DNA of 64,000 nt, taken from assembly GCA_025356475.1 (NCBI GenBank), contig JANXSX010000086.1, forward strand, positions 1 to 64,000. The letters are read 5' to 3'. A model generated the notes under the pieces. The model ran no database searches. It saw nothing but the letters and a program-made list of their open reading frames with translations, and was not told where the DNA came from. Source of the DNA: Isosphaeraceae bacterium. GTDB lineage: Bacteria; Planctomycetota; Planctomycetia; Isosphaerales; Isosphaeraceae. This document shows positions 1 to 64,000 of the stretch, piece by piece. How positions within the stretch are numbered: position 1 is the first letter of the stretch; each line of letters begins with the position of its first letter. Made by a program: the position numbers and the translations under genes.

Positions 1-620
1 CGTTCGGCCTTGTTCAGAGTCGCGTCGCTAATGAAAAACTCACCAAGCACGGCCTTGGCCTGCATCTCTTTGTCCTGGACTTCGAGGACCTTGGAGAGAT
101 CGATAAGCCGGTTGATCTCATGGGTGAAGACCGCTTTGAGATGTTTCTGTACTTGTAAATACCGATCCTTGTCGTCCGGGGAGATCATGTCGGTGCTGAT
201 GACCGACTCCTCGTCATCCCACTCATTGGGGGGAATGCCCAGCAAGCAGAGGGCTTGGATCCGATTGGTCGGAGACAATTCTCCAGCGAACTTATCGGAG
301 CTGACTTTGCCGATCAAGTACGTCCAACGTTTCATCAGGAAAAGGCAGCCGTGATAGGACGTCTTGAGCCGAGCGACGACCTGGCCAGGCTTCTTCTTGA
401 GATTGCTCGCGAGGGTCTCAGCCCGGGCGAGCTGATCGACATCCCAAACGACCCCGGCTCTGTAGATCAGCCAGTTCCGCTTGGTGGTTGCGCGGTCTTT
501 CGACTGTGCAAGCCGTTCGCGCTCGGTTTGGAGACAAAGGTCCACCTGGCGGATTGACCGCTTGAGGATCTTGGACGCTGGGGTCGCTCCCGCGAGCGTG
601 GCATTGGGTGACATGGCCAT
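1..620 (-). CDS. Hypothetical protein, 3' end beyond the window
   Basis: An open frame runs leftward from an ATG at 620 (second in-frame ATG at 614) to the window edge, about 206 residues without a stop. It begins MAMSPNATLAGATP and then becomes charged and helical, with stretches such as RNWLIYRAGVVWDVDQLARA and a Trp-rich segment FLMKRWTYL. The layout recalls a paralogous family of planctomycete hypothetical proteins with a middle 'WLIDRW'-type segment, but this is from memory and weak. No catalytic motif is seen. The C-terminus is not in the window. Confidence 0.6.
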   Translation of the reverse strand, partial: MAMSPNATLAGATPASKILKRSIRQVDLCLQTERERLAQSKDRATTKRNWLIYRAGVVWDVDQLARAETLASNLKKKPGQVVARLKTSYHGCLFLMKRWTYLIGKVSSDKFAGELSPTNRIQALCLLGIPPNEWDDEESVISTDMISPDDKDRYLQVQKHLKAVFTHEINRLIDLSKVLEVQDKEMQAKAVLGEFFISDATLNKAE

Positions 621-1046
621 CGTCGTAATCCCGTAAATGGGGTGCTACATCGCACATTACGGAATTGCTATCGGTATGCGGGATCGAAGACTTTGGGGAT
701 TCTGGGTGGTTGTGAGAAGATATTTTGGTCAGGAGGTTTTGAAGTCCGGGGATGACCCGCCTGTCAGCCGGTTCGCCGGGGGATAGCCGGATGCGTGCGT
801 TCTCCTTACTGGCATTCGGCGATCCACTGGGACGTGGCTTGGACCTCGCAATCTCCCTGCCACGTGGAGTCGTCAACGTGACTGTGCTAGAATTCAAAGT
901 ATGCGCCTCCGCGAACATTCTTTCGCGTCTGGGCGTAGATTCGGAAGTGCCGTATCGGCTTTTGTGGTCGTCTGCGTTCCTGTCTTGGGCCTCCTTGACA
1001 TCATACCTGGCTTCCCTATTTTTCCGCTGGTCAGGAGCTTGACCCC
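621..1046. other. Intergenic region between divergent genes
   Basis: About 426 bases separate the leftward gene at 620 from the rightward lipoprotein gene at 1047, so promoters for both should lie here. An AGGAG at 1032-1036 serves as ribosome binding site for the TTG at 1047. A 96-codon plus-strand frame (752-1042) fills much of it but resembles no protein and has no ribosome site. No RNA gene or repeat was recognised. Confidence 0.5.
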
Positions 1047-2777
1047 TTGAAACGGCCCATTTCCCTGCGGCCAGTCGTTCTTTTTGTCGCTCTGGCGGGT
1101 TGCGATTACTCAGCTCCAGACGACTCGTTACCGCCTCCATCCGCCCCGGCGGTCGGACAGTCCGTACAGGTGCCTTCAGGAATTGGGTCGGACCCGGCAA
1201 ACCGCAGTCTCTCGACCGACGAGCAGGCCAAGCGGGACGCGATCCTTGAGAATGTGGTGAAACTGATTCGGACCGCCAGCCTGAAGCCAGGTGGCGACAA
1301 CTTCGCGATTGCCACCGAGAACCTCAATCAGTACTTCAGCCAAGACGTCCTGCCCGTCGACTACCGGATGTCGGCTGGTGCCAGGAATTTCTTGCTCGCG
1401 GCATTTGATGAGAAGACTGTCAAAGGGTTGGAGAACTCGACGTTCGATGTTCGGAGAGATGCCCGGCATATTGAAGACTGCATGCTCTATCGCGATATCG
1501 CGCTCCGCGTTGCTGGCGATGGGGATGAACTTGTTCGGGTCCAGCGCGTTTTCGATTGGCTTGTCAAGAATATCGTGCTCGTACCAGTGAACAGTTTGGC
1601 AGGTGGTGGGCTGCCTCACGTTCCAGCGCGACCTTACGATGTCTTGGTCCGCGGGATGGCGGTGGAGCAGCAGGGGGTTTGGTGCGAGCGTACCTGGGTC
1701 TTCATGGCGCTCTGCCGGCAACTGGGGATCGATGTGGGACTGCTCACGTACGCTCCACGTGGGGTATCAGCACCCACCCAAGAGAGCGAAACATGGGCTT
1801 GCGCGGCCTTGATTGGGGGCACGCCCTACCTGTTTGACGCGAGGCTGGGAATCGCGATTCCAGGGCCAGATGGGACCGGCGTTGCTACCCTAGAAGAAGC
1901 GTTGACGGATCCGGTCGTTCTCGACCGGCTCGATCTCCCTGGGGAGATCGCGTACCGGCCCCTTCGATCGGACTTACTGAGCAGCCCGAAAAAAATTGGC
2001 GTGCTCATCGACTCCTCCATCGGCTATCTCTTGCCCAGGATGAAGTTGCTTGAGGGTCGGCTCGCGGGCAAGAATCGCTCCATCCTCTATCGCGATCCTG
2101 CGCAGCTTGCCAACAACTTCTCTCAGGCGCTGGGGTCACGAGGAGGAGGGCTGAGCCTTTGGTCCTTGCCGTTGACGATCGAGAACGCGCTCTTCACCCC
2201 TGGAAGTCAGTTTGGTGAAGCCACGCTGAATTCGATGCGTCTTTTCGATCAAGGCCTGCCATTGCTCTACGCGCGAATTGCCCAACTCCGAGGGGAACTC
2301 GACGAGGCGAAACTTAAGTACGTGGATTTCAGGCTCGCGGAAAACGGCAAATTCGCCGATAAGAAGACGCCGATCCCTCCTCCAATCCAGGCTGCACTCG
2401 ACCAGTACGCAACCTATTTCCTCGCCCTCTGCCAACTCGATCTTGGGAACACGAAAGAGGCGGAGTTTCTCTTTAGTGAATCTGTTCGTCAACTCCCTGA
2501 GCCCGGCCCGGGCCGGCCCGCGTATTTGATGCTCCGGTGGGGTTCGCAAGCAAATCTGGCCCGACTCCTCGAAGCCAAAGGGGAGCTTGGGAAAGCAACC
2601 GCTCTCTACTACACGAGTAATCAAGCGACCTTTGGGTTCCATGGGAATTTGCTGAGAGCGAGAGATCTCGTTTGGCTCTCTCCGATGATGCCAGTACCAG
2701 ACCCGGTGATTGCGCCCGCTCCTCCGGGCCCAACACCTGTGGCACCTCCACCGAAGACAACCGTACTCGACCGCTAA
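1047..2777 (+). CDS. Lipoprotein with transglutaminase-like core
   Basis: The 576-residue product starts at TTG 1047, chosen because AGGAG lies about ten bases upstream. Residues 1-19 form a lipoprotein signal ending in LAGC, so the protein is probably lipid-anchored. The middle holds a helix typical of transglutaminase-like folds (GVWCERTWVFMALCRQLGID) followed by an ETWACAALIGG strand and LFDARLG. In active members a His heads that second strand; here no His is seen, so peptidase or transferase activity is doubtful. The C-terminal third is helical, with TPR-like wording (LALCQLDLGNTKEAEFLF), and ends in a proline-rich tail. The function is unknown. Confidence 0.8.
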   Translation: MKRPISLRPVVLFVALAGCDYSAPDDSLPPPSAPAVGQSVQVPSGIGSDPANRSLSTDEQAKRDAILENVVKLIRTASLKPGGDNFAIATENLNQYFSQDVLPVDYRMSAGARNFLLAAFDEKTVKGLENSTFDVRRDARHIEDCMLYRDIALRVAGDGDELVRVQRVFDWLVKNIVLVPVNSLAGGGLPHVPARPYDVLVRGMAVEQQGVWCERTWVFMALCRQLGIDVGLLTYAPRGVSAPTQESETWACAALIGGTPYLFDARLGIAIPGPDGTGVATLEEALTDPVVLDRLDLPGEIAYRPLRSDLLSSPKKIGVLIDSSIGYLLPRMKLLEGRLAGKNRSILYRDPAQLANNFSQALGSRGGGLSLWSLPLTIENALFTPGSQFGEATLNSMRLFDQGLPLLYARIAQLRGELDEAKLKYVDFRLAENGKFADKKTPIPPPIQAALDQYATYFLALCQLDLGNTKEAEFLFSESVRQLPEPGPGRPAYLMLRWGSQANLARLLEAKGELGKATALYYTSNQATFGFHGNLLRARDLVWLSPMMPVPDPVIAPAPPGPTPVAPPPKTTVLDR

Positions 2778-2913
2778 GGGCCGATCGCGATTGGCTCCAA
2801 CGATCGAGGAGTGGTGGGGCTGTCACTCTTTGGCGGATCCGTTTGGGTTGAAGAGTTTCGTCGAGCGAGTGTCAGGCCGCCATCTGCAAGATAGGCGAAG
2901 ATCTCAAAGTAAA

Positions 2914-3582
2914 TTGGGTGACCATTTGATTATCGAAACAGAGGTGAATCCATTTCACTGTCTTTACCAAGACGCTCTGTACTTCCACACCCAGAGTCAT
3001 CGGTCACTGACTCGTTCTGTGAGCGAGGCGAGTCGACTGGCTCGCGCTGCACTCTTGTTTTATGTCGCGAGTTCCGAGGCGATCGTCCACCAAGCTGCGG
3101 TCGAGTTGGGCCGTCCTGACCTCTTCGGATTAATCGCTGATCCTCGGCGACCAATACCGCTTTTTGAAGCGTGGCGATTTTTGCCGGCCATCGTTGTGGG
3201 TATCTCGGGTGTGCCCCAAGATGTCGAGCGTGCGCCTTGGCCGCAGTTCATCGAACTCTTGAGCTTACGAGAGTCCTGGTCGTACCCAGGACCTCCGAGC
3301 GACCGCAAGTCGTATTATTACTCGTCAGGCACGGGGTTCGACCCACTCGAACCTCATCAAGTCCCATCCGGTGTTGAACTCTCCCCAAGCGATCTCCTGT
3401 ACCCCAAAACAGGACTCCCGCGGGATCCGTATTCTCTGAGACCGAAACATCTCGACACGGTACGCGGGATCATTGATTCCGCGATCACCACACTCGACCG
3501 ACGGATCGAGGGAGCACTGACCAAGGATAATCGCCATCGGCGAGAGATTACGCGATTACTTGAAGAGAAGGGCCCGTTTTGA
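2914..3582 (+). CDS. Hypothetical protein
   Basis: The open frame extends upstream to 2710, overlapping the lipoprotein gene. A start near TTG 2914 (MGDHLIIETEVNPFHCLYQD) is preferred because the upstream part has poor coding character, but no strong ribosome site decides it. The protein, about 222 residues, has a helix rich in Ala and Leu (ARAALLFYVASSEAIVHQAA), a central Tyr/Pro-rich part and a charged helical C-terminus. No known domain is recognised. It lies directly downstream of the lipoprotein gene and may be cotranscribed with it. Confidence 0.55.
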   Translation: MGDHLIIETEVNPFHCLYQDALYFHTQSHRSLTRSVSEASRLARAALLFYVASSEAIVHQAAVELGRPDLFGLIADPRRPIPLFEAWRFLPAIVVGISGVPQDVERAPWPQFIELLSLRESWSYPGPPSDRKSYYYSSGTGFDPLEPHQVPSGVELSPSDLLYPKTGLPRDPYSLRPKHLDTVRGIIDSAITTLDRRIEGALTKDNRHRREITRLLEEKGPF

Positions 3583-3600
3583 CTGCAAGCCATTTCGGCC

Positions 3601-4203
3601 TTACGCAGCCATCGAATCGGTGCGATCTTCGCGTCTAAGAGACGAGATGAGAATGATGACCAAGATAACAACGATCGTCAGGTCGAGTGTTTCAATGGCT
3701 GAACTCGACGATTGTCGGGCCTCTCGATCCACAGATTCCAGACCTGTGGGAATGGCGATCTCGTTAACAGTTTCCTGTCGAGTGCTCCTGACGCGATCAA
3801 CAGTCTGAGTCCGTCTCTTCCTCGCTTGTTTCGCTCGCAACAGAGAACGAGACCCGACAAGGTCGTCGATGACAAGGTCGAGTGGAATCACTTTCCCCGT
3901 ATACTTGCCACTCGATACCGCCGAGCGCACCAGCAACCGCTCGATTCTTGAAGGTGGAAACGAGAGGCGGAGCTTGTTGACGGATTTCACAACGTCAGGA
4001 TTGTCTAAAGCTTGTGAAAGCGAAGGGAATGCCGCAAAAAAGTGGTCCGGACGTGCGGAAATAAGGCGTGACCAAGCACGCGTGACCCACTCATCTTCCG
4101 GGCCACTTGAGGCGATCGCAAGCGTCAAAAGCACGTCCCTGGTGCCAAGACGGCCTGCCCTCTCGGCAACCCATGCCATTCGGAGGTCGTCTTGGGCGGA
4201 CAT
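3601..4203 (-). CDS. Hypothetical protein with C-terminal membrane segment
   Basis: The 200-residue product begins at ATG 4203, with GGAG seven bases upstream. The first 110 residues are helical and Trp/Arg-rich (MAWVAERAGRLGTRDVLLTL), followed by a basic linker. A single hydrophobic helix near the C-terminus (LTIVVILVIILISSL) ends in a short charged tail, so it is probably tail-anchored with its bulk in the cytoplasm. It converges on the hypothetical gene ending at 3582 and diverges from the glycosyltransferase gene at 4452. No family is recognised. Confidence 0.65.
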   Translation of the reverse strand: MSAQDDLRMAWVAERAGRLGTRDVLLTLAIASSGPEDEWVTRAWSRLISARPDHFFAAFPSLSQALDNPDVVKSVNKLRLSFPPSRIERLLVRSAVSSGKYTGKVIPLDLVIDDLVGSRSLLRAKQARKRRTQTVDRVRSTRQETVNEIAIPTGLESVDREARQSSSSAIETLDLTIVVILVIILISSLRREDRTDSMAA

Positions 4204-4451
4204 GGGTCACTCCTCACTCTTTCTCTCGAGGACTCGACAAATCAAGCTTGCCAGCACGGCTTTTTGAGGAAACCTCATGGGAGTATCGGACGATCCCCAG
4301 GTCAAGCTTGCCTTAAACTTCCCAGCGGAATGGAATTCGATAGGCAGGGTCAACATCAGCCGATGGTCTCTCGGTTGAGTCTTTCGCGAATTACGCAGGC
4401 TCACTACACTAGGCTTTCCAGTGAGTTGCCGCTGCTTCCAGGGGTATTCCG

Positions 4452-5654
4452 ATGCGTATTCTCATGGTGACTTCCTTCCCGATACCTGGTGAATACGACG
4501 GCACAGCAATGTTGCCGATCAAGATTCTCCGGGCATTGAAAACGCGAGGGATCGACGTCGTCGTGGCACATCTTCGCGCCAAGCCCCCATTTGGAAGAGC
4601 CTACCGTGGAGTCTTTGAAGGGACTCCTGTGTACACATTGCCACCTCGTCGCTGGGGGTCCGGCCTACGCCGTATTTCCCGGGATTATCCTTTCGATCTC
4701 GTACATGCTCAACATTATGGCGGTGCGACACGTGCATTTTTAACATGTAAGAAGTATCGTTGGCCACTTGTCTATGAGATCCACTCGCTTCTTGGTGACG
4801 AAGTTGAACGCGACAAGCTGGGCCGTGGGGTCCCGTTCCAGCTCACGCGAATCCTTGAGCAGTGGGTATGTCGATACGCTGCGGGGATCATTGTGCTCGG
4901 TCAAGGCGTCAAAGATGTACTCATCAATGAAAAAGGTATCGAAGAAGATAAAATTTCCATTATCTATCCGGGTATCGATTTAAAAGAATTTGCAAATCCT
5001 GCCCTCGCTACAGAAATTCCAGGGATCTCAACCTCGGATAAGGTGATCATGTATGTGGGAAGCTTGATTCACCCGAATCAAGGAGTACCGATTCTTATCG
5101 ACTCACTGGAACGGATCTTCCGAGCGATTCCTGAGTCGCGTTGCGTCTTGGTTGGTGGACCTCCTGAGGCGGGAGAGGCCTACAAGGATCGATTGGGACC
5201 GTTCCGGGATCGCTTGGTGATTGTGTCGGGAGCGACCCCCGATCAGGTCGTGAACCTCTGCCGGAGAGCCGATGTTCTTGTTCACCCTCGACTGGCCTGC
5301 CGTGAGAATTATTCGGTACAGAGCAAAATTGCCGTCTATCTTGCGTCGGAGCGACCGATTGTCGCGACTGATTTTGGGGACTATAAGGCCATCTTGGGTG
5401 AGACTGGGGCCGGACTCCTGACGGAGGTGTCCGCGCGGTCACTTTCGGACGGAATCATTGAAGTCTTAACCAATCCCGTCCTGGCGAAACGTCTGAGCGA
5501 GGCCACCGTACCTGTCGCTCGTGAACTATTCGGCATGGATCGAAATATCGATCGATATATCGATGTCTACAAGAAGGCTCTCACATCCTTCACCAGGACC
5601 CAAAACCTACGTCGCAAGAAACCGAGGCATAACAACGGCCCGGCAGAGAGTTAA
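4452..5654 (+). CDS. Glycosyltransferase, GT4 family
   Basis: This 400-residue protein has the two-domain GT-B layout. The N-terminal half starts MRILMVTSFPIPGEYDGTA and carries a FDLVHAQHYGG strand and a VYEIHSLLGDEVERD loop typical of GT4 acceptor domains. The C-terminal half has KVIMYVGSLIHPNQGVPILI and the EX7E-like region around ENYSVQSKIAVYLASERPIVA that binds the sugar nucleotide. An AGGGG sits before the ATG. A second GT4 gene follows 49 bases downstream, so the pair probably adds sugars to the same surface glycan. Donor and acceptor cannot be told. Confidence 0.9.
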   Translation: MRILMVTSFPIPGEYDGTAMLPIKILRALKTRGIDVVVAHLRAKPPFGRAYRGVFEGTPVYTLPPRRWGSGLRRISRDYPFDLVHAQHYGGATRAFLTCKKYRWPLVYEIHSLLGDEVERDKLGRGVPFQLTRILEQWVCRYAAGIIVLGQGVKDVLINEKGIEEDKISIIYPGIDLKEFANPALATEIPGISTSDKVIMYVGSLIHPNQGVPILIDSLERIFRAIPESRCVLVGGPPEAGEAYKDRLGPFRDRLVIVSGATPDQVVNLCRRADVLVHPRLACRENYSVQSKIAVYLASERPIVATDFGDYKAILGETGAGLLTEVSARSLSDGIIEVLTNPVLAKRLSEATVPVARELFGMDRNIDRYIDVYKKALTSFTRTQNLRRKKPRHNNGPAES

Positions 5655-5703
5655 TTACAGGAATCCGTCCACATCGTTTCATTGAGTTCGAGAGTCTACC
5701 CTG

Positions 5704-6876
5704 ATGATTCCGTTGCGGATTGTTCTGTTGATGATCGAGCCTCCCTTGCCGTTTGGTAATGCGGCGGCGAGATGGTTTTACGTGTTGATGAAAGAATTGG
5801 TGGCGAGGGGCCACACGGTGAAAGCCTTCGCGGTCTGCTCCAAACCAAGCGACCTCGAACTCGCGCGGGATCTCTTTCCGAGTCCCGAATATGATTTAAG
5901 GCTCTTCGAGCTCCCGCAACGTTCGGGATTGAAAGCGAAGCTTGAGACCTTGCGGCGGCCCTATTCGTACTTGTTCAGCCCCGAGCTCAAGGCCGAATTC
6001 CGCTCAGCATTGGCCGAGGGCTTTGACATCCTCCATCTTGAGCAGCTCTGGGCGGGTTGGCTCGGGCTCGAGCATCGCGACCGTGCTCTCGTGAACGTGT
6101 ACCACATGGTCGGTATCGATCTCGCTGAGTCGAAACCGAAATCGGTCCGTGAGTTCTTCGAGCGTGAGTTGATGTTTCGCACCGAACGACGACTCTTGAA
6201 AGAGTTCACGAACATTCGAGCGTGCTCACCACGCTTGGCCAGCGAAATTCAAGCGATCAACCCGAAAGCAACGGTCACGAGTGTCCCCGTCGGCCTGGAT
6301 TCGAGTCTCTATTCGTACATTCCGGATGACCGTCGTACGCGCGAGCCGATCCTGACCTTGATCGGCACGATGGGCTGGTATCCCGGTTACTCGGCGGCGA
6401 TCCGCCTCCTCACCCGACTCTGGCCGTCGATCAAGGCCCAAGTTCCCGACGCAAAGCTTCAGATCGTTGGCTGGTCGGCTCGCGAGAAACTGGCGGAATA
6501 TGTCCACCTTCCCGACGTTTCGATCCACGAGAATGTTCCCGATATTCAGCCTTACTTTGAACGGACCGGAGTGCTTCTCTATGCACCCAGCCGAGGGAGC
6601 GGGATGAAGGTCAAGGTTCTCGAAGCCATGGCGTTCGGGATCCCTTTTGTCACGACCAGCGAAGGGGTCGAAGGGATCCCCGCCCAGGATGGTATCCATG
6701 GCGGGATCTGCGAGGATGACGCAGGGTTGATCGAACGCACTGTTACTCTTCTGCGCGACACTGAACGGCAGAATCGGCAACGGCAGGCGGCCCGAGTGTT
6801 ACTCGAAACGCACTGTGGTCCCGCCCCCACGGTAGATGCCATTGAGGCCATCTACTCGCGGATGTTGGGCAATTGA
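5704..6876 (+). CDS. Glycosyltransferase, GT4 family
   Basis: This 390-residue GT-B protein opens with IVLLMIEPPLPFGNAAARWF, the glycine/proline loop common at the start of GT4 enzymes. The C-terminal domain shows TLIGTMGWYPGYSAAIRLL and the donor-site segment MKVKVLEAMAFGIPFVTTSE, where the Glu in VLEAMA matches the family's catalytic or ribose-binding Glu. It follows the first GT4 gene on the same strand and is probably cotranscribed. It ends 14 bases from the convergent Mur ligase gene. Confidence 0.9.
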   Translation: MIPLRIVLLMIEPPLPFGNAAARWFYVLMKELVARGHTVKAFAVCSKPSDLELARDLFPSPEYDLRLFELPQRSGLKAKLETLRRPYSYLFSPELKAEFRSALAEGFDILHLEQLWAGWLGLEHRDRALVNVYHMVGIDLAESKPKSVREFFERELMFRTERRLLKEFTNIRACSPRLASEIQAINPKATVTSVPVGLDSSLYSYIPDDRRTREPILTLIGTMGWYPGYSAAIRLLTRLWPSIKAQVPDAKLQIVGWSAREKLAEYVHLPDVSIHENVPDIQPYFERTGVLLYAPSRGSGMKVKVLEAMAFGIPFVTTSEGVEGIPAQDGIHGGICEDDAGLIERTVTLLRDTERQNRQRQAARVLLETHCGPAPTVDAIEAIYSRMLGN

Positions 6877-6890
6877 CATGAAGAATCGCG

Positions 6891-8405
6891 TCAGGCCGAG
6901 ACCAGCATTCGGACGGGTTGAGATTGAAGCCAATCTGTCGCGATCGCAGCATCGTCAAAGGTCGTGACACGATCGGCGTAGATCTGGACGGTTCTCCGGC
7001 CTTTACCCGCGATCAGCACCACGTCGCCAGGCTCTGCATTGGCGAGTGTGGTCTCGATCGCCAGGCGACGGTCGGGCTCGACCCGAGCTCGACCGGGGCG
7101 ACGAAGTCCGGATAGTAAATCATCAAAAATCTGGTTGGGGTCTTCCGAACGTGGATTGTCGGTCGTGAGGATCAGGTAGTCCGCTCCAGCCTCAACCGCT
7201 GCGGCCAGCGCACGACGGCTTGCCGGATCACCTAGTCCTTCCGCTCCGAAAACACAGTGGATTTTCGCCACATTCAAAGCCCGGAGAGTCGCAAGAGCTT
7301 GCGAAATGGCGGCTGGTGTCCGTGCGGAATCCACTCGGACGTCGAAGTTTTGGCCAGCAACCACGGACTCAAGGCGTCCGGAAAGCCGCGTGACCGACTC
7401 CAGCCCAAGTTTGACATCCTCGGCCGAGATCCCGCGAGCCCAGGCAAGTGCCGCTGCCGCGAGGGCATGGCGAACCGCAGATTCGCCGGTGAGACGAAGG
7501 GAGATTGCGAGTTCGCGACCGAAGCCGCGAAGCCGGATCTTCGAACCATCGGAGGACATTTGATCAATGACTGCCGAGATATCGGCTGGACGTTCGATTC
7601 CGTAGGCGACTCGAACGGAGGAGATGTTGACTGCCCCCATCAACTCGGCGTCAGGCTCGTCCGCATTGACGACCGCGATTCCACCTGACGCGATCCGCTT
7701 GAACATCCGAGCGGTCGAGCGGCGAAGTCCTTGGATAACTCTCGGATCTTGCGACGCATGAGATTCTAGGGTGGTGACCAGGGCGGCATCGAGTTCCAGG
7801 CCGTCAGCCGTTCGCTGTTCGAGGACTTCGGGCCCTAGCTCGATCACTGCCCCTGCGCACCCTGCATCAACCATCGCCCCGAGCATCCCCGCGAGGGATT
7901 CGGCATCGGGAGGTGTGAGCGTGGTTGGCCTGACAGTCTTGCCGTCAGACCAGCCGAGTGAGCCGACATTCCCAAATCGTACCCCGGCGGCTTCGAAAAT
8001 CGAGCGAACATACAGGCCGGTTGCAGTCTTGCCGTGAGTGCCAGTGACACCCACAACCCGCAGATGATCTGAGGGGTCGCCCGCCAATGCGTGACAGATT
8101 GCGGCATGCGCCGCCAATGCGTCGGGAACGATCACTTGCAGACGACCAGCCTCGGGGCAAGCCCGCTCGACAACAACCCCTGCGGCACCTCGGGCCATCG
8201 CCTGAGTGACCTGGGTGTGGCCATCCTCCGATCCCGTCCGAACAGCAACAAACAGTTCCCCTGGTTCGAGCTTGCTCGACTCGGTGGTGCAGCCTGAGAC
8301 TTCCCAGTCGGGACAGCCAACGAACTGTGCGTTGCGGAGTAGCCGGCGAAGGCTTACGGAGGGGATTCCACGCTGCGGGGATCGGTCAATAAACCAGCGT
8401 GCCAT
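6891..8405 (-). CDS. MurE-like Mur ligase, divergent
   Basis: This 504-residue protein has the Mur ligase order: an N-terminal UDP-binding domain, the ATP loop TGTHGKT at 121-127, a central domain, and a C-terminal domain with DNPRSEDP at 416-423. DNPR is the MurE signature for meso-diaminopimelate. Other core motifs have changed: the SSH substrate motif reads LGP in IELGPEVLEQ, the DHLDYH region is unrecognisable, the residue aligned with the carbamylated Lys (AKARLF in MurE) appears as STARMF, and DYAHTP reads DSARTP. It is therefore either a fast-evolving MurE or a paralogue with altered activity. The ATG at 8405 has GGAGGCGAAGG upstream. Confidence 0.85.
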   Translation of the reverse strand: MARWFIDRSPQRGIPSVSLRRLLRNAQFVGCPDWEVSGCTTESSKLEPGELFVAVRTGSEDGHTQVTQAMARGAAGVVVERACPEAGRLQVIVPDALAAHAAICHALAGDPSDHLRVVGVTGTHGKTATGLYVRSIFEAAGVRFGNVGSLGWSDGKTVRPTTLTPPDAESLAGMLGAMVDAGCAGAVIELGPEVLEQRTADGLELDAALVTTLESHASQDPRVIQGLRRSTARMFKRIASGGIAVVNADEPDAELMGAVNISSVRVAYGIERPADISAVIDQMSSDGSKIRLRGFGRELAISLRLTGESAVRHALAAAALAWARGISAEDVKLGLESVTRLSGRLESVVAGQNFDVRVDSARTPAAISQALATLRALNVAKIHCVFGAEGLGDPASRRALAAAVEAGADYLILTTDNPRSEDPNQIFDDLLSGLRRPGRARVEPDRRLAIETTLANAEPGDVVLIAGKGRRTVQIYADRVTTFDDAAIATDWLQSQPVRMLVSA

Positions 8406-8736
8406 GAGCCTTCGCCTCCATGCAAATCAGGGCAAGTTCATTTGGTGAGTTGAATTCGATGCAGAACTTCGACGGAGCATCCCTGTCACGTCGAGTTCGT
8501 TGCCTGCTCACCGGTCAGATCGGGATTGTTCCCCTCTACCTCGTGAGTTGTCGCATTTTTAGCCAATCCTCGGAAAAAGGCAATCCCATTCTGATCGGCA
8601 TGCCGATACTGTCCAATTACCTCACGCTGGTGGGGATCGACCATGCTACCCGCAGGAGATCGTTACAAACGCCAACGACCCGCCGGGTTAGGGCGGGTCG
8701 TGTTTGGATTTACGATCAGGCCGACACGTGTGTGGA
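8406..8736. other. Intergenic: upstream of Mur ligase, downstream of DUF1549 gene
   Basis: The Mur ligase is read leftward from 8405, so its promoter should lie here. The DUF1549/1553 gene ends at 8737 and its terminator hairpin is at 8675-8701. A perfect 14-bp palindrome ATCGGCATGCCGAT lies at 8594-8607, about 190 bases upstream of the Mur ligase start. No credible gene was found. Confidence 0.5.
8675..8701 (-). terminator. Hairpin terminator after DUF1549/1553 gene
   Basis: ACGACCCGCC at 8675-8684 pairs perfectly with GGCGGGTCGT at 8692-8701 around a 7-base loop. Reading leftward it lies 36 bases after the stop at 8737 and is followed by TTGGCGTTTG, only a modest T-run. It is a likely intrinsic terminator. 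Confidence 0.65.
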
Positions 8737-11205
8737 TCAATGCCGGAAGAGGAACTCTTTGGAATTGATGAGCACCCAGCCCAGATCTTCCACGGCTTGC
8801 CTTCGATCGGTCGCGGCACTCAAGTGCTTGCCGGCAGCCGCGATCTCGGTGGAGTTCGGTTGGCGAGCGAGCGCGATCTCGTACAGCTCTCGCGTGATTT
8901 GCTCGGGGTTCTTATCACTCTTGGACAGAGCTGCCATCCGACCGGCATCGTCACGAAGTTTGCCGTTCACCGTGGCTCCGCCGATGAGCTGAAGCGCTTG
9001 CGAGAGGTTGGAGTCGCTTTCGCGCTCACATTCACAGGCTAGCTCACGAGCAGGGCGACCGAAGGTCTTGAGGAAGGGATTCTCCATCTTGCCATCGGGG
9101 AGCTGCGTCGCGCGGGTTCCCTTGGGTAAGCCATCGAAGGTGGTCGCCGACGCGGTTACGGTTGAGATTGCGTCCAGGAGGACCTCGGCAGGCAAGAGCT
9201 TGGTGAACGCGTGGGAGAAGTAGAGGTTGTCGTCCAGATTCAGCTCGTTGGTCCGAGCACTCAGACCATAGGTTCGGCTCAGCAGAATCGAGCGAACCAG
9301 CTTGCGAAGGTCAAAACCCTCTTTCACAAACTCAGCGGTCAATCCGTCCAATAACTCGTCGTTACAGGCGGGATTCGAGTCGCGAAAGTCATCGACAGGC
9401 TCGACAATCCCGCGCCCCATCAAATGGAACCAGACCCGGTTTACCAGGCTCTTGGCAAAGAAGGGATTTTCGCCCGAAGTCAGCCAAGAGGCGAGCTTTG
9501 TGCGACGGTCGCCGCCCGATTCTGGTTCCAGGATCGGACCGCCCAGAGCCTTCGGTTTCATCGCCTGGCCTGTCCGAGGCTGATTGACCTCGCCACCAAC
9601 GACGCTGAAGATCACTTCCTCGTCCGGCAGATTGCCCTTCTTTTGACGGACTCGCGAGAAGAACGCTGCGAATCCGTAATAGTCGTCTTGGGTCCAGCGT
9701 TCGAAGGGATGGTTGTGGCATTTGGCACACTGGATCCGCACACCCAGAAAGAGCTGAGCGGTGGTTTCGACCGAGTTCTCAGGGTCTCGACTGATTCGGT
9801 AGTAGTTCGCCGCAGGGTTGCCGAAGGTCGATCCGTTGGCGGTGAGAAGCTCGCGGACGAACTTATCGATCGGGGTGTTTTGCTCAAGATTGGCTTTGAT
9901 CCAGCGATTGAAGACGTATGTCCCCTTGGGCTGGATCAGGCGACCGTTCGACCTGAGGATGTCGGCGAACTTCAAGGTCCAGAAGTCGACGAACTCAACT
10001 CGCTTCATCAAGCCTTCGACCAGCTTAGTTTTGCGCTCTGGTGACTTGTCTTCCAAGAATCCATTGACTTCGGTGGGAGTCGGCAAGACCCCCAGGGTGT
10101 CGAGATAGAGCCGACGGATCAACTCAGAATCGGTCGCAGGCTCACTTGGGGCAACCCGCATCCGGTTCAGCTTATCAAAGACGGTCTTGTCGATGATGTT
10201 GTCTTGAGGAACGTCGGCGAGCTTAAAACCGGGAACATCGACCAAGTGGGTCAGACGAACGTTGGCGACAAGGTCGAGGTAGTGAGCAATAACGGCCACT
10301 TCACCTCGGATTTTGAAGCTGACATATCCATCGACATCGACATCGGCGATCTCGGGGTTCGATGAGTTGTAGTAGCAGATTGGCGTGACATCACGGCTGC
10401 TGCCATCCGCATAGTGAACGATCGCAACCGTTTGCTGGTTCTTTGCCGGAGCGTTCAGAACACGTGAGCCGGGAAGCAGTTCCAGACGAACTGCAGCCGC
10501 AACACCCTTGTCGTCTTTCGCCCCTTCGGCGATCCAGTCGCGAAGGAATTCATAGGCCTTGCTGTTCCGAATCAGCCGAAGGCCCCCCTCGTGCGGAAGC
10601 TCTCCGAGAGGTTTCTGGAGAATCAGGCTCGACTCAGCTGCAAAGCTATTGATGCGACGACCGGAGACTTCTCGAGAAAGCGTGGTGTAGTCCTGGTCGG
10701 GGAGATATCCGCGAAGGCTAAGCTTAAACCCCCCTTTGCCAGTCGGCGTACCGTGGCACGCTCCCATGTTGCAGTTGGCCTGGCTAAAGGAGGGTATGAC
10801 ATCGTGCCGGAAGCTCACCGGGGCGGGAGCCTCCATCGCGGACACTTTTACCGTGGTTTTGGCCTCGATACTCCCGCTTCGAGCCACGATGGTTGCGGTC
10901 CCATTGGCCTTGGGGATGACCTGACCCTTTGGAGAGACGACCGCGATCGTCGGGTCGAGGCTGACCCACTCAACGGTCCGAGTGAGGTCTCGAATGGTCC
11001 CATCCTGATAATCGGCGGTGGCGATCAATTGCCGAGTCGAGCGGCGACCAATCAGGTTCGACTCCGCAGGAGCGATCACGACCGATTTAGGGGTAGCGAT
11101 CGGCTCGTCAGCAGCCGGAGCGAATGTCGACAGAAGCACGACGACCAACGGGGTCGACAGGTGCAATTTTGCCCAATAGCGATGGGCAATCCCTGGAACG
11201 TGCAT
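8737..11205 (-). CDS. DUF1549/DUF1553 protein with Big_2 repeats
   Basis: This 822-residue protein starts at ATG 11205 (GAGGAG upstream) with a signal peptide ending near TFAPAADE. Two Ig-like Big_2 modules are visible, around residues 40-120 (GQVIPKANGTATIVARSG) and 235-310 (DVDGYVSFKIRGEVAVIAHY). Between them lies FSQANCNMGACHGTPTGKGG, a CxxxxCH heme-like motif of planctomycete cytochrome regions. The rest matches DUF1549 (ELIRRLYLDTLGVLPTPTEV) and DUF1553 (NPFFAKSLVNRVWFHLMGRG), with CAKCHNHPFERW between them. Such proteins are abundant and exported in planctomycetes. Their function is unproven; sulfatase or polysaccharide use is often suggested by gene context. Confidence 0.93.
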   Translation of the reverse strand: MHVPGIAHRYWAKLHLSTPLVVVLLSTFAPAADEPIATPKSVVIAPAESNLIGRRSTRQLIATADYQDGTIRDLTRTVEWVSLDPTIAVVSPKGQVIPKANGTATIVARSGSIEAKTTVKVSAMEAPAPVSFRHDVIPSFSQANCNMGACHGTPTGKGGFKLSLRGYLPDQDYTTLSREVSGRRINSFAAESSLILQKPLGELPHEGGLRLIRNSKAYEFLRDWIAEGAKDDKGVAAAVRLELLPGSRVLNAPAKNQQTVAIVHYADGSSRDVTPICYYNSSNPEIADVDVDGYVSFKIRGEVAVIAHYLDLVANVRLTHLVDVPGFKLADVPQDNIIDKTVFDKLNRMRVAPSEPATDSELIRRLYLDTLGVLPTPTEVNGFLEDKSPERKTKLVEGLMKRVEFVDFWTLKFADILRSNGRLIQPKGTYVFNRWIKANLEQNTPIDKFVRELLTANGSTFGNPAANYYRISRDPENSVETTAQLFLGVRIQCAKCHNHPFERWTQDDYYGFAAFFSRVRQKKGNLPDEEVIFSVVGGEVNQPRTGQAMKPKALGGPILEPESGGDRRTKLASWLTSGENPFFAKSLVNRVWFHLMGRGIVEPVDDFRDSNPACNDELLDGLTAEFVKEGFDLRKLVRSILLSRTYGLSARTNELNLDDNLYFSHAFTKLLPAEVLLDAISTVTASATTFDGLPKGTRATQLPDGKMENPFLKTFGRPARELACECERESDSNLSQALQLIGGATVNGKLRDDAGRMAALSKSDKNPEQITRELYEIALARQPNSTEIAAAGKHLSAATDRRQAVEDLGWVLINSKEFLFRH

Positions 11206-11510
11206 CGTTCGCTCCTCTCGACGGGTGAATGCGGAGCGCCGGGTCCGACCGAAGCCGCGATCTCACTGGGAAGGTGGGATGGAGCAGGGCAGTGGAAGGC
11301 GACTCAACACGACATTGCAAGGTAGGCACCACCCTTGTAGCACAGGTGGTCTGATTCAAGAGTGCCGGAATCTTTGAGGAAAGTCAAACAATTTTCCCTA
11401 TTCTGAACAAATGACAACCAGTATTCCTGTCAATTTTGAAAGTTCGGGCCGACCTTGGTGGGTTCCATGGTGGTCGCCAAGGGTTGAACAGTGTGCGGCG
11501 ATGATTCGTC
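11206..11510. other. Intergenic: upstream of DUF1549 gene
   Basis: About 305 bases lie between the start of the DUF1549/1553 gene and the end of the RNase HI gene, both leftward. The DUF1549 promoter should be here; an AT-rich stretch around 11370-11420 is the best place. No gene, RNA or repeat was recognised. Confidence 0.4.
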
Positions 11511-12002
11511 TCACCCACCCCGCATGTCAACTTTTAGAGCCTTGTACGCAGCGACCGCCATGCGGTCACAGGCCTCGTTCTCAGCGTGACCATTATGACC
11601 CAAGACGTGCGTGACTTTAATCTTATGCATTGCAACGAGTTCGTCCAGACGCCGCCACAAGTCCTCATTTTTGACGGGTGCCCACTGGGCCCCTTCCTTA
11701 CGTCTCCAGCCGTTGGCTTTCCATTTGGGCATCCATTCCGCCAAGCCCTTGGCCACATACTGGCTATCGGTGATCAATTCAACCTTGCACGGTCGCTTAA
11801 GCGTCGCAAGCCCTTCGATCGCCCCCATCAGCTCCATTCGATTATTCGTTGTCAGAGGTTCAGCGCCTGACGCGTCCCGCTCTTGACCACTCGCCGGGTG
11901 GCGAAGGATGTACGCCCAACCCCCTGGCCCCGGGTTCCCGCTACAGGCACCGTCCGTAAAGAGTTTGACCTGATCCAGCGTTGCGGAGGCTTGAGCACTC
12001 AT
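11511..12002 (-). CDS. rnhA: Ribonuclease HI
   Basis: This 163-residue enzyme degrades the RNA strand of RNA-DNA hybrids in the cytoplasm. The four acidic catalytic residues are present: Asp17 in LFTDGACSGNPGPGG, Glu57 in NRMELMGAIEGL, Asp79 in ITDSQYVAKG and Asp146 in ENEACDRMA. The catalytic-loop His is in HVLGHNGHAENE. The basic protrusion of the E. coli type is present (MPKWKANGWRRKEG). Length is normal for the family. It is a single gene downstream of lexA on the same strand. Confidence 0.95.
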   Translation of the reverse strand: MSAQASATLDQVKLFTDGACSGNPGPGGWAYILRHPASGQERDASGAEPLTTNNRMELMGAIEGLATLKRPCKVELITDSQYVAKGLAEWMPKWKANGWRRKEGAQWAPVKNEDLWRRLDELVAMHKIKVTHVLGHNGHAENEACDRMAVAAYKALKVDMRGG

Positions 12003-12200
12003 CGTGTTCCATCACTCTTGTCAGAAACCGCCAATCATCCCGAATTGGGTCCCTCGTCGGGTACACGCGCTAAGCCTAGCGATCCGCCCATGGTCGCTCA
12101 AGAGAAACAGAGCAGGATTCTGAGAATATGGGGGTATAACACTCCCAGCCTTCGCCTCTGAAGGGTGAAGGGGAGGGAGCGAATGATGCCACCGGGGAGG

Positions 12201-12806
12201 TCAATACTTGCGAACGACTCCGATCAGAACACCAAGGATGCTCACCTTGTCGCGAAAGATCGGCTTCATCAATTTGTTCGCCGGTTCCAGGCGGACGCGA
12301 TTCTTTTCCTTGAAGAACCGCTTGAGGGTTGCCCCACCATCCTCATCGCGGACCGCGACGATTTGACCGTCGCGAGCTTGATCCTGACTCTTGATGACGA
12401 CGAAGTCACCGTCCGCAATGTGCTCCTCGATCATCGATTCGCCAATGACCTTGAGAGCAAACTTGTCGTCAGATCCTTCCCAATCGCCGAATCCAAGTTC
12501 TTCGGCATTCTCGACGGCCTCGAGTGGCTGGCCGGCCGCAATCCGGCCCAGGAGCTTCAGCCCAGGGCGAGGGGCGGACGTCGGATCGTTGAGGAGCTGG
12601 ATCGCCCTCGACATGTTGGGTTCGCGGTGGATGAGCCCCTTCTTCTGAAGGGCTTTCAGGTGGCACATCACACCGTTTGGGCTCTTGATCTTGAACTCAA
12701 GGCCGATTTCACGAACGGTAGGGCCATAGCCCCGACCCTGAATCTTGGAGCGGATAAACTCATAAATCTCGCGCTGCCGCCCAGTCAAGTTCTCGAGATC
12801 GGCCAT
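12201..12806 (-). CDS. lexA: LexA repressor
   Basis: LexA represses DNA-damage (SOS) genes and cleaves itself when RecA filaments form. The N-terminal winged helix matches the family (LTGRQREIYEFIRSKI, GPTVREIGLEF). The autocleavage site is Ala91-Gly92 in RIAAGQPL, with catalytic Ser124 in GESMIEEHI and Lys162 in ATLKRFF. The ATG at 12806 (MADLENL) is chosen over a TTG nine bases upstream because GGGGGAG lies at a good distance. Two TGTACA palindromes lie nearby (12809-12814 and 12918-12923) and may be operators, since lexA is normally autoregulated. Confidence 0.95.
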   Translation of the reverse strand: MADLENLTGRQREIYEFIRSKIQGRGYGPTVREIGLEFKIKSPNGVMCHLKALQKKGLIHREPNMSRAIQLLNDPTSAPRPGLKLLGRIAAGQPLEAVENAEELGFGDWEGSDDKFALKVIGESMIEEHIADGDFVVIKSQDQARDGQIVAVRDEDGGATLKRFFKEKNRVRLEPANKLMKPIFRDKVSILGVLIGVVRKY

Positions 12807-13213
12807 GGTGTACAACTCCCCCGTTGCGAACTCTCAAGCGTGGTGATGACTCAAAAAGGGTTTGGTCACAGGAACACTAGGTTACGGACGATCACCCACT
12901 GAGCCTTTGAGAGCTAATGTACACGAGTCGTCTAGCGCACGCGAGAACATTTCCCAAAAAATTCGTGGGACTTCGCCTCAGGGAGGGCGGGCCTAGGTAA
13001 ATGGCATTTTCTGCGTAAGCTTTTTTCCAGGGCGATGAAATGGTAGTCAGGTGCTGATCTTTGGTGGCAGAAAAGGCGTAATTTGACGTAACGTGATGCC
13101 CTCAGGGGTCTTGTCGCCCGGTAGACGCGGCCAAAAATCAGCCCTGAGCATCACCCAGGACACGGATGGCGGAGGCTATTGGGCGCACCCGCTTGCGATC
13201 GCTTCCAGAAATT
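12807..13213. other. Intergenic: lexA upstream region and a long hairpin
   Basis: About 407 bases separate the end of the redoxin-like gene from lexA, both leftward. Next to lexA are the TGTACA boxes. Farther away, bases 13093-13107 and 13142-13154 pair (GTGATGC and TCAGGG with their complements, 2-base bulge on one side) around a loop of about 35 bases. This could be a terminator for the redoxin gene or a structured RNA. No coding frame of quality was seen. Confidence 0.45.
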
Positions 13214-14371
13214 CTACGGCTCCGGAATGATCGGGGGGTTGAGTGCTTCCCGTATCGCGGGATCGAGCTCAACCAGATTCGAGCCGAAAGCGATGAGTCG
13301 GCCTTCGCGGTCGAAGATCAATCGGTAGGGAAGCTCGGAGACGCCAAACCGAAGGCCCAATGGGGTCATCCATGGATCTTGAAGCCCGAGGGCGGGTGCA
13401 ATTTGGGGCCAATCGACATTTTCCGACTTCAGCATTTCGGTCATCTTGACCCGATCGGTATCCAGACCGACTCCGATGATCTCGAAGCCTTTGGGGCCTA
13501 GCTCCGTTCGATACTTCTTCAAAGTCGGTAGGTCAGCCGCCCACGAACTGCTCCATGTGGACCAGAAGTCGAGGACCACAACTTTCCCTCGATAGCTTTC
13601 GAGAGCGATGTTCTTCCCATCAAGGCCAGCCCCCTCGACGACTGCGACGACCTGGCCGACAAGGCGGAGACGCTCAGCCGAACCCGCAGCGAACGGAGCC
13701 GCTGACTCGTTGGGAAACTTCTCGGCGTAGCGTTCATAAAGTTCCAAAGCGACGGAATCAAGCTCGCGGAGATCGGCTTCCCGCGCCGTCTGCAGAATCA
13801 TGGCGGGTCCGTCGGCATATGTCTTCTTGACCTTGGACATTTTGACTACTGCAGCGACGAACGCTTCGAAATCGACCGAGTCGAGTTCCCCTAAGGCCTC
13901 GGGCGAGATGTCCTCGCACAGAGCTAAGACACGATAATATGCGGTGACATCCGCCAGGGAGTCATCTCTCGCCTTGGCGTCGATCCGGTCCAGACTTCTG
14001 AGAAATGGCCCGAGAACCGCAGCATCTAACGGGATTTGACGGACAACGGCGGAGAACTTGGCTTCGGCCGCGCGACGTCGAAGTGCTGGATTCGCGTTGG
14101 GTTCGCCCAGAATCGGGTCGGTGCTTTCGGAGATGGCCCCGACGTATCGACGGAGATTCTGCCTGACCGCGTCGTTGTCATCTTGATCCGAAGAGGCCTC
14201 AGCGAGTTCGGATTGCAGTTGAGCGATCCGAGCATTCAACGAGGCAACTTCGGAGTCCTCTGGCTCTGCTGAGGGAGGCGTTGCCTTGGTAGGAATTGCC
14301 CGTGGAACTGCGGTTTCGCCGCAACCCGAGACGAGGGACAACCAGATTGTTATCGCAAAAAATCGGGTCAT
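13214..14371 (-). CDS. Thioredoxin-fold lipoprotein lacking CxxC
   Basis: This 385-residue protein has a lipoprotein signal ending SLVSGC (Cys17), a coiled-coil stretch at about 40-65, a helical middle and a C-terminal AhpC/TSA-TlpA redoxin domain from about 245. The domain keeps RGKVVVLDFWSTW and the cis-Pro loop (SELPYRLIFDREG). Where TlpA proteins read WCxxC, this one reads WSSSW (residues 273-277), so both redox cysteines are gone. Thiol-disulfide exchange is therefore not expected; a binding or structural role at the membrane is more likely. It converges on nothing and is followed downstream by lexA. Confidence 0.88.
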   Translation of the reverse strand: MTRFFAITIWLSLVSGCGETAVPRAIPTKATPPSAEPEDSEVASLNARIAQLQSELAEASSDQDDNDAVRQNLRRYVGAISESTDPILGEPNANPALRRRAAEAKFSAVVRQIPLDAAVLGPFLRSLDRIDAKARDDSLADVTAYYRVLALCEDISPEALGELDSVDFEAFVAAVVKMSKVKKTYADGPAMILQTAREADLRELDSVALELYERYAEKFPNESAAPFAAGSAERLRLVGQVVAVVEGAGLDGKNIALESYRGKVVVLDFWSTWSSSWAADLPTLKKYRTELGPKGFEIIGVGLDTDRVKMTEMLKSENVDWPQIAPALGLQDPWMTPLGLRFGVSELPYRLIFDREGRLIAFGSNLVELDPAIREALNPPIIPEP

Positions 14372-14461
14372 GGGTGTACGACGCCCTTGTCAGAGAGAAG
14401 GTGGGGGCGTTAAATCGGGGACTTCGCCACTGTCATCATACTAGCGTGGCTGGAGCCCGCC

Positions 14462-15223
14462 ATGTCCTGCCAATTTCGTATTCTGGCAATTCACGCCCAT
14501 CCCGATGACCTGGAAATCCAGTGTGCGGGTACTTTGGCACTTCTTGCGCAGGCTGGTCACCAGGTCACGATGGCGACGATGACGCCCGGCGACTGTGGAA
14601 GCGCCGAGCATGATGCCGAGGCCATCGCCGCGATCCGCAGAGGCGAAGCCCAGGGGGCGGCGGCCCTCATCGGAGCTTCGTACCACTGCCTCGAGTTTCG
14701 AGACCTCGCTATCTTTAACGACAATGAGTCTCGTCGTCGAGTCACTGAGGTTCTCCGACGTGTCCGACCTCAGATCGTGATCACCGCTCCGCCAGTGGAT
14801 TATCTGTGCGACCACGAGATGACGAGCCTACTGGTTCGCGATGCCTGTTTTGCAGCACCGATCCCCAATTTTGTGACCCGCCAATGGGAACCAGCTCCTC
14901 CGATTGAACGCATCCCACACCTTTATTTCGTCGATCCTCTGGAGGGTGCCGACCGCGACGGCAAGCCCTTAGTTCCTGATTTCCATATAGCGACGACCGC
15001 GACATACGAGTTGAAGCGAAGCATGCTGGCGTGTCATGCCAGCCAGCGCAACTGGCTCTTGAAGCATCACGGAATCGACGAGTATCTCGAAAGTATGACC
15101 CGCTGGAGCGCACATCGGGGGAGTGAGATTGGCGTCGGGCATGCAGAGGGCTTTCGGCAGTATCGTGGACATGCCTATCCCCAAGACAATCTGCTGCGAG
15201 AACTCATTCAAGGAATCTTATGA
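14462..15223 (+). CDS. PIG-L family deacetylase
   Basis: This 253-residue protein belongs to the LmbE/PIG-L zinc deacetylases, which remove acetyl groups from N-acetylglucosamine conjugates (as in bacillithiol or mycothiol synthesis). The zinc motif HPDD is at residues 13-16, with a third likely ligand His118 in YLCDHEMTSL. The Asp in HPDD acts as general base in the family. Length is typical of BshB1-like members. GGAG lies seven bases before the ATG. The substrate cannot be told from sequence. Confidence 0.88.
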   Translation: MSCQFRILAIHAHPDDLEIQCAGTLALLAQAGHQVTMATMTPGDCGSAEHDAEAIAAIRRGEAQGAAALIGASYHCLEFRDLAIFNDNESRRRVTEVLRRVRPQIVITAPPVDYLCDHEMTSLLVRDACFAAPIPNFVTRQWEPAPPIERIPHLYFVDPLEGADRDGKPLVPDFHIATTATYELKRSMLACHASQRNWLLKHHGIDEYLESMTRWSAHRGSEIGVGHAEGFRQYRGHAYPQDNLLRELIQGIL

Positions 15224-15424
15224 TTCTCGAGGTCGCCAACTGCCTGACTTGCTCGAAGATCTCCGGGAGGGAGTCTGCCCCACCATAATTATCGAGCATA
15301 CTGAATAAATTCGTGATCACATATAGAGTTTTTACGAGAACTAGTCGCTTTCGACATTTTGTGCTACGCTCATGATGGCGAAGAGATCTCACTGACTAAC
15401 TGCGACCCACGGAACTGCCTGGTC

Positions 15425-15967
15425 ATGCTCCATCCCTGGCACGATGTTATTCCCGGCGAGAATCTGCCCCACGAATTCAACGCTCTCGTCGAGATCCCGA
15501 TGGGGTCGAGCGTCAAATATGAACTCGATAAACGTACAGGTCTCCTGCGGCTCGACCGGGTGCTTTATTCAGCGGTCTATTACCCGGCAAATTATGGGTT
15601 TATCCCCCAGACCTACGCCGAGGATGACGACCCCTTGGATGTGCTGGTACTCTGCCAGGAAGCCGTGGCACCAATGACGTTGGTGACTTCGCGGGTGATC
15701 GGCTTGATGACCATGATCGACACCGGCAAGAAGGATCACAAGATTCTTGCGGTGGCTGTGGGCGATCCAGAGTTCAATAGCTTCCGCGAGGCGGCCGAGC
15801 TGCCCCCGCACCGGTTGTCCATGCTTCGTCGCTTCTTTCAGGACTATAAGTATCTGGAAGGGAAGAGTGTCGAAGTCGACGAGATTCAACCTGCTTGCGA
15901 GGCTCTCCCGATCATTGAAATGGCTCTTGAACGTTACAGTTTCGCGCGTCGCAAAGGGTTTCATTGA
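15425..15967 (+). CDS. ppa: Inorganic pyrophosphatase, family I
   Basis: The 180-residue enzyme hydrolyses pyrophosphate in the cytoplasm. The metal motif DxxDPLD is seen as EDDDPLDVLVLC (Asp67-69, Asp72), preceded by YPANYGFIPQTYA and the substrate-binding ALVEIPMGSSVKYELDK. The open frame continues upstream to 15359, but ATG 15425 (MLHPWHDVIPG) gives the standard N-terminus. It ends three bases before the RmlD-like gene, so the two are probably cotranscribed. Confidence 0.95.
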   Translation: MLHPWHDVIPGENLPHEFNALVEIPMGSSVKYELDKRTGLLRLDRVLYSAVYYPANYGFIPQTYAEDDDPLDVLVLCQEAVAPMTLVTSRVIGLMTMIDTGKKDHKILAVAVGDPEFNSFREAAELPPHRLSMLRRFFQDYKYLEGKSVEVDEIQPACEALPIIEMALERYSFARRKGFH

Positions 15968-15970
15968 TCG

Positions 15971-16876
15971 ATGCGTGCGATCGTCATTGGTGGCTCAGGT
16001 CAGATTGGTGGCTGGCTGCTCCGTACTCTTGTTGAGGCAGGAGCCGAAGCCGTCGGGACCTATGCCACCGTCCCGATGCCGGGTCTGGTCCAACTCGATG
16101 CCTCAAATCAAGCGGAGGCGGCCGATTGGCTGCGTTCCCAACGCCCTGACGTTGTCTTCTATCCTGCGGGATTTACCTGGGTCGATGGTTGCGAACGCGA
16201 CCCGATCAAGGCCTTCGCGTCGAACATGGACGAGCCACTCAACCTTGCCAGGGTCGCTTCGGAAACAGACGCGAAATTCGTCTATTTTTCGACGGACTAC
16301 GTCTTCGACGGCTTGACAGGGCCGTATGACGAGACCGATCTTCCCCACCCGCTTTCCGTCTATGGGGGGGCCAAGCTCGCCGCCGAGCGTTCGTTGCTCA
16401 ACGAACTTGGCGAGTTGGCTCTGGTGATCCGGACCTCCTGGGTCTACGGTCCCGAGAGACAGGGGAAGAATTTCGCATACCAACTCGTGAAGACGTTAAG
16501 GGCGGGGAAGCCACTCATCTGCCCTTCCGATCAGATTTCGAGTCCCAGCTATGGGCCAGATGTGGCGCGAGCGGCCCTGGCCATTGTCGAGGCGGGTGAG
16601 GCTGGTCTCATCCACATTGTTGGGCCTGAGGTTCTGGACCGAGTCTCATTCGCTCAAGCAATCGCCAAAGCCTTCGATCTCAGTCCTGACCTGATCGAGG
16701 GCCAGACAACCCACGAGCTTAACCAAGGCGCTCCTCGCCCTCTGCGAGGAGGGCTGAAGACGACGCGGCTCGATTCGCTCAAAGCCGGGATGATGCGGTC
16801 GCTCGAGGATTCACTCGCTGACTTTCGAGAGACTCTTCTGAGGAGCGATGGTTGGCGTGATCCTCTGTCAACCTGA
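15971..16876 (+). CDS. RmlD-like NAD(P)-dependent sugar reductase
   Basis: This 301-residue extended short-chain dehydrogenase starts with the Rossmann motif IGGSGQIGGWLL and has FSTDYVFDG followed by YGGAKLAAE (catalytic Tyr and Lys), the RmlD pattern. The substrate region has VIRTSWVYGPERQGKNFAY. dTDP-4-dehydrorhamnose reductase is the best-known function, but no rmlA, B or C genes are near, so a related nucleotide-sugar reductase is equally possible. It directly follows the pyrophosphatase gene. Confidence 0.85.
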   Translation: MRAIVIGGSGQIGGWLLRTLVEAGAEAVGTYATVPMPGLVQLDASNQAEAADWLRSQRPDVVFYPAGFTWVDGCERDPIKAFASNMDEPLNLARVASETDAKFVYFSTDYVFDGLTGPYDETDLPHPLSVYGGAKLAAERSLLNELGELALVIRTSWVYGPERQGKNFAYQLVKTLRAGKPLICPSDQISSPSYGPDVARAALAIVEAGEAGLIHIVGPEVLDRVSFAQAIAKAFDLSPDLIEGQTTHELNQGAPRPLRGGLKTTRLDSLKAGMMRSLEDSLADFRETLLRSDGWRDPLST

Positions 16877-16993
16877 TCAAGTTCGCTTTGAGCGGCTGAT
16901 TCGGGTAAGTTCACTTCTCGACCAATGGCACTTCGGCTAGGATTGCGGCGCGGCTGGAGGACTGGACCGCGCAGATTTTCTGGAGATTCACGG

Positions 16994-17671
16994 ATGACGA
17001 TCTATGACGCAGTGATGGCGATCATGCTGGTGGGCGGGATGGCCTGGGGGGCTTGGCGAGGGATTAGCTGGCAGCTTGCCAGTATTGCCTCGTTGTTTTT
17101 AGGTTATTCGGTCGGGGTTCCATTGTCCGCCCAAATTGCCCCGAACTTTCCGGGTGATCCACTCATGGCTCGTGGCCTGGCACTCTTGGTGTGCTATGCG
17201 GCCGTCGCAGGTGGAGTGTTTTTCGCGGCTTGGCTTGTTCGCGCAACTCTCCGCCGGCTCAAATTCGAGGCCTTCGACCACCACCTTGGCATGGTTCTCG
17301 GTGGAATCGAGGGGATCTTGCTTGGTATAATCGGGACGTTATTCGTCGCGAGCCTCGCGCCAAATAGCCGCGAGCCGATTTTCTCAAGCAATTCGGGTAG
17401 AATCGTTGGGCGCATCCTTGCGACTGTTGAACCGATCCTACCGGCTGAGGCAGGGCAGGTTCTCAAGCCATTTTGGGAAGAACGGGCCGCCGTCCTGGCG
17501 GATGACGCCAAGCCATTCCAACTGCCGGAGTCTGTGAGTGTCCAGATTCCCATTGATGGCGAGTCGCTCAAAGAGGTCGGCACTAAGCTTGGCCGGGCGC
17601 TCGTTGATGAAGCCGAACAGTCGATTGAACGCGTAGGACGGACCGATGACCGAAACTCTCCCCGTCGGTGA
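16994..17671 (+). CDS. CvpA-like membrane protein
   Basis: From ATG 16994 (GGAG eight bases upstream) this 225-residue protein has four hydrophobic helices in its first 125 residues, beginning TIYDAVMAIMLVGGMAWGAWRG. That start, a short variable loop and GMVLGGIEGILLGIIGTLFV are typical of CvpA/colicin V production-type proteins. The C-terminal part is soluble and helical. The S4-domain gene overlaps its end by 26 bases, which points to translational coupling. The exact role is unknown. Confidence 0.8.
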   Translation: MTIYDAVMAIMLVGGMAWGAWRGISWQLASIASLFLGYSVGVPLSAQIAPNFPGDPLMARGLALLVCYAAVAGGVFFAAWLVRATLRRLKFEAFDHHLGMVLGGIEGILLGIIGTLFVASLAPNSREPIFSSNSGRIVGRILATVEPILPAEAGQVLKPFWEERAAVLADDAKPFQLPESVSVQIPIDGESLKEVGTKLGRALVDEAEQSIERVGRTDDRNSPRR

Positions 17672-17864
17672 TCGACCGATTAACCTTACGCAAGTCCTCA
17701 AGCTCGCCGGTTGGAGCGGCACTGGTGGCTCCGCCAAGATCATGATTTCCGAGGGCCTGGTCAAGGTCAACGGAGAGATTGAACTGAGAAAGCGCCGCCA
17801 GATGCAAGTTGGTGACCGCGTTGAGCTTGTGGATGGTCCCAGCCTGGTTCTAGCCCGCCTTTGA
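17646..17864 (+). CDS. S4-domain RNA-binding protein
   Basis: This 72-residue protein is almost entirely one S4 domain (INLTQVLKLAGW, SGGLVKVNGE-like segment seen as SEGLVKVNGEIELRKRR, then VGDRVEL). Small stand-alone S4 proteins such as YaaA/YbcJ bind structured RNA, often ribosomal. It overlaps the CvpA-like gene by 26 bases and precedes the phosphofructokinase gene by 30 bases. Confidence 0.88.
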   Translation: MTETLPVGDRPINLTQVLKLAGWSGTGGSAKIMISEGLVKVNGEIELRKRRQMQVGDRVELVDGPSLVLARL

Positions 17865-17894
17865 CTTTGATATGCACCGGGGAGCATCTGCAAG

Positions 17895-19277
17895 ATGAAG
17901 CGGATCGGTATCTTGACAGCCGGGGGTGATACCCCTGCGTTGAACGCAACGATTCTGGGAGCGGTCCAGCGAGCGAACCAGCTTCGAATCGAGGTCGTGG
18001 GTATCATCAAGGGCTTCAGCGGACTCCTGAACCCGAACGTGCCACACGTTTTCCTGAACCCATTGTTTCAGTCGATCCCAGAACTCGACGCGACCCGAGG
18101 CGGCACGATCCTTGGCGCTTCGCGCGACTACGTTGACGGCAACGACCACGAGACCATCTCTAGAGTCGCCGGCCGCCTGAACAAGCTCAAAATCGACGGG
18201 TTGATCTGCGTTGGGGGCGATGGAACCCTCAACGGCATGCAACCTCTTTCCGAGCACCTACCGACGGTTCTTGCCCCCAAGACCATCGATAATGATCTCG
18301 GGCTGAACTACGCGGACGAGGCGAATGAATGGGCCAAAGAGCCCAACGACTCCGCCCGGGGTTATCGCTATAAGAAGAACCCTGGCCGCGATTTCGGGCT
18401 CGACGAGATGGTCAACTTCGTAACCCCTGGGTTTGCGACGGCTGTATTCGTCTCGGCTCAGAGTATTCAACGGATTCGCACAACGGCAGAGAGCCACCGT
18501 CGGATTGCGATTATCGAAGTCATGGGCCGCGATTGCGGGATGATCGCACTTGGAACGTCCTACGGACAGCCCGACATCATCCTCGTACCAGAAGCGGCGG
18601 TCGATGAAACACTTCTTGTGGAGCGGGTCCTCAGCATTCTGGATGTTCAGAAACACGCTGTGATCTGCCTCTCAGAAGGGATTGTCGATACCGAAGGTCA
18701 GTGTCTTGGTGCGGTGACCAGCAGCAAGGACCCCGCCGGTAACCTTCAATACTCGGGGGCCGCCGAAGCTGTGAAGAGGTTGCTCGTCAAGCACATCGGT
18801 AACGACTTCTTCACCCATAAACGACGTAATGAGAGTGCCGACGCGGCGGTCTTTGTCCGTAAGGTGGGTCACACCCAGCGAGGCGGTCGACCGATCCTCT
18901 TCGACCGGTTCCAGGCAAGCCAGCTTGGGGGGAAGGCGGTCGACCTCCTGAAGGAAGAACTCACCAACTGCGTCGCCACTCTCCAGTACCGCGATGGCGG
19001 GTTCGTTTTGGACAGCGTCAACGCGAACGTCCTGCGTGACCGCTGGGGGACTATCCACGCAAGACCTTTGTCACCAAGACTTTACGACGCAAAACGCTTT
19101 CAGCCATCGCCGCAGGGTATAGAATATCTTCAATCGATCTTCCACACCGCATTGGGGGCGGACGATGTCGAGTCTCAACGGCATCTCTTTAGCACAGGGA
19201 ATTTGTCGCGACCGTACCAATCGGTAAACGTCGATATTAATAAGCGGATCCAGCGTCTTGACGGCGCCAGTGGCTAA
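17895..19277 (+). CDS. 6-phosphofructokinase family enzyme
   Basis: This 460-residue protein phosphorylates fructose 6-phosphate in the Embden-Meyerhof pathway. It has GGDTPALNATI near the N-terminus, GGDGTLNG at 107-114, PKTIDNDLG at 128-136 and MGRDCGMIAL for sugar binding. The donor-specificity positions are Gly110 (as in ATP enzymes) and Lys129 (as in PPi enzymes), the mixed pattern of some ATP-dependent long PFKs, so ATP or PPi use is unresolved. It is longer than the 320-residue bacterial PfkA. It follows the S4 gene on the same strand. Confidence 0.92.
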   Translation: MKRIGILTAGGDTPALNATILGAVQRANQLRIEVVGIIKGFSGLLNPNVPHVFLNPLFQSIPELDATRGGTILGASRDYVDGNDHETISRVAGRLNKLKIDGLICVGGDGTLNGMQPLSEHLPTVLAPKTIDNDLGLNYADEANEWAKEPNDSARGYRYKKNPGRDFGLDEMVNFVTPGFATAVFVSAQSIQRIRTTAESHRRIAIIEVMGRDCGMIALGTSYGQPDIILVPEAAVDETLLVERVLSILDVQKHAVICLSEGIVDTEGQCLGAVTSSKDPAGNLQYSGAAEAVKRLLVKHIGNDFFTHKRRNESADAAVFVRKVGHTQRGGRPILFDRFQASQLGGKAVDLLKEELTNCVATLQYRDGGFVLDSVNANVLRDRWGTIHARPLSPRLYDAKRFQPSPQGIEYLQSIFHTALGADDVESQRHLFSTGNLSRPYQSVNVDINKRIQRLDGASG

Positions 19278-19364
19278 CCGAGGTTGGGGACCGACAATCC
19301 CTGGCCTCGGAGGGTCTCCTCGACCTTGGCCAGGTTGTCCGTCGCCCACATCTTGAGGTGCTTA

Positions 19365-20381
19365 GTGGCCCGAACGACCTCTCCAACGATTTCTCACCGA
19401 TCCGCCCGCCTTCAAGTGGTTCAGCTTCCCGACCCCTCCGGTGACGAATCGCTCGCCGTTGCAGTGCGGGACGGTCTCTGCTCAACACCTAAGACCTTAC
19501 CCTGTCGATTCTTCTACGATGCGGCAGGGTCCAACCTCTTCGAACAGATCTGCGACCTACCTGAGTATTACATCACACGAACCGAAGACGCGATCCTCGC
19601 GGAATCGGCGCACGAAATGGTCGCCGGTTGGGTCAGCGATCCCATCATGGTCGAGCTCGGGAGTGGAAGTTCAACCAAGACCCGGCGACTGATCCGAGCG
19701 GCTCTAAACGCTTATGCTCGTTTGCGTTATGTACCGATTGACGTCTCTCGAACCATCCTGGAAACCTCGGCTCGTTCCCTGGTGGCCGAATTCCCCAACT
19801 TGCGTGTTCGCGCGATCGCCGGAACCTATTCCGCAGCGCTCGCGAGCCTGGCAATCAACCTCGATCGCCCTAAACTCTTTGTCTTCCTAGGTTCGAGTCT
19901 GGGCAATTTTACAACGGATGCCGCGAGATCGTTCTTGCGTGAGATCGCCTCGGTGATGCAACCTGTGGATCGTCTCCTCCTGGGGACGGATCTCATCAAA
20001 GAACGATCGCTTCTTGAAGACGCTTATGATGATCGTCAGAGAGTGACGGCTGCGTTTAATCTCAATCTCTTGACTCGTATCAATCGCGAGCTTAACGCGA
20101 ACTTTCACCTTGAAGCCTTTGAACATCGAGCGATCTATCGCGAGGATCAGGGACGTGTGGAGATGCATCTGGTCAGCCGAGTTGACCAATGCGTCTCGAT
20201 CGCCGATCTTGGATTGAGCGTCGAGTTTCGCGCTGGAGAGTCGATCCACACGGAGAACTCGCACAAGTATACGGTGGAGCGGCTGGCCGAACTCGCGCGG
20301 AGCGCTGGTCTTGCGGAGGAGTCTGCCTGGACTGACCCGGATGGCCTCTTCCGTGTTCAGCGTTGGATGCTCAGCCGTTGA
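19365..20381 (+). CDS. egtD: EgtD-like histidine N-methyltransferase
   Basis: This protein resembles L-histidine N-alpha-methyltransferase of ergothioneine synthesis along its length: LPCRFFYDAAGSNLFEQICDLPEYY, MVELGSGSSTKTR for S-adenosylmethionine, FLGSSLGNFT with the substrate Asn, YDDRQRVTAAFN with the substrate Tyr, and HTENSHK with the Glu and Ser that bind histidine. Starts at TTG 19284 and 19353 are possible, but GTG 19365 has GAGG six bases upstream and gives 338 residues, near the family norm. No egtB is in the window; the partner may lie elsewhere. Confidence 0.85.
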   Translation: MARTTSPTISHRSARLQVVQLPDPSGDESLAVAVRDGLCSTPKTLPCRFFYDAAGSNLFEQICDLPEYYITRTEDAILAESAHEMVAGWVSDPIMVELGSGSSTKTRRLIRAALNAYARLRYVPIDVSRTILETSARSLVAEFPNLRVRAIAGTYSAALASLAINLDRPKLFVFLGSSLGNFTTDAARSFLREIASVMQPVDRLLLGTDLIKERSLLEDAYDDRQRVTAAFNLNLLTRINRELNANFHLEAFEHRAIYREDQGRVEMHLVSRVDQCVSIADLGLSVEFRAGESIHTENSHKYTVERLAELARSAGLAEESAWTDPDGLFRVQRWMLSR

Positions 20382-20453
20382 ACGGAACATCCAACGGCGT
20401 GCGGGGTTCCATCGGTGGGTCGAGCTCGAAACCGTTTTAGGGGAGATACACCG

Positions 20454-21182
20454 GTGGGCTCCAACTTCGTCCTGCAAATTGCGACGAGCCTCACGAGCCT
20501 GGGCTTACTATTCTCGGTGGCCCTTGCCGATGGCTCCAGTTCGACAAAGCGACAGGATGATCAGGCTGCCCTGAGGATATACGGGGGGCTTGTTGGTTTG
20601 TGGAAAGGAACGGGGCAGCCCCAACGCGGTATCGCCAAAGGCTCATGGGTGGAAATGGGCGATTGGACTTGGAAGCTGACCGCCGATTCCGCCGCGTTGG
20701 AACTCGTTGTTGATAAGGGAAAGCTTGTCAAATCCGTGACGCTTCGTCCTGAGAAGGAGAAAGCGAACTTTGCACTCGAAGTCGTTCTGGCTGACGGCTC
20801 ATCCGTATCCATGAAGGGCAAAGCGGTTGCAAACGATGCCCTGAGATTCCTCACGGACATGCCCAAAAAAGGTGAGGGCATCCGCCGAATCACCCTGACT
20901 CCCTTGCACGACACCCGCTTCCTGATGCTTCTCGAAGGTCAAGGCGAGACGGGCTCATTTTTCCGGCTCGCGGAAATCGGATACACCCGCCAAGGGGTTC
21001 CCTTCGCCGCAGGTGAGTCGGGACCGATCTGTGTGGTGACTGGTGGACGTGGTACCACCCAGGTCAGCTATCAGGGCAAGTCTTACTTTGTCTGCTGCTC
21101 GGGATGTAAGGATCTCTTTAACGAGGATCCCAAAGGGGTTTTGGCCGATTACGAGGCGAAGCAGAAGGCGAAGGTCAAGTAG
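20454..21182 (+). CDS. Secreted protein with YHS/TRASH-like end
   Basis: From GTG 20454, with AGGGGAGA upstream, the 242-residue product starts with a signal peptide (MGSNFVLQIATSLTSLGLLF) ending near ALADG. A middle part is beta-rich (WEMGDWTWKL-like; seen as VEMGDWTWKLTADS). The last 60 residues hold GPICVVTGG and SYFVCCSGCKDLFNEDP, which match the YHS/TRASH type of small metal-binding domain with clustered cysteines. Metal sensing or binding outside the cytoplasm is a reasonable guess only. Confidence 0.75.
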   Translation: MGSNFVLQIATSLTSLGLLFSVALADGSSSTKRQDDQAALRIYGGLVGLWKGTGQPQRGIAKGSWVEMGDWTWKLTADSAALELVVDKGKLVKSVTLRPEKEKANFALEVVLADGSSVSMKGKAVANDALRFLTDMPKKGEGIRRITLTPLHDTRFLMLLEGQGETGSFFRLAEIGYTRQGVPFAAGESGPICVVTGGRGTTQVSYQGKSYFVCCSGCKDLFNEDPKGVLADYEAKQKAKVK

Positions 21183-21346
21183 TTTCGAATCTGTGAACTC
21201 CAGAGTCGATAGGTGGGCCAATAGGGGCAAGCTAGATCGGCCCGGGGCTGGGTTGTGGCCGCCCCCACAGGGTGACAAGCCCCATGAGGACAGCACGTTA
21301 CGTCAGATCGCACCTTCTGTGCTAACAAAGCGACTCTGTCAAACGC

Positions 21347-22855
21347 TCAAGCTCGGCTCGCGATTGCAGCCCGGGCGCGTTGCATCAATGGGCTATCCGC
21401 CTGTCCAATACTGGGCAGGTTCCCCATCATGGCCGCAGCGAGATTGGGCTGCCAACGAGGATCTGCGGTAAGGGTGAACTCTTCCCAAGCGGCAACAGCG
21501 TACTTGTAGTCATGGCTGTCTCGGCCTTTCTGGAAGATCAGCTTGCGGGCCATGGCAAAGATGGCGTCGGGCGAGCCCCCCTCCTTGAGGTAGGCAAGTG
21601 CCTTGGCGGCGGCCTCGGGCCGGCCTTTGGCGATTGTAGCGAAGACCTCAGTCAGGCCCTCATCACCTTTAGAGTCGAGTGAACCTGGCTCGAGGGCGTC
21701 GAGTTTCACGGTCGAAGTGGCTTTGATCCGGTCGCGATACATTGGAATCCAGCCCGCCGCTTGGAGCAAGGCGAGTCTCCGCGTCTGGTCGTTCCCGCTT
21801 GCACCAAAGATATAGTGGAGCGCATTGATCGCGGTGACCGAGTGGATGGCAAGAATGCCAGGACTGCGGAGGAGTAACTCGCCTCCTGCAAGCACGACGG
21901 CATCCCAGAGTGACTCGGGAGCGATCCCCTCGTTCAACGCGTTGAACACCGCTTCCGACGCCTCGACGGAACTCGCTGTACGTAGGGTGTCGAGAAGTGA
22001 TCGAGTTGCCCCGGAGTCAAGTTTACCGACTTGCCAATGATCGCGTATCCTCTTTGCATACTTGAGGTTGGCCTCATAAGGACCGACCGGTTCGAGCTTG
22101 GCGTCTCCCTGGAGGTCAAGTAAACCGAAAGCGAGCGAACGAAGGACGGGTTCGGCGTGTTGCCAGCCAATTGCCTGGAGAGTCCGCCAGCTTTGGGCAG
22201 CGAAGATCGCCTTGTGACCGATATCACGTTGGTCGCGGACGGCATAGCGCCAGAATGGCTCCATGACTTCTGCGGCCCCGGCCGATCGACAAAGGCCGGC
22301 GACTGCGACGTCCGCCGCGTCGACATCCCAAGCCTCCATGGCACTCGTGAAGGCTCCCTTCGCCTTGGAGGGATTGGGAACCTTGGCTTCATCGACTCGT
22401 CCGAGGGTCCAGTCCCCCTCTTTGATGTCTTGGGCCTGAGAGTTCTTAAAGTTGTCGAGCGCCCAGAAGAGAGGGAGAAGCCGATCCTCAACCGCAGCCG
22501 TCTGACCCAGGATGTGGGCGGAGTGGATCACGAGAACCGTATGGAACTTGAAGCCGACCGGTCGGGGCTTGACGTTGCGGATCCCGGCCAGGAAAAGACC
22601 TGCGAGTAAGTCGCGGTACGACAGTCCCTTGTGAAGATGCTCGACCGCGACTTCGAGGATTCGCTCGCGGGGGGTCGTTTCGATCCAGCGGACCGTCGGT
22701 TCAATCTCGGGACGGAGGTTGACCGCCTCTGGAGTGACCACCAAGTCATCGGGGCGAGTCGGTGGCATTCCTTGGAGTCGGGGAGCAAGTCCGGCCCCAA
22801 GCCCAAGCGCCGCAGCAGATCCCAAGAAATTCCGTCGTCGCATGCGTGAATCCAT
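21347..22855 (-). CDS. Tat-exported hypothetical protein
   Basis: ATG 22855 is chosen because GGAGG lies seven bases upstream and it gives a clean Tat signal: MDSRMRRRNFLGSAAALGLG, with RRRNFL as twin-arginine motif. The mature part, about 480 residues, is almost all helical with repeated Ala/Leu-rich segments (VAGLCRSAGAAEVMEPFWRY, AVTAINALHYIFG), suggesting a helical-repeat fold. No catalytic motif is seen. It converges on the YHS-like gene. Confidence 0.75.
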   Translation of the reverse strand: MDSRMRRRNFLGSAAALGLGAGLAPRLQGMPPTRPDDLVVTPEAVNLRPEIEPTVRWIETTPRERILEVAVEHLHKGLSYRDLLAGLFLAGIRNVKPRPVGFKFHTVLVIHSAHILGQTAAVEDRLLPLFWALDNFKNSQAQDIKEGDWTLGRVDEAKVPNPSKAKGAFTSAMEAWDVDAADVAVAGLCRSAGAAEVMEPFWRYAVRDQRDIGHKAIFAAQSWRTLQAIGWQHAEPVLRSLAFGLLDLQGDAKLEPVGPYEANLKYAKRIRDHWQVGKLDSGATRSLLDTLRTASSVEASEAVFNALNEGIAPESLWDAVVLAGGELLLRSPGILAIHSVTAINALHYIFGASGNDQTRRLALLQAAGWIPMYRDRIKATSTVKLDALEPGSLDSKGDEGLTEVFATIAKGRPEAAAKALAYLKEGGSPDAIFAMARKLIFQKGRDSHDYKYAVAAWEEFTLTADPRWQPNLAAAMMGNLPSIGQADSPLMQRARAAIASRA

Positions 22856-23224
22856 CGATGAGCCTCCGGGAGAGAGTCGGAGAGGATGCGGCACGTCTCA
22901 TTGACAGTATGACCAGTTCCATGGCTGTTTTGCTACCGTGAGGAGTCGGTTAACGAACGTACTTCCTGCTCTTGCGGCAATAGGCCGGTTCGGTAGAATA
23001 GGAAAGAGTTGCAGGACCGTTCGTATCCTCCAATTCATCTCGTTCATGTCGCTGCGGTTCCGTACGTGGCCTTCGTCCCGTGTGTTAGACTCTCACCGTT
23101 ATGCGTTGCATGGCGTGCGTGCGTGGTTGGGCATCAGCGGTCGATTCTGAGTTCGCTTGGCGATGTTCGCTCTTCGGATGGGGCGAACACATTTCAAGGG
23201 TGATTCATCAGGGAGGAAGTTGCC
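22856..23224. other. Intergenic between divergent genes
   Basis: About 369 bases separate the leftward Tat-exported gene from the rightward small secreted gene at 23225, so both promoters should lie here. GGAGG near 22865 serves the left gene and GGAGGAAG at 23212-23219 serves the right one. No gene or structured RNA was recognised. Confidence 0.45.
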
Positions 23225-23626
23225 ATGACATCGCGAAGTGTTGGTAACGTGTTGCGTTACGGTTTGCCTGGTCTGTTCCTGGGGCTGGCGTCCGCATCCT
23301 TTTTTGGGGGTGCCGGGCCAAGTTCCACCGCACTGGCGGAGACCCCTGCAGCCGCACGACTCGGACCCACTCAAGAATCGTCAGGTACCATCGCCTTTAC
23401 GACGTCCGGTGGCGGGTCTTCCCAGCTCCTGTACATCGTGGACACCAAGAGCCAGGCCTTCGCTATTTACAAGATCGACCCTTCCAAGCCAGACGGACTT
23501 GTCAAGCTCGAAGCGTCTCGTCAGTACCGCTTCGATCTTCGACTCGCCCAATACAACAACTTGCCGCCCGAAGTCAACGCAATTGAGTCAATGGTCAAGT
23601 CGATCAGTAGCAGTCCGAACCGGTAG
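23225..23626 (+). CDS. Small secreted hypothetical protein
   Basis: This 133-residue protein begins with a long signal-like segment (LPGLFLGLASASFFGG) and probably is cut after STALAE. The rest includes a beta-rich stretch, GSSQLLYIVDTKSQAFAIYK, and SRQYRFDLRLAQYNN. A GGAGGAAG ribosome site precedes the ATG. It lies upstream of the HTH membrane protein gene. The family is not recognised. Confidence 0.7.
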   Translation: MTSRSVGNVLRYGLPGLFLGLASASFFGGAGPSSTALAETPAAARLGPTQESSGTIAFTTSGGGSSQLLYIVDTKSQAFAIYKIDPSKPDGLVKLEASRQYRFDLRLAQYNNLPPEVNAIESMVKSISSSPNR

Positions 23627-23758
23627 TCAGTCGAAGGGAACACGTGGGCGTGCTCGCCGTCGCGGACCTTTCGACCTCCTCGAAAAGACCCGAACCGAAC
23701 GGCCCCCGGCGAACGCTTGCTGGGATGCCGATCTCGCCTGATAGGAGCACGTCCATCC

Positions 23759-25291
23759 ATGGCACAGTTTTATGAACTCGAAGAGGCCGCCCGAGTCCTG
23801 GGAATGGACCCCGAGGACCTCAAAGCCAAGGCGAATGATCGCGAGATTCGATCGTTGCGAGACGGCGATACCCTGCGATTCCGCGTTGCCGACATCGACG
23901 AAGAGGCAAGACGTCGCAAGCTCGGGAGTGATCCGGAGTTGTCTCTCTCGGACCTCGACCTCTCGCTGCCGCCCGCCATTGGTGGGGTCACCGGAAGTGG
24001 GGAATTTGACCTCTCTGAGTTCGCGCTCGGCGTTGCCCCGCCGAATCTGGGTGGCCACTCGCTGGAAATGCCCAGACACACCGGTGGCGGGCCTGGCTCT
24101 GACGCCGAGATATTGCTGGATGATCTCTCATTGCCTCCGGGTCCTATGAGTGGTTCGAGCTCGACAATCCTCGGAATGGCGGCTTCGGGCAAGCTTCCGA
24201 GCGACTCCGACGTTCGACTCATGCCCGACAATGCGGGATTCAAGGGAGCGAGTGACTCCGACGTGCGGCTTGCCCCGGTCCCTTCGCGGAAGGGACCGAG
24301 CGATTCGGACGTGACGCTCGTGAACGACGACCCCTCCGATGCGGGGCTCGACGACTACCCCTCCAGCCCGGGCGACACCGCAGTCCGCCACAGTCCCCTC
24401 CTGGGATCGTCAGCGGAAGTACCGGTCGGCGATAGCGACTTCGAGTTGACACCCTCGAGTGTGATCGACGCCCTTCAGCCTGAGAGCGGCAGCGATTTTG
24501 AGCTCACGGCTCTGGACCACAGCAATGAGTTTGAGGCGACTCCGCTCAAAGCTGGCCCCGGCGACTCGGACGTGACGGCCGGAGACCCAGCCCTTTCCGG
24601 AATTAACCTTGGTCGTCCGAGCGACTCCGGGATCAATCTCCAGAATGTCGGTGGTCTGAATCTTGGTCAGGCGGATTCGATCGAACTCGCCCCTCTCTCT
24701 GGCGACGACGTTCCGGTCGCCCCCAAGAAACCGACTCCGCCCGCAGCCAAGCCTGCTCCAGCCAGGCCTGCCGTAGCCGCCAAAGTCGAGAAAGACATCT
24801 TCGAAGATACAGACTTCGAGGTCGACGCACTCGGTTCGGACGAAGAGTCTGACGACCGGACCGTTCAGCTCGATGCCGCCAGCGATTTTGAGCTTGAAGA
24901 GGGAGAGAGCGGTTCAGAAGTGTTTGCGATCGATGAAGACGACGTCGATCAGAACGCCGCGACTGCGATGGCTCCTGCCGTTCTCGACGACGAAGATGAC
25001 GACGGCTTCGCAGCCGTAGCCGATGAAGTCGCTGCGAGCGGTGCATCGGGCTGGGATGTCGAGAGTGAAGGGGGCGCACCCGCTCGTGCGGCTGGTCCGT
25101 CAATGCTCGCATCCTCAGCAGCGAACGCCGATTGGGGCGGCCTTTGGGTTGGACTTCTGAGTGCGTCAGGAGTGCTTGTGCTGCTCCTGACATTCGTTTC
25201 GCTGGACCTTGTCCGAAACATGTACGAATTCCAGAGTAGTGGCCCGGCCTCAGGTCTCATCAAGACTCTGGCTGGCCTGATCTCTGGCTGA
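23759..25291 (+). CDS. Excisionase-type HTH protein with C-terminal membrane helix
   Basis: ATG 23759 has AGGAG upstream and begins MAQFYELEEAARVLGMDPED, a MerR/excisionase-type helix-turn-helix that runs to about residue 55 (SLRDGDTLRFRVADIDEEAR). Residues 60-450 are acidic and low in complexity with repeats of SDSDVRL/SDSDVTL and SDFELTP/SDFELTA. A hydrophobic helix follows near 460-485 (LWVGLLSASGVLVLLLTF). So a DNA-binding-like head is tied to the membrane by a long acidic linker. Similar architectures occur in planctomycetes without known function. The acidic stretch would fit either phosphorylation or ion binding; neither is shown. Confidence 0.75.
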   Translation: MAQFYELEEAARVLGMDPEDLKAKANDREIRSLRDGDTLRFRVADIDEEARRRKLGSDPELSLSDLDLSLPPAIGGVTGSGEFDLSEFALGVAPPNLGGHSLEMPRHTGGGPGSDAEILLDDLSLPPGPMSGSSSTILGMAASGKLPSDSDVRLMPDNAGFKGASDSDVRLAPVPSRKGPSDSDVTLVNDDPSDAGLDDYPSSPGDTAVRHSPLLGSSAEVPVGDSDFELTPSSVIDALQPESGSDFELTALDHSNEFEATPLKAGPGDSDVTAGDPALSGINLGRPSDSGINLQNVGGLNLGQADSIELAPLSGDDVPVAPKKPTPPAAKPAPARPAVAAKVEKDIFEDTDFEVDALGSDEESDDRTVQLDAASDFELEEGESGSEVFAIDEDDVDQNAATAMAPAVLDDEDDDGFAAVADEVAASGASGWDVESEGGAPARAAGPSMLASSAANADWGGLWVGLLSASGVLVLLLTFVSLDLVRNMYEFQSSGPASGLIKTLAGLISG

Positions 25292-25348
25292 GCGATGATT
25301 CGACGATGGGATCGATGGATCGATCCCCCGATTTGGAAGGAGTCTTGG

Positions 25349-25822
25349 ATGTTGGCACTGATATCGGAACATCTTTCCTCCGAGCCTGTTTCCCATTCGA
25401 AGATGGGAAATAGGCTCGTTTTGCGTTTCCCCTACCTGCTTGGTGTCGTCGTGCTGTTCTCTCAGGTGGGCGGTTGCGCAGAGATTCCTACTCAACGGGT
25501 GGCCGACTGCCATAAACTTGCACAATCGCTTCAAGCCGACAATTCCCGATTGAAGGACGTGGCCCTCAAACTCCGTACCGAAAACCAGGATCTCACCCAA
25601 CGGTCGATCGACGACGGCAAGAAAATCAAGACACTGGCGGACAATAATGATCGGTTGAGCAGAAGCGTTGTCGCCTACCAGACCGAGCGCGAGCGAATGG
25701 CCGCACAAGTCCAAGCGATCACCCGGGAGGCAAGGACGGTGGGCCTCGATCCCGACGACTCGATCCGAAAAGCAGAGTCCGATCAAGATCGGCCTCGGTC
25801 CGCCTCGCGTGTAAACCCTTGA
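25349..25822 (+). CDS. Coiled-coil lipoprotein
   Basis: ATG 25349 has GGAAGGAG six bases upstream, the best ribosome site here. The product, 157 residues, has a long signal region with a hydrophobic helix (FPYLLGVVVLFSQ) and a lipobox VGGC (Cys43). The mature part is a charged coiled coil (KLAQSLQADNSRLKDVALKL) of about 80 residues. In-frame alternatives are ATG 25403 and TTG 25421. A terminator-like hairpin sits over codons 11-24 (separate entry), so expression may depend on read-through or on a start within it. Confidence 0.65.
   Translation: MLALISEHLSSEPVSHSKMGNRLVLRFPYLLGVVVLFSQVGGCAEIPTQRVADCHKLAQSLQADNSRLKDVALKLRTENQDLTQRSIDDGKKIKTLADNNDRLSRSVVAYQTERERMAAQVQAITREARTVGLDPDDSIRKAESDQDRPRSASRVNP
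25381..25418 (+). terminator. Terminator-like hairpin inside the lipoprotein 5' end
   Basis: Bases 25381-25396 pair with 25403-25418 (16 pairs, one G-T wobble) around the 6-base loop TCGAAG, followed by TTTTGCGTTT. It is 90 bases after the HTH gene's stop and would fit as its terminator, yet it overlaps the next coding frame, so it may act as attenuator. Confidence 0.6.
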
Positions 25823-25932
25823 CTTTGACTAGAAATCGACGGAATAATTCATGTTGTGATCAGGATTCACTCTCCTGCCAGAGTTGATGTCTAACATCGA
25901 CCCTGACAGTTTTCCATCTAGGAGCCTCTGCA

Positions 25933-26646
25933 ATGATTCGATCTCTGGCCACGCTGTTTAGCGTTCTGTCCTTGGTCGTCGTTGGTACAGCAAATGCTGG
26001 ATCTCCCGGCCTGCGTGGAGATTACGTCGAGGCCCGTAATGCCGACGTCTTCACTGGGCCCTGCTTCTCAAACGCGGAACTGTTCATTTACGGCGACCAA
26101 GCCGTAGTCGCCTGGAAGGTGACAGAGGGGAGTTTTGACGGCGTTGATCTTGCTGGACTGAGCGTGGCTGCTGCGATGAAGGGTTCCACAACCTTCTCGG
26201 TCGATAATTTCGCACTGACAAAATCGGTCCTCATTGTCGATGTCCGCGCCAATCCCGCTCAGCGTAAAGCATTGATTGCGATGGCAAAGGATCTGGCCGG
26301 CGGGCGCCTCGGCAATGTTATTGAAGTCAAAGTCTCACCCATTAATCTCACACTTGAGGTTCATGATGAGGCAGCCATGTCCAAGTCGATTCATCCCACA
26401 CATGGAATGCCGAAGGCACCGATCGCCGCCTTCTGGGCTCCAGGTCTTGCAGAGATCCTGACCCGACCGCTCTCGGAGAATGATCACTTCTGTGGAAACG
26501 AGGAAGTTGCCTATCCTACGCTTTCCCGAGGGGTCAAAGCACTGCCCGCCTACACATTGGGGCACTCCTTCAAGGGGAAAGGTCTGAATACTCGCTGGGA
26601 AGATCCCAATTGCCGGAGTAGTTTCGTCGGCCATTTTTCACTTTGA
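25933..26646 (+). CDS. Secreted DUF1326-like protein
   Basis: This 237-residue protein has a signal peptide ending near TANAG. It then reads GDYVEARNADVFTGPCFSNA and VAWKVTEGSFDGVDLAGLSV, matching the DUF1326 type that starts with a GxYxEAR...CxxN segment. A second Cys pair is in HFCGNEEVA and DPNCRSSF. No activity is known for the family. It is preceded by an AGGAGCC ribosome site and followed by another secreted protein gene. Confidence 0.7.
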   Translation: MIRSLATLFSVLSLVVVGTANAGSPGLRGDYVEARNADVFTGPCFSNAELFIYGDQAVVAWKVTEGSFDGVDLAGLSVAAAMKGSTTFSVDNFALTKSVLIVDVRANPAQRKALIAMAKDLAGGRLGNVIEVKVSPINLTLEVHDEAAMSKSIHPTHGMPKAPIAAFWAPGLAEILTRPLSENDHFCGNEEVAYPTLSRGVKALPAYTLGHSFKGKGLNTRWEDPNCRSSFVGHFSL

Positions 26647-26763
26647 CCTCAGCGAACCAACTCAGAGATTTTGGGGCGTTCCGCTGGAATTTCTGGGTTG
26701 GTAAGTCGTAATGTCGTCGCTGAACTATCAAGCTCCTCTTTTTGGCAAAGGATCATCTCCCGC

Positions 26764-27450
26764 ATGTTTCGATTTCCTCTGTCGGTCCGCGCTCTTGTAT
26801 TCTTGCTCCCAGCGGTTGCTCTGGGACAGGAATCCTTCACCATAGAGACCCTGAAAGAGGCCTCGCCGTCAGGTCTGGCTGCGACAGTGAAGGGCGAACT
26901 GGACACTACGGGATATCGAATCATCAAGAGCGACGGAAAGCCCTTTGCCGAGATTTGGTTGAGGAAGGCGATTCCCGCAAGTGCGAAACCGAGTGGACCG
27001 AATCAGACAATTCAGTTTCCCGTGCTCGCCGAAGGGGAGCTGCTTGGAGCACTTCGATTCGTTGGCGAAGGGCACGACTATCGAGATCAGCCGATTAACC
27101 CAGGGCTCTACACCCTTCGGTACGGGCTTCAGCCAGTCAATGGGGACCACTTAGGGGTCAGTCCGTATCGGGATTATGCCCTCCTTGTCCCTGCGGCCAA
27201 GGACAAGACGGCTGCGATCATTCCTCGGGAGAAGCTTGAAGACGAGAGCGCTGAGTCAGCCGGAACCAGCCATCCTGCGATTCTGATGCTGCTGACTCCT
27301 GCAGACACCGCCAAATCAACAGAACTGACCCATGACGAGGCGAAGAAGAGCTGGGGTGCCAATCTCTCCCTCTCTCTCGCGGTCAAGGGAGAACCAGCCC
27401 CTTCTAAACTCGTTGTGCAACTGATCGTCGTCGGAAGTGCGATGGAGTAA
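26764..27450 (+). CDS. Secreted hypothetical protein
   Basis: The frame opens at 26671 but ATG 26764 gives a signal peptide (MFRFPLSVRALVFLLPAVAL) cut near ALGQE. The 228-residue product has a beta-rich core with LRFVGEGHDYRDQPINPGLY, then YRDYALLVPAA and LVVQLIVVGSAME at the end. This recalls planctomycete secreted proteins of unknown function. No cysteines or metal motif stand out. It lies between the DUF1326-like gene and the M48-type protease gene, all rightward. Confidence 0.7.
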   Translation: MFRFPLSVRALVFLLPAVALGQESFTIETLKEASPSGLAATVKGELDTTGYRIIKSDGKPFAEIWLRKAIPASAKPSGPNQTIQFPVLAEGELLGALRFVGEGHDYRDQPINPGLYTLRYGLQPVNGDHLGVSPYRDYALLVPAAKDKTAAIIPREKLEDESAESAGTSHPAILMLLTPADTAKSTELTHDEAKKSWGANLSLSLAVKGEPAPSKLVVQLIVVGSAME

Positions 27451-27506
27451 GTCGAACCCTTTGGCGATGCCGATCGACAAAAGACGAATTCTCAGATGGA
27501 TTGCGA

Positions 27507-28985
27507 ATGTCTGTGCCTCTGATTCTGGCAATTTTGGTCGCCTTCGGAATTGATCCCACCGATACACTCGGTCCAATGACCCCCCCCGAGGTTTGGTTGC
27601 GAGTCGCTCAGACCTGGGGGGCGATCGCGATTCTCGGCGTCAGCTCCCTAGTCCTTGGGAGAGGGACTCTCTTCAAGCTTCGCAGGGTTTCGAATCCATA
27701 TGCAACGCGACGAGCGTTGACTTTTTTTTCGCGATTCTTGGAGTTCGTGCTTCTTGCCCTCTTCGGCCTGATCATTTACGAGATTCGCTGGCCTGAGGTC
27801 GTTCGAGTTGGGCTTGGGTTGAAATCTGTTGTACTCATTGACGAACTCTTGATTCTTCTGCCTTTCCTTGTCGGTCAAATCTTCATTCTCTGTAGTATTT
27901 ATCCATCCGCAGCTCTCGCCCAGTGCTATGGCTCGCAACCGAACAGAGCTCCGAGCCTTCTGTCGTTTGTCGTCGCCAGATCGAGGGGATCTTGGGGCAT
28001 GATCCTTCCGATCGCTCTCGCATTCCCACTCGGACAGGATCTATTAAGTCAGTACTCGCCACAATGGGTGGAGAGCTCGGTCGGCCAGTTGATTCTACTT
28101 GCAGCAATTGGCCTGTTCATTATGATTCTCTCCCCAGCTCTTGTCCGGCTCACTTGGTCCACACATCGCCTGCCAGAGGGTAAAGTCAGGGATCGGCTGG
28201 AACGGCTCGCCGCCCAGAATAAATTCAAATATACAGAAATATTGGTTTGGAAAACCGAAGGATCTCTGGCTAACGCAGGTGTGACCGGGATTCTTCCCTG
28301 GTTCCGGTACGTCCTTCTGACGGATGGTTTGCTTGAAGGTCTCGATTTGAACGAGGTGTCAGCCGTCTTCGGGCATGAGATGGGGCATATCGCAGATCGG
28401 CATCTGTTTTACTTCGGGTCATTCTTCTTAGCGAGTCTGAGCCTGCTTGCCGTGGGATCATCAACATTTGAGGGAAGTCGGCTCTTGTCCGGGTCCTTCT
28501 TTTTCGAGGATGCAAGCCATGCATGGTGGGCTGGCTCGCTCGTCGCTGGAGTGGGCTTAATTGCGATTGCGTCGCTGGGTCTCTTCCTGTTTGGACATCT
28601 CTCACGTTCTTTTGAACGTGAAGCGGACATTCACGGATGCCGCGCTGTTTCCTGTGGTCGGGAAGAATGCCCCCCACATCTCGATCTTGACGCAGTTCAG
28701 ATCACCGATGCTTCCAACACTCCTGCATGTCCAGTTGGCATCAGCACCTTTGTTCGTGCGCTGTCACGGGTGGCATTGTGCAACGGGGTGAGTCTCGAAA
28801 CGAAGTCCTGGCGGCATGGAAGCGTCGATCGTCGGATCAGATTTCTTGAACGAATTGAGGACCATCCTCAAGTCGAGGATGGGTTCCGACGGTCCATGAG
28901 GTTGGTACGTGTCGGATTGACAGTCGGCCTTGTGGTCCTGCTCATCCTGGCGGCCTTCATCGGTTTCAGCAGTACTCAGACTTAG
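27507..28985 (+). CDS. M48-type membrane metalloprotease
   Basis: This 492-residue membrane protein has several hydrophobic helices in its N-terminal half and a zinc motif HEMGH near residue 290 (VFGHEMGHIADRHL). The third ligand region is SFEREADIHGC near residue 370, as in HtpX/Ste24-like M48 proteases, where EREAD follows about 75 residues later. ATG 27507 is chosen over TTG 27501. A further membrane helix closes the protein. Such proteases cut membrane or misfolded proteins; the substrate is unknown. Confidence 0.88.
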   Translation: MSVPLILAILVAFGIDPTDTLGPMTPPEVWLRVAQTWGAIAILGVSSLVLGRGTLFKLRRVSNPYATRRALTFFSRFLEFVLLALFGLIIYEIRWPEVVRVGLGLKSVVLIDELLILLPFLVGQIFILCSIYPSAALAQCYGSQPNRAPSLLSFVVARSRGSWGMILPIALAFPLGQDLLSQYSPQWVESSVGQLILLAAIGLFIMILSPALVRLTWSTHRLPEGKVRDRLERLAAQNKFKYTEILVWKTEGSLANAGVTGILPWFRYVLLTDGLLEGLDLNEVSAVFGHEMGHIADRHLFYFGSFFLASLSLLAVGSSTFEGSRLLSGSFFFEDASHAWWAGSLVAGVGLIAIASLGLFLFGHLSRSFEREADIHGCRAVSCGREECPPHLDLDAVQITDASNTPACPVGISTFVRALSRVALCNGVSLETKSWRHGSVDRRIRFLERIEDHPQVEDGFRRSMRLVRVGLTVGLVVLLILAAFIGFSSTQT

Positions 28986-29057
28986 AGTTCTGCATGAGAT
29001 AACGCCGTGTCGATTGACAATGGACTGCTCAAGACAAATTCCATCCATCCACGATCG

Positions 29058-29564
29058 TCAACGCTCCAGGAGAACCACGATTTCTTCCTTGGGACCTCCC
29101 GAGAAACCTGTCACGAGTGGGGTTGCCAAGCCGCGAACAATCCAACCCTGACGTGCATAGTGATTGATCGCGTCTTCGAGTCTTCCAATCTCGAATTTAC
29201 CTGCAAAGAACTTGTCCTTCTGCGTCAGTAACTTGTATTGCTTGGTCCCCTCGGGAACGTAACCCTCCGAGGTAAACGCTGGGGCGTGATCTGTTTGGCC
29301 TTCCGGAGAAGCTTCCGCTGAGGTTTCATCGCTGGGGGCGGTTGTGCTCCAGGTGGCGTCATCGATCCCCTCTACGACGATGCCATCATTTGGCTTGAGA
29401 GGTGCCACAGCTTCGGCCAGGGGCATTGACGGTCCTGGCACCTTTGTTGCGGGAGCTGCGACTAGAAAGCGATTCCCACATTTGCCACATCGGATGCTGT
29501 GTCCGATGAAACTGTCTGGGATACGGCCCTTCTCGCCGCACGATGGGCAAAGGACGGTCGGCAT
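29058..29564 (-). CDS. Zinc-ribbon / DUF4177 protein
   Basis: ATG 29564 (GGGG nearby upstream) begins a 168-residue protein with a zinc ribbon, Cys6-x2-Cys9 and Cys26-x2-Cys29, ending in RFLVAAPAT. A Pro/Glu-rich linker follows and the last 60 residues match DUF4177 (QYKLLTQKDKF, LEDAINHYARQGWIV). Zinc-ribbon proteins of this kind are common in planctomycetes and may be regulatory or scaffold proteins. It is convergent with the M48-type gene. Confidence 0.75.
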   Translation of the reverse strand: MPTVLCPSCGEKGRIPDSFIGHSIRCGKCGNRFLVAAPATKVPGPSMPLAEAVAPLKPNDGIVVEGIDDATWSTTAPSDETSAEASPEGQTDHAPAFTSEGYVPEGTKQYKLLTQKDKFFAGKFEIGRLEDAINHYARQGWIVRGLATPLVTGFSGGPKEEIVVLLER

Positions 29565-29860
29565 GGCTGGCCCCTTGTGAGAGGAAGTCCGGAGGCTCAC
29601 GGAAGAGTCGTCTTGAGCCTCGACCAGGAGCATGAATGGAGGTGTAGGGACTAACCTAACTCACGATCCCTCCGAACTCCAGGACCTTCCGGCTCATTCT
29701 TGAGTTGCCGGTTTGGCGGAGCGGAAACTTGAGGAAAACATGAGTGACCGACCTTTCCGGCTTCGGCACTCTCTGGTAGAGTCCCCGACCGGTCCAATGG
29801 ACGCCGCGCCTCGGGAACGATTCCCGTATCGGGTGCTCGCCGACAGGAAGGTCGCTACTC

Positions 29861-31486
29861 ATGCCCAAGTGGCCCATTCGCGTCAAACTGATTGCGGGAT
29901 TTAGCCTGATTGTCGGCATGATGCTCACCCTCATGTGCGGCTCGATGTTCGGCCTTCAGGCCTTTCATTCCAGTAACCTCACATTGACCGACCAACTCCG
30001 CGAACTCGGAGCTTCGAAGGATTTGCTGCTTTGCGTGGTCCGACTGGAGCCTGCTCACGATGGTCAGGCCGAACCTGTTGAGCGATTGATCGCGAAGATT
30101 GTGGAGACTCGACGTGCGCTGCAAAGCTACTGCGAGGAACTGAGACGAAATTCCACACGCGGCAACCGGGCTGGTGATGCGCTGGATGAACTTGACATGG
30201 CGTTCGGAGTCGATCACCACCTCTCCGAGATTCTCAAAGAAATCGACCCGGGCTCGCCAGACGCCGAACCGTTGCTGGCAGGTACGAATATCTACATTCA
30301 GAAGCAGCTCGAAGAGGCCAAACTCAAAGGGGAAGTTATTGATGAGCACCCGACAATTCCACAGCGAATCGATTTGCTCGTCGGCAGGGTGATGGTCTTG
30401 CCCGACTGGCTCCATCTTGACTTCTACCACGTGCTCGACATGTCGAAACATCAATATCAATACAGCCGTGCAATTGTATGGGTCTCCGCATTCGCAGTGA
30501 TGGGCATGCTTTGCGGTCTTGCAGCGCTCTTTCATAAATGGGTCCTCTATCCCATTCGCCTCCTTCATCGAGGAGTTAAGCGTGTAGCTCGCGGGCAATT
30601 CGATTATCGAATTGACTTGATGACCGGCGATGAGATGCAGGCTCTCGCTGAGGCTTATAATGACATGACCGCCCGCCTGCAGGAGACCTATTCCGATCTT
30701 GAGCACCAAGTTCAAGAGCGATCCAAGCAATTGGTGCGATCCGAACGTCTTGCTGGGGTCGGGTTTCTCGCTGCCGGTGTTGCGCACGAGATCAACAATC
30801 CACTTGCTTCAATTGCGTTTTGTTCCGAAGCGTTGGAGAGCCGTGTCGCCCCAATGTTAGATCGCGGGGAGAGCGGTGACGAGAAGGTCGTCCGCAGTTA
30901 TCTCCGCATGATTCAAGAAGAAGCCTTTCGATGCAAAAGCATCACTGAAAAACTTCTCGATTTTTCGCGGTGTGGAGAGATCCAGAGGGAACGCACCGAC
31001 ATTGCGGGACTGATTCAAGGTGTTGTGGAAATGGTCAGACATATGGGAAAATATCGCAATAAGGTGATCTCTTTCCACCCGCGAGAGGCTGTCGTGGCCC
31101 ACATCGATTCCCAAGAAATCAAGCAAGTCGTTCTCAATTTGGTCGTCAATGCTCTGGAAGCAATGGATGAGAGTGGATCTCTACGCATTGATCTAAAATG
31201 TTTCGACGGGATGGCCGTGATTGCGTTTACCGACGATGGCTGTGGTATGTCACCAGACGTGCTGGAGAACATCTTTGAACCATTTTTTACTCGAAGGCGA
31301 ACCGGTAAAGGGACAGGACTCGGTCTCTCGATAACCCATCGAATTGTCAGCCAACATTCGGGTGAGATCCACGCGACCAGTCCTGGCGAAGGCCGGGGCT
31401 CAACGTTCACTGTCAAATTGCCGATGCGGCAGGCCATCAGCAACGTGCAAATTCAAACATCGCGGTTTGAAGGTGCATTCGCTTGA
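29861..31486 (+). CDS. Sensor histidine kinase
   Basis: This 541-residue membrane kinase has a first transmembrane helix (KLIAGFSLIVGMMLTLMC), a 180-residue outer sensor region, a second helix near 205-225, a HAMP region, and a coiled coil. The HisKA motif VAHEINNPLASI gives phospho-acceptor His308. The ATPase domain has NLVVNALEAM, DDGCGM and GKGTGLGLSI. The ATG of its partner regulator follows, so the two form a two-component system. The signal is unknown. Confidence 0.95.
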   Translation: MPKWPIRVKLIAGFSLIVGMMLTLMCGSMFGLQAFHSSNLTLTDQLRELGASKDLLLCVVRLEPAHDGQAEPVERLIAKIVETRRALQSYCEELRRNSTRGNRAGDALDELDMAFGVDHHLSEILKEIDPGSPDAEPLLAGTNIYIQKQLEEAKLKGEVIDEHPTIPQRIDLLVGRVMVLPDWLHLDFYHVLDMSKHQYQYSRAIVWVSAFAVMGMLCGLAALFHKWVLYPIRLLHRGVKRVARGQFDYRIDLMTGDEMQALAEAYNDMTARLQETYSDLEHQVQERSKQLVRSERLAGVGFLAAGVAHEINNPLASIAFCSEALESRVAPMLDRGESGDEKVVRSYLRMIQEEAFRCKSITEKLLDFSRCGEIQRERTDIAGLIQGVVEMVRHMGKYRNKVISFHPREAVVAHIDSQEIKQVVLNLVVNALEAMDESGSLRIDLKCFDGMAVIAFTDDGCGMSPDVLENIFEPFFTRRRTGKGTGLGLSITHRIVSQHSGEIHATSPGEGRGSTFTVKLPMRQAISNVQIQTSRFEGAFA

Positions 31487-31551
31487 GCGTGCCAGCGCAA
31501 CCCGCTCGCCAAATCAATAGAACGATTGTTTCTCAGGAGGAGACACGACCG

Positions 31552-32949
31552 ATGGACAAGTCCCCTCAGGGTGGCCTCAGAATTTTGTTCGCCGACGACG
31601 AGGCCCACCTTCGTGACCTGATGCAAATGGAACTGCCCAGGCTCGGGCATGAGGTCACTGTCTGTCATGATGGGACTGCTGCCATCCGAGCCCTTGAGAA
31701 GGGACCCTACGATGCCGCTCTCCTTGATTTGAGAATGCCCGGAATGACCGGAATTGAAGTGTTGGGCAAGATCCGTCAGATCAGCCCTGATACTCAAGTC
31801 ATCATCCTGACCGGCCAGGCCACTGTGGACACGGCTGTTCAAGCGTTAAGGCTTGGAGCGTTCGACTATCTCACCAAGCCCTGCAAATGGGCAGAACTCG
31901 AGGTCATTCTCAATCGGGTGGCAGAGCGCCGAGATCTCGCCAACAAGGCGACAGCCTTTGAAACACGACTCAAGGCTGTCGAAGGGACCCCCACGTTGAT
32001 TGGCGAATCTCCCTCAATGCAATCGGTCCGTCGATTGATCGAGACCATCGCCCCAACCGACGCGAGTGTGATGATTTTGGGCGAGACGGGAACCGGCAAG
32101 GAATTGATCGCCAGGAATCTTCACGATAAGAGTCATCGATCTGGGCATGCTTTCATACCAGTCAATTGCGGAGCCCTGCCGGAGAACTTGGTCGAGAGCG
32201 AACTCTTTGGGCACCGCAAGGGAGCATTTACAGGCGCGGACTCTCATCGCAAAGGGTTGTTCGAAGTGGCCAACGGTGGAACCCTGTTCCTTGACGAGGT
32301 CGGGGAACTGGACAAGAGTGTCCAGGTCAAACTCTTGCGATTCCTAGAGTCCGGTGAGATCCGAAGAGTGGGGGAGAATGATCCGTTCCGCGTTGATGTT
32401 CGGGTCCTCTGCGCCACCAATCGTGACCTACGCGAAATGATCGAGACCGACGCGTTTCGGGAAGACCTTTTCTTCCGAATGAACACATTTGAAATCCAAC
32501 TCTCGCCACTCCGAGAGCGGAGATGCGACATTACTCCCCTCGCTCGACACATGCTGAAACGATATGCGTCTCGGCGTGGTGGTCTTGAATCTTCTTTGAC
32601 TCCCGAAGCGATCTCGGCTCTAGAGTCCCACGACTGGCCTGGCAACATTCGCGAGTTGGCAAACGCGATTGAACGAGCATCGATCCTGTCCGGTGGTGGA
32701 CTGATTCTTCCAGAACATCTCCCTACGCAGGGGGCTTCTCGCCGAAGTTCAGCGGTGGCCACAACCTCGTCGATGAGTGGACCACACTTTGCAATCCCTG
32801 ACGGATCGCCGACCTTGCGGGATATTGAAATGAAGTACATCCACGTCGTTCTGGAGAAGCACAACGGCAACAAACCTTCTGCAGCTAAGGAGTTAGGGAT
32901 CGCCCTCAAGACACTTTACAACAAACTCAATCAGCTTCAGCAAGGCTGA
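31552..32949 (+). CDS. Sigma-54-dependent response regulator, NtrC family
   Basis: ATG 31552 has GGAGGAG upstream. The 465-residue protein has a receiver domain with Asp59 in LLDLRMPGMTG as phosphorylation site, a sigma-54 AAA+ domain with Walker A GETGTGKE (about 177-184), the sigma-54 contact loop GAFTGA, and a Fis-type HTH at the C-terminus (AAKELGIALKTLYNKLNQL). It activates promoters of the -24/-12 type after phosphorylation by the kinase just upstream. No clear -24/-12 element was found in the downstream region 32950-33720. Confidence 0.95.
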   Translation: MDKSPQGGLRILFADDEAHLRDLMQMELPRLGHEVTVCHDGTAAIRALEKGPYDAALLDLRMPGMTGIEVLGKIRQISPDTQVIILTGQATVDTAVQALRLGAFDYLTKPCKWAELEVILNRVAERRDLANKATAFETRLKAVEGTPTLIGESPSMQSVRRLIETIAPTDASVMILGETGTGKELIARNLHDKSHRSGHAFIPVNCGALPENLVESELFGHRKGAFTGADSHRKGLFEVANGGTLFLDEVGELDKSVQVKLLRFLESGEIRRVGENDPFRVDVRVLCATNRDLREMIETDAFREDLFFRMNTFEIQLSPLRERRCDITPLARHMLKRYASRRGGLESSLTPEAISALESHDWPGNIRELANAIERASILSGGGLILPEHLPTQGASRRSSAVATTSSMSGPHFAIPDGSPTLRDIEMKYIHVVLEKHNGNKPSAAKELGIALKTLYNKLNQLQQG

Positions 32950-33720
32950 GCGGAGAATCTCTGTATTGAAGGGTTCCAGAAATTCATAGGTCGATGAAAC
33001 AAAACGACTTGCGACGCGACAAAGCATCGGAACTTTCCATTCTCAAGAGAAGTTGTTCAGAGCACACCTAAGAAACTAAGAAAAACACCGGACATGGTGC
33101 TCTCTGATGTCGCTAACTTGGGTAGATGGGTATAACTCGCCACTCCGAAGGAACGGCTTACGATTATTCTCAACAATCATAAGCTAGGTTTCTGGTGGCG
33201 GTGACCAGACGATCAGTGCATCTGATCGACTGAATCCAGACGAGGAAGTATTTCTAGCACAGATGCCGGCCGACTACTCAGTCGGCATTTGAGTGCTGGT
33301 ATGGGCTCGAATCCTTTGCACCGCTTAAATCGATTCAGACTGATTTGACTTATGAACAATTATTACTGCTGATAAGTTAAAAATATCAAATGATATCAAA
33401 ATGAGTGCAAACTGAACTCCTTGCAACGATGCTCTACCCCGCCAGGTCGATTCAAGACTGAGGTCCCTAGAATTTTGGTCAGAGAGATCGAGCACATGTT
33501 TATACCGATGTTTTCGATTATGCCAAAATTAACGATTGAGCTTGAAATGCGAGATTTCACGGAAAGCCGATCCGCAACGAGAGTCGAGACCTTTTGATCG
33601 GCGGCGAACCCATTCATCGAACTGGCTCAACTTGAACAAGTTCGGGCTCCCGTCCCGGCCCTCTCTGATAGTTCCCAAGGTTGTGTTCGGCTCCTTGGGA
33701 AGCTTGGAGAGAGGGTCGGG
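32950..33720. other. Long noncoding region before the phage-like cluster
   Basis: About 770 bases with no credible gene lie between the response regulator and the first cluster frame. They become AT-rich from about 33340. Notable are a 7-bp hairpin GCCGACT/AGTCGGC at 33269-33286, a TTGACT at 33345-33350 with TGATAA 19 bases on, and an inverted repeat ATATCA-AA-TGATAT at 33383-33396. These would suit a promoter with an operator for the phage-like genes. No integrase or tRNA was seen. Confidence 0.5.
33383..33396. promoter_or_regulatory. AT-rich inverted repeat, candidate operator
   Basis: ATATCA and TGATAT are separated by two bases and lie about 340 bases upstream of the first cluster frame, near a weak TTGACT/TGATAA pair. 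A repressor or activator site is possible, but no regulator is known. Confidence 0.3.
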
Positions 33721-34062
33721 ATGGGGGCCTCAGATTTTGCCAAGACGAAACTGTGCAAATTCCCGATCTTATCTACTGTGGACGCAGTGAGTGAGTTGAG
33801 GTCCTGGCGCAAAAAACTGGCAGCCCAGAACTCTCCGAAGCCGCGACTCCATATTGATTTCGGATGGATTCCAGCCACAGAAACCGAGCATGCTCTCCCA
33901 AGAGTGGTAGACATGGTCGCGATGCCTGTCATGGCTGAGCATTTACTATGGCCCAAGTCATTCAACGTCGAAGAGATTATGCCGACCGCATCGTCCAGGA
34001 AGCGCCGCTGCCCCCCAATCCAACTCCAGGGCAGCGATGGCGTTTCCAGCGAAATCTTGTGA
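33721..34062 (+). CDS. Possible small protein overlapping the small terminase gene
   Basis: GGAGAGAGGG lies five bases before ATG 33721, and the first 75 codons do not overlap another gene. The last 38 codons run over the small terminase gene in another frame, which argues against it. The product (MGASDFAKTKLCKFPILSTV) resembles nothing known. Kept as doubtful. Confidence 0.25.
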   Translation: MGASDFAKTKLCKFPILSTVDAVSELRSWRKKLAAQNSPKPRLHIDFGWIPATETEHALPRVVDMVAMPVMAEHLLWPKSFNVEEIMPTASSRKRRCPPIQLQGSDGVSSEIL

Positions 34063-34223
34063 TCTATCTCGCTCATAAGCAAGGTCTGTCACAACGATTC
34101 ATTGCAGAGGTGTTCGACTTGCCACGCTCCCACATCGCTACGATTGTCAAAGAGTTCGAGAACCATCTTCCCGATCCGGCTGACCGCCAAGTTGGGGTTC
34201 AGGCGGATCGCTCCAAGTCTTGA
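33948..34223 (+). CDS. Putative small terminase subunit
   Basis: This 91-residue protein has a helix-turn-helix (LAHKQGLSQRFIAEVFDL, then PRSHIATIVKEF) after a short basic N-terminus. Its size and place directly upstream of the large terminase fit a TerS, which recognises phage DNA to start packaging. The ribosome site is weak. HTH alone could also mean a small regulator. Confidence 0.6.
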   Translation: MAQVIQRRRDYADRIVQEAPLPPNPTPGQRWRFQRNLVIYLAHKQGLSQRFIAEVFDLPRSHIATIVKEFENHLPDPADRQVGVQADRSKS

Positions 34224-34286
34224 GAACGACCGGCCCGAAAGTCTGTCTACTGGGGATTGTTCGGGGACAACACGGTCGTCCCCGCC

Positions 34287-35882
34287 ATGTCACGATCGGG
34301 TAAACGGGTACCTGCGACCCTCGACCCCGTGCAGTCGGTCGATGAACCACCGACCACCGAGAGTAAGCTCTACCGCTGGATTGTTCGAAACCTACGCATA
34401 AAGATCCCGCATCGGTCTGTCTGCCCAGGGCACAAATCCCCTTGGGAGATCTTCCATCGGATCTATTTTGATCGTCCTCCACTCGCGCTGGTTCTTGGAC
34501 CACGAGGAGGAGGCAAATCCTATCTGTCTGCCCTCAACATCCATCTCACAAGTCGCTGGAACCCTGGACACTCGACCTGCGTTCTCGGGGGGAGCCTGTC
34601 TCAATCGGAACAGATCTACCAGGCCTTGCGTGAGCTCGTCGAGTTGGAGGCTGATCATTTCAAGAGGGACGTTGACGATGTCTCCAAACTCCAGCGTACG
34701 AAGGCGCAGTACGTGAATGGATCCGAGGTCGCGATCCTAGCAGCTTCCAGTCGGAGTGTCCGGGGTCCGCACGTACCGAGTTTGAAGCTCGACGAGGTCG
34801 ACGAAATTGATCCCGATTGCCGGGAGGCTGCGCTTGGGATGTGCATGGGCCGCCGCCGTCGGCGTGGAAAGCGAGGCTACAAGGAGATGACTGGTTCCGT
34901 TGTCATGTCCTCAACCTGGCACCGACCGTATGGGCCAATGGCAGATATGATTAAACGTGCTCGTGCTGGTGACTTACCATTTTATACATTTTGTATTTTT
35001 GAAGTCCTGGAGCGATGCTCGTCGCAACGGTCAGGCGAGAATCTTGAGAACTGCCCCAAGTGCCCGCTCTTCAGCTATTGTCACGATGTCGAAAATGGTG
35101 AGACCCCCAAGGCGAAACGGTCGAATGGTCACTATCCGATCGATTCACTGATTCAGAAAGTTCAAGGGACAAGTAAGAAAGCCTTCGAGGCCGACTATCT
35201 CTGTAACGGTCCGAAAAGTGAAGGGCTCTGGTTCTCATCGTTTCAACATTCCACGCACGTGTCAGAACTTGCTGAATATAATCCTAACTTTCCTGTCTAT
35301 CTTTCGATAGACCCGGGAGTATTCTGTGGGGCGATCTTCTTTCAAGTCAATTCGTATATGCAAGAAGAGCGGCGCATCGAAGAAATAACAGTGTTTGCTG
35401 ACTATCTCAAGGAGGGAGGAACGGCCGGCTTCAACGGTGATGCCATCGCGGACCTTGCGGAGGTCTACAGCGGAAATCGAATTACCCGACTCTTCATGGA
35501 TCCTGCCGGCGGATCACGAAATGGTATCGGAACGGCTGTGAGTGAAGAAATGCTCCGCTATAAAATGACTCGATTCTGTAAGCCCGAATGGTGGCCCTAT
35601 GGGGCGGTTATCGATGGATTAGCTCTCTTGGAATCGTTCGTCGATTCTGCGGACCAATGTTCGAAACTTCGAATTCACCCTCGATGTGTTGCAACGATCG
35701 ATGCAATGGGGAACTATCTTCGAGCACGGCGTTCTGGTCAATGGCAGGGCTACCCCGAAGATCCTCAGCATCCCTATGAAGAACAAGTCGACGCTCTGCG
35801 TGGCGGCCTTCGCACTCTCTATCCTTCTGGGAGAGTTTCCCCGGTTGTGTATAAACGAGTCTCGGCTCGACAGGTGTTTTGA
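34287..35882 (+). CDS. Large terminase subunit
   Basis: This protein packages DNA into phage heads using ATP and a nuclease. The N-terminal ATPase has Walker A GPRGGGKS near residue 70 and Walker B LKLDEVDE near 170. A Cys cluster (NCPKCPLFSYC) lies between the domains. The nuclease has Asp-bearing SIDPGVF, FMDPAGG and QVDALRGG, the expected acidic triad. ATG 34287 gives 531 residues; TTG 34257 is also open. A 7-bp hairpin at 34262-34284 sits just before the ATG. It overlaps the portal gene by one base (ATGA). Confidence 0.9.
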   Translation: MSRSGKRVPATLDPVQSVDEPPTTESKLYRWIVRNLRIKIPHRSVCPGHKSPWEIFHRIYFDRPPLALVLGPRGGGKSYLSALNIHLTSRWNPGHSTCVLGGSLSQSEQIYQALRELVELEADHFKRDVDDVSKLQRTKAQYVNGSEVAILAASSRSVRGPHVPSLKLDEVDEIDPDCREAALGMCMGRRRRRGKRGYKEMTGSVVMSSTWHRPYGPMADMIKRARAGDLPFYTFCIFEVLERCSSQRSGENLENCPKCPLFSYCHDVENGETPKAKRSNGHYPIDSLIQKVQGTSKKAFEADYLCNGPKSEGLWFSSFQHSTHVSELAEYNPNFPVYLSIDPGVFCGAIFFQVNSYMQEERRIEEITVFADYLKEGGTAGFNGDAIADLAEVYSGNRITRLFMDPAGGSRNGIGTAVSEEMLRYKMTRFCKPEWWPYGAVIDGLALLESFVDSADQCSKLRIHPRCVATIDAMGNYLRARRSGQWQGYPEDPQHPYEEQVDALRGGLRTLYPSGRVSPVVYKRVSARQVF

Positions 35883-37423
35883 TGAATTTTGATGCTTCAC
35901 TGATTCCCGTAGTTCGCCGGCGGCATCCGGAATGGATTGAACACCAACTCCGTTGGCAATGGTTGCTGGATTCTCTGGAAGGAGGCGAGAGGTATCGCCA
36001 AGCCATCTACGGGGTTGACCGCCGCGGCCTTCCCATTCGGAACCTGATTCGCCACAAGCGTGAGTATCCCGACCCTCGCGAGGCCGTCGGTCCATTCCTG
36101 GGTGTGGTCCCAGGCTCAGATCAGGCGTCCCAAGCCACCGACGACGATTACGAACTGAGACGAGCGCGCACGCCGATCCCGACCTTTGTCTCACAGGCGA
36201 TTGATACTCATCTTTCCCGAATATTTGCGAGAGAAGTCAAGCGCATCGGTTCCGATCGCCTCATGCAATGGTGGGCTGATGTTGATGGACGAGGGACCTC
36301 GATTGATCACTGGATTGCAGAGTTCGTCGCCCCCTTGCTCCTTGCGCTTGGGCAACTCGATCTCAAGTTTGATCATCCCCCCGCTGAGCACGGTGAAGAA
36401 GTCGTAACTCGTGCAGACGTTGAGAGACTTGGACTTGACCGGGCGATCGCCTCTTTCCTCCTACCTCAGGATATGCTTTGGTGGCGATTGGATTCGCTGA
36501 ACAGTCAATATGAAGAGTGCCTTGTTCGAGAGTGGGTCGAAACACCTGACGGACCCCTTGGCTATTTCCGCCATTGGACCGAAAACGAATCCACCCTATA
36601 CGATGATCAGGGTGAACTTCTCTCGGTAACTCCACATGCTTTCGGGTGCGTCCCGATCGTGCGAGTGTTCGATGGTCGCAAAGCTAGATGCAAGAATATC
36701 GGTCAATCTCGATATGAAGGTGTGGCTGAAAGGCAACGGGAGTACTACAACCGAGATTCCGAACTCATCCTATCGGACACGACGCAGGCTCACCCACTCT
36801 TGCAAGGGCCGGAAGACTTCCTCCAGTCCGATGGCACCGTCCCGATCGGACCAAGCTGGCTCTTGCCGAAGAAGAAGAACTCGATGGGTGGTTCCGTCAC
36901 CTACGAGGGATTCGACGTCGTCCAATTTCCAAAGGATGGGGCCGAGTCGATTCGCAAGAATAAGGCCGATCTTCGTGACGATGTCGACCGTGAGAGTGCT
37001 CTGGTTCGCCCAACAGGTCGAGCAGGAGCTCCTCAGTCGGGTTTATCCAAGTTGCTCGATCATTCGGATGGAAACTATCGACTAGCCAAATTGGCCAAGG
37101 TCCTCGGTCGCGTTGAGTCCTTCGCCGCTCGGTTTGCCTTGACCGTTCTCAACGATGGGCCACCGCAAAGAGACGAACTCACCCAAATTGAAATCTGCTA
37201 TCCCGCCGAGTTTGATCTATACACCGCGACTGATGTGGCGTCAGCAAGCGCCGAATTCCAGAATCTTGCGAGCAGGGCAGGCAGCCTTCCGCTTACTGAA
37301 GGATTAATGATCTCACGACTGATGAGGCTTTGCTTGCCAGGCCTCTCTGATAGCCAGTACGCCGATTGTGACAACGAGATTAAATCCTATCTCGCTCAAC
37401 ACGCAAAGCAAGAATCGGTTTGA
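35882..37423 (+). CDS. Phage portal protein
   Basis: This 513-residue protein is placed right after the large terminase gene, with an ATGA overlap, as portal genes are. It forms the ring through which DNA enters the head. It has long helical and Trp-rich parts typical of portals (QWWADVDGRGTSIDHWIAEF, DMLWWRLDSLNSQYEE), a central VTYEGFDVVQFPKDGAESI stretch and a C-terminal helical region. No DUF is named with certainty; DUF4055-type portals are similar in length. The call rests on context and fold features. Confidence 0.75.
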   Translation: MNFDASLIPVVRRRHPEWIEHQLRWQWLLDSLEGGERYRQAIYGVDRRGLPIRNLIRHKREYPDPREAVGPFLGVVPGSDQASQATDDDYELRRARTPIPTFVSQAIDTHLSRIFAREVKRIGSDRLMQWWADVDGRGTSIDHWIAEFVAPLLLALGQLDLKFDHPPAEHGEEVVTRADVERLGLDRAIASFLLPQDMLWWRLDSLNSQYEECLVREWVETPDGPLGYFRHWTENESTLYDDQGELLSVTPHAFGCVPIVRVFDGRKARCKNIGQSRYEGVAERQREYYNRDSELILSDTTQAHPLLQGPEDFLQSDGTVPIGPSWLLPKKKNSMGGSVTYEGFDVVQFPKDGAESIRKNKADLRDDVDRESALVRPTGRAGAPQSGLSKLLDHSDGNYRLAKLAKVLGRVESFAARFALTVLNDGPPQRDELTQIEICYPAEFDLYTATDVASASAEFQNLASRAGSLPLTEGLMISRLMRLCLPGLSDSQYADCDNEIKSYLAQHAKQESV

Positions 37424-37594
37424 AACAGACGCCTCTGGAATGACCCAACTTTCTTAGCAGCACACGGTTCTGGCACCGTCTGGGTTAAGAAACCGAGCAC
37501 AATCGAGAGAGATGTTTAGAGGCCAGCAGACGCTTTGGGGTAGTGCGTCGGCTTGCTCTGCTCCGCTTATCAAAAAACGAGATTGGCCATTTCG

Positions 37595-37717
37595 ATGGTG
37601 CATCCAGACGAACGTTCACCGATGTGGGCTTTACTCGCTGTGGCTCTGGCAATGCTAGTCGCGTTGTCGACTGTCGTCGTACCAATGACCTTGGGGCTGG
37701 TCCGCCGCAGGCGCTAA
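37595..37717 (+). CDS. Small single-span membrane protein
   Basis: A 40-codon frame from ATG 37595 to TAA 37717 lies between portal and scaffold genes. Residues 10-35 form one hydrophobic helix (MWALLAVALAMLVALSTVVV), preceded by a short polar segment and ending in four arginines. That charge pattern fits a membrane protein with cytoplasmic C-terminus. It is too short for routine gene calling. A small holin-like role or a head-associated membrane protein is possible. The ribosome site is weak. Confidence 0.45.
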   Translation: MVHPDERSPMWALLAVALAMLVALSTVVVPMTLGLVRRRR

Positions 37718-37744
37718 GTTGATTCGATCAAAACCGGAACGATC

Positions 37745-38338
37745 ATGTCATTCTCCCAAACTCCTCCCGACGATGCCGATGATGGAGATCGGGCTACGGT
37801 TGAACAGGTTACGCTGACTCGTAAAGAATACGAGTTATTAAAGACTGATGCGTCGTCGGCACGTGAAGTCGAGGACGCACGCGTCAATCAGGAAGAATCG
37901 CTCCTAAAAGAGATCGAAGTTCGCGAGACGAAGTTCGCAACCCTGGAGAAGAGATTTCGGGAGACGCTAAGGGAGCGGGAGTTGGCGACTGCCTTGGCGG
38001 GCAAGCCGATTGTGCCTGGTGCGGCCACGCAGCTCATCAAACTCTGGCGAGACGATTTTGAGGTTTACGAGGAACGCGGCGAATACCGAGTCTCCTTGAA
38101 CGACGGTCGAAACGTTGCGAAGACAGTCGCCGATCGACTGGCCAGTCCTGAATTCGCACACTTCTGTCTGCCAGCCTCCAGAGGAGGATCGCCGACCGCC
38201 GACTCCACGAAAACGGTGTCGAGCACGACCGTTAATGCCAGCCCGAAGACGCTGGGCGAGACGATTGTCGCGCAATGGCGGGACCTCGCCGTGCGTTCAA
38301 AGGATTCGACACGCCCTTTCGGGCTTGGAAGACGTTGA
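37745..38338 (+). CDS. Putative scaffolding protein
   Basis: This 197-residue protein is acidic and helical at the N-terminus with a coiled coil (LTRKEYELLKTDASSAREVE to about residue 80), then a mixed middle and a Ser/Thr-rich end. Its position just before the capsid gene, with this shape, is typical of phage scaffolding proteins that guide procapsid assembly. No protease is fused to it. Confidence 0.7.
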   Translation: MSFSQTPPDDADDGDRATVEQVTLTRKEYELLKTDASSAREVEDARVNQEESLLKEIEVRETKFATLEKRFRETLRERELATALAGKPIVPGAATQLIKLWRDDFEVYEERGEYRVSLNDGRNVAKTVADRLASPEFAHFCLPASRGGSPTADSTKTVSSTTVNASPKTLGETIVAQWRDLAVRSKDSTRPFGLGRR

Positions 38339-38344
38339 TTTTCG

Positions 38345-38497
38345 ATGGATGTAGAATCATTCGATAATTTTGGATATGTAGCAATATCGCTTCCGCAGTT
38401 CAACGTAAGAATTGGTCTCATTCCTCCTGTTCGATCACCCGGAGTTCTCGCTGATGTCGTCGATGAGTTACTTGCAAGGCATTCAGAATACCTTTGA
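38345..38497 (+). CDS. Possible 50-residue protein overlapping the capsid start
   Basis: ATG 38345 to TGA 38497 encodes MDVESFDNFGYVAISLPQFN followed by 30 more residues with an amphipathic end. It fills the scaffold-capsid gap and overlaps the capsid gene's first 44 bases. Composition looks protein-like, but the ribosome site is weak (GGAAGACG 11 bases upstream). Confidence 0.25.
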   Translation: MDVESFDNFGYVAISLPQFNVRIGLIPPVRSPGVLADVVDELLARHSEYL

Positions 38498-39602
38498 TTA
38501 TCAAGCTCAGATTCGCAATGATATTCATGTAGTCGCAACAAATTGGTTTGTGAATCGATGTCCGCTTATCACCAGGGTTCCCCGATTACCGTCCGGTTCT
38601 ACGACTTTCACGATCGTCAGCCGTTCGGTCCGACCACGTGTCGCAAGCCTTGCCGCTGCCGTGGCCGTGAATGACATCCAGATTTCGCTGGTCGATGCTA
38701 CCCCATACATGAATGGTGATGTCCTCGAACTTCCGAGTGGTGAGCGAGTGGAAATCACAGCCGATCCTAACGCCGCCTCAGGCGTTGTCCAGGTTCGGCG
38801 AGCTGTGGAGAGTACCAGTCAATCCACTGCAGTTAGCGGCGGAATCGTTCGCCTTATCGGCAATAGCCGTACGGGTGCAGAAATTAATCAATCCGGTGTA
38901 TCGTTGCGTCCCGTCGGTGTGACCCAATATTGCCAGACCTTTCAGCATCCAGTTCAGATCGGTGGTTCGCTCCAGGCGACAGCCTCTCTCGCACTTCCAA
39001 CTGGAATTCGCACACCTTTTGATCAGAACAAGATGGATGCCCTCCAAAATCTTATGGATGATCTTGAAGTTTCCTCATACTATGGACGTGGTGAAGATCC
39101 TTCGGTTACCGGAAGGCCCAAGCAGAAAGGGATTCGGTCGCTCGTCAGTACCAATAATGTGACGACGACTCCTACGAATGCAGCGGCTTACAAGCCCACA
39201 GATTTCATCCGTGATACGATGGAAAAGTGTCGTACAAACGGGGGAGATCCCGATGTATTACTCGTTTCCAGTAACTTCATGACAGGACTAGCAACTTGGG
39301 GCCAAGCAGTGATGCGAATTGACGCAGGTCGGAGCGTCTTTGGTGTGCCGATTGATGTTTTCGAGGCCCCGTTCTTGGGGGGAGTTTCGATCATTGAAGC
39401 ACCTCTACTTCGTCCCTCTACAGCAATATGCTTGACCTCTGCGGAGGTTCGGTTGCGGATGAAGCGGAATGAATTCTGGATGCCTCGTGGCTCGCGCGGT
39501 GACGCTTATGAAGGTGACTGGGTCGCTGAAGGTGCGATTGAAGTCGAGAACCCACTGCATCACGCCTGGGTCGAAGGCATCACCGCATTCTCATCTAACT
39601 AA
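38454..39602 (+). CDS. Major capsid protein, SU10/DUF5309 type
   Basis: ATG 38454, with GGAG nine bases upstream, starts a 382-residue protein. It has MSYLQGIQNTFDYQAQIRND, VSSYYGRGEDPSVTGRPKQK and, near the end, EFWMPRGSRGDAYEGDWVAE, the wording of the DUF5309/SU10 major capsid family with an HK97-like fold. It forms the phage head. It follows the scaffold gene, as expected. Confidence 0.85.
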   Translation: MSSMSYLQGIQNTFDYQAQIRNDIHVVATNWFVNRCPLITRVPRLPSGSTTFTIVSRSVRPRVASLAAAVAVNDIQISLVDATPYMNGDVLELPSGERVEITADPNAASGVVQVRRAVESTSQSTAVSGGIVRLIGNSRTGAEINQSGVSLRPVGVTQYCQTFQHPVQIGGSLQATASLALPTGIRTPFDQNKMDALQNLMDDLEVSSYYGRGEDPSVTGRPKQKGIRSLVSTNNVTTTPTNAAAYKPTDFIRDTMEKCRTNGGDPDVLLVSSNFMTGLATWGQAVMRIDAGRSVFGVPIDVFEAPFLGGVSIIEAPLLRPSTAICLTSAEVRLRMKRNEFWMPRGSRGDAYEGDWVAEGAIEVENPLHHAWVEGITAFSSN

Positions 39603-39708
39603 GGTTTTCTCATTCGATCGGTTGGGGTAACGTCCCGCCAGGCAATCCTGAAGAATTGCCAACTTGCCGTAACGGGCATTTCAATATTTCAATACCTCAA
39701 CCGATTCC

Positions 39709-40017
39709 ATGATCAATCTCTTTGAGAGTCACATGTTAGAGACGAAAATTCCATTTCGCGGCTACCCAGAATTCTTAGAAAAAGCAGCCGAGTCGATCGG
39801 ACATCCTGAGGCAGCCAGACCGGCTAGCCGCTTGGTCGCGTTGGGCGACGTCGCCAACCTTTGTGCACAGGCGTCGCTCGTCGATCCGAATTTGGTAGAA
39901 GGGATTTTGGCCAAGGCCTCTGCCTTCCGTGATCAACTTCATGTGGCGTTCCTCGCTTCCGAGATGATGATCGAGGGGTTCGGTTCGCCCAAGTCGGATC
40001 CTCCAGCAAGGAACTGA
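39709..40017 (+). CDS. Hypothetical phage protein, 102 residues
   Basis: This acidic helical protein (LEKAAESIGHPEAARPASRL, ALGDVANLCAQASLV) lies between capsid and a connector-like gene. Its position fits a head-tail joining or head-decorating protein, but no family is recognised. It is well separated from the next gene by only eight bases. Confidence 0.55.
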   Translation: MINLFESHMLETKIPFRGYPEFLEKAAESIGHPEAARPASRLVALGDVANLCAQASLVDPNLVEGILAKASAFRDQLHVAFLASEMMIEGFGSPKSDPPARN

Positions 40018-40025
40018 GGGGTCTC

Positions 40026-40694
40026 ATGAAAACGGTTATCGCTTTCGCGACCGATGAGGATATCGCCTTGAGGGCTCCCGCCGACTATGCGATCCTCTGT
40101 CCTCGTGACCAGAAGATTGTGGCAGGTACGGACGGAACCATATCACCATCTGATCCTTGGATACTAAACTCGGCTTCGGTGAATTTCCTTGCTCAGGGGC
40201 TGGCCCCAGGGCATGTGGTCCAACTCACGAAACCAACTGCGGTGTTTCGCTCACCAGGAGAGACACTTGTTGTCCAATCGGTCTCTATGAGATCCGTAAC
40301 TCTGCGACGGAAGGGACAGCTACCCGGGCTTGGTCAGCCACCGGGGCCGGCTACGGTTTGTATTGGTATCGAGTTCTTAGTAACAACCCTGGCACCACAA
40401 ATTGAGCGTGCCACGTTTGACTTATGCCGCAGGTATGGAATCGACGATCTCATCGCTGGTCGGAGATCTTCAGATCTCTATGATCCACGCGAAGTCCGAG
40501 AAGCGATTGTTCTCACCGTGCTCCATACTCGATATCTTGACCAGAGCCGCGAGGCAGGCCATGAACCCGATAGCTTCGCGTTGAAGGCAAAGTTGATGTT
40601 GACGGAACTCGATGATTTGATTGATCGTGTGGTCTTGCACTGGTTACCGATAGGCGCATCAACATCCCGATTTAGCACGCGGATCACTCGTTGA
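40026..40694 (+). CDS. Putative head-tail connector
   Basis: This 222-residue protein has a beta-rich first half (VTLRRKGQLPGLGQPPGPAT) and a helical second half (EVREAIVLTVLHTRYLDQSR). Place and shape suggest a head-tail connector or adaptor. It is eight bases from the upstream gene and two bases from the Fn3-like gene, so translation is probably coupled. Confidence 0.55.
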   Translation: MKTVIAFATDEDIALRAPADYAILCPRDQKIVAGTDGTISPSDPWILNSASVNFLAQGLAPGHVVQLTKPTAVFRSPGETLVVQSVSMRSVTLRRKGQLPGLGQPPGPATVCIGIEFLVTTLAPQIERATFDLCRRYGIDDLIAGRRSSDLYDPREVREAIVLTVLHTRYLDQSREAGHEPDSFALKAKLMLTELDDLIDRVVLHWLPIGASTSRFSTRITR

Positions 40695-40695
40695 C

Positions 40696-41271
40696 ATGTC
40701 GATTACCTACAATGTCTATTGGAACAGCGGAAACGGTGAACCAATTAATTATGCGAACCCACTAGCGAACTTATCAACACCGAGCTTTGAGACCGGCACC
40801 CTGGTCGCTCCTGGAGATTACCTCTTTGGGGTACGCACGTTCGATTCTGATACGAATCTGGAAGAATCGAACACAAATATTCGAGTAAGACTAATTCTCA
40901 ATGCGTTAGGGCGAGACGTTACGGGGAGGCCTAGTCCTCCGTTTGCGTTGAATTGTCGGCTTACTAACAGCGGAGCTCAGATCTCTTGGTGTCATCGGAC
41001 GACCTGGTCATGCCTGCCACCAACTGGCTTTCGTGTTTACCTAGGTACTTCCGCAGGTGTCGACTACTCAACACCTGTAAACTTAGTGAACTATAGCGAT
41101 TCTATTTTTCATTACACCGCCGACCTGATCAACCTGGTCTCGGGCCTGAATTACTCTGTATGCGTTCGCGCATTCAATGCCATAGATGAGGAATCTAATA
41201 TCATTCTGTCGTCTTTTGCCTTTAGACAAACGCTTTTTTCCCAGGTCGGCAATCTTACGATTTCCCGGTGA
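40696..41271 (+). CDS. Phage protein with two fibronectin-III-like parts
   Basis: The 191-residue protein has two Fn3-like segments: YNVYWNSGN to YLFGVRTFDS, and FALNCRLTNSGAQISWCHRT to GLNYSVCVRAFNAID. Fn3 domains are common in tail and baseplate proteins and help attach to cell surfaces. A free-floating secreted-like protein is possible, but it has no signal peptide, fitting a virion part. A second Fn3-like protein lies at 53525-54229. Confidence 0.6.
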   Translation: MSITYNVYWNSGNGEPINYANPLANLSTPSFETGTLVAPGDYLFGVRTFDSDTNLEESNTNIRVRLILNALGRDVTGRPSPPFALNCRLTNSGAQISWCHRTTWSCLPPTGFRVYLGTSAGVDYSTPVNLVNYSDSIFHYTADLINLVSGLNYSVCVRAFNAIDEESNIILSSFAFRQTLFSQVGNLTISR

Positions 41272-41437
41272 TCTCTTCCATGCGATTTGTGGGCGAGCAT
41301 GATCAGCTCAGCGATTTATAGATGAATGTTGTGATGGCTTTGTAAATTACGGATTCGATTCTGTCGCGAACTTTTCACCGACTCAAGAAGTTGATATTCG
41401 CGGAGAAGAACGACCATCTGCTCGATAGGGATTAATC

Positions 41438-44014
41438 ATGCCGAATTGGCAAGTTATAGTCGATGATACGTTCCGACGTGCGAATACAACTCCTGGGGTT
41501 GCTGGGAGTTCGACTGGTGTTGGTAACTCATGGATTGATCAAACGGGCGGAATTTGGAGTATCCAATCCAATCAAGCAACCACGACGTCGTTCTCGGGGC
41601 TCCAGTTTTATCAATTAACCCGGCCTAGCTCCGAGAATCAGCAAGATTCCAGGATTATATGGGAAGTCCCGGTCGGTTTGGAGTTCCATTCGCAACCTCA
41701 AGGGATCGTCCGACGAATCGGTCCGCAATCGATGTATCTTGCATACATCTCGAGTTCGGGCGCGGCTGTGATTAGCTCTTATAACTTCGGTTACAACGCG
41801 CTTGCATCGGGTGGGACTGGTAACTTGTCGGGCTGGCCGACATCAGGAGTCACGACGAAGCCCTACCGGTTTGAGCTAACTGCAGAGGGCGTCCTTCCAA
41901 CGGTACTGACCTTCAAGGCTTGGGACATTAGTGACCCTACAAACCCTGTGTCAGTTCTGAGCATCTCAGGTAGCGACAACGATTCTCGCATGCAAGCGGC
42001 GGGGAGTTGCGGGATCGCAGGGTCGGCATACGGTGGATCCAATATTTCGATTCCGATTTCAAAGACGTCAACCTATCAAGCAATAAGTGGTGGCCCAACA
42101 CCCGGGATTGTTTCGATCGGGTCGATTATTGGAACCACAGTCGTTCTAAGTCTCACCACGCCGTCGGGTGGGGTCTCCCCGTACTCATATCAACTTCAAA
42201 GAGCGGCAGATGTTTCCGGGTCTCCAGGCCCATATTCAAACGTAGGATCTTTGCTAGTCGGCCAGACAGGATCGGCGACATTCGTCGATGCTTCAGGCGT
42301 AAGTGCCACTCCCTATTGGTATCGAGTGGCTGTCACAGACGCCGGATCGATTACCCGCAATTCCGACGCAATCAGCCTCAGTACGGGCTCGGTAGCGGCC
42401 CTATTGTCAGTTTCGGGCCCGAACTTGGCATCAGTGATTCCAGCGAACCATAATGGGAACATCACCCTAACTCTCACAGGTTCAGGAACGAGTTGGACTG
42501 CAGGGACGATCTTTAGCGTTTCAGGATTGGCCGGAATCGTAAAGTTTTCCCAAACGGTATCTAACACGACATCAGCGAGTGTCGTCGTTAGTCTTCCGTC
42601 AATTCTCGGAGTTGCGGCACCCGGTGTCACAGGAACGCTTAGTATCTCGGATGGGCAGTACACTGGTACGATTGTTGTCGCTGCACCTAGCTTGGCGGTA
42701 TCACCGGCGACAGGGTTAGCGCAGGCAACGACTGGCATCACTCTGACCGGGACAAATACTCTATGGCAGACCGATACGCCCGGATTCACAATCTCTGGGA
42801 CCGGTAATAGCCTGACCGGGACGGGCGTCAATTCAAATCTTGCGGCCTCTCGAGTGGTGGCGGCTTCTGGCCTGGCTGGAGCCTATGCAATCACCGATCC
42901 GTCGACGGGGGCCTCAGCGACCTTCACCACAGCCAGTGGCCCAGTGACCGTTAGCGTCGCTGACTCGAACTGGTTTTTTAGCCCTTACAACTGGGTCAAG
43001 AATGGCTCGAACTACGTTCAAACCAATACTCCCGGTGCCTATTTCAAGGTTAGATTCTCTGGTACTTCGCTAAAGATGAATGTTGACGTCTCTGCGCTGA
43101 CATTGGCGAGCGTGGCCTCGAGTCTCTACCCGACGATTAGTTACTCAATCGATGGGGGTTCTTGGACGCGATATCAGCTTGCACCTACGGACATTCAGAT
43201 TAGTTTAGCAACCTCTCTGGCGGCAGCCACACACTCGATCGAACTCTATTTTGTCGGGGGAAATTGGACGACAGATCGGTGGACAACCCCGACAATGGCG
43301 CTTAGGATTAGCGGCCTGGTAATCGACTCTGGAGCGGCGACATTAGCTCCAAACCTACGCCCGGGGCGTGCGATTATTTACGGTGATAGTCATCTCGAAG
43401 GATATGAATTACTCGCAGTCACCACGACTGTATCAAATAGTGATGCTCAGCAAAGTTGGGGTTCTCTGCTCGGACGAGCTCTCGGCTGCGAGTATGGAAT
43501 CGTAGGATTTGCTGGGCAAGGATATGCCCAGGGAGGTGGTGGAAATGTCCCTGCCCTCGCCTCGGCTTGGAACTCCTATTGGAACGGCCAGACCCGACTT
43601 AGCAGTGGATTGTTTAGCCCAGCACCTGACTACATCATTTCAGGACATGGTACTAATGATCTAATTATCCCATCGTCCACTGTGATATCTCTCATTAGTA
43701 GTTGGAGAGCTGCTGGCGGAGCTAACGCAAAGATTCTGATCTGTAACCCTCCAGGGCAAACTGGCAACACGGCGGTGTCGGTCGGTGTAACAGCAGCGTC
43801 GGACCCGAAAGCCTATTGGATCGATCAAGGTGAGGACCTCACGAGTGCAAACGTCGGGGGATCTTACCGTAATGGGAATGTGCATCTTTCCCTACGTGGG
43901 CACGTTCGCTACGGTTCGACCTTAGCGGTTGGGATTGTTACGGCAATCAGCGGAACGCCTACTGTCAACCCGGTCCCTGCAATCGGCCAAAGTCCATTTA
44001 TTCGGGGGTTTTGA
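41438..44014 (+). CDS. Tail protein with SGNH esterase domain
   Basis: The 858-residue protein has an N-terminal beta-rich part, a Fn3-like part near 215-300 (SYQLQRAADVSGSPGP), two Ig-like Gly/Thr-rich parts and a C-terminal SGNH hydrolase. That has IIYGDSHLEG with the nucleophile Ser, FAGQGYAQGG, SGHGTNDLI and GNVHLSLRGH with the His. Such esterases on phage fibres remove O-acetyl groups from surface glycans. It is likely a receptor-binding or fibre protein. Immediately followed by the DKxGY-repeat fibre gene. Confidence 0.75.
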   Translation: MPNWQVIVDDTFRRANTTPGVAGSSTGVGNSWIDQTGGIWSIQSNQATTTSFSGLQFYQLTRPSSENQQDSRIIWEVPVGLEFHSQPQGIVRRIGPQSMYLAYISSSGAAVISSYNFGYNALASGGTGNLSGWPTSGVTTKPYRFELTAEGVLPTVLTFKAWDISDPTNPVSVLSISGSDNDSRMQAAGSCGIAGSAYGGSNISIPISKTSTYQAISGGPTPGIVSIGSIIGTTVVLSLTTPSGGVSPYSYQLQRAADVSGSPGPYSNVGSLLVGQTGSATFVDASGVSATPYWYRVAVTDAGSITRNSDAISLSTGSVAALLSVSGPNLASVIPANHNGNITLTLTGSGTSWTAGTIFSVSGLAGIVKFSQTVSNTTSASVVVSLPSILGVAAPGVTGTLSISDGQYTGTIVVAAPSLAVSPATGLAQATTGITLTGTNTLWQTDTPGFTISGTGNSLTGTGVNSNLAASRVVAASGLAGAYAITDPSTGASATFTTASGPVTVSVADSNWFFSPYNWVKNGSNYVQTNTPGAYFKVRFSGTSLKMNVDVSALTLASVASSLYPTISYSIDGGSWTRYQLAPTDIQISLATSLAAATHSIELYFVGGNWTTDRWTTPTMALRISGLVIDSGAATLAPNLRPGRAIIYGDSHLEGYELLAVTTTVSNSDAQQSWGSLLGRALGCEYGIVGFAGQGYAQGGGGNVPALASAWNSYWNGQTRLSSGLFSPAPDYIISGHGTNDLIIPSSTVISLISSWRAAGGANAKILICNPPGQTGNTAVSVGVTAASDPKAYWIDQGEDLTSANVGGSYRNGNVHLSLRGHVRYGSTLAVGIVTAISGTPTVNPVPAIGQSPFIRGF

Positions 44015-44015
44015 A

Positions 44016-45911
44016 ATGAGTAGACTCTATAAACCGGGTGATGGTTACGCATCATCCTTTGCGATTTCGAGTTCGACAGGAGCAGCCTCGAATGCCGATA
44101 GCCTTCCAACCGGCTCATTGTTACGTAGTGGAGTTCTCGACGCTTCCACAAGCGTAGTCATTTCCAACACTGCGACAGGTCTCTACAAGGCCGCGTGTAC
44201 AATTCCAAGCGGATACCTTCCCGGTGATACCGTGGAACTGCTTATTTCCGCCTCTGTTGTGGGGGTTGCGACCAAAGCGATCACCGATCGCATTAGGCTC
44301 GTCAACTTCGATTCGACAACCAACGGGACGGGCGGTCTTCCTACGCTCGGTTCTAGCATCGGGCAACTCGCGCTTACGTCCGGGACGGTCACGGTCGGCA
44401 CAAACAACGATAAGACCGGCTATACTGCTTCCACTGTGTCGGACAAGACGGGATACTCGCTCGCGACGTCTCAGGCTTTTAACACGACGGGGAGCGTTGG
44501 AAGTGTCACCGGGTCGGTTGGAACAGTTGTCGGCCTCACTGCCTCTTCGATTGCGACGACTGTTTGGAGCGATACCTCTCCGGGCGATTTCGGGATCTTA
44601 GGAAGTCCGGGTAAAGCGATTCTTACTTATCTCGACTCGGCAGTGTCAAGCCGATCGAGTTATGCAGGAACAGACACGAGTGGAACCACGACCTTACTCG
44701 CTCGACTCACGAATCTACGCGCCGGGTTCCTCGACAATCTGTCAGGAGGATCGGTTGCGCTCGCTAGCGGAGTTATTGTCTCAACGAATAACGATAAGAG
44801 CGGCTATAGCCTCGCCTCTTCTCAGACTTTCAACACGACAGGGGCTGTCGGGTCTGTAGTGGGTGGGGTGGTCGTATCTATTAATAATGACAAACTTGGA
44901 TATTCGGTGAACAACGTCTCCGATAAGACAGGTTACAGTCTCGCATCCTCACAAAGCTATAGTACTACCGGATCGGTTGGATCGGTGCTATCACCGGTGA
45001 GTCTCAGCGGAAAACCAGGCGTCAGTCTGGCTGCTAGCGATGTATCTGGAAACCTCCCCGCCATTGTAAATGCCTACGCAACTGGTAAAGATCCTGAAAC
45101 GCAAGTCTGGGAAGCTAGCCTGGGCGCACATGCCAATACGGGAACGTTTGGGCTGCTCAGCAGGCCTCTCTATGCGGCCAACGCTAACGGAGGCGGGTTG
45201 GCTTCGATCACATTGGACGGAAATGCGTCGAGTGTTGACGACTATTACACTGGTCAAACCCTGGTTACGTTGACTAATCCAGGTAGTGGGCAAGCACGTA
45301 CAATTACTGCATATAATGCGACGACGAAAGTAGCGACCCTGAATCCCGCATGGTCGGTACAACCTAGTGTTGGAACGAAGTTCGCAATTTATCCCGCGAA
45401 TACAAATTATCCATTGAACTTTAGGAACTTCTTGATTGGCTCTGACGGATCGATCACTGCAGGTTCAATCATCGACAAAACGGGCTATAGCCTGGCATTT
45501 ACACAGACATTTAGTACAACCGGATCGGTAGGAGCAATTGCCTCGGGTGTTACTGTTGCGAGCAACCTCGACAAATCCGGCTACTCACTGGCTTCGACGC
45601 AAAATTTCAGCACATCAGGGAATGTAGCAACTGTGACGAGTGTGGTGTCTCCGGTCGTTGTCGGTACAAATCAAGACAAGTCGGGATATCAACTCTCTAG
45701 CTCTGGTCTTGACTCCATTCAAGTTGAGGCAGGCATCAATGCAAGACAAGCCCTCGCGCTGACCATGGACGCTGCGGGCTCGGGTATTGTCTCAGGTGCT
45801 GCTTCCTCTACGATAACAGTTCGGAATCCAACTGGGTCGCAAACTCGCATTGTGGCAATGGTAGATGCAGATGGGAATCGATTGAATATTGCTTTGAGTC
45901 CTCCGATTTAA
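44016..45911 (+). CDS. DKxGY-repeat tail-fibre-like protein
   Basis: ATG 44016 lies one base after the stop of the esterase gene. The 631-residue product has an N-terminal domain (KPGDGYASSFAISSSTG), then about seven repeats with DKTGYSLATSQAFNTTGSVG-like wording, common in phage fibres. A central globular part near 350-480 interrupts them. The C-terminal end (SGYQLSSSGLDSIQVEAGIN to the stop) is shared with the gene at 49073. It probably forms a long fibre or a baseplate-associated rod. Confidence 0.7.
   Translation: MSRLYKPGDGYASSFAISSSTGAASNADSLPTGSLLRSGVLDASTSVVISNTATGLYKAACTIPSGYLPGDTVELLISASVVGVATKAITDRIRLVNFDSTTNGTGGLPTLGSSIGQLALTSGTVTVGTNNDKTGYTASTVSDKTGYSLATSQAFNTTGSVGSVTGSVGTVVGLTASSIATTVWSDTSPGDFGILGSPGKAILTYLDSAVSSRSSYAGTDTSGTTTLLARLTNLRAGFLDNLSGGSVALASGVIVSTNNDKSGYSLASSQTFNTTGAVGSVVGGVVVSINNDKLGYSVNNVSDKTGYSLASSQSYSTTGSVGSVLSPVSLSGKPGVSLAASDVSGNLPAIVNAYATGKDPETQVWEASLGAHANTGTFGLLSRPLYAANANGGGLASITLDGNASSVDDYYTGQTLVTLTNPGSGQARTITAYNATTKVATLNPAWSVQPSVGTKFAIYPANTNYPLNFRNFLIGSDGSITAGSIIDKTGYSLAFTQTFSTTGSVGAIASGVTVASNLDKSGYSLASTQNFSTSGNVATVTSVVSPVVVGTNQDKSGYQLSSSGLDSIQVEAGINARQALALTMDAAGSGIVSGAASSTITVRNPTGSQTRIVAMVDADGNRLNIALSPPI
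44397..45720 (+). repeat. DKxGY protein repeats in the fibre gene
   Basis: Repeat units centred on a [N/S]xDK[T/S/L]GY core begin near 44400, 44441, 44790, 44886, 44922, 45475, 45571 and 45675. They are irregular: one pair is adjacent and a non-repeated part lies between about 45000 and 45470. This is protein-level repetition, not a nucleotide tandem repeat. Confidence 0.6.
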
Positions 45912-46443
45912 CCCGGGAAACCAATCGGCTATGTTCGCTCTTCGACTATTTCCACGAAGGTTGTTTCCATCAAGGCTATATGCTCATGGGGGTACTATGG
46001 CGATAGAGATCACACCCCCGATCTCCGACTCTCGCCCACTAAGATGGATTCCAGTGAAAGTTCTTCGATCACGAAGGCTTCGTTAAGAGGATCATCTGTC
46101 AGGCGGAGTAACCATGGTTTCGGATAGATAGTGCAGACGACCTTCGCGTTTGTGAGAGGGTTCGGGTCGAGGGATGTTCTTTTTGGAATCCCGAGTGAAA
46201 TCGACCTCGTTGAGAAAGACTGTGGATTAGGTCTCGGTCTTGACGAATCACAAATATTTGTTCGGATCAGCACTTCAATGACAACGAGGAGCAAACTCAA
46301 GCATCGGTCCTCCCGTAGAACAACAAGATCAGGTAGGCCGACAGTTGCGCGGAGGCAGAGCTCGCCCGTTTTTAGTAGAACGTTAACGTAGCCCTCGATA
46401 ATTTTCGAATACCATCTTTCCTAAGACGATTCTAGGTGACAAC
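45912..46443. other. Gap between fibre and tailspike genes
   Basis: About 530 bases carry no credible gene. A 96-codon leftward frame from TTG 46300 and an 86-codon rightward frame from GTG 46131 overlap each other and show no family resemblance or good ribosome site. It could be a decayed gene or a regulatory stretch, unusual inside an otherwise packed cluster. Confidence 0.45.
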
Positions 46444-48642
46444 ATGGCTTTTGCCGTGGGCGGAACGACTTCATCTCGAAGCCCGTGGGGATCGCATACC
46501 ATAGATGCGAGGGACTATGGGGTTCAGGCGGACGGAAATGACTGCTCCGCAGCCTTACAGGCAGCCGTTGACGCTGCGATGCTTAGTATTCAAGTGCGTG
46601 ATGGAACTACCCGGAGAGCGATGGTCCATGTTCCATCGGCACAGGCTAGTTATGTACTGAATAACCCTGTTTATATTGATTCTGACAATGTTGGAATTCA
46701 AGGTGAGGGTCGCGGAGTGACGTGTTTCGCGACGGGCCAGTTTCCTCAGAAGCCTGGGTTTGTCTTGGGTCTCCCTCGTGGTTCTGGTGCGATACGGAAT
46801 GGGGTTCCCAACATTCGCTATGGAGCGCTCGACGCTTCGTATCGACTGGATCTTTTTGGTAAGCTCGATACTACTGCGGTGAGTGCGCCAAATATAAGAT
46901 GGGGTATTCGCACAAAACATGATTCAATAGTTCAGGTCCAGTGTGGAGCATTACTACTTGGCTGGCAGAGTTTACGAAAGTTTACGATAGAACTCTGTCT
47001 GGACTCCGGAAACGGAGGCCAGCCCATGACGCCAAGTGTACAGATCATGGGACGAGGAGATAGCTTCGCACCGGCACCATGGCTGTTAAGTTGCGGTTCC
47101 GATGGTAGTTTGGCATTCTCATTTCGAACTTCAGATCAAGTGGGTCCAGGTAATCCTCGGCGAGGCTTTGTCTTTCCCTTGACTGGGGTCGGACCATATC
47201 GGATTTCTGTGCAGATCGATATGGATTTAGGTCAGTCGCAGGCATATGTAAACGGCGTGCAAGTCGGAATTACTAATGGTACCTGGCCTCCAGGATTGTC
47301 TCTCTTCTACGACGACTGGAAACCGTTCATCCTCGGTTACTCAGAGGACGGCGAGCGCTTTGGGGGCGTTGGCTCTGATATCAGCTTTCTCGGCTTTTTG
47401 CTGGCAAATGGGTTAAGGTATAAGAATAATGGTATAGGTAAAGTGCAACGATGCGTAGACTCAATTCCGATCCTAGGTGGTTTGGCACCAAATGATGGTT
47501 TTCGCTTCTATGGCATGGCACGCTATGACATTGTGAGCGGCGACACTCTTGTTAGATTGTCGACTCTTGAATCCCCTTCGAGCCTAGACAGGATGGTCAC
47601 ATTCAATGAAGGGCCAGGACTTTTTGATAGGCTATTGTCCGGCTACTTCATAAACCAGGGTGCATGGCTCGGCGGGGGTGGAGGAATTTCCAATAACACT
47701 CTTCGTGGTTTCACCATCGGTGGAAAGGGCCACGCCGTTCCGATCCTTGTCGGGGGCGTCCTCGGTGCGCAGATTCAAGATATCCGCGCCTTCGGAGGTT
47801 GGAACGGGATCGGCTCGATAAATCTAGGGGCGAATTATACAGTTGATGTGCAGGATTGCTTCCTCTCCGGGACTGATGCCGCGTATTACGGATTCTGGCA
47901 GATCTTAAAAGCTCAGAATCTGTTCTTCGAATCGTACGGCAACACTATCATGCGATTAGTCGGGAGTAACCTCAGCCTGCGAGATTTTTTTGCCACTTCG
48001 AGTAGCTCAGCTGACACCTTCTTCAAATTTCATAAATCGGGCTATGGCGGTGGTTACTCGCTCACTGATGGATGGATTAATACGGAGGGCGAAACCCTTA
48101 CTGATTCAGCCATACACTTTGAGTTACATCCATTTGCACAATCGTATCTCAACTTAAAAAACATTCAACTAGGGACGATCGGCACCGCTCCCGTAATCCG
48201 AATTCGCGATACCGGAAACTATAATCCACCTAGTGGCCTAGGTTATGGTTGGCTAGCGAGCGACAACCTAACCGTGATTTCATCGGGTCCTTATATTGAC
48301 ATTGATGGGTCACGGTGCTTTGGTGAGGTGAAAGGTGCTCCAAATTTCTCCGGCGTCCGACTCGTCCACGAGGGAACCTTCGGAACAGACTGTAACATCG
48401 TAATCCAAGAGTCTGGGTACACAGGTCCTCCGAGAACCTCCTCGTGGTATCCGGGAGCTCACTCTCTCGAAAACAGACGCCCTGCCGATGGGCAATACAT
48501 AGAGTGGCGCTGCATTAAGGCTGGAGTTTTCGGCACTCCAATTCCACCTACTTTTGTGGGAACGAGCCCTTCGCAACTTAGCCCTGATTGCCTTGCATCT
48601 TATGTTTTAAACCATATGTATATTTCGGTAGAGCTTAACTAA
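46444..48642 (+). CDS. Tailspike, pectate-lyase-type helix with lectin-like insert
   Basis: The 732-residue protein starts with DYGVQADGNDCSAALQAAVD, the Pectate_lyase_3 start of a right-handed beta-helix. At about 150-330 a jelly-roll (concanavalin A/LamG-like) domain seems inserted (FTIELCLDSGN, YRISVQIDMDLGQSQAYVNG). The helix resumes with GISNNTLRGFTIGGKGH and NYTVDVQDCFLSGTD. Phage tailspikes of this kind bind and often cut cell-surface polysaccharide. No catalytic triad is confirmed. Confidence 0.75.
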   Translation: MAFAVGGTTSSRSPWGSHTIDARDYGVQADGNDCSAALQAAVDAAMLSIQVRDGTTRRAMVHVPSAQASYVLNNPVYIDSDNVGIQGEGRGVTCFATGQFPQKPGFVLGLPRGSGAIRNGVPNIRYGALDASYRLDLFGKLDTTAVSAPNIRWGIRTKHDSIVQVQCGALLLGWQSLRKFTIELCLDSGNGGQPMTPSVQIMGRGDSFAPAPWLLSCGSDGSLAFSFRTSDQVGPGNPRRGFVFPLTGVGPYRISVQIDMDLGQSQAYVNGVQVGITNGTWPPGLSLFYDDWKPFILGYSEDGERFGGVGSDISFLGFLLANGLRYKNNGIGKVQRCVDSIPILGGLAPNDGFRFYGMARYDIVSGDTLVRLSTLESPSSLDRMVTFNEGPGLFDRLLSGYFINQGAWLGGGGGISNNTLRGFTIGGKGHAVPILVGGVLGAQIQDIRAFGGWNGIGSINLGANYTVDVQDCFLSGTDAAYYGFWQILKAQNLFFESYGNTIMRLVGSNLSLRDFFATSSSSADTFFKFHKSGYGGGYSLTDGWINTEGETLTDSAIHFELHPFAQSYLNLKNIQLGTIGTAPVIRIRDTGNYNPPSGLGYGWLASDNLTVISSGPYIDIDGSRCFGEVKGAPNFSGVRLVHEGTFGTDCNIVIQESGYTGPPRTSSWYPGAHSLENRRPADGQYIEWRCIKAGVFGTPIPPTFVGTSPSQLSPDCLASYVLNHMYISVELN

Positions 48643-48643
48643 T

Positions 48644-49054
48644 ATGCCCGGTTTTTTCACCGATTATCTGAACAACAAGGTTTTGGATCTAGTTTTGGGT
48701 GGGAGTTCATTGCTAGGTCCAACAACTGTGTATGTGGGACTCTCGCTGGGTGCGTCGAATAAAGCGGGCTCAATTAGCGAGCCGTCCTTTTCTGCGGGCT
48801 ATTCCCGAATCGCGGTTGCAAATACACTCGTAAACTTTCCCGCAGCCTCCAACGGGACTAAGTCGAACGCTAACCCGGTCTCCTTTCCCTCCCCGACAGC
48901 ATCGTGGGGCACCATTGTCTCTGTCTTTTTGGCGGATGCCATGAGTGGCGGGAACATCCTGGCCATGGCTGACCTCTCACTACCAAAATCAGTCTCTTCC
49001 GGTAACGGCGGCCCACGAATCGCAACGAATGCCATGTTTCTTTCGCACACCTAA
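48644..49054 (+). CDS. Phage tail-fibre-associated protein
   Basis: The 136-residue protein has DYLNNKVLDLVLGGSSLLGP, TVYVGLSLGASNKAGS and GYSRIAVANTLVNFPAASNG, wording shared by a widespread phage tail family (gp80-like). They lie by tail fibres in many siphophages. It begins one base after the tailspike gene's stop, suggesting coupled translation. Confidence 0.75.
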   Translation: MPGFFTDYLNNKVLDLVLGGSSLLGPTTVYVGLSLGASNKAGSISEPSFSAGYSRIAVANTLVNFPAASNGTKSNANPVSFPSPTASWGTIVSVFLADAMSGGNILAMADLSLPKSVSSGNGGPRIATNAMFLSHT

Positions 49055-49072
49055 ACCGATCGAGGTGAATTG

Positions 49073-49777
49073 ATGGCAGTGCGAATTCGATTTCAATATT
49101 CAACGGGCGCTGTACTAGGGTATTCCGTCGAAAGGCTTGCTGATGGTCTGTACCTAGACTTCACAGATAGTCTCTTTCGCCCAAATCCGGCAAGCATTGT
49201 TGGGTCTTTGATTGAGGATGATACTCCGTTCAAGGGGAGATATCGTGTGACAATCAGCTCCACACCGTCTTCTCAATTTCTTGACGGAAACTATGCTGTA
49301 AGTATTCATAACATCACAGCCTCTAATATTGTCATTGGCATTCTCGGCCTGACGATCGCCGCTGGGGACGATATGCCCTGGTATCCCGATCCTTGGTCGA
49401 CCTCATTGCCTGGCTCCTACGCTGTTGGTACAGCCGGTTCCATGCTCGGGACTAATCTCGATGCAAAAATTACAACCCGGTCAATCTATGCTGGAGGAGC
49501 TGTTGCCAGCGTTACAGCTCCCGTGACTGTAGGTGCGAATAATGACAAGAATGGATATCAACTCTCTTCAGCAGGCTTTGACTCTATTTCGATCGAACCT
49601 GGCGTTAACGCTCGGCAAGCGCTTAGCCCGATCCTTGCAGCGTCGGCGGGTGTGGTAAGTGGCGCTGGTACAGGAACAATTGTAATCAAAGGCGGAAACA
49701 ATACCGTCAGTCGAATTACTGCCTCGACGGATAATGTTGGAAATAGAATGGGTGTGACACTGAATTTGCCTTCATGA
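49073..49777 (+). CDS. Fibre-family protein sharing the DKxGY end domain
   Basis: ATG 49073 is preceded by GAGGTG. The 234-residue product has an unknown N-terminal domain and a C-terminal part, NNDKNGYQLSSAGFDSISIE through to the end, that matches the end of the fibre protein ending at 45911. The pair probably arose by duplication or recombination and may attach in the same way. Confidence 0.65.
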   Translation: MAVRIRFQYSTGAVLGYSVERLADGLYLDFTDSLFRPNPASIVGSLIEDDTPFKGRYRVTISSTPSSQFLDGNYAVSIHNITASNIVIGILGLTIAAGDDMPWYPDPWSTSLPGSYAVGTAGSMLGTNLDAKITTRSIYAGGAVASVTAPVTVGANNDKNGYQLSSAGFDSISIEPGVNARQALSPILAASAGVVSGAGTGTIVIKGGNNTVSRITASTDNVGNRMGVTLNLPS

Positions 49778-49971
49778 TTCTAGTGCCACGACCTGCGGTA
49801 GATAGAAATTAGGTCAATCGGTCTGGACGAATCGACTCTTGGGTCCTAGGCCCCAGCAGATTCTGAACGTCTGCTTGGTCTCCTCAGAAGGCTCCGGACC
49901 TTTTACAAGTAGCCTCTTACACGCTTGCGCTTGCGACAAATTCAGACGGTAGACTTCAGGAGTCGTGTCCC

Positions 49972-50526
49972 TTGAATGATGCACTCTACTTTGCTCCTAG
50001 CTACTTCAGTCCTTATTACTTTACGTCACTTGCATCAATCAGCGACACGACGCAACCTCCTTCTGATACACCACTAGAATATCGTGATCGTGACGCCTTC
50101 AATGCAATCTGTAAGCTGCTCGAATCTACGGGGGAGTTCGCCTCTGTAAATCTCGGCACAGTAATCGATAAGGGCTCCATATCGATCGACCGACTACCGC
50201 TGGCTGCTATCCAGCCTCAAGAATGGCTTGAATCAGACGATTCTGATCCGACCCTCCTTCTTAGGCAGGTGGTCTTCGACATCATTGTAGTCTGCAGAGC
50301 AGAAAGCCCAGAGGTTGCCATTGACACAGCAGGACGACTTAGCTCAATCGTACAGAACAGCCTGAACGGATCGAGTCTTAATGGTGGCTGTCTTCCTGCT
50401 CTTACTATGATCAGACATGGAAAGCTCCATCGCAAGACGAGTCGATACCCTGAACAAAGAACAATCCTGCGGGGCGAGTTTAGCTATTTTGTTCAATCGA
50501 TTGATGGTCATGGAAACATCGATTAA
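49972..50526 (+). CDS. Putative tail terminator protein
   Basis: TTG 49972 has AGGAG nine or so bases upstream. The 184-residue protein has RDAFNAICKLLESTGEFASV, then VVFDIIVVCRAESP and a beta-rich C-terminus. The order, tail terminator followed by tail tube gene, and the fold outline fit phage tail terminator or completion proteins. Identity is from context. Confidence 0.55.
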   Translation: MNDALYFAPSYFSPYYFTSLASISDTTQPPSDTPLEYRDRDAFNAICKLLESTGEFASVNLGTVIDKGSISIDRLPLAAIQPQEWLESDDSDPTLLLRQVVFDIIVVCRAESPEVAIDTAGRLSSIVQNSLNGSSLNGGCLPALTMIRHGKLHRKTSRYPEQRTILRGEFSYFVQSIDGHGNID

Positions 50527-50546
50527 ATTATTTTAAGAGACAGCAT

Positions 50547-50984
50547 ATGCCAGCATCAAAGCGGTTCATGAATTGGTCTGGTGTCACCTTCACTCCCCAA
50601 GGTGGTCAACCTCTCTCCATCACAGGTGTCACTGCGATCGAGATCGATACCAATGGTCAATTACTTAAGTTCTCGGGCGATGGGGATAAATTTTATACTA
50701 CAGTTGTCACTGACGTTATGGATCCAACAGTTACCATCCATACAGCCGACTTAGCCGCGATCCGAGCTACTCCCCTCGGCTCACTCGGATCTCTTAGTGC
50801 CACCTTCAATGATGCAAGAAACGGAAACGGTACTGGAGCTATTACCTACACGTTATCTAATGCTGTCGTCGCATCGGGCGCGGTACGTGGTACACATCGT
50901 CAATTCGGTCATGGCACAATTGTGTTCAGCTCATATTCAAGTGATGGAATCACAAACCCACTCTCCACAACGATAAATAACTGA
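50547..50984 (+). CDS. Putative tail tube protein
   Basis: This 145-residue beta-rich protein has NWSGVTFTPQGGQPLSITGV and TVVTDVMDPTVTIHTADLAA, typical of phage tail tube proteins, and is placed after the terminator-like gene. No sheath gene is adjacent, so a contractile tail is unlikely. Confidence 0.65.
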   Translation: MPASKRFMNWSGVTFTPQGGQPLSITGVTAIEIDTNGQLLKFSGDGDKFYTTVVTDVMDPTVTIHTADLAAIRATPLGSLGSLSATFNDARNGNGTGAITYTLSNAVVASGAVRGTHRQFGHGTIVFSSYSSDGITNPLSTTINN

Positions 50985-51004
50985 GACGATCGAGAGGAGC
51001 GAAA

Positions 51005-51301
51005 ATGAAGTCGGGTGAGATTCCGAATGCAATCCGTTGCATGCATTCCTTCGCTGGCTGCGGTGATGCCCAATCGCGACTTCTAAGTCTACAGGATCAG
51101 TTTTCTGGGATATTAGGCAGCCCGAGAGTTTACGTTCGACAGCAAGGCACAGAGCATTTCCTGTCCGCTGACCCATCGGATTCACTACTCTACTCAAACA
51201 ACAGTCCCAGATCAGGCACATCACGGTACCACTGGCAAGACCGAGGAGATGGGGTTCTCTATGGCTTTCTTGAGGAGGGAACGGACGCCCCACGAGGTTG
51301 A
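51005..51301 (+). CDS. Hypothetical phage protein, 98 residues
   Basis: GAGAGGAG lies five bases before the ATG, a strong ribosome site. The product (MHSFAGCGDAQSRLLSLQDQ, then a Tyr/Ser-rich part) has no recognised family. It overlaps the next gene by 41 bases in another frame. It may be a small tail assembly factor. Confidence 0.45.
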   Translation: MKSGEIPNAIRCMHSFAGCGDAQSRLLSLQDQFSGILGSPRVYVRQQGTEHFLSADPSDSLLYSNNSPRSGTSRYHWQDRGDGVLYGFLEEGTDAPRG

Positions 51302-51818
51302 GCGGCGGCGACCGGGTGCGACGGGTACATTTATTCTGCTTGCGAACGGTGAGGAGTGGCTATTATCAAATGTGTCGATATCTCTAACGTCGACTGATCT
51401 GATGACGCCTAAGATAGATGATGTACTTAACCGAATCTTCGAATCGATGATGCTGGAAGGTCGGGTCTCTCTAAGTGAAATTTGGTCCGTTGCAATTGTA
51501 TTACTCCGAATCAACTACAACTTGAGTGACGCAGAGATCTACCAACTTCTTGAGCTTAAGCTAGGAGCGGAATGCGACAAGTTTGCCGAAGATATTCTAC
51601 AAATAGCACTTGTTTTTGAGCCTGGTTCCAAGGGGTTCACGGATTGGATTCGGAGTAGCTTAATCGCGAATCGGATTGACCCTAGTCAACTCAGCGTTCG
51701 CGATGTCCCTAACGTTCTCGAGATTCTCGTCGCGACCAACCGAACGATCCCACTCGCCTCCTTCGCCGATAGTTGCCTAGTGGCACAAGAACGACAGCTC
51801 TTGGAGTCTCTCGTTTGA
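51261..51818 (+). CDS. Putative tail assembly chaperone
   Basis: ATG 51261 gives 185 residues, beginning MAFLRRERTPHEVERRRPGA and continuing with a helical body (FESMMLEGRVSLSEIWSVAI, YNLSDAEIYQLLELKLGAEC). Gene order after the tail tube and before a tape-measure position, and overlap with the next gene, fit a G-type tail chaperone. A frameshift site was not located. Confidence 0.45.
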   Translation: MAFLRRERTPHEVERRRPGATGTFILLANGEEWLLSNVSISLTSTDLMTPKIDDVLNRIFESMMLEGRVSLSEIWSVAIVLLRINYNLSDAEIYQLLELKLGAECDKFAEDILQIALVFEPGSKGFTDWIRSSLIANRIDPSQLSVRDVPNVLEILVATNRTIPLASFADSCLVAQERQLLESLV

Positions 51819-52225
51819 ATCACATAATCAAGCCAGAAAGTTGTAGAAGGCCTGGTGTCAGGTCTAAAGAAATCGTCCTCGCCGACGGTCTGTCCTGGGG
51901 ATTTGGACTGCCGAGCCGTCGTCTAGCACCGAAAACCACAGTTCGTCAGGATGGCATTGGGGCGGCGACACCGACGATCGAGGTAGAAACGCGGTTGGGT
52001 TATTCCTATCTAGTCGAACATTGTTTGACATTTCTCACAGATGCTCTTGAGAGCGGATCTCAACTAGTGTTGTGGGGAGGATTCTTCACTCTCGCCACCA
52101 TGTTGCTACAGGAAGCTAACGATCTTTGCTTGGACGATTGCACTTTCTTACTAAGTGTAAAAGACGATGAAATCCCTCGCCTGGTCTATGAAGTCCTCGG
52201 CCTATTTCCTCGAGTATGCACATGA
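51815..52225 (+). CDS. Hypothetical protein following tail chaperone
   Basis: TTG 51815 overlaps the chaperone-like gene's stop by four bases. The 136-residue product starts MNHIIKPESCRRPGVRSKEI and has a hydrophobic helical end (LVLWGGFFTLATMLLQEAND). It might be translated alone or, in the lambda G-GT style, as a -1 frameshift extension. No slippery heptamer is clear, so coupling by overlap is likelier. Confidence 0.5.
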   Translation: MNHIIKPESCRRPGVRSKEIVLADGLSWGFGLPSRRLAPKTTVRQDGIGAATPTIEVETRLGYSYLVEHCLTFLTDALESGSQLVLWGGFFTLATMLLQEANDLCLDDCTFLLSVKDDEIPRLVYEVLGLFPRVCT

Positions 52226-53124
52226 GCCCTGCCCAGTCATACTCCCAGACCATGAATTGGTGGACATCAGGAGAGCGGCGGATACCAAACATGGACTTTC
52301 GCCTGATTTATCGTCGAGCCTCAGGATTATCCTCGGTCGAACTCGATGCTGTGTCAGATGATTGTCCACCAGTGCCGTATGTCATCGATTGTGTTCTGGC
52401 ATCGGACAGGTCATATGTAAAATCGAGAGAAGTCTCCGATTTGTCGGATGCCGATCAACGTGATGAGGAAAGTTCTTCAGGCTCGATCCCTACTCCATTT
52501 TCTAGCAAGGCTTTGATCGCAGGTTGTATTGGAGTGTCAGTAAGTAGCTTGGCTGATCCTCCCTCAGATGCTTTGTCATCCCTGAGAGTCTCTCATTCTC
52601 TCTCAGTTAAGAGTATCCAGACTATTGGCTTGAATAATGTATCTCCAGACCCATTAGACATAATAGTAAATACCGTTCGTTTACCGCTGTGTGGCCTCTT
52701 AGATAAGTCTCAAAACACCCATGCTGCAGGACCAGCCAGTGGCGATTGTTACGACACAGTCACTGTCAATTCGAGAAGCAATCTGATACAGACTGATCCC
52801 TCCGACTACTGGTTTGACGGCCCTGAGTGGGGACGAAATCTTCTAAAGTCTTCTTTTCCTACTGCATACTCTTCCCCTACTCCATCCGCAGAGGGAGCTC
52901 CGCGAAGAAAAGGATCCGCCCAGCACCATCAGACTGGGAGTTATGTCGAGACGGATCGGCAGGGTACGGAATCAAGCAGTTTAGTCGGTTCAGCATCCCG
53001 ACTCGATGAGAGCGAAGATCGCAACGCTCGCACTAACGAATTACTTGAGCAGCTACTTGCAGTGATCGAGAGGATGAGTGCTGACCATCGATATAAGTTA
53101 CCTCAAACAACGCGACCGTATTGA
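52216..53124 (+). CDS. Short protein in tape-measure position
   Basis: The 302-residue product lies where tailed phages keep the tape-measure gene, after the chaperone-like genes and before baseplate genes. It is rich in Ser, Asp and Pro, has one weak hydrophobic segment (ALIAGCIGVSVSSLADPPSD), and ends in a helix (RNARTNELLEQLLAVIERMS) like tape-measure C-termini. A normal tape measure is 600 to 1500 residues with long coiled coils, absent here. It may be a shrunken tape measure or another tail protein. Confidence 0.5.
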   Translation: MHMSPAQSYSQTMNWWTSGERRIPNMDFRLIYRRASGLSSVELDAVSDDCPPVPYVIDCVLASDRSYVKSREVSDLSDADQRDEESSSGSIPTPFSSKALIAGCIGVSVSSLADPPSDALSSLRVSHSLSVKSIQTIGLNNVSPDPLDIIVNTVRLPLCGLLDKSQNTHAAGPASGDCYDTVTVNSRSNLIQTDPSDYWFDGPEWGRNLLKSSFPTAYSSPTPSAEGAPRRKGSAQHHQTGSYVETDRQGTESSSLVGSASRLDESEDRNARTNELLEQLLAVIERMSADHRYKLPQTTRPY

Positions 53125-53145
53125 ATCTACATAACGAGTCGTCAC

Positions 53146-53514
53146 ATGCCTAGCTTTGGTGGCCTAAGTATTTTTGGAAGTGGGGTGCGGATGACGACTA
53201 CGAGTCTTCCTCGAGCCCAACAAGCCAACACGTTCTTTGGGTTAAGTGGAGTTCAGTTGCTCGATGGTGGATCTCGTGGTCGGACCACTGAGGTCCATGG
53301 TTTTCTAAGTGGTGAAAGTCCTCAATCCTTAGCAGCCGGTGAGAATCAACTACGTCTGATGGGGGATGGGGTGTCCCGTATTCTGGTGGATATGATGGGT
53401 ACAATCTGGTTTAATGTTGTTCTTGAGCGGTATCAACCTAAAGGAAGAATTTGCACGACCCCGAGTGGGGGCTACTTAAGAGCATATCAAGCCCAGTTCT
53501 TTCATTTGAACTAA
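53146..53514 (+). CDS. Hypothetical tail-module protein, 122 residues
   Basis: This beta-rich protein begins MPSFGGLSIFGSGVRMTTTS, and includes LSGVQLLDGGSRGRTTEVHG. Similar short proteins with an FGGxxxFGxGV start occur beside phage baseplate genes. It lies between the tape-measure-position gene and a Fn3-like gene. Confidence 0.55.
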   Translation: MPSFGGLSIFGSGVRMTTTSLPRAQQANTFFGLSGVQLLDGGSRGRTTEVHGFLSGESPQSLAAGENQLRLMGDGVSRILVDMMGTIWFNVVLERYQPKGRICTTPSGGYLRAYQAQFFHLN

Positions 53515-53524
53515 GTAGAGCAGC

Positions 53525-54229
53525 ATGAGCTTTTCATCGTCTTTGATTACGAATGTTCAGGTTCAATGCAAGCGATCAGAACTTACTATCCACTGGTCGT
53601 CGACGGCTGCCGCTGATCGTTGCTTTCAGGTTTATGTAGATCGAGTTCTAAAATGGCAAGGATATAGTCATTATTGCATATTACCGCATTCTTCATCATC
53701 AATCCCGCGAAATACCTGTGTGGAAGTAGGGACCGTTGAGCATTCTGAAGCGTATTCAGATTTTTCTCAACAGCTTATCGGATCCTACGGAACAGGCGAT
53801 CGAATTCAATTATCTTGGTATGGTGGAAGTTATCTCGATCTTAGCTCGTCGGACAGCGTTACTGGATATTCGATCCTCGGCAGTCGCTCGGAAGACGGGT
53901 TAGGCCGAGCGGCAGTACTCGCGGATGTTGCTGCATACCCAGGATCATGGAAAACGGACGGATACGGGATGGGTGGGTATGGTGACGGAGGGTTTGGTCG
54001 ATCAAGTACTTTCTACAGTTGGACGAGTGGTCGATTATCTGCTGGTAGGTGGTACTTTGCTGTCGTTCCTCATAATCTGGCTGGAAATGTGGGGACCGTC
54101 GGTTCGAGTGCTTCATTCAGCATACAAACACCACCATTACCTCTTTCTGTTGACTCCTTGGGTGTAGTGTATTCTGGGCTAGCAACTCGTACCGCCCAAC
54201 TTCATTGGAATCCAAGACCCACATCCTGA
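53525..54229 (+). CDS. Fn3-like tail-module protein
   Basis: The 234-residue protein has two Fn3-like units, VQVQCKRSELTIHWSSTAAA with CFQVYVDRVLKWQGYSHY, and IQLSWYGGSYLDLSSSD through RWYFAVVPHNLAGNVG. A Gly-rich loop (GYGMGGYGDGGFGRS) lies in between. It lacks a signal peptide. It is placed in the baseplate group and may be a surface adhesion part. Confidence 0.55.
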   Translation: MSFSSSLITNVQVQCKRSELTIHWSSTAAADRCFQVYVDRVLKWQGYSHYCILPHSSSSIPRNTCVEVGTVEHSEAYSDFSQQLIGSYGTGDRIQLSWYGGSYLDLSSSDSVTGYSILGSRSEDGLGRAAVLADVAAYPGSWKTDGYGMGGYGDGGFGRSSTFYSWTSGRLSAGRWYFAVVPHNLAGNVGTVGSSASFSIQTPPLPLSVDSLGVVYSGLATRTAQLHWNPRPTS

Positions 54230-54245
54230 GATCACGAGAACTCAA

Positions 54246-54965
54246 TTGGCGAACATATATACTTCCAATCTCCGCATTGCAAAACCCGCTCGAAACGACC
54301 GCGATTGGGATATTCCGATCAATACCGCGTTGGATACGCTTGATGCACAGTCTGCAATCGGGTCTTTGGCTGTGACAAGGCTCGATTCACCAGGTCAATC
54401 GCTGAGCATTCGAGTATGTCCGGGATCCTTTGTTAGGTCTGATGGGACGATTGCTTCGTTTGAGGGAGAACCTTCGACCACACTTCCAGCGGCTGCTAAT
54501 GTGATGGTCTGGCTTGACGATTTGGGAGCGATACATTTTGGGACTGGATTCCCAGTATCATCGCATCTGCGACTTGCACATGTAGTTACAAATGCGAATA
54601 CAATCACTGGTATCACTGACAAGCGAATCTATTCGACTGTAGTTGGACAGCAAGTGTCTTACATGTTGAAGTCGGGCGATATGATGAATGGGACATTTTC
54701 GGTTGTATCACCACTAACGCATCACGCAATTCTAGTAGTTAATGCAACCGACCAGACAATTGGTTTTTTCGGTACCCCGCCAAATGGTCAATCACCCGCT
54801 ATGATGCCGCTTCAATTGGATGCAAATGCGGTCTCGGGAGATGCGATCACGAATTTAGGAGGCAGTTACACACAGGATGCTATCAATGCAAACTTCTCAA
54901 ACGTGTCGACCAGAATCAATGGATTAATTGCTGCGTTGAAGCGAAACGGCTTGATGTTGAACTAG
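54246..54965 (+). CDS. Tail fibre or baseplate wedge-like protein
   Basis: TTG 54246 starts a 239-residue protein that begins MANIYTSNLRIAKPARNDRD, a phage-like start with an N-terminal helix, followed by beta-rich parts. The end, SYTQDAINANFSNVSTRING, is a common fibre C-terminal helix. It stops one base before the next gene's TTG. Confidence 0.6.
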   Translation: MANIYTSNLRIAKPARNDRDWDIPINTALDTLDAQSAIGSLAVTRLDSPGQSLSIRVCPGSFVRSDGTIASFEGEPSTTLPAAANVMVWLDDLGAIHFGTGFPVSSHLRLAHVVTNANTITGITDKRIYSTVVGQQVSYMLKSGDMMNGTFSVVSPLTHHAILVVNATDQTIGFFGTPPNGQSPAMMPLQLDANAVSGDAITNLGGSYTQDAINANFSNVSTRINGLIAALKRNGLMLN

Positions 54966-57056
54966 TTGAGTATCTTCATGCCATCCTATGCATCGATAGA
55001 GTCCGTCGAATCACATTTAGATTCCTTTGCTGCTGGGGTCGGGGTCTTCAGATATCATCCCGGATCAGGATCTATCTACGAATTCCTTCCAAATATCAGG
55101 ATCTTAGAGATCGTACATAGAGAGGGGCCTGAACCTGGTCTTGCCAGGTTCAGCTACGTCTTTGATGGAGGAGGTCGCGAGACTGATCCCTGGCTGTTCC
55201 AGCAAGTTCTTTCGTTCGACTCGCCACTCCCCGGTGTTATTCAGAACGATGAACGTCTAGTTGTTCTAGAGCTTGATTCCACATCGAATTTGCAAGTATT
55301 GTTCGACGGATTCGCTCAGGTTCCAGAACTGCGATATGGTCCTAACCGGGAATGCGTTGAATTCGTGGCTCATGGTGTTTCTATCAGAGCTTGGGATCGA
55401 CCAGTTTCTGGTTGCATCATGCGGAATTCCGACGACGCAGTTCATGGACGCGAAGTAACGACTGATCTCTTTACAAGATTTAACCCAAGTAATGTTCCCA
55501 ACGCCACGGCCGAAGGTTACGATGCCGCAGATCAATATGGGAATCACTATCCTGTATTTCTCGATCCTTTGACGATCCGCAAGCCTGATGTGCGCCGCCA
55601 TTGGAACCTATCGATGGCCGTTAAGTACTTGATATTTACTAATAATGGCGATGAGTCCTATGTAAGAAATCCGGATCCTCTTCTTCTGGACACCATCTTT
55701 ACGGAGAGCAGTCCTGGGATCCAATCTGACGAAAACCTGATTATTCCGGATTACTGTGCTACCGGAAGACCCTGGCCGATGGCTCTCCATGAGCTGTTGA
55801 AGCCCCATGGATTCGGAATGGGATTTAGTCTCAATACGAATGAGAATGGAGAGCCGACAACGAGACTACGGGTTTTTCGGGTTGAAGGTTGGTCTCAAGG
55901 GATCGAGAAGGATCTGTTCTTGCAGAGCTACGGCGAGGCTCTCAATCCCAGTGCCAGCAATCTCATGGCCACAAATATTGAACGCAATACATCCCATATT
56001 ATTAACTCTTACATCTTGGACACGGCACTTACACGTTATGAAGCAAGCTTTATCCTCTCACCAGGGTTCGAGATCCTACCACTCGATTCTTCGAGCCTCG
56101 CTCAACTCGATAGGTTTAGTCTAAATTCAGGATCTACACTCTTAGCAGATGCAGATAAGTATCGCTTATATATTTTCGATGAAACTGGAGATGGACACTG
56201 GAACTTCGCACTGAACGCGCTAGAATATAAAGCTAGCCTCCTTAATGATTTGTTCGGAAGTGATATAGGTGAATCGACTAGTACTGTTAGACGACGACGA
56301 ATTCCGTTTCCAGAACTCTTGACTCTCGATGCAGCGAGTCGACCTCTCAAAGCCCAGCTCTCAGTTTCCACTGACTATGCTGGCTCCGAACCAGGAATCT
56401 GGGACGGAACCGGGACTTGGCAGATCGTACTTGGTGGGTATGAGCTTCTGCGAGATCGATTGGGAGTATGGGTGAATGTTGCAAATCCAAACGGATGGAA
56501 CATTGGTGCATCGAAGGATTCGTCGGCCCCATACCCCGCCGGTGTTGTCCGTAGCGTTGAAGCACTCTCTAAGGTTGGTGCTACCCAATTCACACTTAGA
56601 TTGACTTGCGTCATTGAGGGAGATCACGGGATCCCCACCCTTGCTGATCGGCGAGGATCAAGTCCCACGGTTTTCACAAGACAGGGGAGGATAGATGCGA
56701 GATCTCGGTATCTCAAGTCGGTGAAGAGTGCAAAAAGCGAATTCAATATGAGTTCGTCTATCGTTGTCATCCGTGATGATGAATCAGACGCTCGCACCGA
56801 AGTGCGGACAAGACAAATTACGACGGAATGCGGAATTGTCTCAGGAACCGTAGTCGTACCTTACTTTACTTTGGCATATGAAATTGGGGATAGAATCCGA
56901 TCAATCCAAGGAAGGAATCTCAGCCTGCGAACTAACGCTGGCGCTCCTAGTATTGAGAGTGAAGTCTACCCAACGGTCATCGGTCGTATCTGGGACTTTA
57001 ATGGGCGACAGTCTACAGTCCTCCAATTATCGGATCTGAAGGGAGCGGCTTCGTGA
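54966..57056 (+). CDS. Large baseplate hub-like protein
   Basis: The 696-residue protein starts at TTG 54966. It has a beta-rich N-terminal part (NIRILEIVHREGPEPGLARF, LEPDLDSTSNLQVLF-like LVVLELDSTSNLQVLFDGF) recalling hub proteins that cap the tail tube, a helical middle and a C-terminal beta part. Baseplate hub is the best guess from context. The next gene overlaps by four bases. Confidence 0.55.
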   Translation: MSIFMPSYASIESVESHLDSFAAGVGVFRYHPGSGSIYEFLPNIRILEIVHREGPEPGLARFSYVFDGGGRETDPWLFQQVLSFDSPLPGVIQNDERLVVLELDSTSNLQVLFDGFAQVPELRYGPNRECVEFVAHGVSIRAWDRPVSGCIMRNSDDAVHGREVTTDLFTRFNPSNVPNATAEGYDAADQYGNHYPVFLDPLTIRKPDVRRHWNLSMAVKYLIFTNNGDESYVRNPDPLLLDTIFTESSPGIQSDENLIIPDYCATGRPWPMALHELLKPHGFGMGFSLNTNENGEPTTRLRVFRVEGWSQGIEKDLFLQSYGEALNPSASNLMATNIERNTSHIINSYILDTALTRYEASFILSPGFEILPLDSSSLAQLDRFSLNSGSTLLADADKYRLYIFDETGDGHWNFALNALEYKASLLNDLFGSDIGESTSTVRRRRIPFPELLTLDAASRPLKAQLSVSTDYAGSEPGIWDGTGTWQIVLGGYELLRDRLGVWVNVANPNGWNIGASKDSSAPYPAGVVRSVEALSKVGATQFTLRLTCVIEGDHGIPTLADRRGSSPTVFTRQGRIDARSRYLKSVKSAKSEFNMSSSIVVIRDDESDARTEVRTRQITTECGIVSGTVVVPYFTLAYEIGDRIRSIQGRNLSLRTNAGAPSIESEVYPTVIGRIWDFNGRQSTVLQLSDLKGAAS

Positions 57057-57385
57057 ATTATTCTGATAGGATCTTAGGGCTGATAAATGAAGAAGCCGAC
57101 TTAGGTAAGAAGGTAACACGAACAAGTCCCAATCCGTCGCCAGCATCTCCAACTCTTGTAGTTCGAACCAAGACCCTTTCATCCTATCCTAGAAATCCCG
57201 GTTCATTTTTCGCTTGTGAGCATATGAGTGTTTTTGGGAATGAAATCGAAGGCATGAGCGGCTCATTGACAAGTTGTGGATCTACCCTTTTTGCGTTGAA
57301 CTTAGGGTCTGCAGTTCCAGCGAGTGGGACAGTATTGCTAGTTGCATTCGTAGAGAATCGTTGGGTGTTTCGCCATGACGGATAG
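57053..57385 (+). CDS. Small tail-module protein, paralogue of the next gene
   Basis: GTG 57053 overlaps the hub-like gene (GTGA). The 110-residue product has a beta barrel-like part ending LLVAFVENRWVFRHDG. The next protein has LLCFFVENRWVTQTTG, so both share this domain. A spike or OB-fold tail-tip role is possible but unproven. Confidence 0.55.
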   Translation: MNYSDRILGLINEEADLGKKVTRTSPNPSPASPTLVVRTKTLSSYPRNPGSFFACEHMSVFGNEIEGMSGSLTSCGSTLFALNLGSAVPASGTVLLVAFVENRWVFRHDG

Positions 57386-58127
57386 CCTATTCGAGCAATT
57401 CCGGCTAATTCATCGTGAAATCGATCGAATTAGTATCAGCAAGACTGCACTTTCGCAATCACCTATCTTGATAGGACGAGTATTCTCGTCATCATTAATC
57501 AGGCCCATTCCCGGCAAGTATTTGACAGTTCATCCGGTCGAAGTCCTAGGTACAGAGTCCGAAGGCTCTCCGGGTGTCTTCTCAGTTGACGTCGCCACGA
57601 GCATCGAAGTCTTTCTAGCGGGTAGTAAGAGTCCTGAATTCGGCGATAATCTCTTATGCTTCTTTGTGGAGAATCGTTGGGTCACTCAGACAACTGGCTC
57701 TGCTCATTTACCGATTCGAGTCCCAACGGCTTTCTGTCCATGTAACACTACACCTGCGTTTCTGGTCATGACGTCGGTTGAACCAAGTTGTATGAACGGG
57801 ATACTTGTCTCTGATTCGCTTCAATTTGGCGCTACTCCTGATGTGTTCACTCCACTCCATCTGGGATCGTCTTGCTATCTTGGGGTTGGGGTTCATACCG
57901 ATCCTGACTCACTTGACCAGTTTCGGTATCATTTTGCGTGTCAACCGGGATTTTATACTCTATCTCGTGTATTTGAGGTATCGATATACGGTAGTCCTTA
58001 TCGAGACATCGTGAGATATAGTTGGCCAATGCCGTTGCCAGGAAATTCATGTCTGCCCTTCCTACTAACCAACGGCTTTGTTTTCCGTGGTGGCGACGCC
58101 ACCTGCAAGGTGATCATTAGCGAATGA
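57375..58127 (+). CDS. Tail-module protein with shared VENRWV domain
   Basis: This 250-residue protein overlaps the upstream gene by 11 bases. Residues 25-105 match the small protein upstream around FFVENRWVTQ, and a second, beta-rich half (SCYLGVGVHTDPDSLDQFRY) follows, ending with FVFRGGDATC. It is probably a tail-tip or adhesion part. It overlaps the next gene by four bases (ATGA). Confidence 0.5.
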   Translation: MTDSLFEQFRLIHREIDRISISKTALSQSPILIGRVFSSSLIRPIPGKYLTVHPVEVLGTESEGSPGVFSVDVATSIEVFLAGSKSPEFGDNLLCFFVENRWVTQTTGSAHLPIRVPTAFCPCNTTPAFLVMTSVEPSCMNGILVSDSLQFGATPDVFTPLHLGSSCYLGVGVHTDPDSLDQFRYHFACQPGFYTLSRVFEVSIYGSPYRDIVRYSWPMPLPGNSCLPFLLTNGFVFRGGDATCKVIISE

Positions 58128-58426
58128 GATGTTTAGGTTGTCCCGTAGTGGATTCTCATTGTCCAGGCGAATTTGCATCACGCATTTGTTGGTTGGCACA
58201 GACGCGTCCAGACTATCATCAGTACTTGGGTTCTCCGTCAAGTATTGGTTTAACGGACCTGCTCCAGAAAGTAGCGGGTTGTCCCAATCGTGGGTCGATT
58301 CTCGTTCACAGTCTTCAGTTTGAGTGTGGATGTCTAGAATTAACAGAATGCTGTAAGGGTAGGGGGCAAGTCCCCGGTAGGGTCACACTAAATGATTGCA
58401 TTGTTTGTGTACGGGGAGCAGAGTGA
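58124..58426 (+). CDS. Small cysteine-rich protein
   Basis: This 100-residue protein has about twelve cysteines, including RCLGCP, HCPGEFASRICWLAQTRP, and ECGCLELTECCKGRG. Such spacing suggests bound metal or disulfides; no known phage family was recalled. It is the last gene of the cluster and its overlap with the previous gene suggests it belongs to it. Confidence 0.5.
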   Translation: MRCLGCPVVDSHCPGEFASRICWLAQTRPDYHQYLGSPSSIGLTDLLQKVAGCPNRGSILVHSLQFECGCLELTECCKGRGQVPGRVTLNDCIVCVRGAE

Positions 58427-58636
58427 CCGAAAGTCGTTGATGATGGCTTGGTCGGCTGACTCGAACTGAATTGTTCCATACTTGTTGATTTATATTTTGT
58501 GGAGGCATCATGCCATGTCGTCGCAAAAGATCGCTACTAGCTAATGAGGAAAGCGCCTGCGTTTGAGTGGTCGAGCCTCGACCGCCACCAAGAGCTGCGG
58601 TACATCCTCCGATCCACAACTTTGGGGAGAACGACC

Positions 58637-59293
58637 ATGAAGCACTTCCGCGTTGCTGCGACGGCCTTGGGGCTAATAGCTCTAATGACCCTTCCAGCTT
58701 TGGCACAGCGAGCTGGTGGCGGTGGGGGCATGATGGGCGGTCCAGCCGCTCTGCTGTCGAACAAGGGCGTTCAGAAGGAATTGAAGCTTGATGACAGCCA
58801 GGTGACAAAAGTCACCAAGATTGCGGACGACATGCGCACGAAGCAGCGTGAGGCCATGCAAGCATTAGGTGACTTGAGCCCAGAAGAACGGCGTGAGAAG
58901 GGCATGGCACTTAACCGCTCGATGAGCTCCGATACCAACAAGGCACTTATCGAGATCTTCAAGCCCGATCAGACCAAGCGATACCATCAGATTCGCCGTC
59001 AAGTTGGTGGGGCTGATACCTTCTCTGATCCCTCCGTTGCTTCAGAACTCAAATTGACCGACGACCAGAAGACTAAGATCAAGGACCTTCTGAGCAGCCA
59101 GCAGGCTCAAATGCGTGAGATCTTCGCGACGATCCAGGATGATCGCGAAGGTGCCATGAAGAAGATGGCCGAGATGCGGAAAGAGATCAAAGACAAGATT
59201 GTGGCCTTGATGAGCGCCGATCAGAAGAAGACCTGGGAGATATTGCTAGGCGAGCCGTTCGACTACGTCGCGACTCCTCCTCCGGGTCGTTGA
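58637..59293 (+). CDS. Spy/CpxP-like periplasmic protein
   Basis: ATG 58637 has GGGGAGA upstream. The 218-residue product has a signal peptide ending near ALAQR, a Gly/Met-rich patch (GGGGGMMGG), and a helical body with LxxDQ-type repeats (LKLDDSQVTKVTKIADDMRT, LKLTDDQKTKIKDLLSSQQA), as in Spy/CpxP chaperones. Such proteins bind unfolded or metal-exposed envelope proteins. A strong hairpin follows the gene. Confidence 0.75.
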   Translation: MKHFRVAATALGLIALMTLPALAQRAGGGGGMMGGPAALLSNKGVQKELKLDDSQVTKVTKIADDMRTKQREAMQALGDLSPEERREKGMALNRSMSSDTNKALIEIFKPDQTKRYHQIRRQVGGADTFSDPSVASELKLTDDQKTKIKDLLSSQQAQMREIFATIQDDREGAMKKMAEMRKEIKDKIVALMSADQKKTWEILLGEPFDYVATPPPGR

Positions 59294-59332
59294 TTGACCG
59301 AGGATTCCTAAACGTTTTCTGATCAAACATTT

Positions 59333-59372
59333 GCAAGGCTGGTATTCGCGATGTTGCGAATACCAGCCTTGC
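59333..59372 (+). terminator. 17-bp perfect hairpin, likely terminator
   Basis: Bases 59333-59349 (GCAAGGCTGGTATTCGC) pair without mismatch with 59356-59372 around GATGTT. It lies 40 bases after the Spy-like gene and is followed by TCTCGTTTG, a modest T-run. Another role, such as an RNA processing or protein-binding site, is not excluded. Confidence 0.7.
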
Positions 59373-59492
59373 TCTCGTTTGCCCATGACCAAGCTTTGCA
59401 CAAGTTGGGTTCTGGCAACAAACTTGCTCTAGCTTTCAACTGACGTAGATTCGGTACCGAAAGCTCGCAAGTTTGTCGCAGAGGGAGCTGGC

Positions 59493-59972
59493 GTGCGGCT
59501 AGCGTTACAGACTGATTTCGCCCTTCGAACGTTACTCTATCTGGCGACAAGGCCAGGTCGCTCGACCGTTGCTGAAATCGCCGGGTTCTATAACATCTCT
59601 GCCCATCACTTAGGCAAGGTTGCTCATCAGCTCGGGAAACTCGGCCTGGCTAGGAACTTGCGCGGACCAGGAGGGGGACTCGAACTGGGTCGGCCCGCTG
59701 CTTTCATTAAAGTGGGGGAGGTGATCCGGGCGTTCGAGGGGATTACCCACATGCTCGAATGCATTAGTACTCCTGGTATTTGTGTGATTCAGCCAGGTTG
59801 CTCGCTCAGGGGCGTTTTGGCCGAGGCAGAGCGTCGCCAGATGTCCTACCTGGACGAGATCACAATCGCCTCACTGGTGCCTGCATCTGGTGATCTCGTC
59901 ACGATTACAGTTGACTTCGTAGTTCAGGAGCAGCGGGAATCTGTGATGGACCCCACAGCCGAGCTGTCGTAA
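59493..59972 (+). CDS. Rrf2-family transcription regulator, likely Fe-S
   Basis: GTG 59493 has AGGGAG seven bases upstream. The 159-residue protein begins MRLALQTDFALRTLLYLATR, with the winged helix STVAEIAGFYNISAHHL. Cysteines at 90, 97 and 103 match the cluster spacing of NsrR/IscR-type regulators, so an iron-sulfur cluster sensing nitric oxide or redox state is likely. Its targets are unknown; the downstream membrane gene may be one. Confidence 0.88.
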   Translation: MRLALQTDFALRTLLYLATRPGRSTVAEIAGFYNISAHHLGKVAHQLGKLGLARNLRGPGGGLELGRPAAFIKVGEVIRAFEGITHMLECISTPGICVIQPGCSLRGVLAEAERRQMSYLDEITIASLVPASGDLVTITVDFVVQEQRESVMDPTAELS

Positions 59973-60027
59973 ACTTGCCTATATCAATTGACTAGATCGC
60001 TTGGCTGATCAAGAGGAGCCGCCACGG

Positions 60028-62262
60028 ATGACCGGCTTGGACCTCGAAGCGTTCCTCAAATTACATCGGGCCGACTGGGGCGCTTGGCTCAGTCTGGGCG
60101 CTATCGTCGGGGTTCTCGCCCTCATGGCTTGGACGAGTTTTGGTCGGCGAAGGGTCCTTCGCAAGTGCCTGGTTCTCTCAGTCGCGGCCCATGTTGGCCT
60201 TATCGCGTACGGGGGAGCACTCCCGGTTGTGGGTCAAGCCCTCAGCGGTCGCCCCGAGAGCTTGCTCCAGCCCTCGACCCCAATTCGGGTTATCGTAACT
60301 GCTTCCGACTCCGCCGACGGTTCTGCCCAGGGGAGTGATTCCGGGCGCAAGTCAAAACGACGAGAGGACTTCGACCGACCTTCCGAAGCGGTTGCACTCG
60401 GTGACCCTTCAATGTTGGATAGTGTCCGACCGAGCGCACGCATTCCGTTGGTAGACGATCGCCAGCCCCAAGTGCTCGCGACATCGACGATCACGCCCAA
60501 GCTTACTGTCACCGGCCCTTCCGAGCCGACCGCGCCGGCCCCTTCAGCTCCGGTTGAGCCCTCTCCCACATCGATCGTCTCATCCGACCTGAACGAACTT
60601 CTGCCCGCACCCGCACCTCGAGCTGCGGCCCCGACCGAGAATGGTTCAGGACTATTGGGGGACAGAAATCTCAGTACCAGAGTCCGAGATGGGTCCTCGT
60701 CGACGATAAAGCCTGTTGCTCAGGCAAAGAGATCCTTGGTTGCGATTGGGCCTGCTGTGGCTCCAATTACTCCGCTACCTGGAACCTTCTCTCCGCCCAG
60801 TCCTAGGACGACCTTGGCTGACCAAGTCGTGGACCCCCCCCCTGGCATCGAGAATCCCAGCTTCCCCTCACCTGCCGAGTCGCCCACGCTTACTGCTACT
60901 GAACCCGAAGTTGATCCCGCTATTCCGGAGTTCGACCTCCGGAGACAAACTCGACCAGGACGTTCGAGTACGGAACTCACCGTATCCAAGCCTGCCAATA
61001 CTCCGCTCCCGACCTTGGCGAGTGCGACCCCATCCACAAACCCGGGGCTTGGAATGGGCACCCAACGGGGAGTTCCAAACGGATTCCTACCGATCGAGAT
61101 TCCGAAGATCTACAAGTCGAGGCTCGATCCTAAACGTTCGGAACTCGCCCAGAAAGCGGGGGCTTCACTTGCAAGTGAACAGTCGGTCGAGCGGGCTCTT
61201 GAATGGCTCAAACGTCATCAGGATGCCGATGGTCGTTGGGATGGTGGTACCGCGAAATACGATGATGGTCGCGTTGTAGCTCGCGACGACAACTTCACGA
61301 CCCATTGCCCTCCCGGCGACATCTGTGCGGGGGAATGCCTCTACCATGACGCCGACACGGCTCTGACCGCCTTATCGCTTCTGGCGTACCTCGGGGCTGG
61401 GTATACCCACACCGATGGCGGCAAATACTCGGAGACCGTCAGCAGCGGATTGAGCTTCTTAGTCAAGTCGCAGAAAGCCGATGGCGATCTCCGAGGTCAG
61501 AGCACCGCCGTTGGCATGTATTGTCACGCGATGGCATCACTCGCCCTCTCGGAAGCGTATGCATTGACAGGTGATGTGAAACTGCGTTCTCCTGTCGAGC
61601 GTGCAATCGCGTTTCTTGTTCGCGGCCAAGCGGCTGACGGCATGGCCTGGCGTTATGCCCCGCGTGCCTCTTCCGGTGATACGAGCCTCCTCGGTTGGGT
61701 GATCCTTGTCATCAAATCCGCTGGGGAGGTTGGCATCCCAGTTCCCGCCACAACGCGATCGGGTGCGATGAAATGGCTGAAAATGGTCGCGGATGGCACC
61801 CACGGCGGGCTTGCCAAGTATCAACCCAATAAGCCGGTGACTCCGACGATGACCGCAGAAGCCTGGGTCTGCCGTCAGTTCCTGGGGATCGGCGGCCCTG
61901 GTCCAGCAAGCAGCGAGGCCGCTGACTATCTGATCAAGCACAGCCCCAATATCGATACCTATAATCTCTATTACTGGTACTACGGCACGTTGGCCTTATT
62001 CCAGCACGGAGGACCAACCTGGGAAGCCTGGAATCGGCAGGTGCGCGACCAACTCGTCAAGCGACAGCGAGCGAGTGGGCATGCCCTCGGAAGTTGGGAC
62101 CCCGACCAGACCGAGTATGGAGTGCTCGGCGGTCGGATCTACTCAACGGCAGTCGCTACCCTTACGTTGGAAGTCTATTATCGATACCTTCGTCTCTACG
62201 ACCTTCCCACGCCTCCGACACCTACGACCGATCCCGCTACACGACGCGCCGCCGGCAAATGA
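60028..62262 (+). CDS. Membrane protein with alpha/alpha-toroid domain
   Basis: ATG 60028 has GAGGAG nine bases upstream, better than TTG 60001. The 744-residue product has two N-terminal membrane helices (IVGVLALMAWTSF; VLSVAAHVGLIAYG), a 260-residue Pro/Ser/Thr-rich linker, and a C-terminal toroid of prenyltransferase/squalene-cyclase type from about 380, with repeats starting VERALEWLKRHQDADGRWDG and later AIAFLVRGQAADGMAWRYAP. A Cys-rich loop THCPPGDICAGECLYHDADT lies in it. Such proteins are common in planctomycetes; no enzyme activity is shown. Confidence 0.8.
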   Translation: MTGLDLEAFLKLHRADWGAWLSLGAIVGVLALMAWTSFGRRRVLRKCLVLSVAAHVGLIAYGGALPVVGQALSGRPESLLQPSTPIRVIVTASDSADGSAQGSDSGRKSKRREDFDRPSEAVALGDPSMLDSVRPSARIPLVDDRQPQVLATSTITPKLTVTGPSEPTAPAPSAPVEPSPTSIVSSDLNELLPAPAPRAAAPTENGSGLLGDRNLSTRVRDGSSSTIKPVAQAKRSLVAIGPAVAPITPLPGTFSPPSPRTTLADQVVDPPPGIENPSFPSPAESPTLTATEPEVDPAIPEFDLRRQTRPGRSSTELTVSKPANTPLPTLASATPSTNPGLGMGTQRGVPNGFLPIEIPKIYKSRLDPKRSELAQKAGASLASEQSVERALEWLKRHQDADGRWDGGTAKYDDGRVVARDDNFTTHCPPGDICAGECLYHDADTALTALSLLAYLGAGYTHTDGGKYSETVSSGLSFLVKSQKADGDLRGQSTAVGMYCHAMASLALSEAYALTGDVKLRSPVERAIAFLVRGQAADGMAWRYAPRASSGDTSLLGWVILVIKSAGEVGIPVPATTRSGAMKWLKMVADGTHGGLAKYQPNKPVTPTMTAEAWVCRQFLGIGGPGPASSEAADYLIKHSPNIDTYNLYYWYYGTLALFQHGGPTWEAWNRQVRDQLVKRQRASGHALGSWDPDQTEYGVLGGRIYSTAVATLTLEVYYRYLRLYDLPTPPTPTTDPATRRAAGK

Positions 62263-62273
62263 CCGCATAGGCT

Positions 62274-63395
62274 TCAGATCTCCTTGGCGGACAGATCGGA
62301 CTGCGGCGTTCGGTGGATCAACGGAACATGGCGTGCCTGAATCATGGCGACTTCGGCTTGAACAGAACGTACCTGTTCTGATGTGTTCAAGATTTCAAGA
62401 GTCGTCACGGCGACATGTGACGCTCCTGCCTCCAGGGTGATCACGCGTCCTTTTGACTGCTCGAAGGGCTTGGGGTTGGGGAAGTTCGTCCCTGGCTCTA
62501 GACCAGTGACATAACCCGATTTCAACCCGCCTTCATTCTTCCAAAGCGTGAAACAGGGAAGCTGCGAGACATCGAAGCGGAGGACGACCGCCTTGTCTCC
62601 CGCCGCGTTTCTGAGCATCACCAATGTTCTGCCACTCTCATCGGCAATGAGCTTGAAGAAATAAACCCGTTCAGGCTGGCCGACGACGGGGCCAAAGTAG
62701 CTGGAGTAATCGTCGATCCCAGGAACTGCCGTCGCGTCTCGAGGCGCGACCATTGCCACGGGGGCTACGAAACTCGACCCAGCTTCAAGATGGGGTGGCC
62801 CGAAGTTCCAGTGGTACAACACCTGCATCGTGGTAGGCGCGTCAGAAAGATTTGTAAACGTGTCGCTTACGGTGATTTGATTTGTATCCGGAAGCATCTC
62901 AACCTCTGCAGAGAGGCGAAGCTGGGGGCCGAAGAGTCGGGTTTCATCCACGACCCCCCGCACCACGATGCCGCGATCGGTTTCCACGGTTACAGAGTGA
63001 GCGGGGATATTGGCGATCTTGCCGTGAAGCCCAACAATCGCGTTCCCTTCGTGGTAGGGGGCTCCGTTATTCTCAAGCCCACAACGGACCATCATCTCAT
63101 CAAAACCGTCCAGCCAGCCGATTCCCCCCGCACCTGCGAGATTGACCAATCGCGGATGCACAGGCCCATCCGTGATCGGCGAGTCCCATCCGATACGGTC
63201 TCCCGCACAACTCGCACTCCAGAGTCCCATGCCTCTTGTAGGCAGAAGGGCTAGCTTAAGGGCTCCGTTATCGATCTCAATCAGGTCGATCCCGTCGCAC
63301 TTGCCGCCACGCAAGGTCTTCTTCCTGACCCCTTTTCCTTGGAACTCGTCGACCCAGATACCCTGGGCAACGTCTGTCAGGATATATGTGGCCAT
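62274..63395 (-). CDS. DUF4432 aldose-epimerase-like protein
   Basis: This 373-residue protein has LLPTRGMGLWSASCAGDRIG near 50 and VLYHWNFGPPHLEAG with GSSFVAPV, matching DUF4432, a galactose mutarotase-like (aldose epimerase superfamily) beta-sandwich. The His residues in LHGKIANIPAHS and LYHWN are conserved types of active-site His. Sugar isomerisation is expected, but the substrate is unknown. Its start lies 19 bases inside the end of the upstream leftward gene. Confidence 0.85.
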   Translation of the reverse strand: MATYILTDVAQGIWVDEFQGKGVRKKTLRGGKCDGIDLIEIDNGALKLALLPTRGMGLWSASCAGDRIGWDSPITDGPVHPRLVNLAGAGGIGWLDGFDEMMVRCGLENNGAPYHEGNAIVGLHGKIANIPAHSVTVETDRGIVVRGVVDETRLFGPQLRLSAEVEMLPDTNQITVSDTFTNLSDAPTTMQVLYHWNFGPPHLEAGSSFVAPVAMVAPRDATAVPGIDDYSSYFGPVVGQPERVYFFKLIADESGRTLVMLRNAAGDKAVVLRFDVSQLPCFTLWKNEGGLKSGYVTGLEPGTNFPNPKPFEQSKGRVITLEAGASHVAVTTLEILNTSEQVRSVQAEVAMIQARHVPLIHRTPQSDLSAKEI

Positions 63396-63682
63396 GACTC
63401 GAATTCCAGCATCGGGGAAAGGTTGAGCAGGACGGGGACATCATCGTAGACCAGAGCACTCCCAGGGTCCAGGTGTCGCCCCTGTTTTTGGATCAATTGT
63501 ATGTACATGCGACGTTTTACTCCTAGAAAGCTCGGGAGTGGACCGATGGCATCCAGTTGCATCGACATCGTCTGTGCATCCTTGCTCATGTCCCAAGCTG
63601 GCTCGGTTCCGTGTTGAGTCTTGTGCGCCCCGAGGTTTCGCGGCCACAATTGACCGACCTCAGTCAGTTCGGTGGCGAGCAT
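63377..63682 (-). CDS. Hypothetical protein, about 101 residues
   Basis: The frame is open from TTG 63715, but ATG 63682 has AAGG five bases upstream. It reads MLATELTEVGQLWPRNLGAH and later a basic stretch KRRMYIQLIQKQGRHLD and DVPVLLNLSPMLEFESW. It overlaps the DUF4432 gene start by 19 bases, so translation may be coupled. No family is recognised. Confidence 0.45.
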   Translation of the reverse strand: MLATELTEVGQLWPRNLGAHKTQHGTEPAWDMSKDAQTMSMQLDAIGPLPSFLGVKRRMYIQLIQKQGRHLDPGSALVYDDVPVLLNLSPMLEFESWPHIS

Positions 63683-63726
63683 CTCGCCTTTTTGCCCCAA
63701 GTTCCTGATGAGCAAGGTTGACGACC

Positions 63727-64000
63727 ATGATACCCCTATCGGTGCCGACCGACTCGCCCGTCCCCGCCAATGCAGGGGCCCAGCTTGCCAAGCTCTACGT
63801 AGAATATCGAGCGTTCGTTGAGGGTGGATCTCAAGGTCCGTTCACCTCGAGCCTGAGCAGTATCCTCTCGATTCAGGGAAGCAGAGTCGGCGTCGACGTC
63901 CGTGGGAAAGTCGATGTCGCGATCTTCTCGAGCGAGTTGACTTCGCTGGGAATGGAGATTAGAGCAACCGAGCCCCTGACGAAGACCGTCGAGGGTTCTC
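63727..64000 (+). CDS. Hypothetical protein, 3' end beyond the window
   Basis: ATG 63727 opens a frame to the right edge: MIPLSVPTDSPVPANAGAQL then LYVEYRAFVEGGSQGPFTSS and a beta-strand-rich part ending SELTSLGMEIRATEPLTKTV. The latter wording recalls the N-terminus of planctomycete secreted or S8-protease-associated proteins, a weak memory. No signal peptide is seen in the part available. Confidence 0.5.
   Translation, partial: MIPLSVPTDSPVPANAGAQLAKLYVEYRAFVEGGSQGPFTSSLSSILSIQGSRVGVDVRGKVDVAIFSSELTSLGMEIRATEPLTKTVEGS

Follow-up and report, generated by a model that had tools for sequence, protein, structure and literature searches.

Previously, the case for peptidoglycan (PG) synthesis in planctomycetes has been made in part from lists of PG genes. 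In the portions of the studies available to us, murB is described as very conserved and murE as semi-conserved in Planctomycetia, and the PG genes of Planctopirus limnophila as non-essential (Rivas-Marin 2023, PMC10632474), while for Paludisphaera borealis, murB, murE and mraY are named among 'several but not all' PG genes (Ivanova 2017, PMC5352709). MurNAc and diaminopimelate (DAP) were found in species outside Isosphaeraceae, in wall chemistry that included P. limnophilus and G. obscuriglobus (Jeske 2015, PMC4432640). PG synthesis was judged probable in most or all PVC bacteria (Rivas-Marin 2016, PMC5147048), which counts against the explanation favored below. The genome paper of Isosphaera pallida, citing Giovannoni 1987, gives muramic acid and DAP as absent from the wall (PMC3072084). 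In the accessible portions of the open-licence planctomycete PG literature, no mention was found of MurE active-site loss, of an eroded MurC or of selection. In flowering plants, the MurE homologue PAP11 is described as belonging to the plastid RNA polymerase as a peripheral subunit (PMC12681378, PMC9456514); plant MurE homologues keep many catalytic residues, and the consulted part of one account leaves undecided whether they are catalytic or scaffold-only (PMC12681378).

Here, we analyzed a window of 64,000 nucleotides from an Isosphaeraceae bacterium, the minus strand of which encodes a MurE-derived protein, referred to as MurE' hereafter, at 6891..8405 (a single open frame of 504 codons, 504 aa, start MARWF). 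The NCBIfam model TIGR01085 (murE) gave the protein 281.4 bits, above the curated cut-off of 257.3, and automatic annotation could therefore well label it MurE. Using Pfam, Mur_ligase_M and Mur_ligase_C were matched and Mur_ligase was marginally under its cut-off. The nearest PDB sequences were MurE-MurF 8f5d (best) and PAP11 (second and third), with the MurEs of T. maritima and M. tuberculosis also present, and identity to solved MurEs was 24-32%. The AlphaFold2 model, which was built from an alignment of 35 sequences and has a mean pLDDT of 90.7, is a complete three-domain MurE fold retained over the whole length of the protein: comparison with T. maritima MurE (4bub, 478 residues) gave Z 41.1 with 470 residues aligned and that with plant PAP11 gave Z 38.9, and Foldseek agreed.

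All parts of the protein described here lie on the minus strand. The N-terminal tail MARWFIDRSPQR (8370..8405, residues 1-12) has pLDDT <50 and yet is conserved, residues R3, W4, F5, D7 and R8 being kept in 25-26 of 27 orthologues; we infer that it is a candidate docking motif. It is followed by an N-terminal UDP-substrate type domain (8061..8360, residues 16-115), which is the most conserved part in the family. The middle ATPase-type domain (7386..8060, residues 116-340) keeps a P-loop here that is eroded in relatives, has lost its catalytic motifs and is the least conserved. The C-terminal domain (6921..7385, residues 341-495) keeps GRLE and DNPRSEDP and has changed at DYAHTP, GCGGDR and GKGHE. 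At about residue 160-165, the site of the TTP motif in canonical MurE, a Gly/Pro-rich insert of variable length was observed in several f1 orthologues (loci L059, L063-L066, L070, L073 and L074).

An earlier note on this DNA had described a MurE-like ligase in which the ATP loop TGTHGKT and the DAP signature DNPRSEDP were kept and SSH, DHLDYH, the carbamylated-lysine segment and DYAHTP were altered. Alignment of the window protein with 13 canonical MurEs, that of E. coli among them, confirmed both parts of this description, and the erosion was found to extend further, into the DAP site. The P-loop reads TGTHGKT (canonical TGTNGKT), and GRLE, DNPRSEDP, the Mg-type Glu and the P-loop Lys and Thr are all retained. 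Relative to E. coli MurE, EVSSH has become ELGPE, NLSRDHLDYH has become TLESHASQDP and DYAHTP has become DSARTP, and the carbamylated-lysine segment YEAAKWLL now reads LRRSTARM, with Lys replaced by Thr. Two further changes, absent from the earlier note, are those of GCGGDRDKGKRP in canonical MurE to GAEGLGDPASRR and of GKGHE to GKGRR, which means that two more residues of the MurE DAP site have been lost, Arg389 and Glu468 (E. coli numbering). Within the DAP-binding set (GxGGxR, DNPR, GKGHE), DNPR is thus retained, and the GGDR Arg and GKGHE Glu are gone. The window protein has 6 of the 12 core residues; all 12 are present in 12 of the 13 canonical sequences, and 11 in G039. In MurE, the residues lost here serve in binding of metal-ATP, in formation of the acyl-phosphate and in holding diaminopimelate. 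Judging from its sequence, the window protein most likely no longer ligates DAP.

The survey covered 59 related genomes, including 37 of family f1, which was taken as Isosphaeraceae. MurE' was found in 27 of these 37 genomes, and in 32 of 45 in a wider f1 set; the motif counts below cover 27 copies, and the five further copies were counted for stops only. No histidine was retained at the SSH, DYH or DYAH columns (0/27 each), and the DH-His was retained in 2/27. A displaced histidine was sought 6 columns on either side of the motif columns in the 27 orthologues and no consistent one was found; the window protein has a single His one position ahead of the DH histidine, which is not common to orthologues. 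Chance and a plain alignment slip were thus rejected as causes of the changed motifs. The earlier note had named an alignment showing these motifs in their correct form as an outcome that would overturn its reading, and this did not occur. The GGDR-Arg was kept in 1/27 and the GKGHE-Glu in 2/27. The P-loop Lys was retained in 14/27 and lost in 13/27, the P-loop Thr was lost in 10/27, and this decay differs between genera of Isosphaeraceae. The carbamyl-Lys column has Lys in 12/27 and has lost it in 15/27, the window protein included. The Mg-type Glu was present in 23/27, the DNPR Asn and Arg in 24/27 each and the Glu of GRxE in 27/27.

It had been suggested in the earlier note that an altered Mur ligase could perform a different amide ligation. 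In this case, MurE' would be an active ATP-dependent ligase on a new substrate, binding ATP and an acidic amino-acid-like group and making a different amide. The TGTHGKT loop, Mg-type Glu, GRLE and DNPRSEDP of the window protein, as well as the well-kept DNPR Asn and Arg among orthologues, are consistent with such an activity. However, the SSH, DYH and DYAH histidines are gone from every copy and the DH-His from 25/27, the P-loop Lys and Thr and the carbamyl-Lys have each been lost in a good number of copies, two DAP-site residues have disappeared and conservation is lowest in the ATPase domain, which makes a new ligation quite unlikely in f1.

A Mur ligase tree, which the earlier note had proposed, was built and midpoint-rooted; the placement of families f5 and f7 in it depends on long branches. 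All 27 MurE' sequences formed a single clade with a long stem (support 100/100). The N-terminal segment SLRRLLPxAxFVGCxD is common to MurE' and the canonical MurEs of the same class, and with the single clade it makes MurE' look like a vertically inherited MurE. Seven loci came from named genomes, four of them close relatives (Isosphaeraceae, Singulisphaera, Paludisphaera soli and a 'Planctomycetaceae' MAG) and the remaining three from Pseudomonas (two) and Prochlorococcus. Genera without MurE' were g5 and g8 (four genomes each) and g11, g12 and g20 (one each). In G010, which is without MurE', a 452-aa Mur-ligase-like protein (G010:C70:10951-11508; 82 bits to Mur_ligase_M) was observed among the matches listed.

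The supposition that the window gene is a second MurE, a paralogue beside a canonical murE, did not hold. The search for a canonical murE in the own genome of the window, which is 99.98% complete, found no MurE other than the window gene, and both forms occurred together in only 1/45 family genomes, G002, on a suspect contig. There, a MurE in which none of the 12 core residues is missing (L051, G002:C163) shares its contig with one of three G002 matches to a penicillin-binding protein (PBP), and an eroded MurE is also in the bin. The canonical MurE of G002 falls, with weak support (84/40), beside the sequences of Prochlorococcus, Pseudomonas and E. coli, GC content (0.650 vs 0.646) is uninformative, and the bin has a completeness of 85% and a contamination of 5%. 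We treat this MurE as suspect, a contaminant or a transfer, rather than as disproved.

To characterize the partners of MurE', profile searches were carried out for Mur ligases, MurA, MurB, MurG, MraY and PBP; controls were matched in every family search, including all ten named bacteria. The own genome gave no MurD, MurF, MurA, MurG, canonical MraY or PBP transpeptidase in these searches. Its closest protein to MurA was AroA (442 bits, cut-off 287), the closest to MraY were two WecA-like transferases and the closest to MurG was a diglucosyl-diacylglycerol-synthase-like protein. The Mur-ligase middle domain PF08245 occurred three times, in MurE', cyanophycin synthetase and FolC (the latter two named by profile), and the C-terminal Mur-ligase domain in one extra protein over cut-off, which is MurC-like. 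The C-terminal domain model was applied to 10 f1 genomes only, in which the matches over cut-off were MurE', MurC' (the eroded MurC described below), FolC and cyanophycin-synthetase-sized proteins, as judged by place and length; the PF08245 figures over the 59 genomes are those among the matches listed, and ligases eroded past both domain models could escape detection, as PF08245 missed MurC'.

Across the sample, PBP transpeptidase was detected in 9/59 genomes, namely 7/7 of f2, the single f6 genome and G002, the last being the one f1 genome of 37. MraY scored at most 65 bits in f1 vs 297-355 in f2/f6 (8/59 genomes over 290 bits). MurG scored at most 52 bits in f1 vs 192-270 in f2/f6 (8/59 genomes over 190 bits), in a search where only 9/14 controls reached the curated cut-off and matches in archaea also occurred, so that weak scores are hardly informative. 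MurA scored at most 84 bits in f1, with at most one match per genome, vs 385-526 in f2, f6 and G039, which account for the 9/59 genomes over 380 bits. Thus, the known PG precursor and cross-linking enzymes appear to be missing from the Isosphaeraceae host of MurE', insofar as such profiles did not find them. A separate arrangement was observed in G039 (G039:C1:6282595-6295593, part of which is covered by L049), where MurA, MurB, MurE and more Mur ligases are clustered and matches to MurG, canonical MraY and PBP are lacking; G039 perhaps has only the soluble half of the PG pathway.

On the other hand, MurB was present in 57/59 genomes and 35/37 of f1. In the own genome, an apparently intact murB lies on a contig other than that of the window (G000:C220, L080:6156-7037, plus strand), immediately downstream of and overlapping an eroded MurC-like frame, MurC' (G000:C220, L080:4943-6199, plus strand). 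The possibility that MurC was wholly absent from the own genome was rejected when this frame was found, from the murB loci and then by profile. Its P-loop has changed from GTHGKST to GDRSSGL, other active-site motifs are altered too, the murC profile gives 143 bits (cut-off 335), and the middle domain is no longer recognized by Pfam. The MurC'-murB pair recurred in seven more of 20 murB loci inspected, and a profile from eight MurC' sequences found MurC' in 11/37 f1 genomes, 10 of which also have MurE'. In f1, MurB keeps the FAD motifs and, with the exception of G019 among the aligned sequences, the FKNP-segment cysteine, a position that is changed in the aligned MurB of f5, f3 and f7.

The state of MurB raises the question of whether MurE' and MurB, with MurC' where present, still make a wall together with unrecognized enzymes through a cryptic, altered precursor pathway. 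The kept MurB motifs and a strong constraint on MurB (dN/dS 0.02 and 0.08) point in this direction, and one study states, in the part available, that essential PG genes are present in all analyzed planctomycetes (Jeske 2015, PMC4432640). However, the weak MurA-like matches in the 37 f1 genomes leave MurB with no known source of its substrate, canonical MurG and MraY and, bar G002, PBP were not found in f1, and the I. pallida wall was reported without muramic acid or DAP (PMC3072084, as far as the relevant part of that paper goes). We therefore consider a cryptic wall pathway very unlikely.

Selection on MurE' was estimated by the Nei-Gojobori method for 27 pairs over 65% identity, which are non-independent and whose absolute values are rough because of GC bias. 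The dN/dS was 0.079-0.461 with a median of 0.25; for comparison, three pairs of canonical MurEs from f2 gave 0.111, 0.232 and 0.128. When two genome pairs were compared gene by gene, values were 0.096 and 0.172 for MurE', 0.21 and 0.274 for MurC', and 0.02 and 0.081 for MurB. Since all pairs are well below 1 and the median lies at 0.25 vs 0.11-0.23 for the canonical pairs, MurE' is under purifying selection, perhaps somewhat relaxed. No internal stop was found in any of the 32 copies of the wider f1 set; the frames being unbroken and dN/dS low, the possibility of a pseudogene was rejected. With regard to domains, mean pairwise identity of MurE' among 15 f1 genomes of different genera was 0.62, 0.43 and 0.49 for the N-terminal, ATPase and C-terminal domains, compared with 0.51, 0.44 and 0.52 in seven canonical planctomycete MurEs, which implies that constraint has moved to the N-terminal domain. 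We also considered that the N-terminal domain might be best conserved in both dead ligases; this holds for MurE' and fails for MurC', whose mean pairwise identity within f1 was 0.45, 0.52 and 0.59 for the N-terminal, middle and C-terminal domains. Domain 1 of MurC' is the part nearest to canonical MurC, nothing more.

The same data bear on slow relic decay, in which mur genes would have been lost singly (MurD/F/A/G, MraY and the PBPs, then MurC, MurE and, last, MurB) and MurE' would have little or no function. Retention is indeed nested (MurB 35/37, MurE' 27/37, MurC' 11/37, with MurE' in nearly all MurC' genomes), whole genera are without MurE', P-loop decay is uneven between genera, and many MurE' pairs exceed the three canonical dN/dS values, which, together with the 10/37 genomes without the gene, would suit such decay. 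However, a functionless gene of 500 codons at such synonymous distances should show stops and frameshifts; all 32 copies are stop-free and all 27 pairs are well below 1. Relic decay is therefore unlikely in our view.

The surroundings of the gene were also compared with 22 other loci, some of which are truncated or duplicates of one genome. The upstream neighbor of MurE' encodes a PSCyt2/PSD1 (DUF1549/DUF1553) protein with a Big_2 domain (8737..11205, minus strand), and this pairing recurs in 5 of the 22 (G008, G026, G020, G001 and G017; 71-76% identity). Among the window genes tried, the PSD1 neighbor alone recurs adjacent to MurE', which suggests a conserved operon only weakly. Two GT4-type glycosyltransferases (window 4452-6876, plus strand) are convergent on the MurE' gene and were unmatched in these loci.

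Taken together, MurE' is probably a non-catalytic MurE descendant, the sole murE left in a host without known PG enzymes, which is kept by selection and reused for binding or as a scaffold. Under this explanation, the gene, whose descent from MurE is established, would be the one remaining murE of its Isosphaeraceae host; with the residues for metal-ATP, acyl-phosphate and diaminopimelate lost, ligation of DAP would most likely be gone, and purifying selection would retain MurE' as a non-catalytic protein, alongside MurB and, in about one third of the family, MurC'. Because the N-terminal substrate-holding domain and the low-order N-terminal tail are best conserved, it may act as a scaffold or sensor that binds protein partners or a ligand of UDP-sugar or muramyl-like type. 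For the window protein, which has kept the P-loop Lys and Thr, the Mg-type Glu and DNPR, binding of ATP or some unusual reaction is possible, and some branch chemistry may survive, considering that MurB is widespread in f1 and that its active site appears intact in most of the aligned sequences. More tentatively, it is quite possible that Isosphaeraceae, as free-living bacteria without PG, co-opted MurB jointly with a dead MurC and a dead MurE for a new role unrelated to the wall, such as a UDP-sugar sensor or scaffold organizing envelope growth and budding, and that a second planctomycete family re-tooled MurE in the opposite direction, with the ATPase site mostly retained and the DAP site given up.

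The bearing on the planctomycete peptidoglycan question that the earlier note had seen in a MurE-like protein with altered central motifs is upheld. The presence of a gene is no sign of a normal wall in planctomycetes when, as in MurE', the catalytic residues are eroded; a murE that passes the NCBI family cut-off without an active site, most of its partners not being found, implies that gene names alone mislead. If the proposed explanation is true, the free-living bacteria of one family may do without PG, the shells of its enzymes being retained by selection, and two old questions become directly testable: which planctomycetes truly possess a wall, and what function a MurE fold can have in the absence of catalysis.

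Compared with known systems, MurE' resembles canonical MurE in its three-domain fold, its TIGR01085 score over cut-off and the planctomycete N-terminal segment, but differs by the lost active-site His, carbamyl-Lys, SSH, DYAH, GCGGDR and GKGHE, by partner enzymes that were not found and by a conserved N-terminal tail of its own. MurC' of the own genome is a further Mur ligase kept with its frame open, both its P-loop and its active site being eroded. PAP11 is likewise a MurE homologue retained where the PG pathway is incomplete, and a binding or scaffold role of MurE' would, by analogy, parallel that of PAP11 in the plastid RNA polymerase; however, PAP11 belongs to a separate lineage, many catalytic residues are kept in plant homologues, and for MurE' there is no sign of a link to RNA polymerase.

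Within planctomycetes, no MurE match was found in the six genomes of f3 at E 1e-5, and the four f5 genomes (G040, G049, G057 and G054; loci L054, L044, L045 and L052) have MurE without PBP or canonical MurA, MurG and MraY. The f5 MurE is similar to MurE' in its missing pathway partners and the loss of the SSH-His (0/4). It retains the P-loop Lys in 4/4, the DH-His, DYH-His, carbamyl-Lys and GKGHE-Glu in 3/4 each and the DYAH-His in 2/4, and the DNPR Asp, Asn and Arg and the GGDR Arg are gone in 4/4. Because different residues were lost, the f5 erosion looks separate from and complementary to that of f1, which we infer from the residues, the tree giving no proof. Thus, the erosion in f5 is opposite to that of MurE', with the ATPase residues mostly kept and the DAP motif gone, and an altered amide ligation fits the f5 MurE better than the MurE' of f1.
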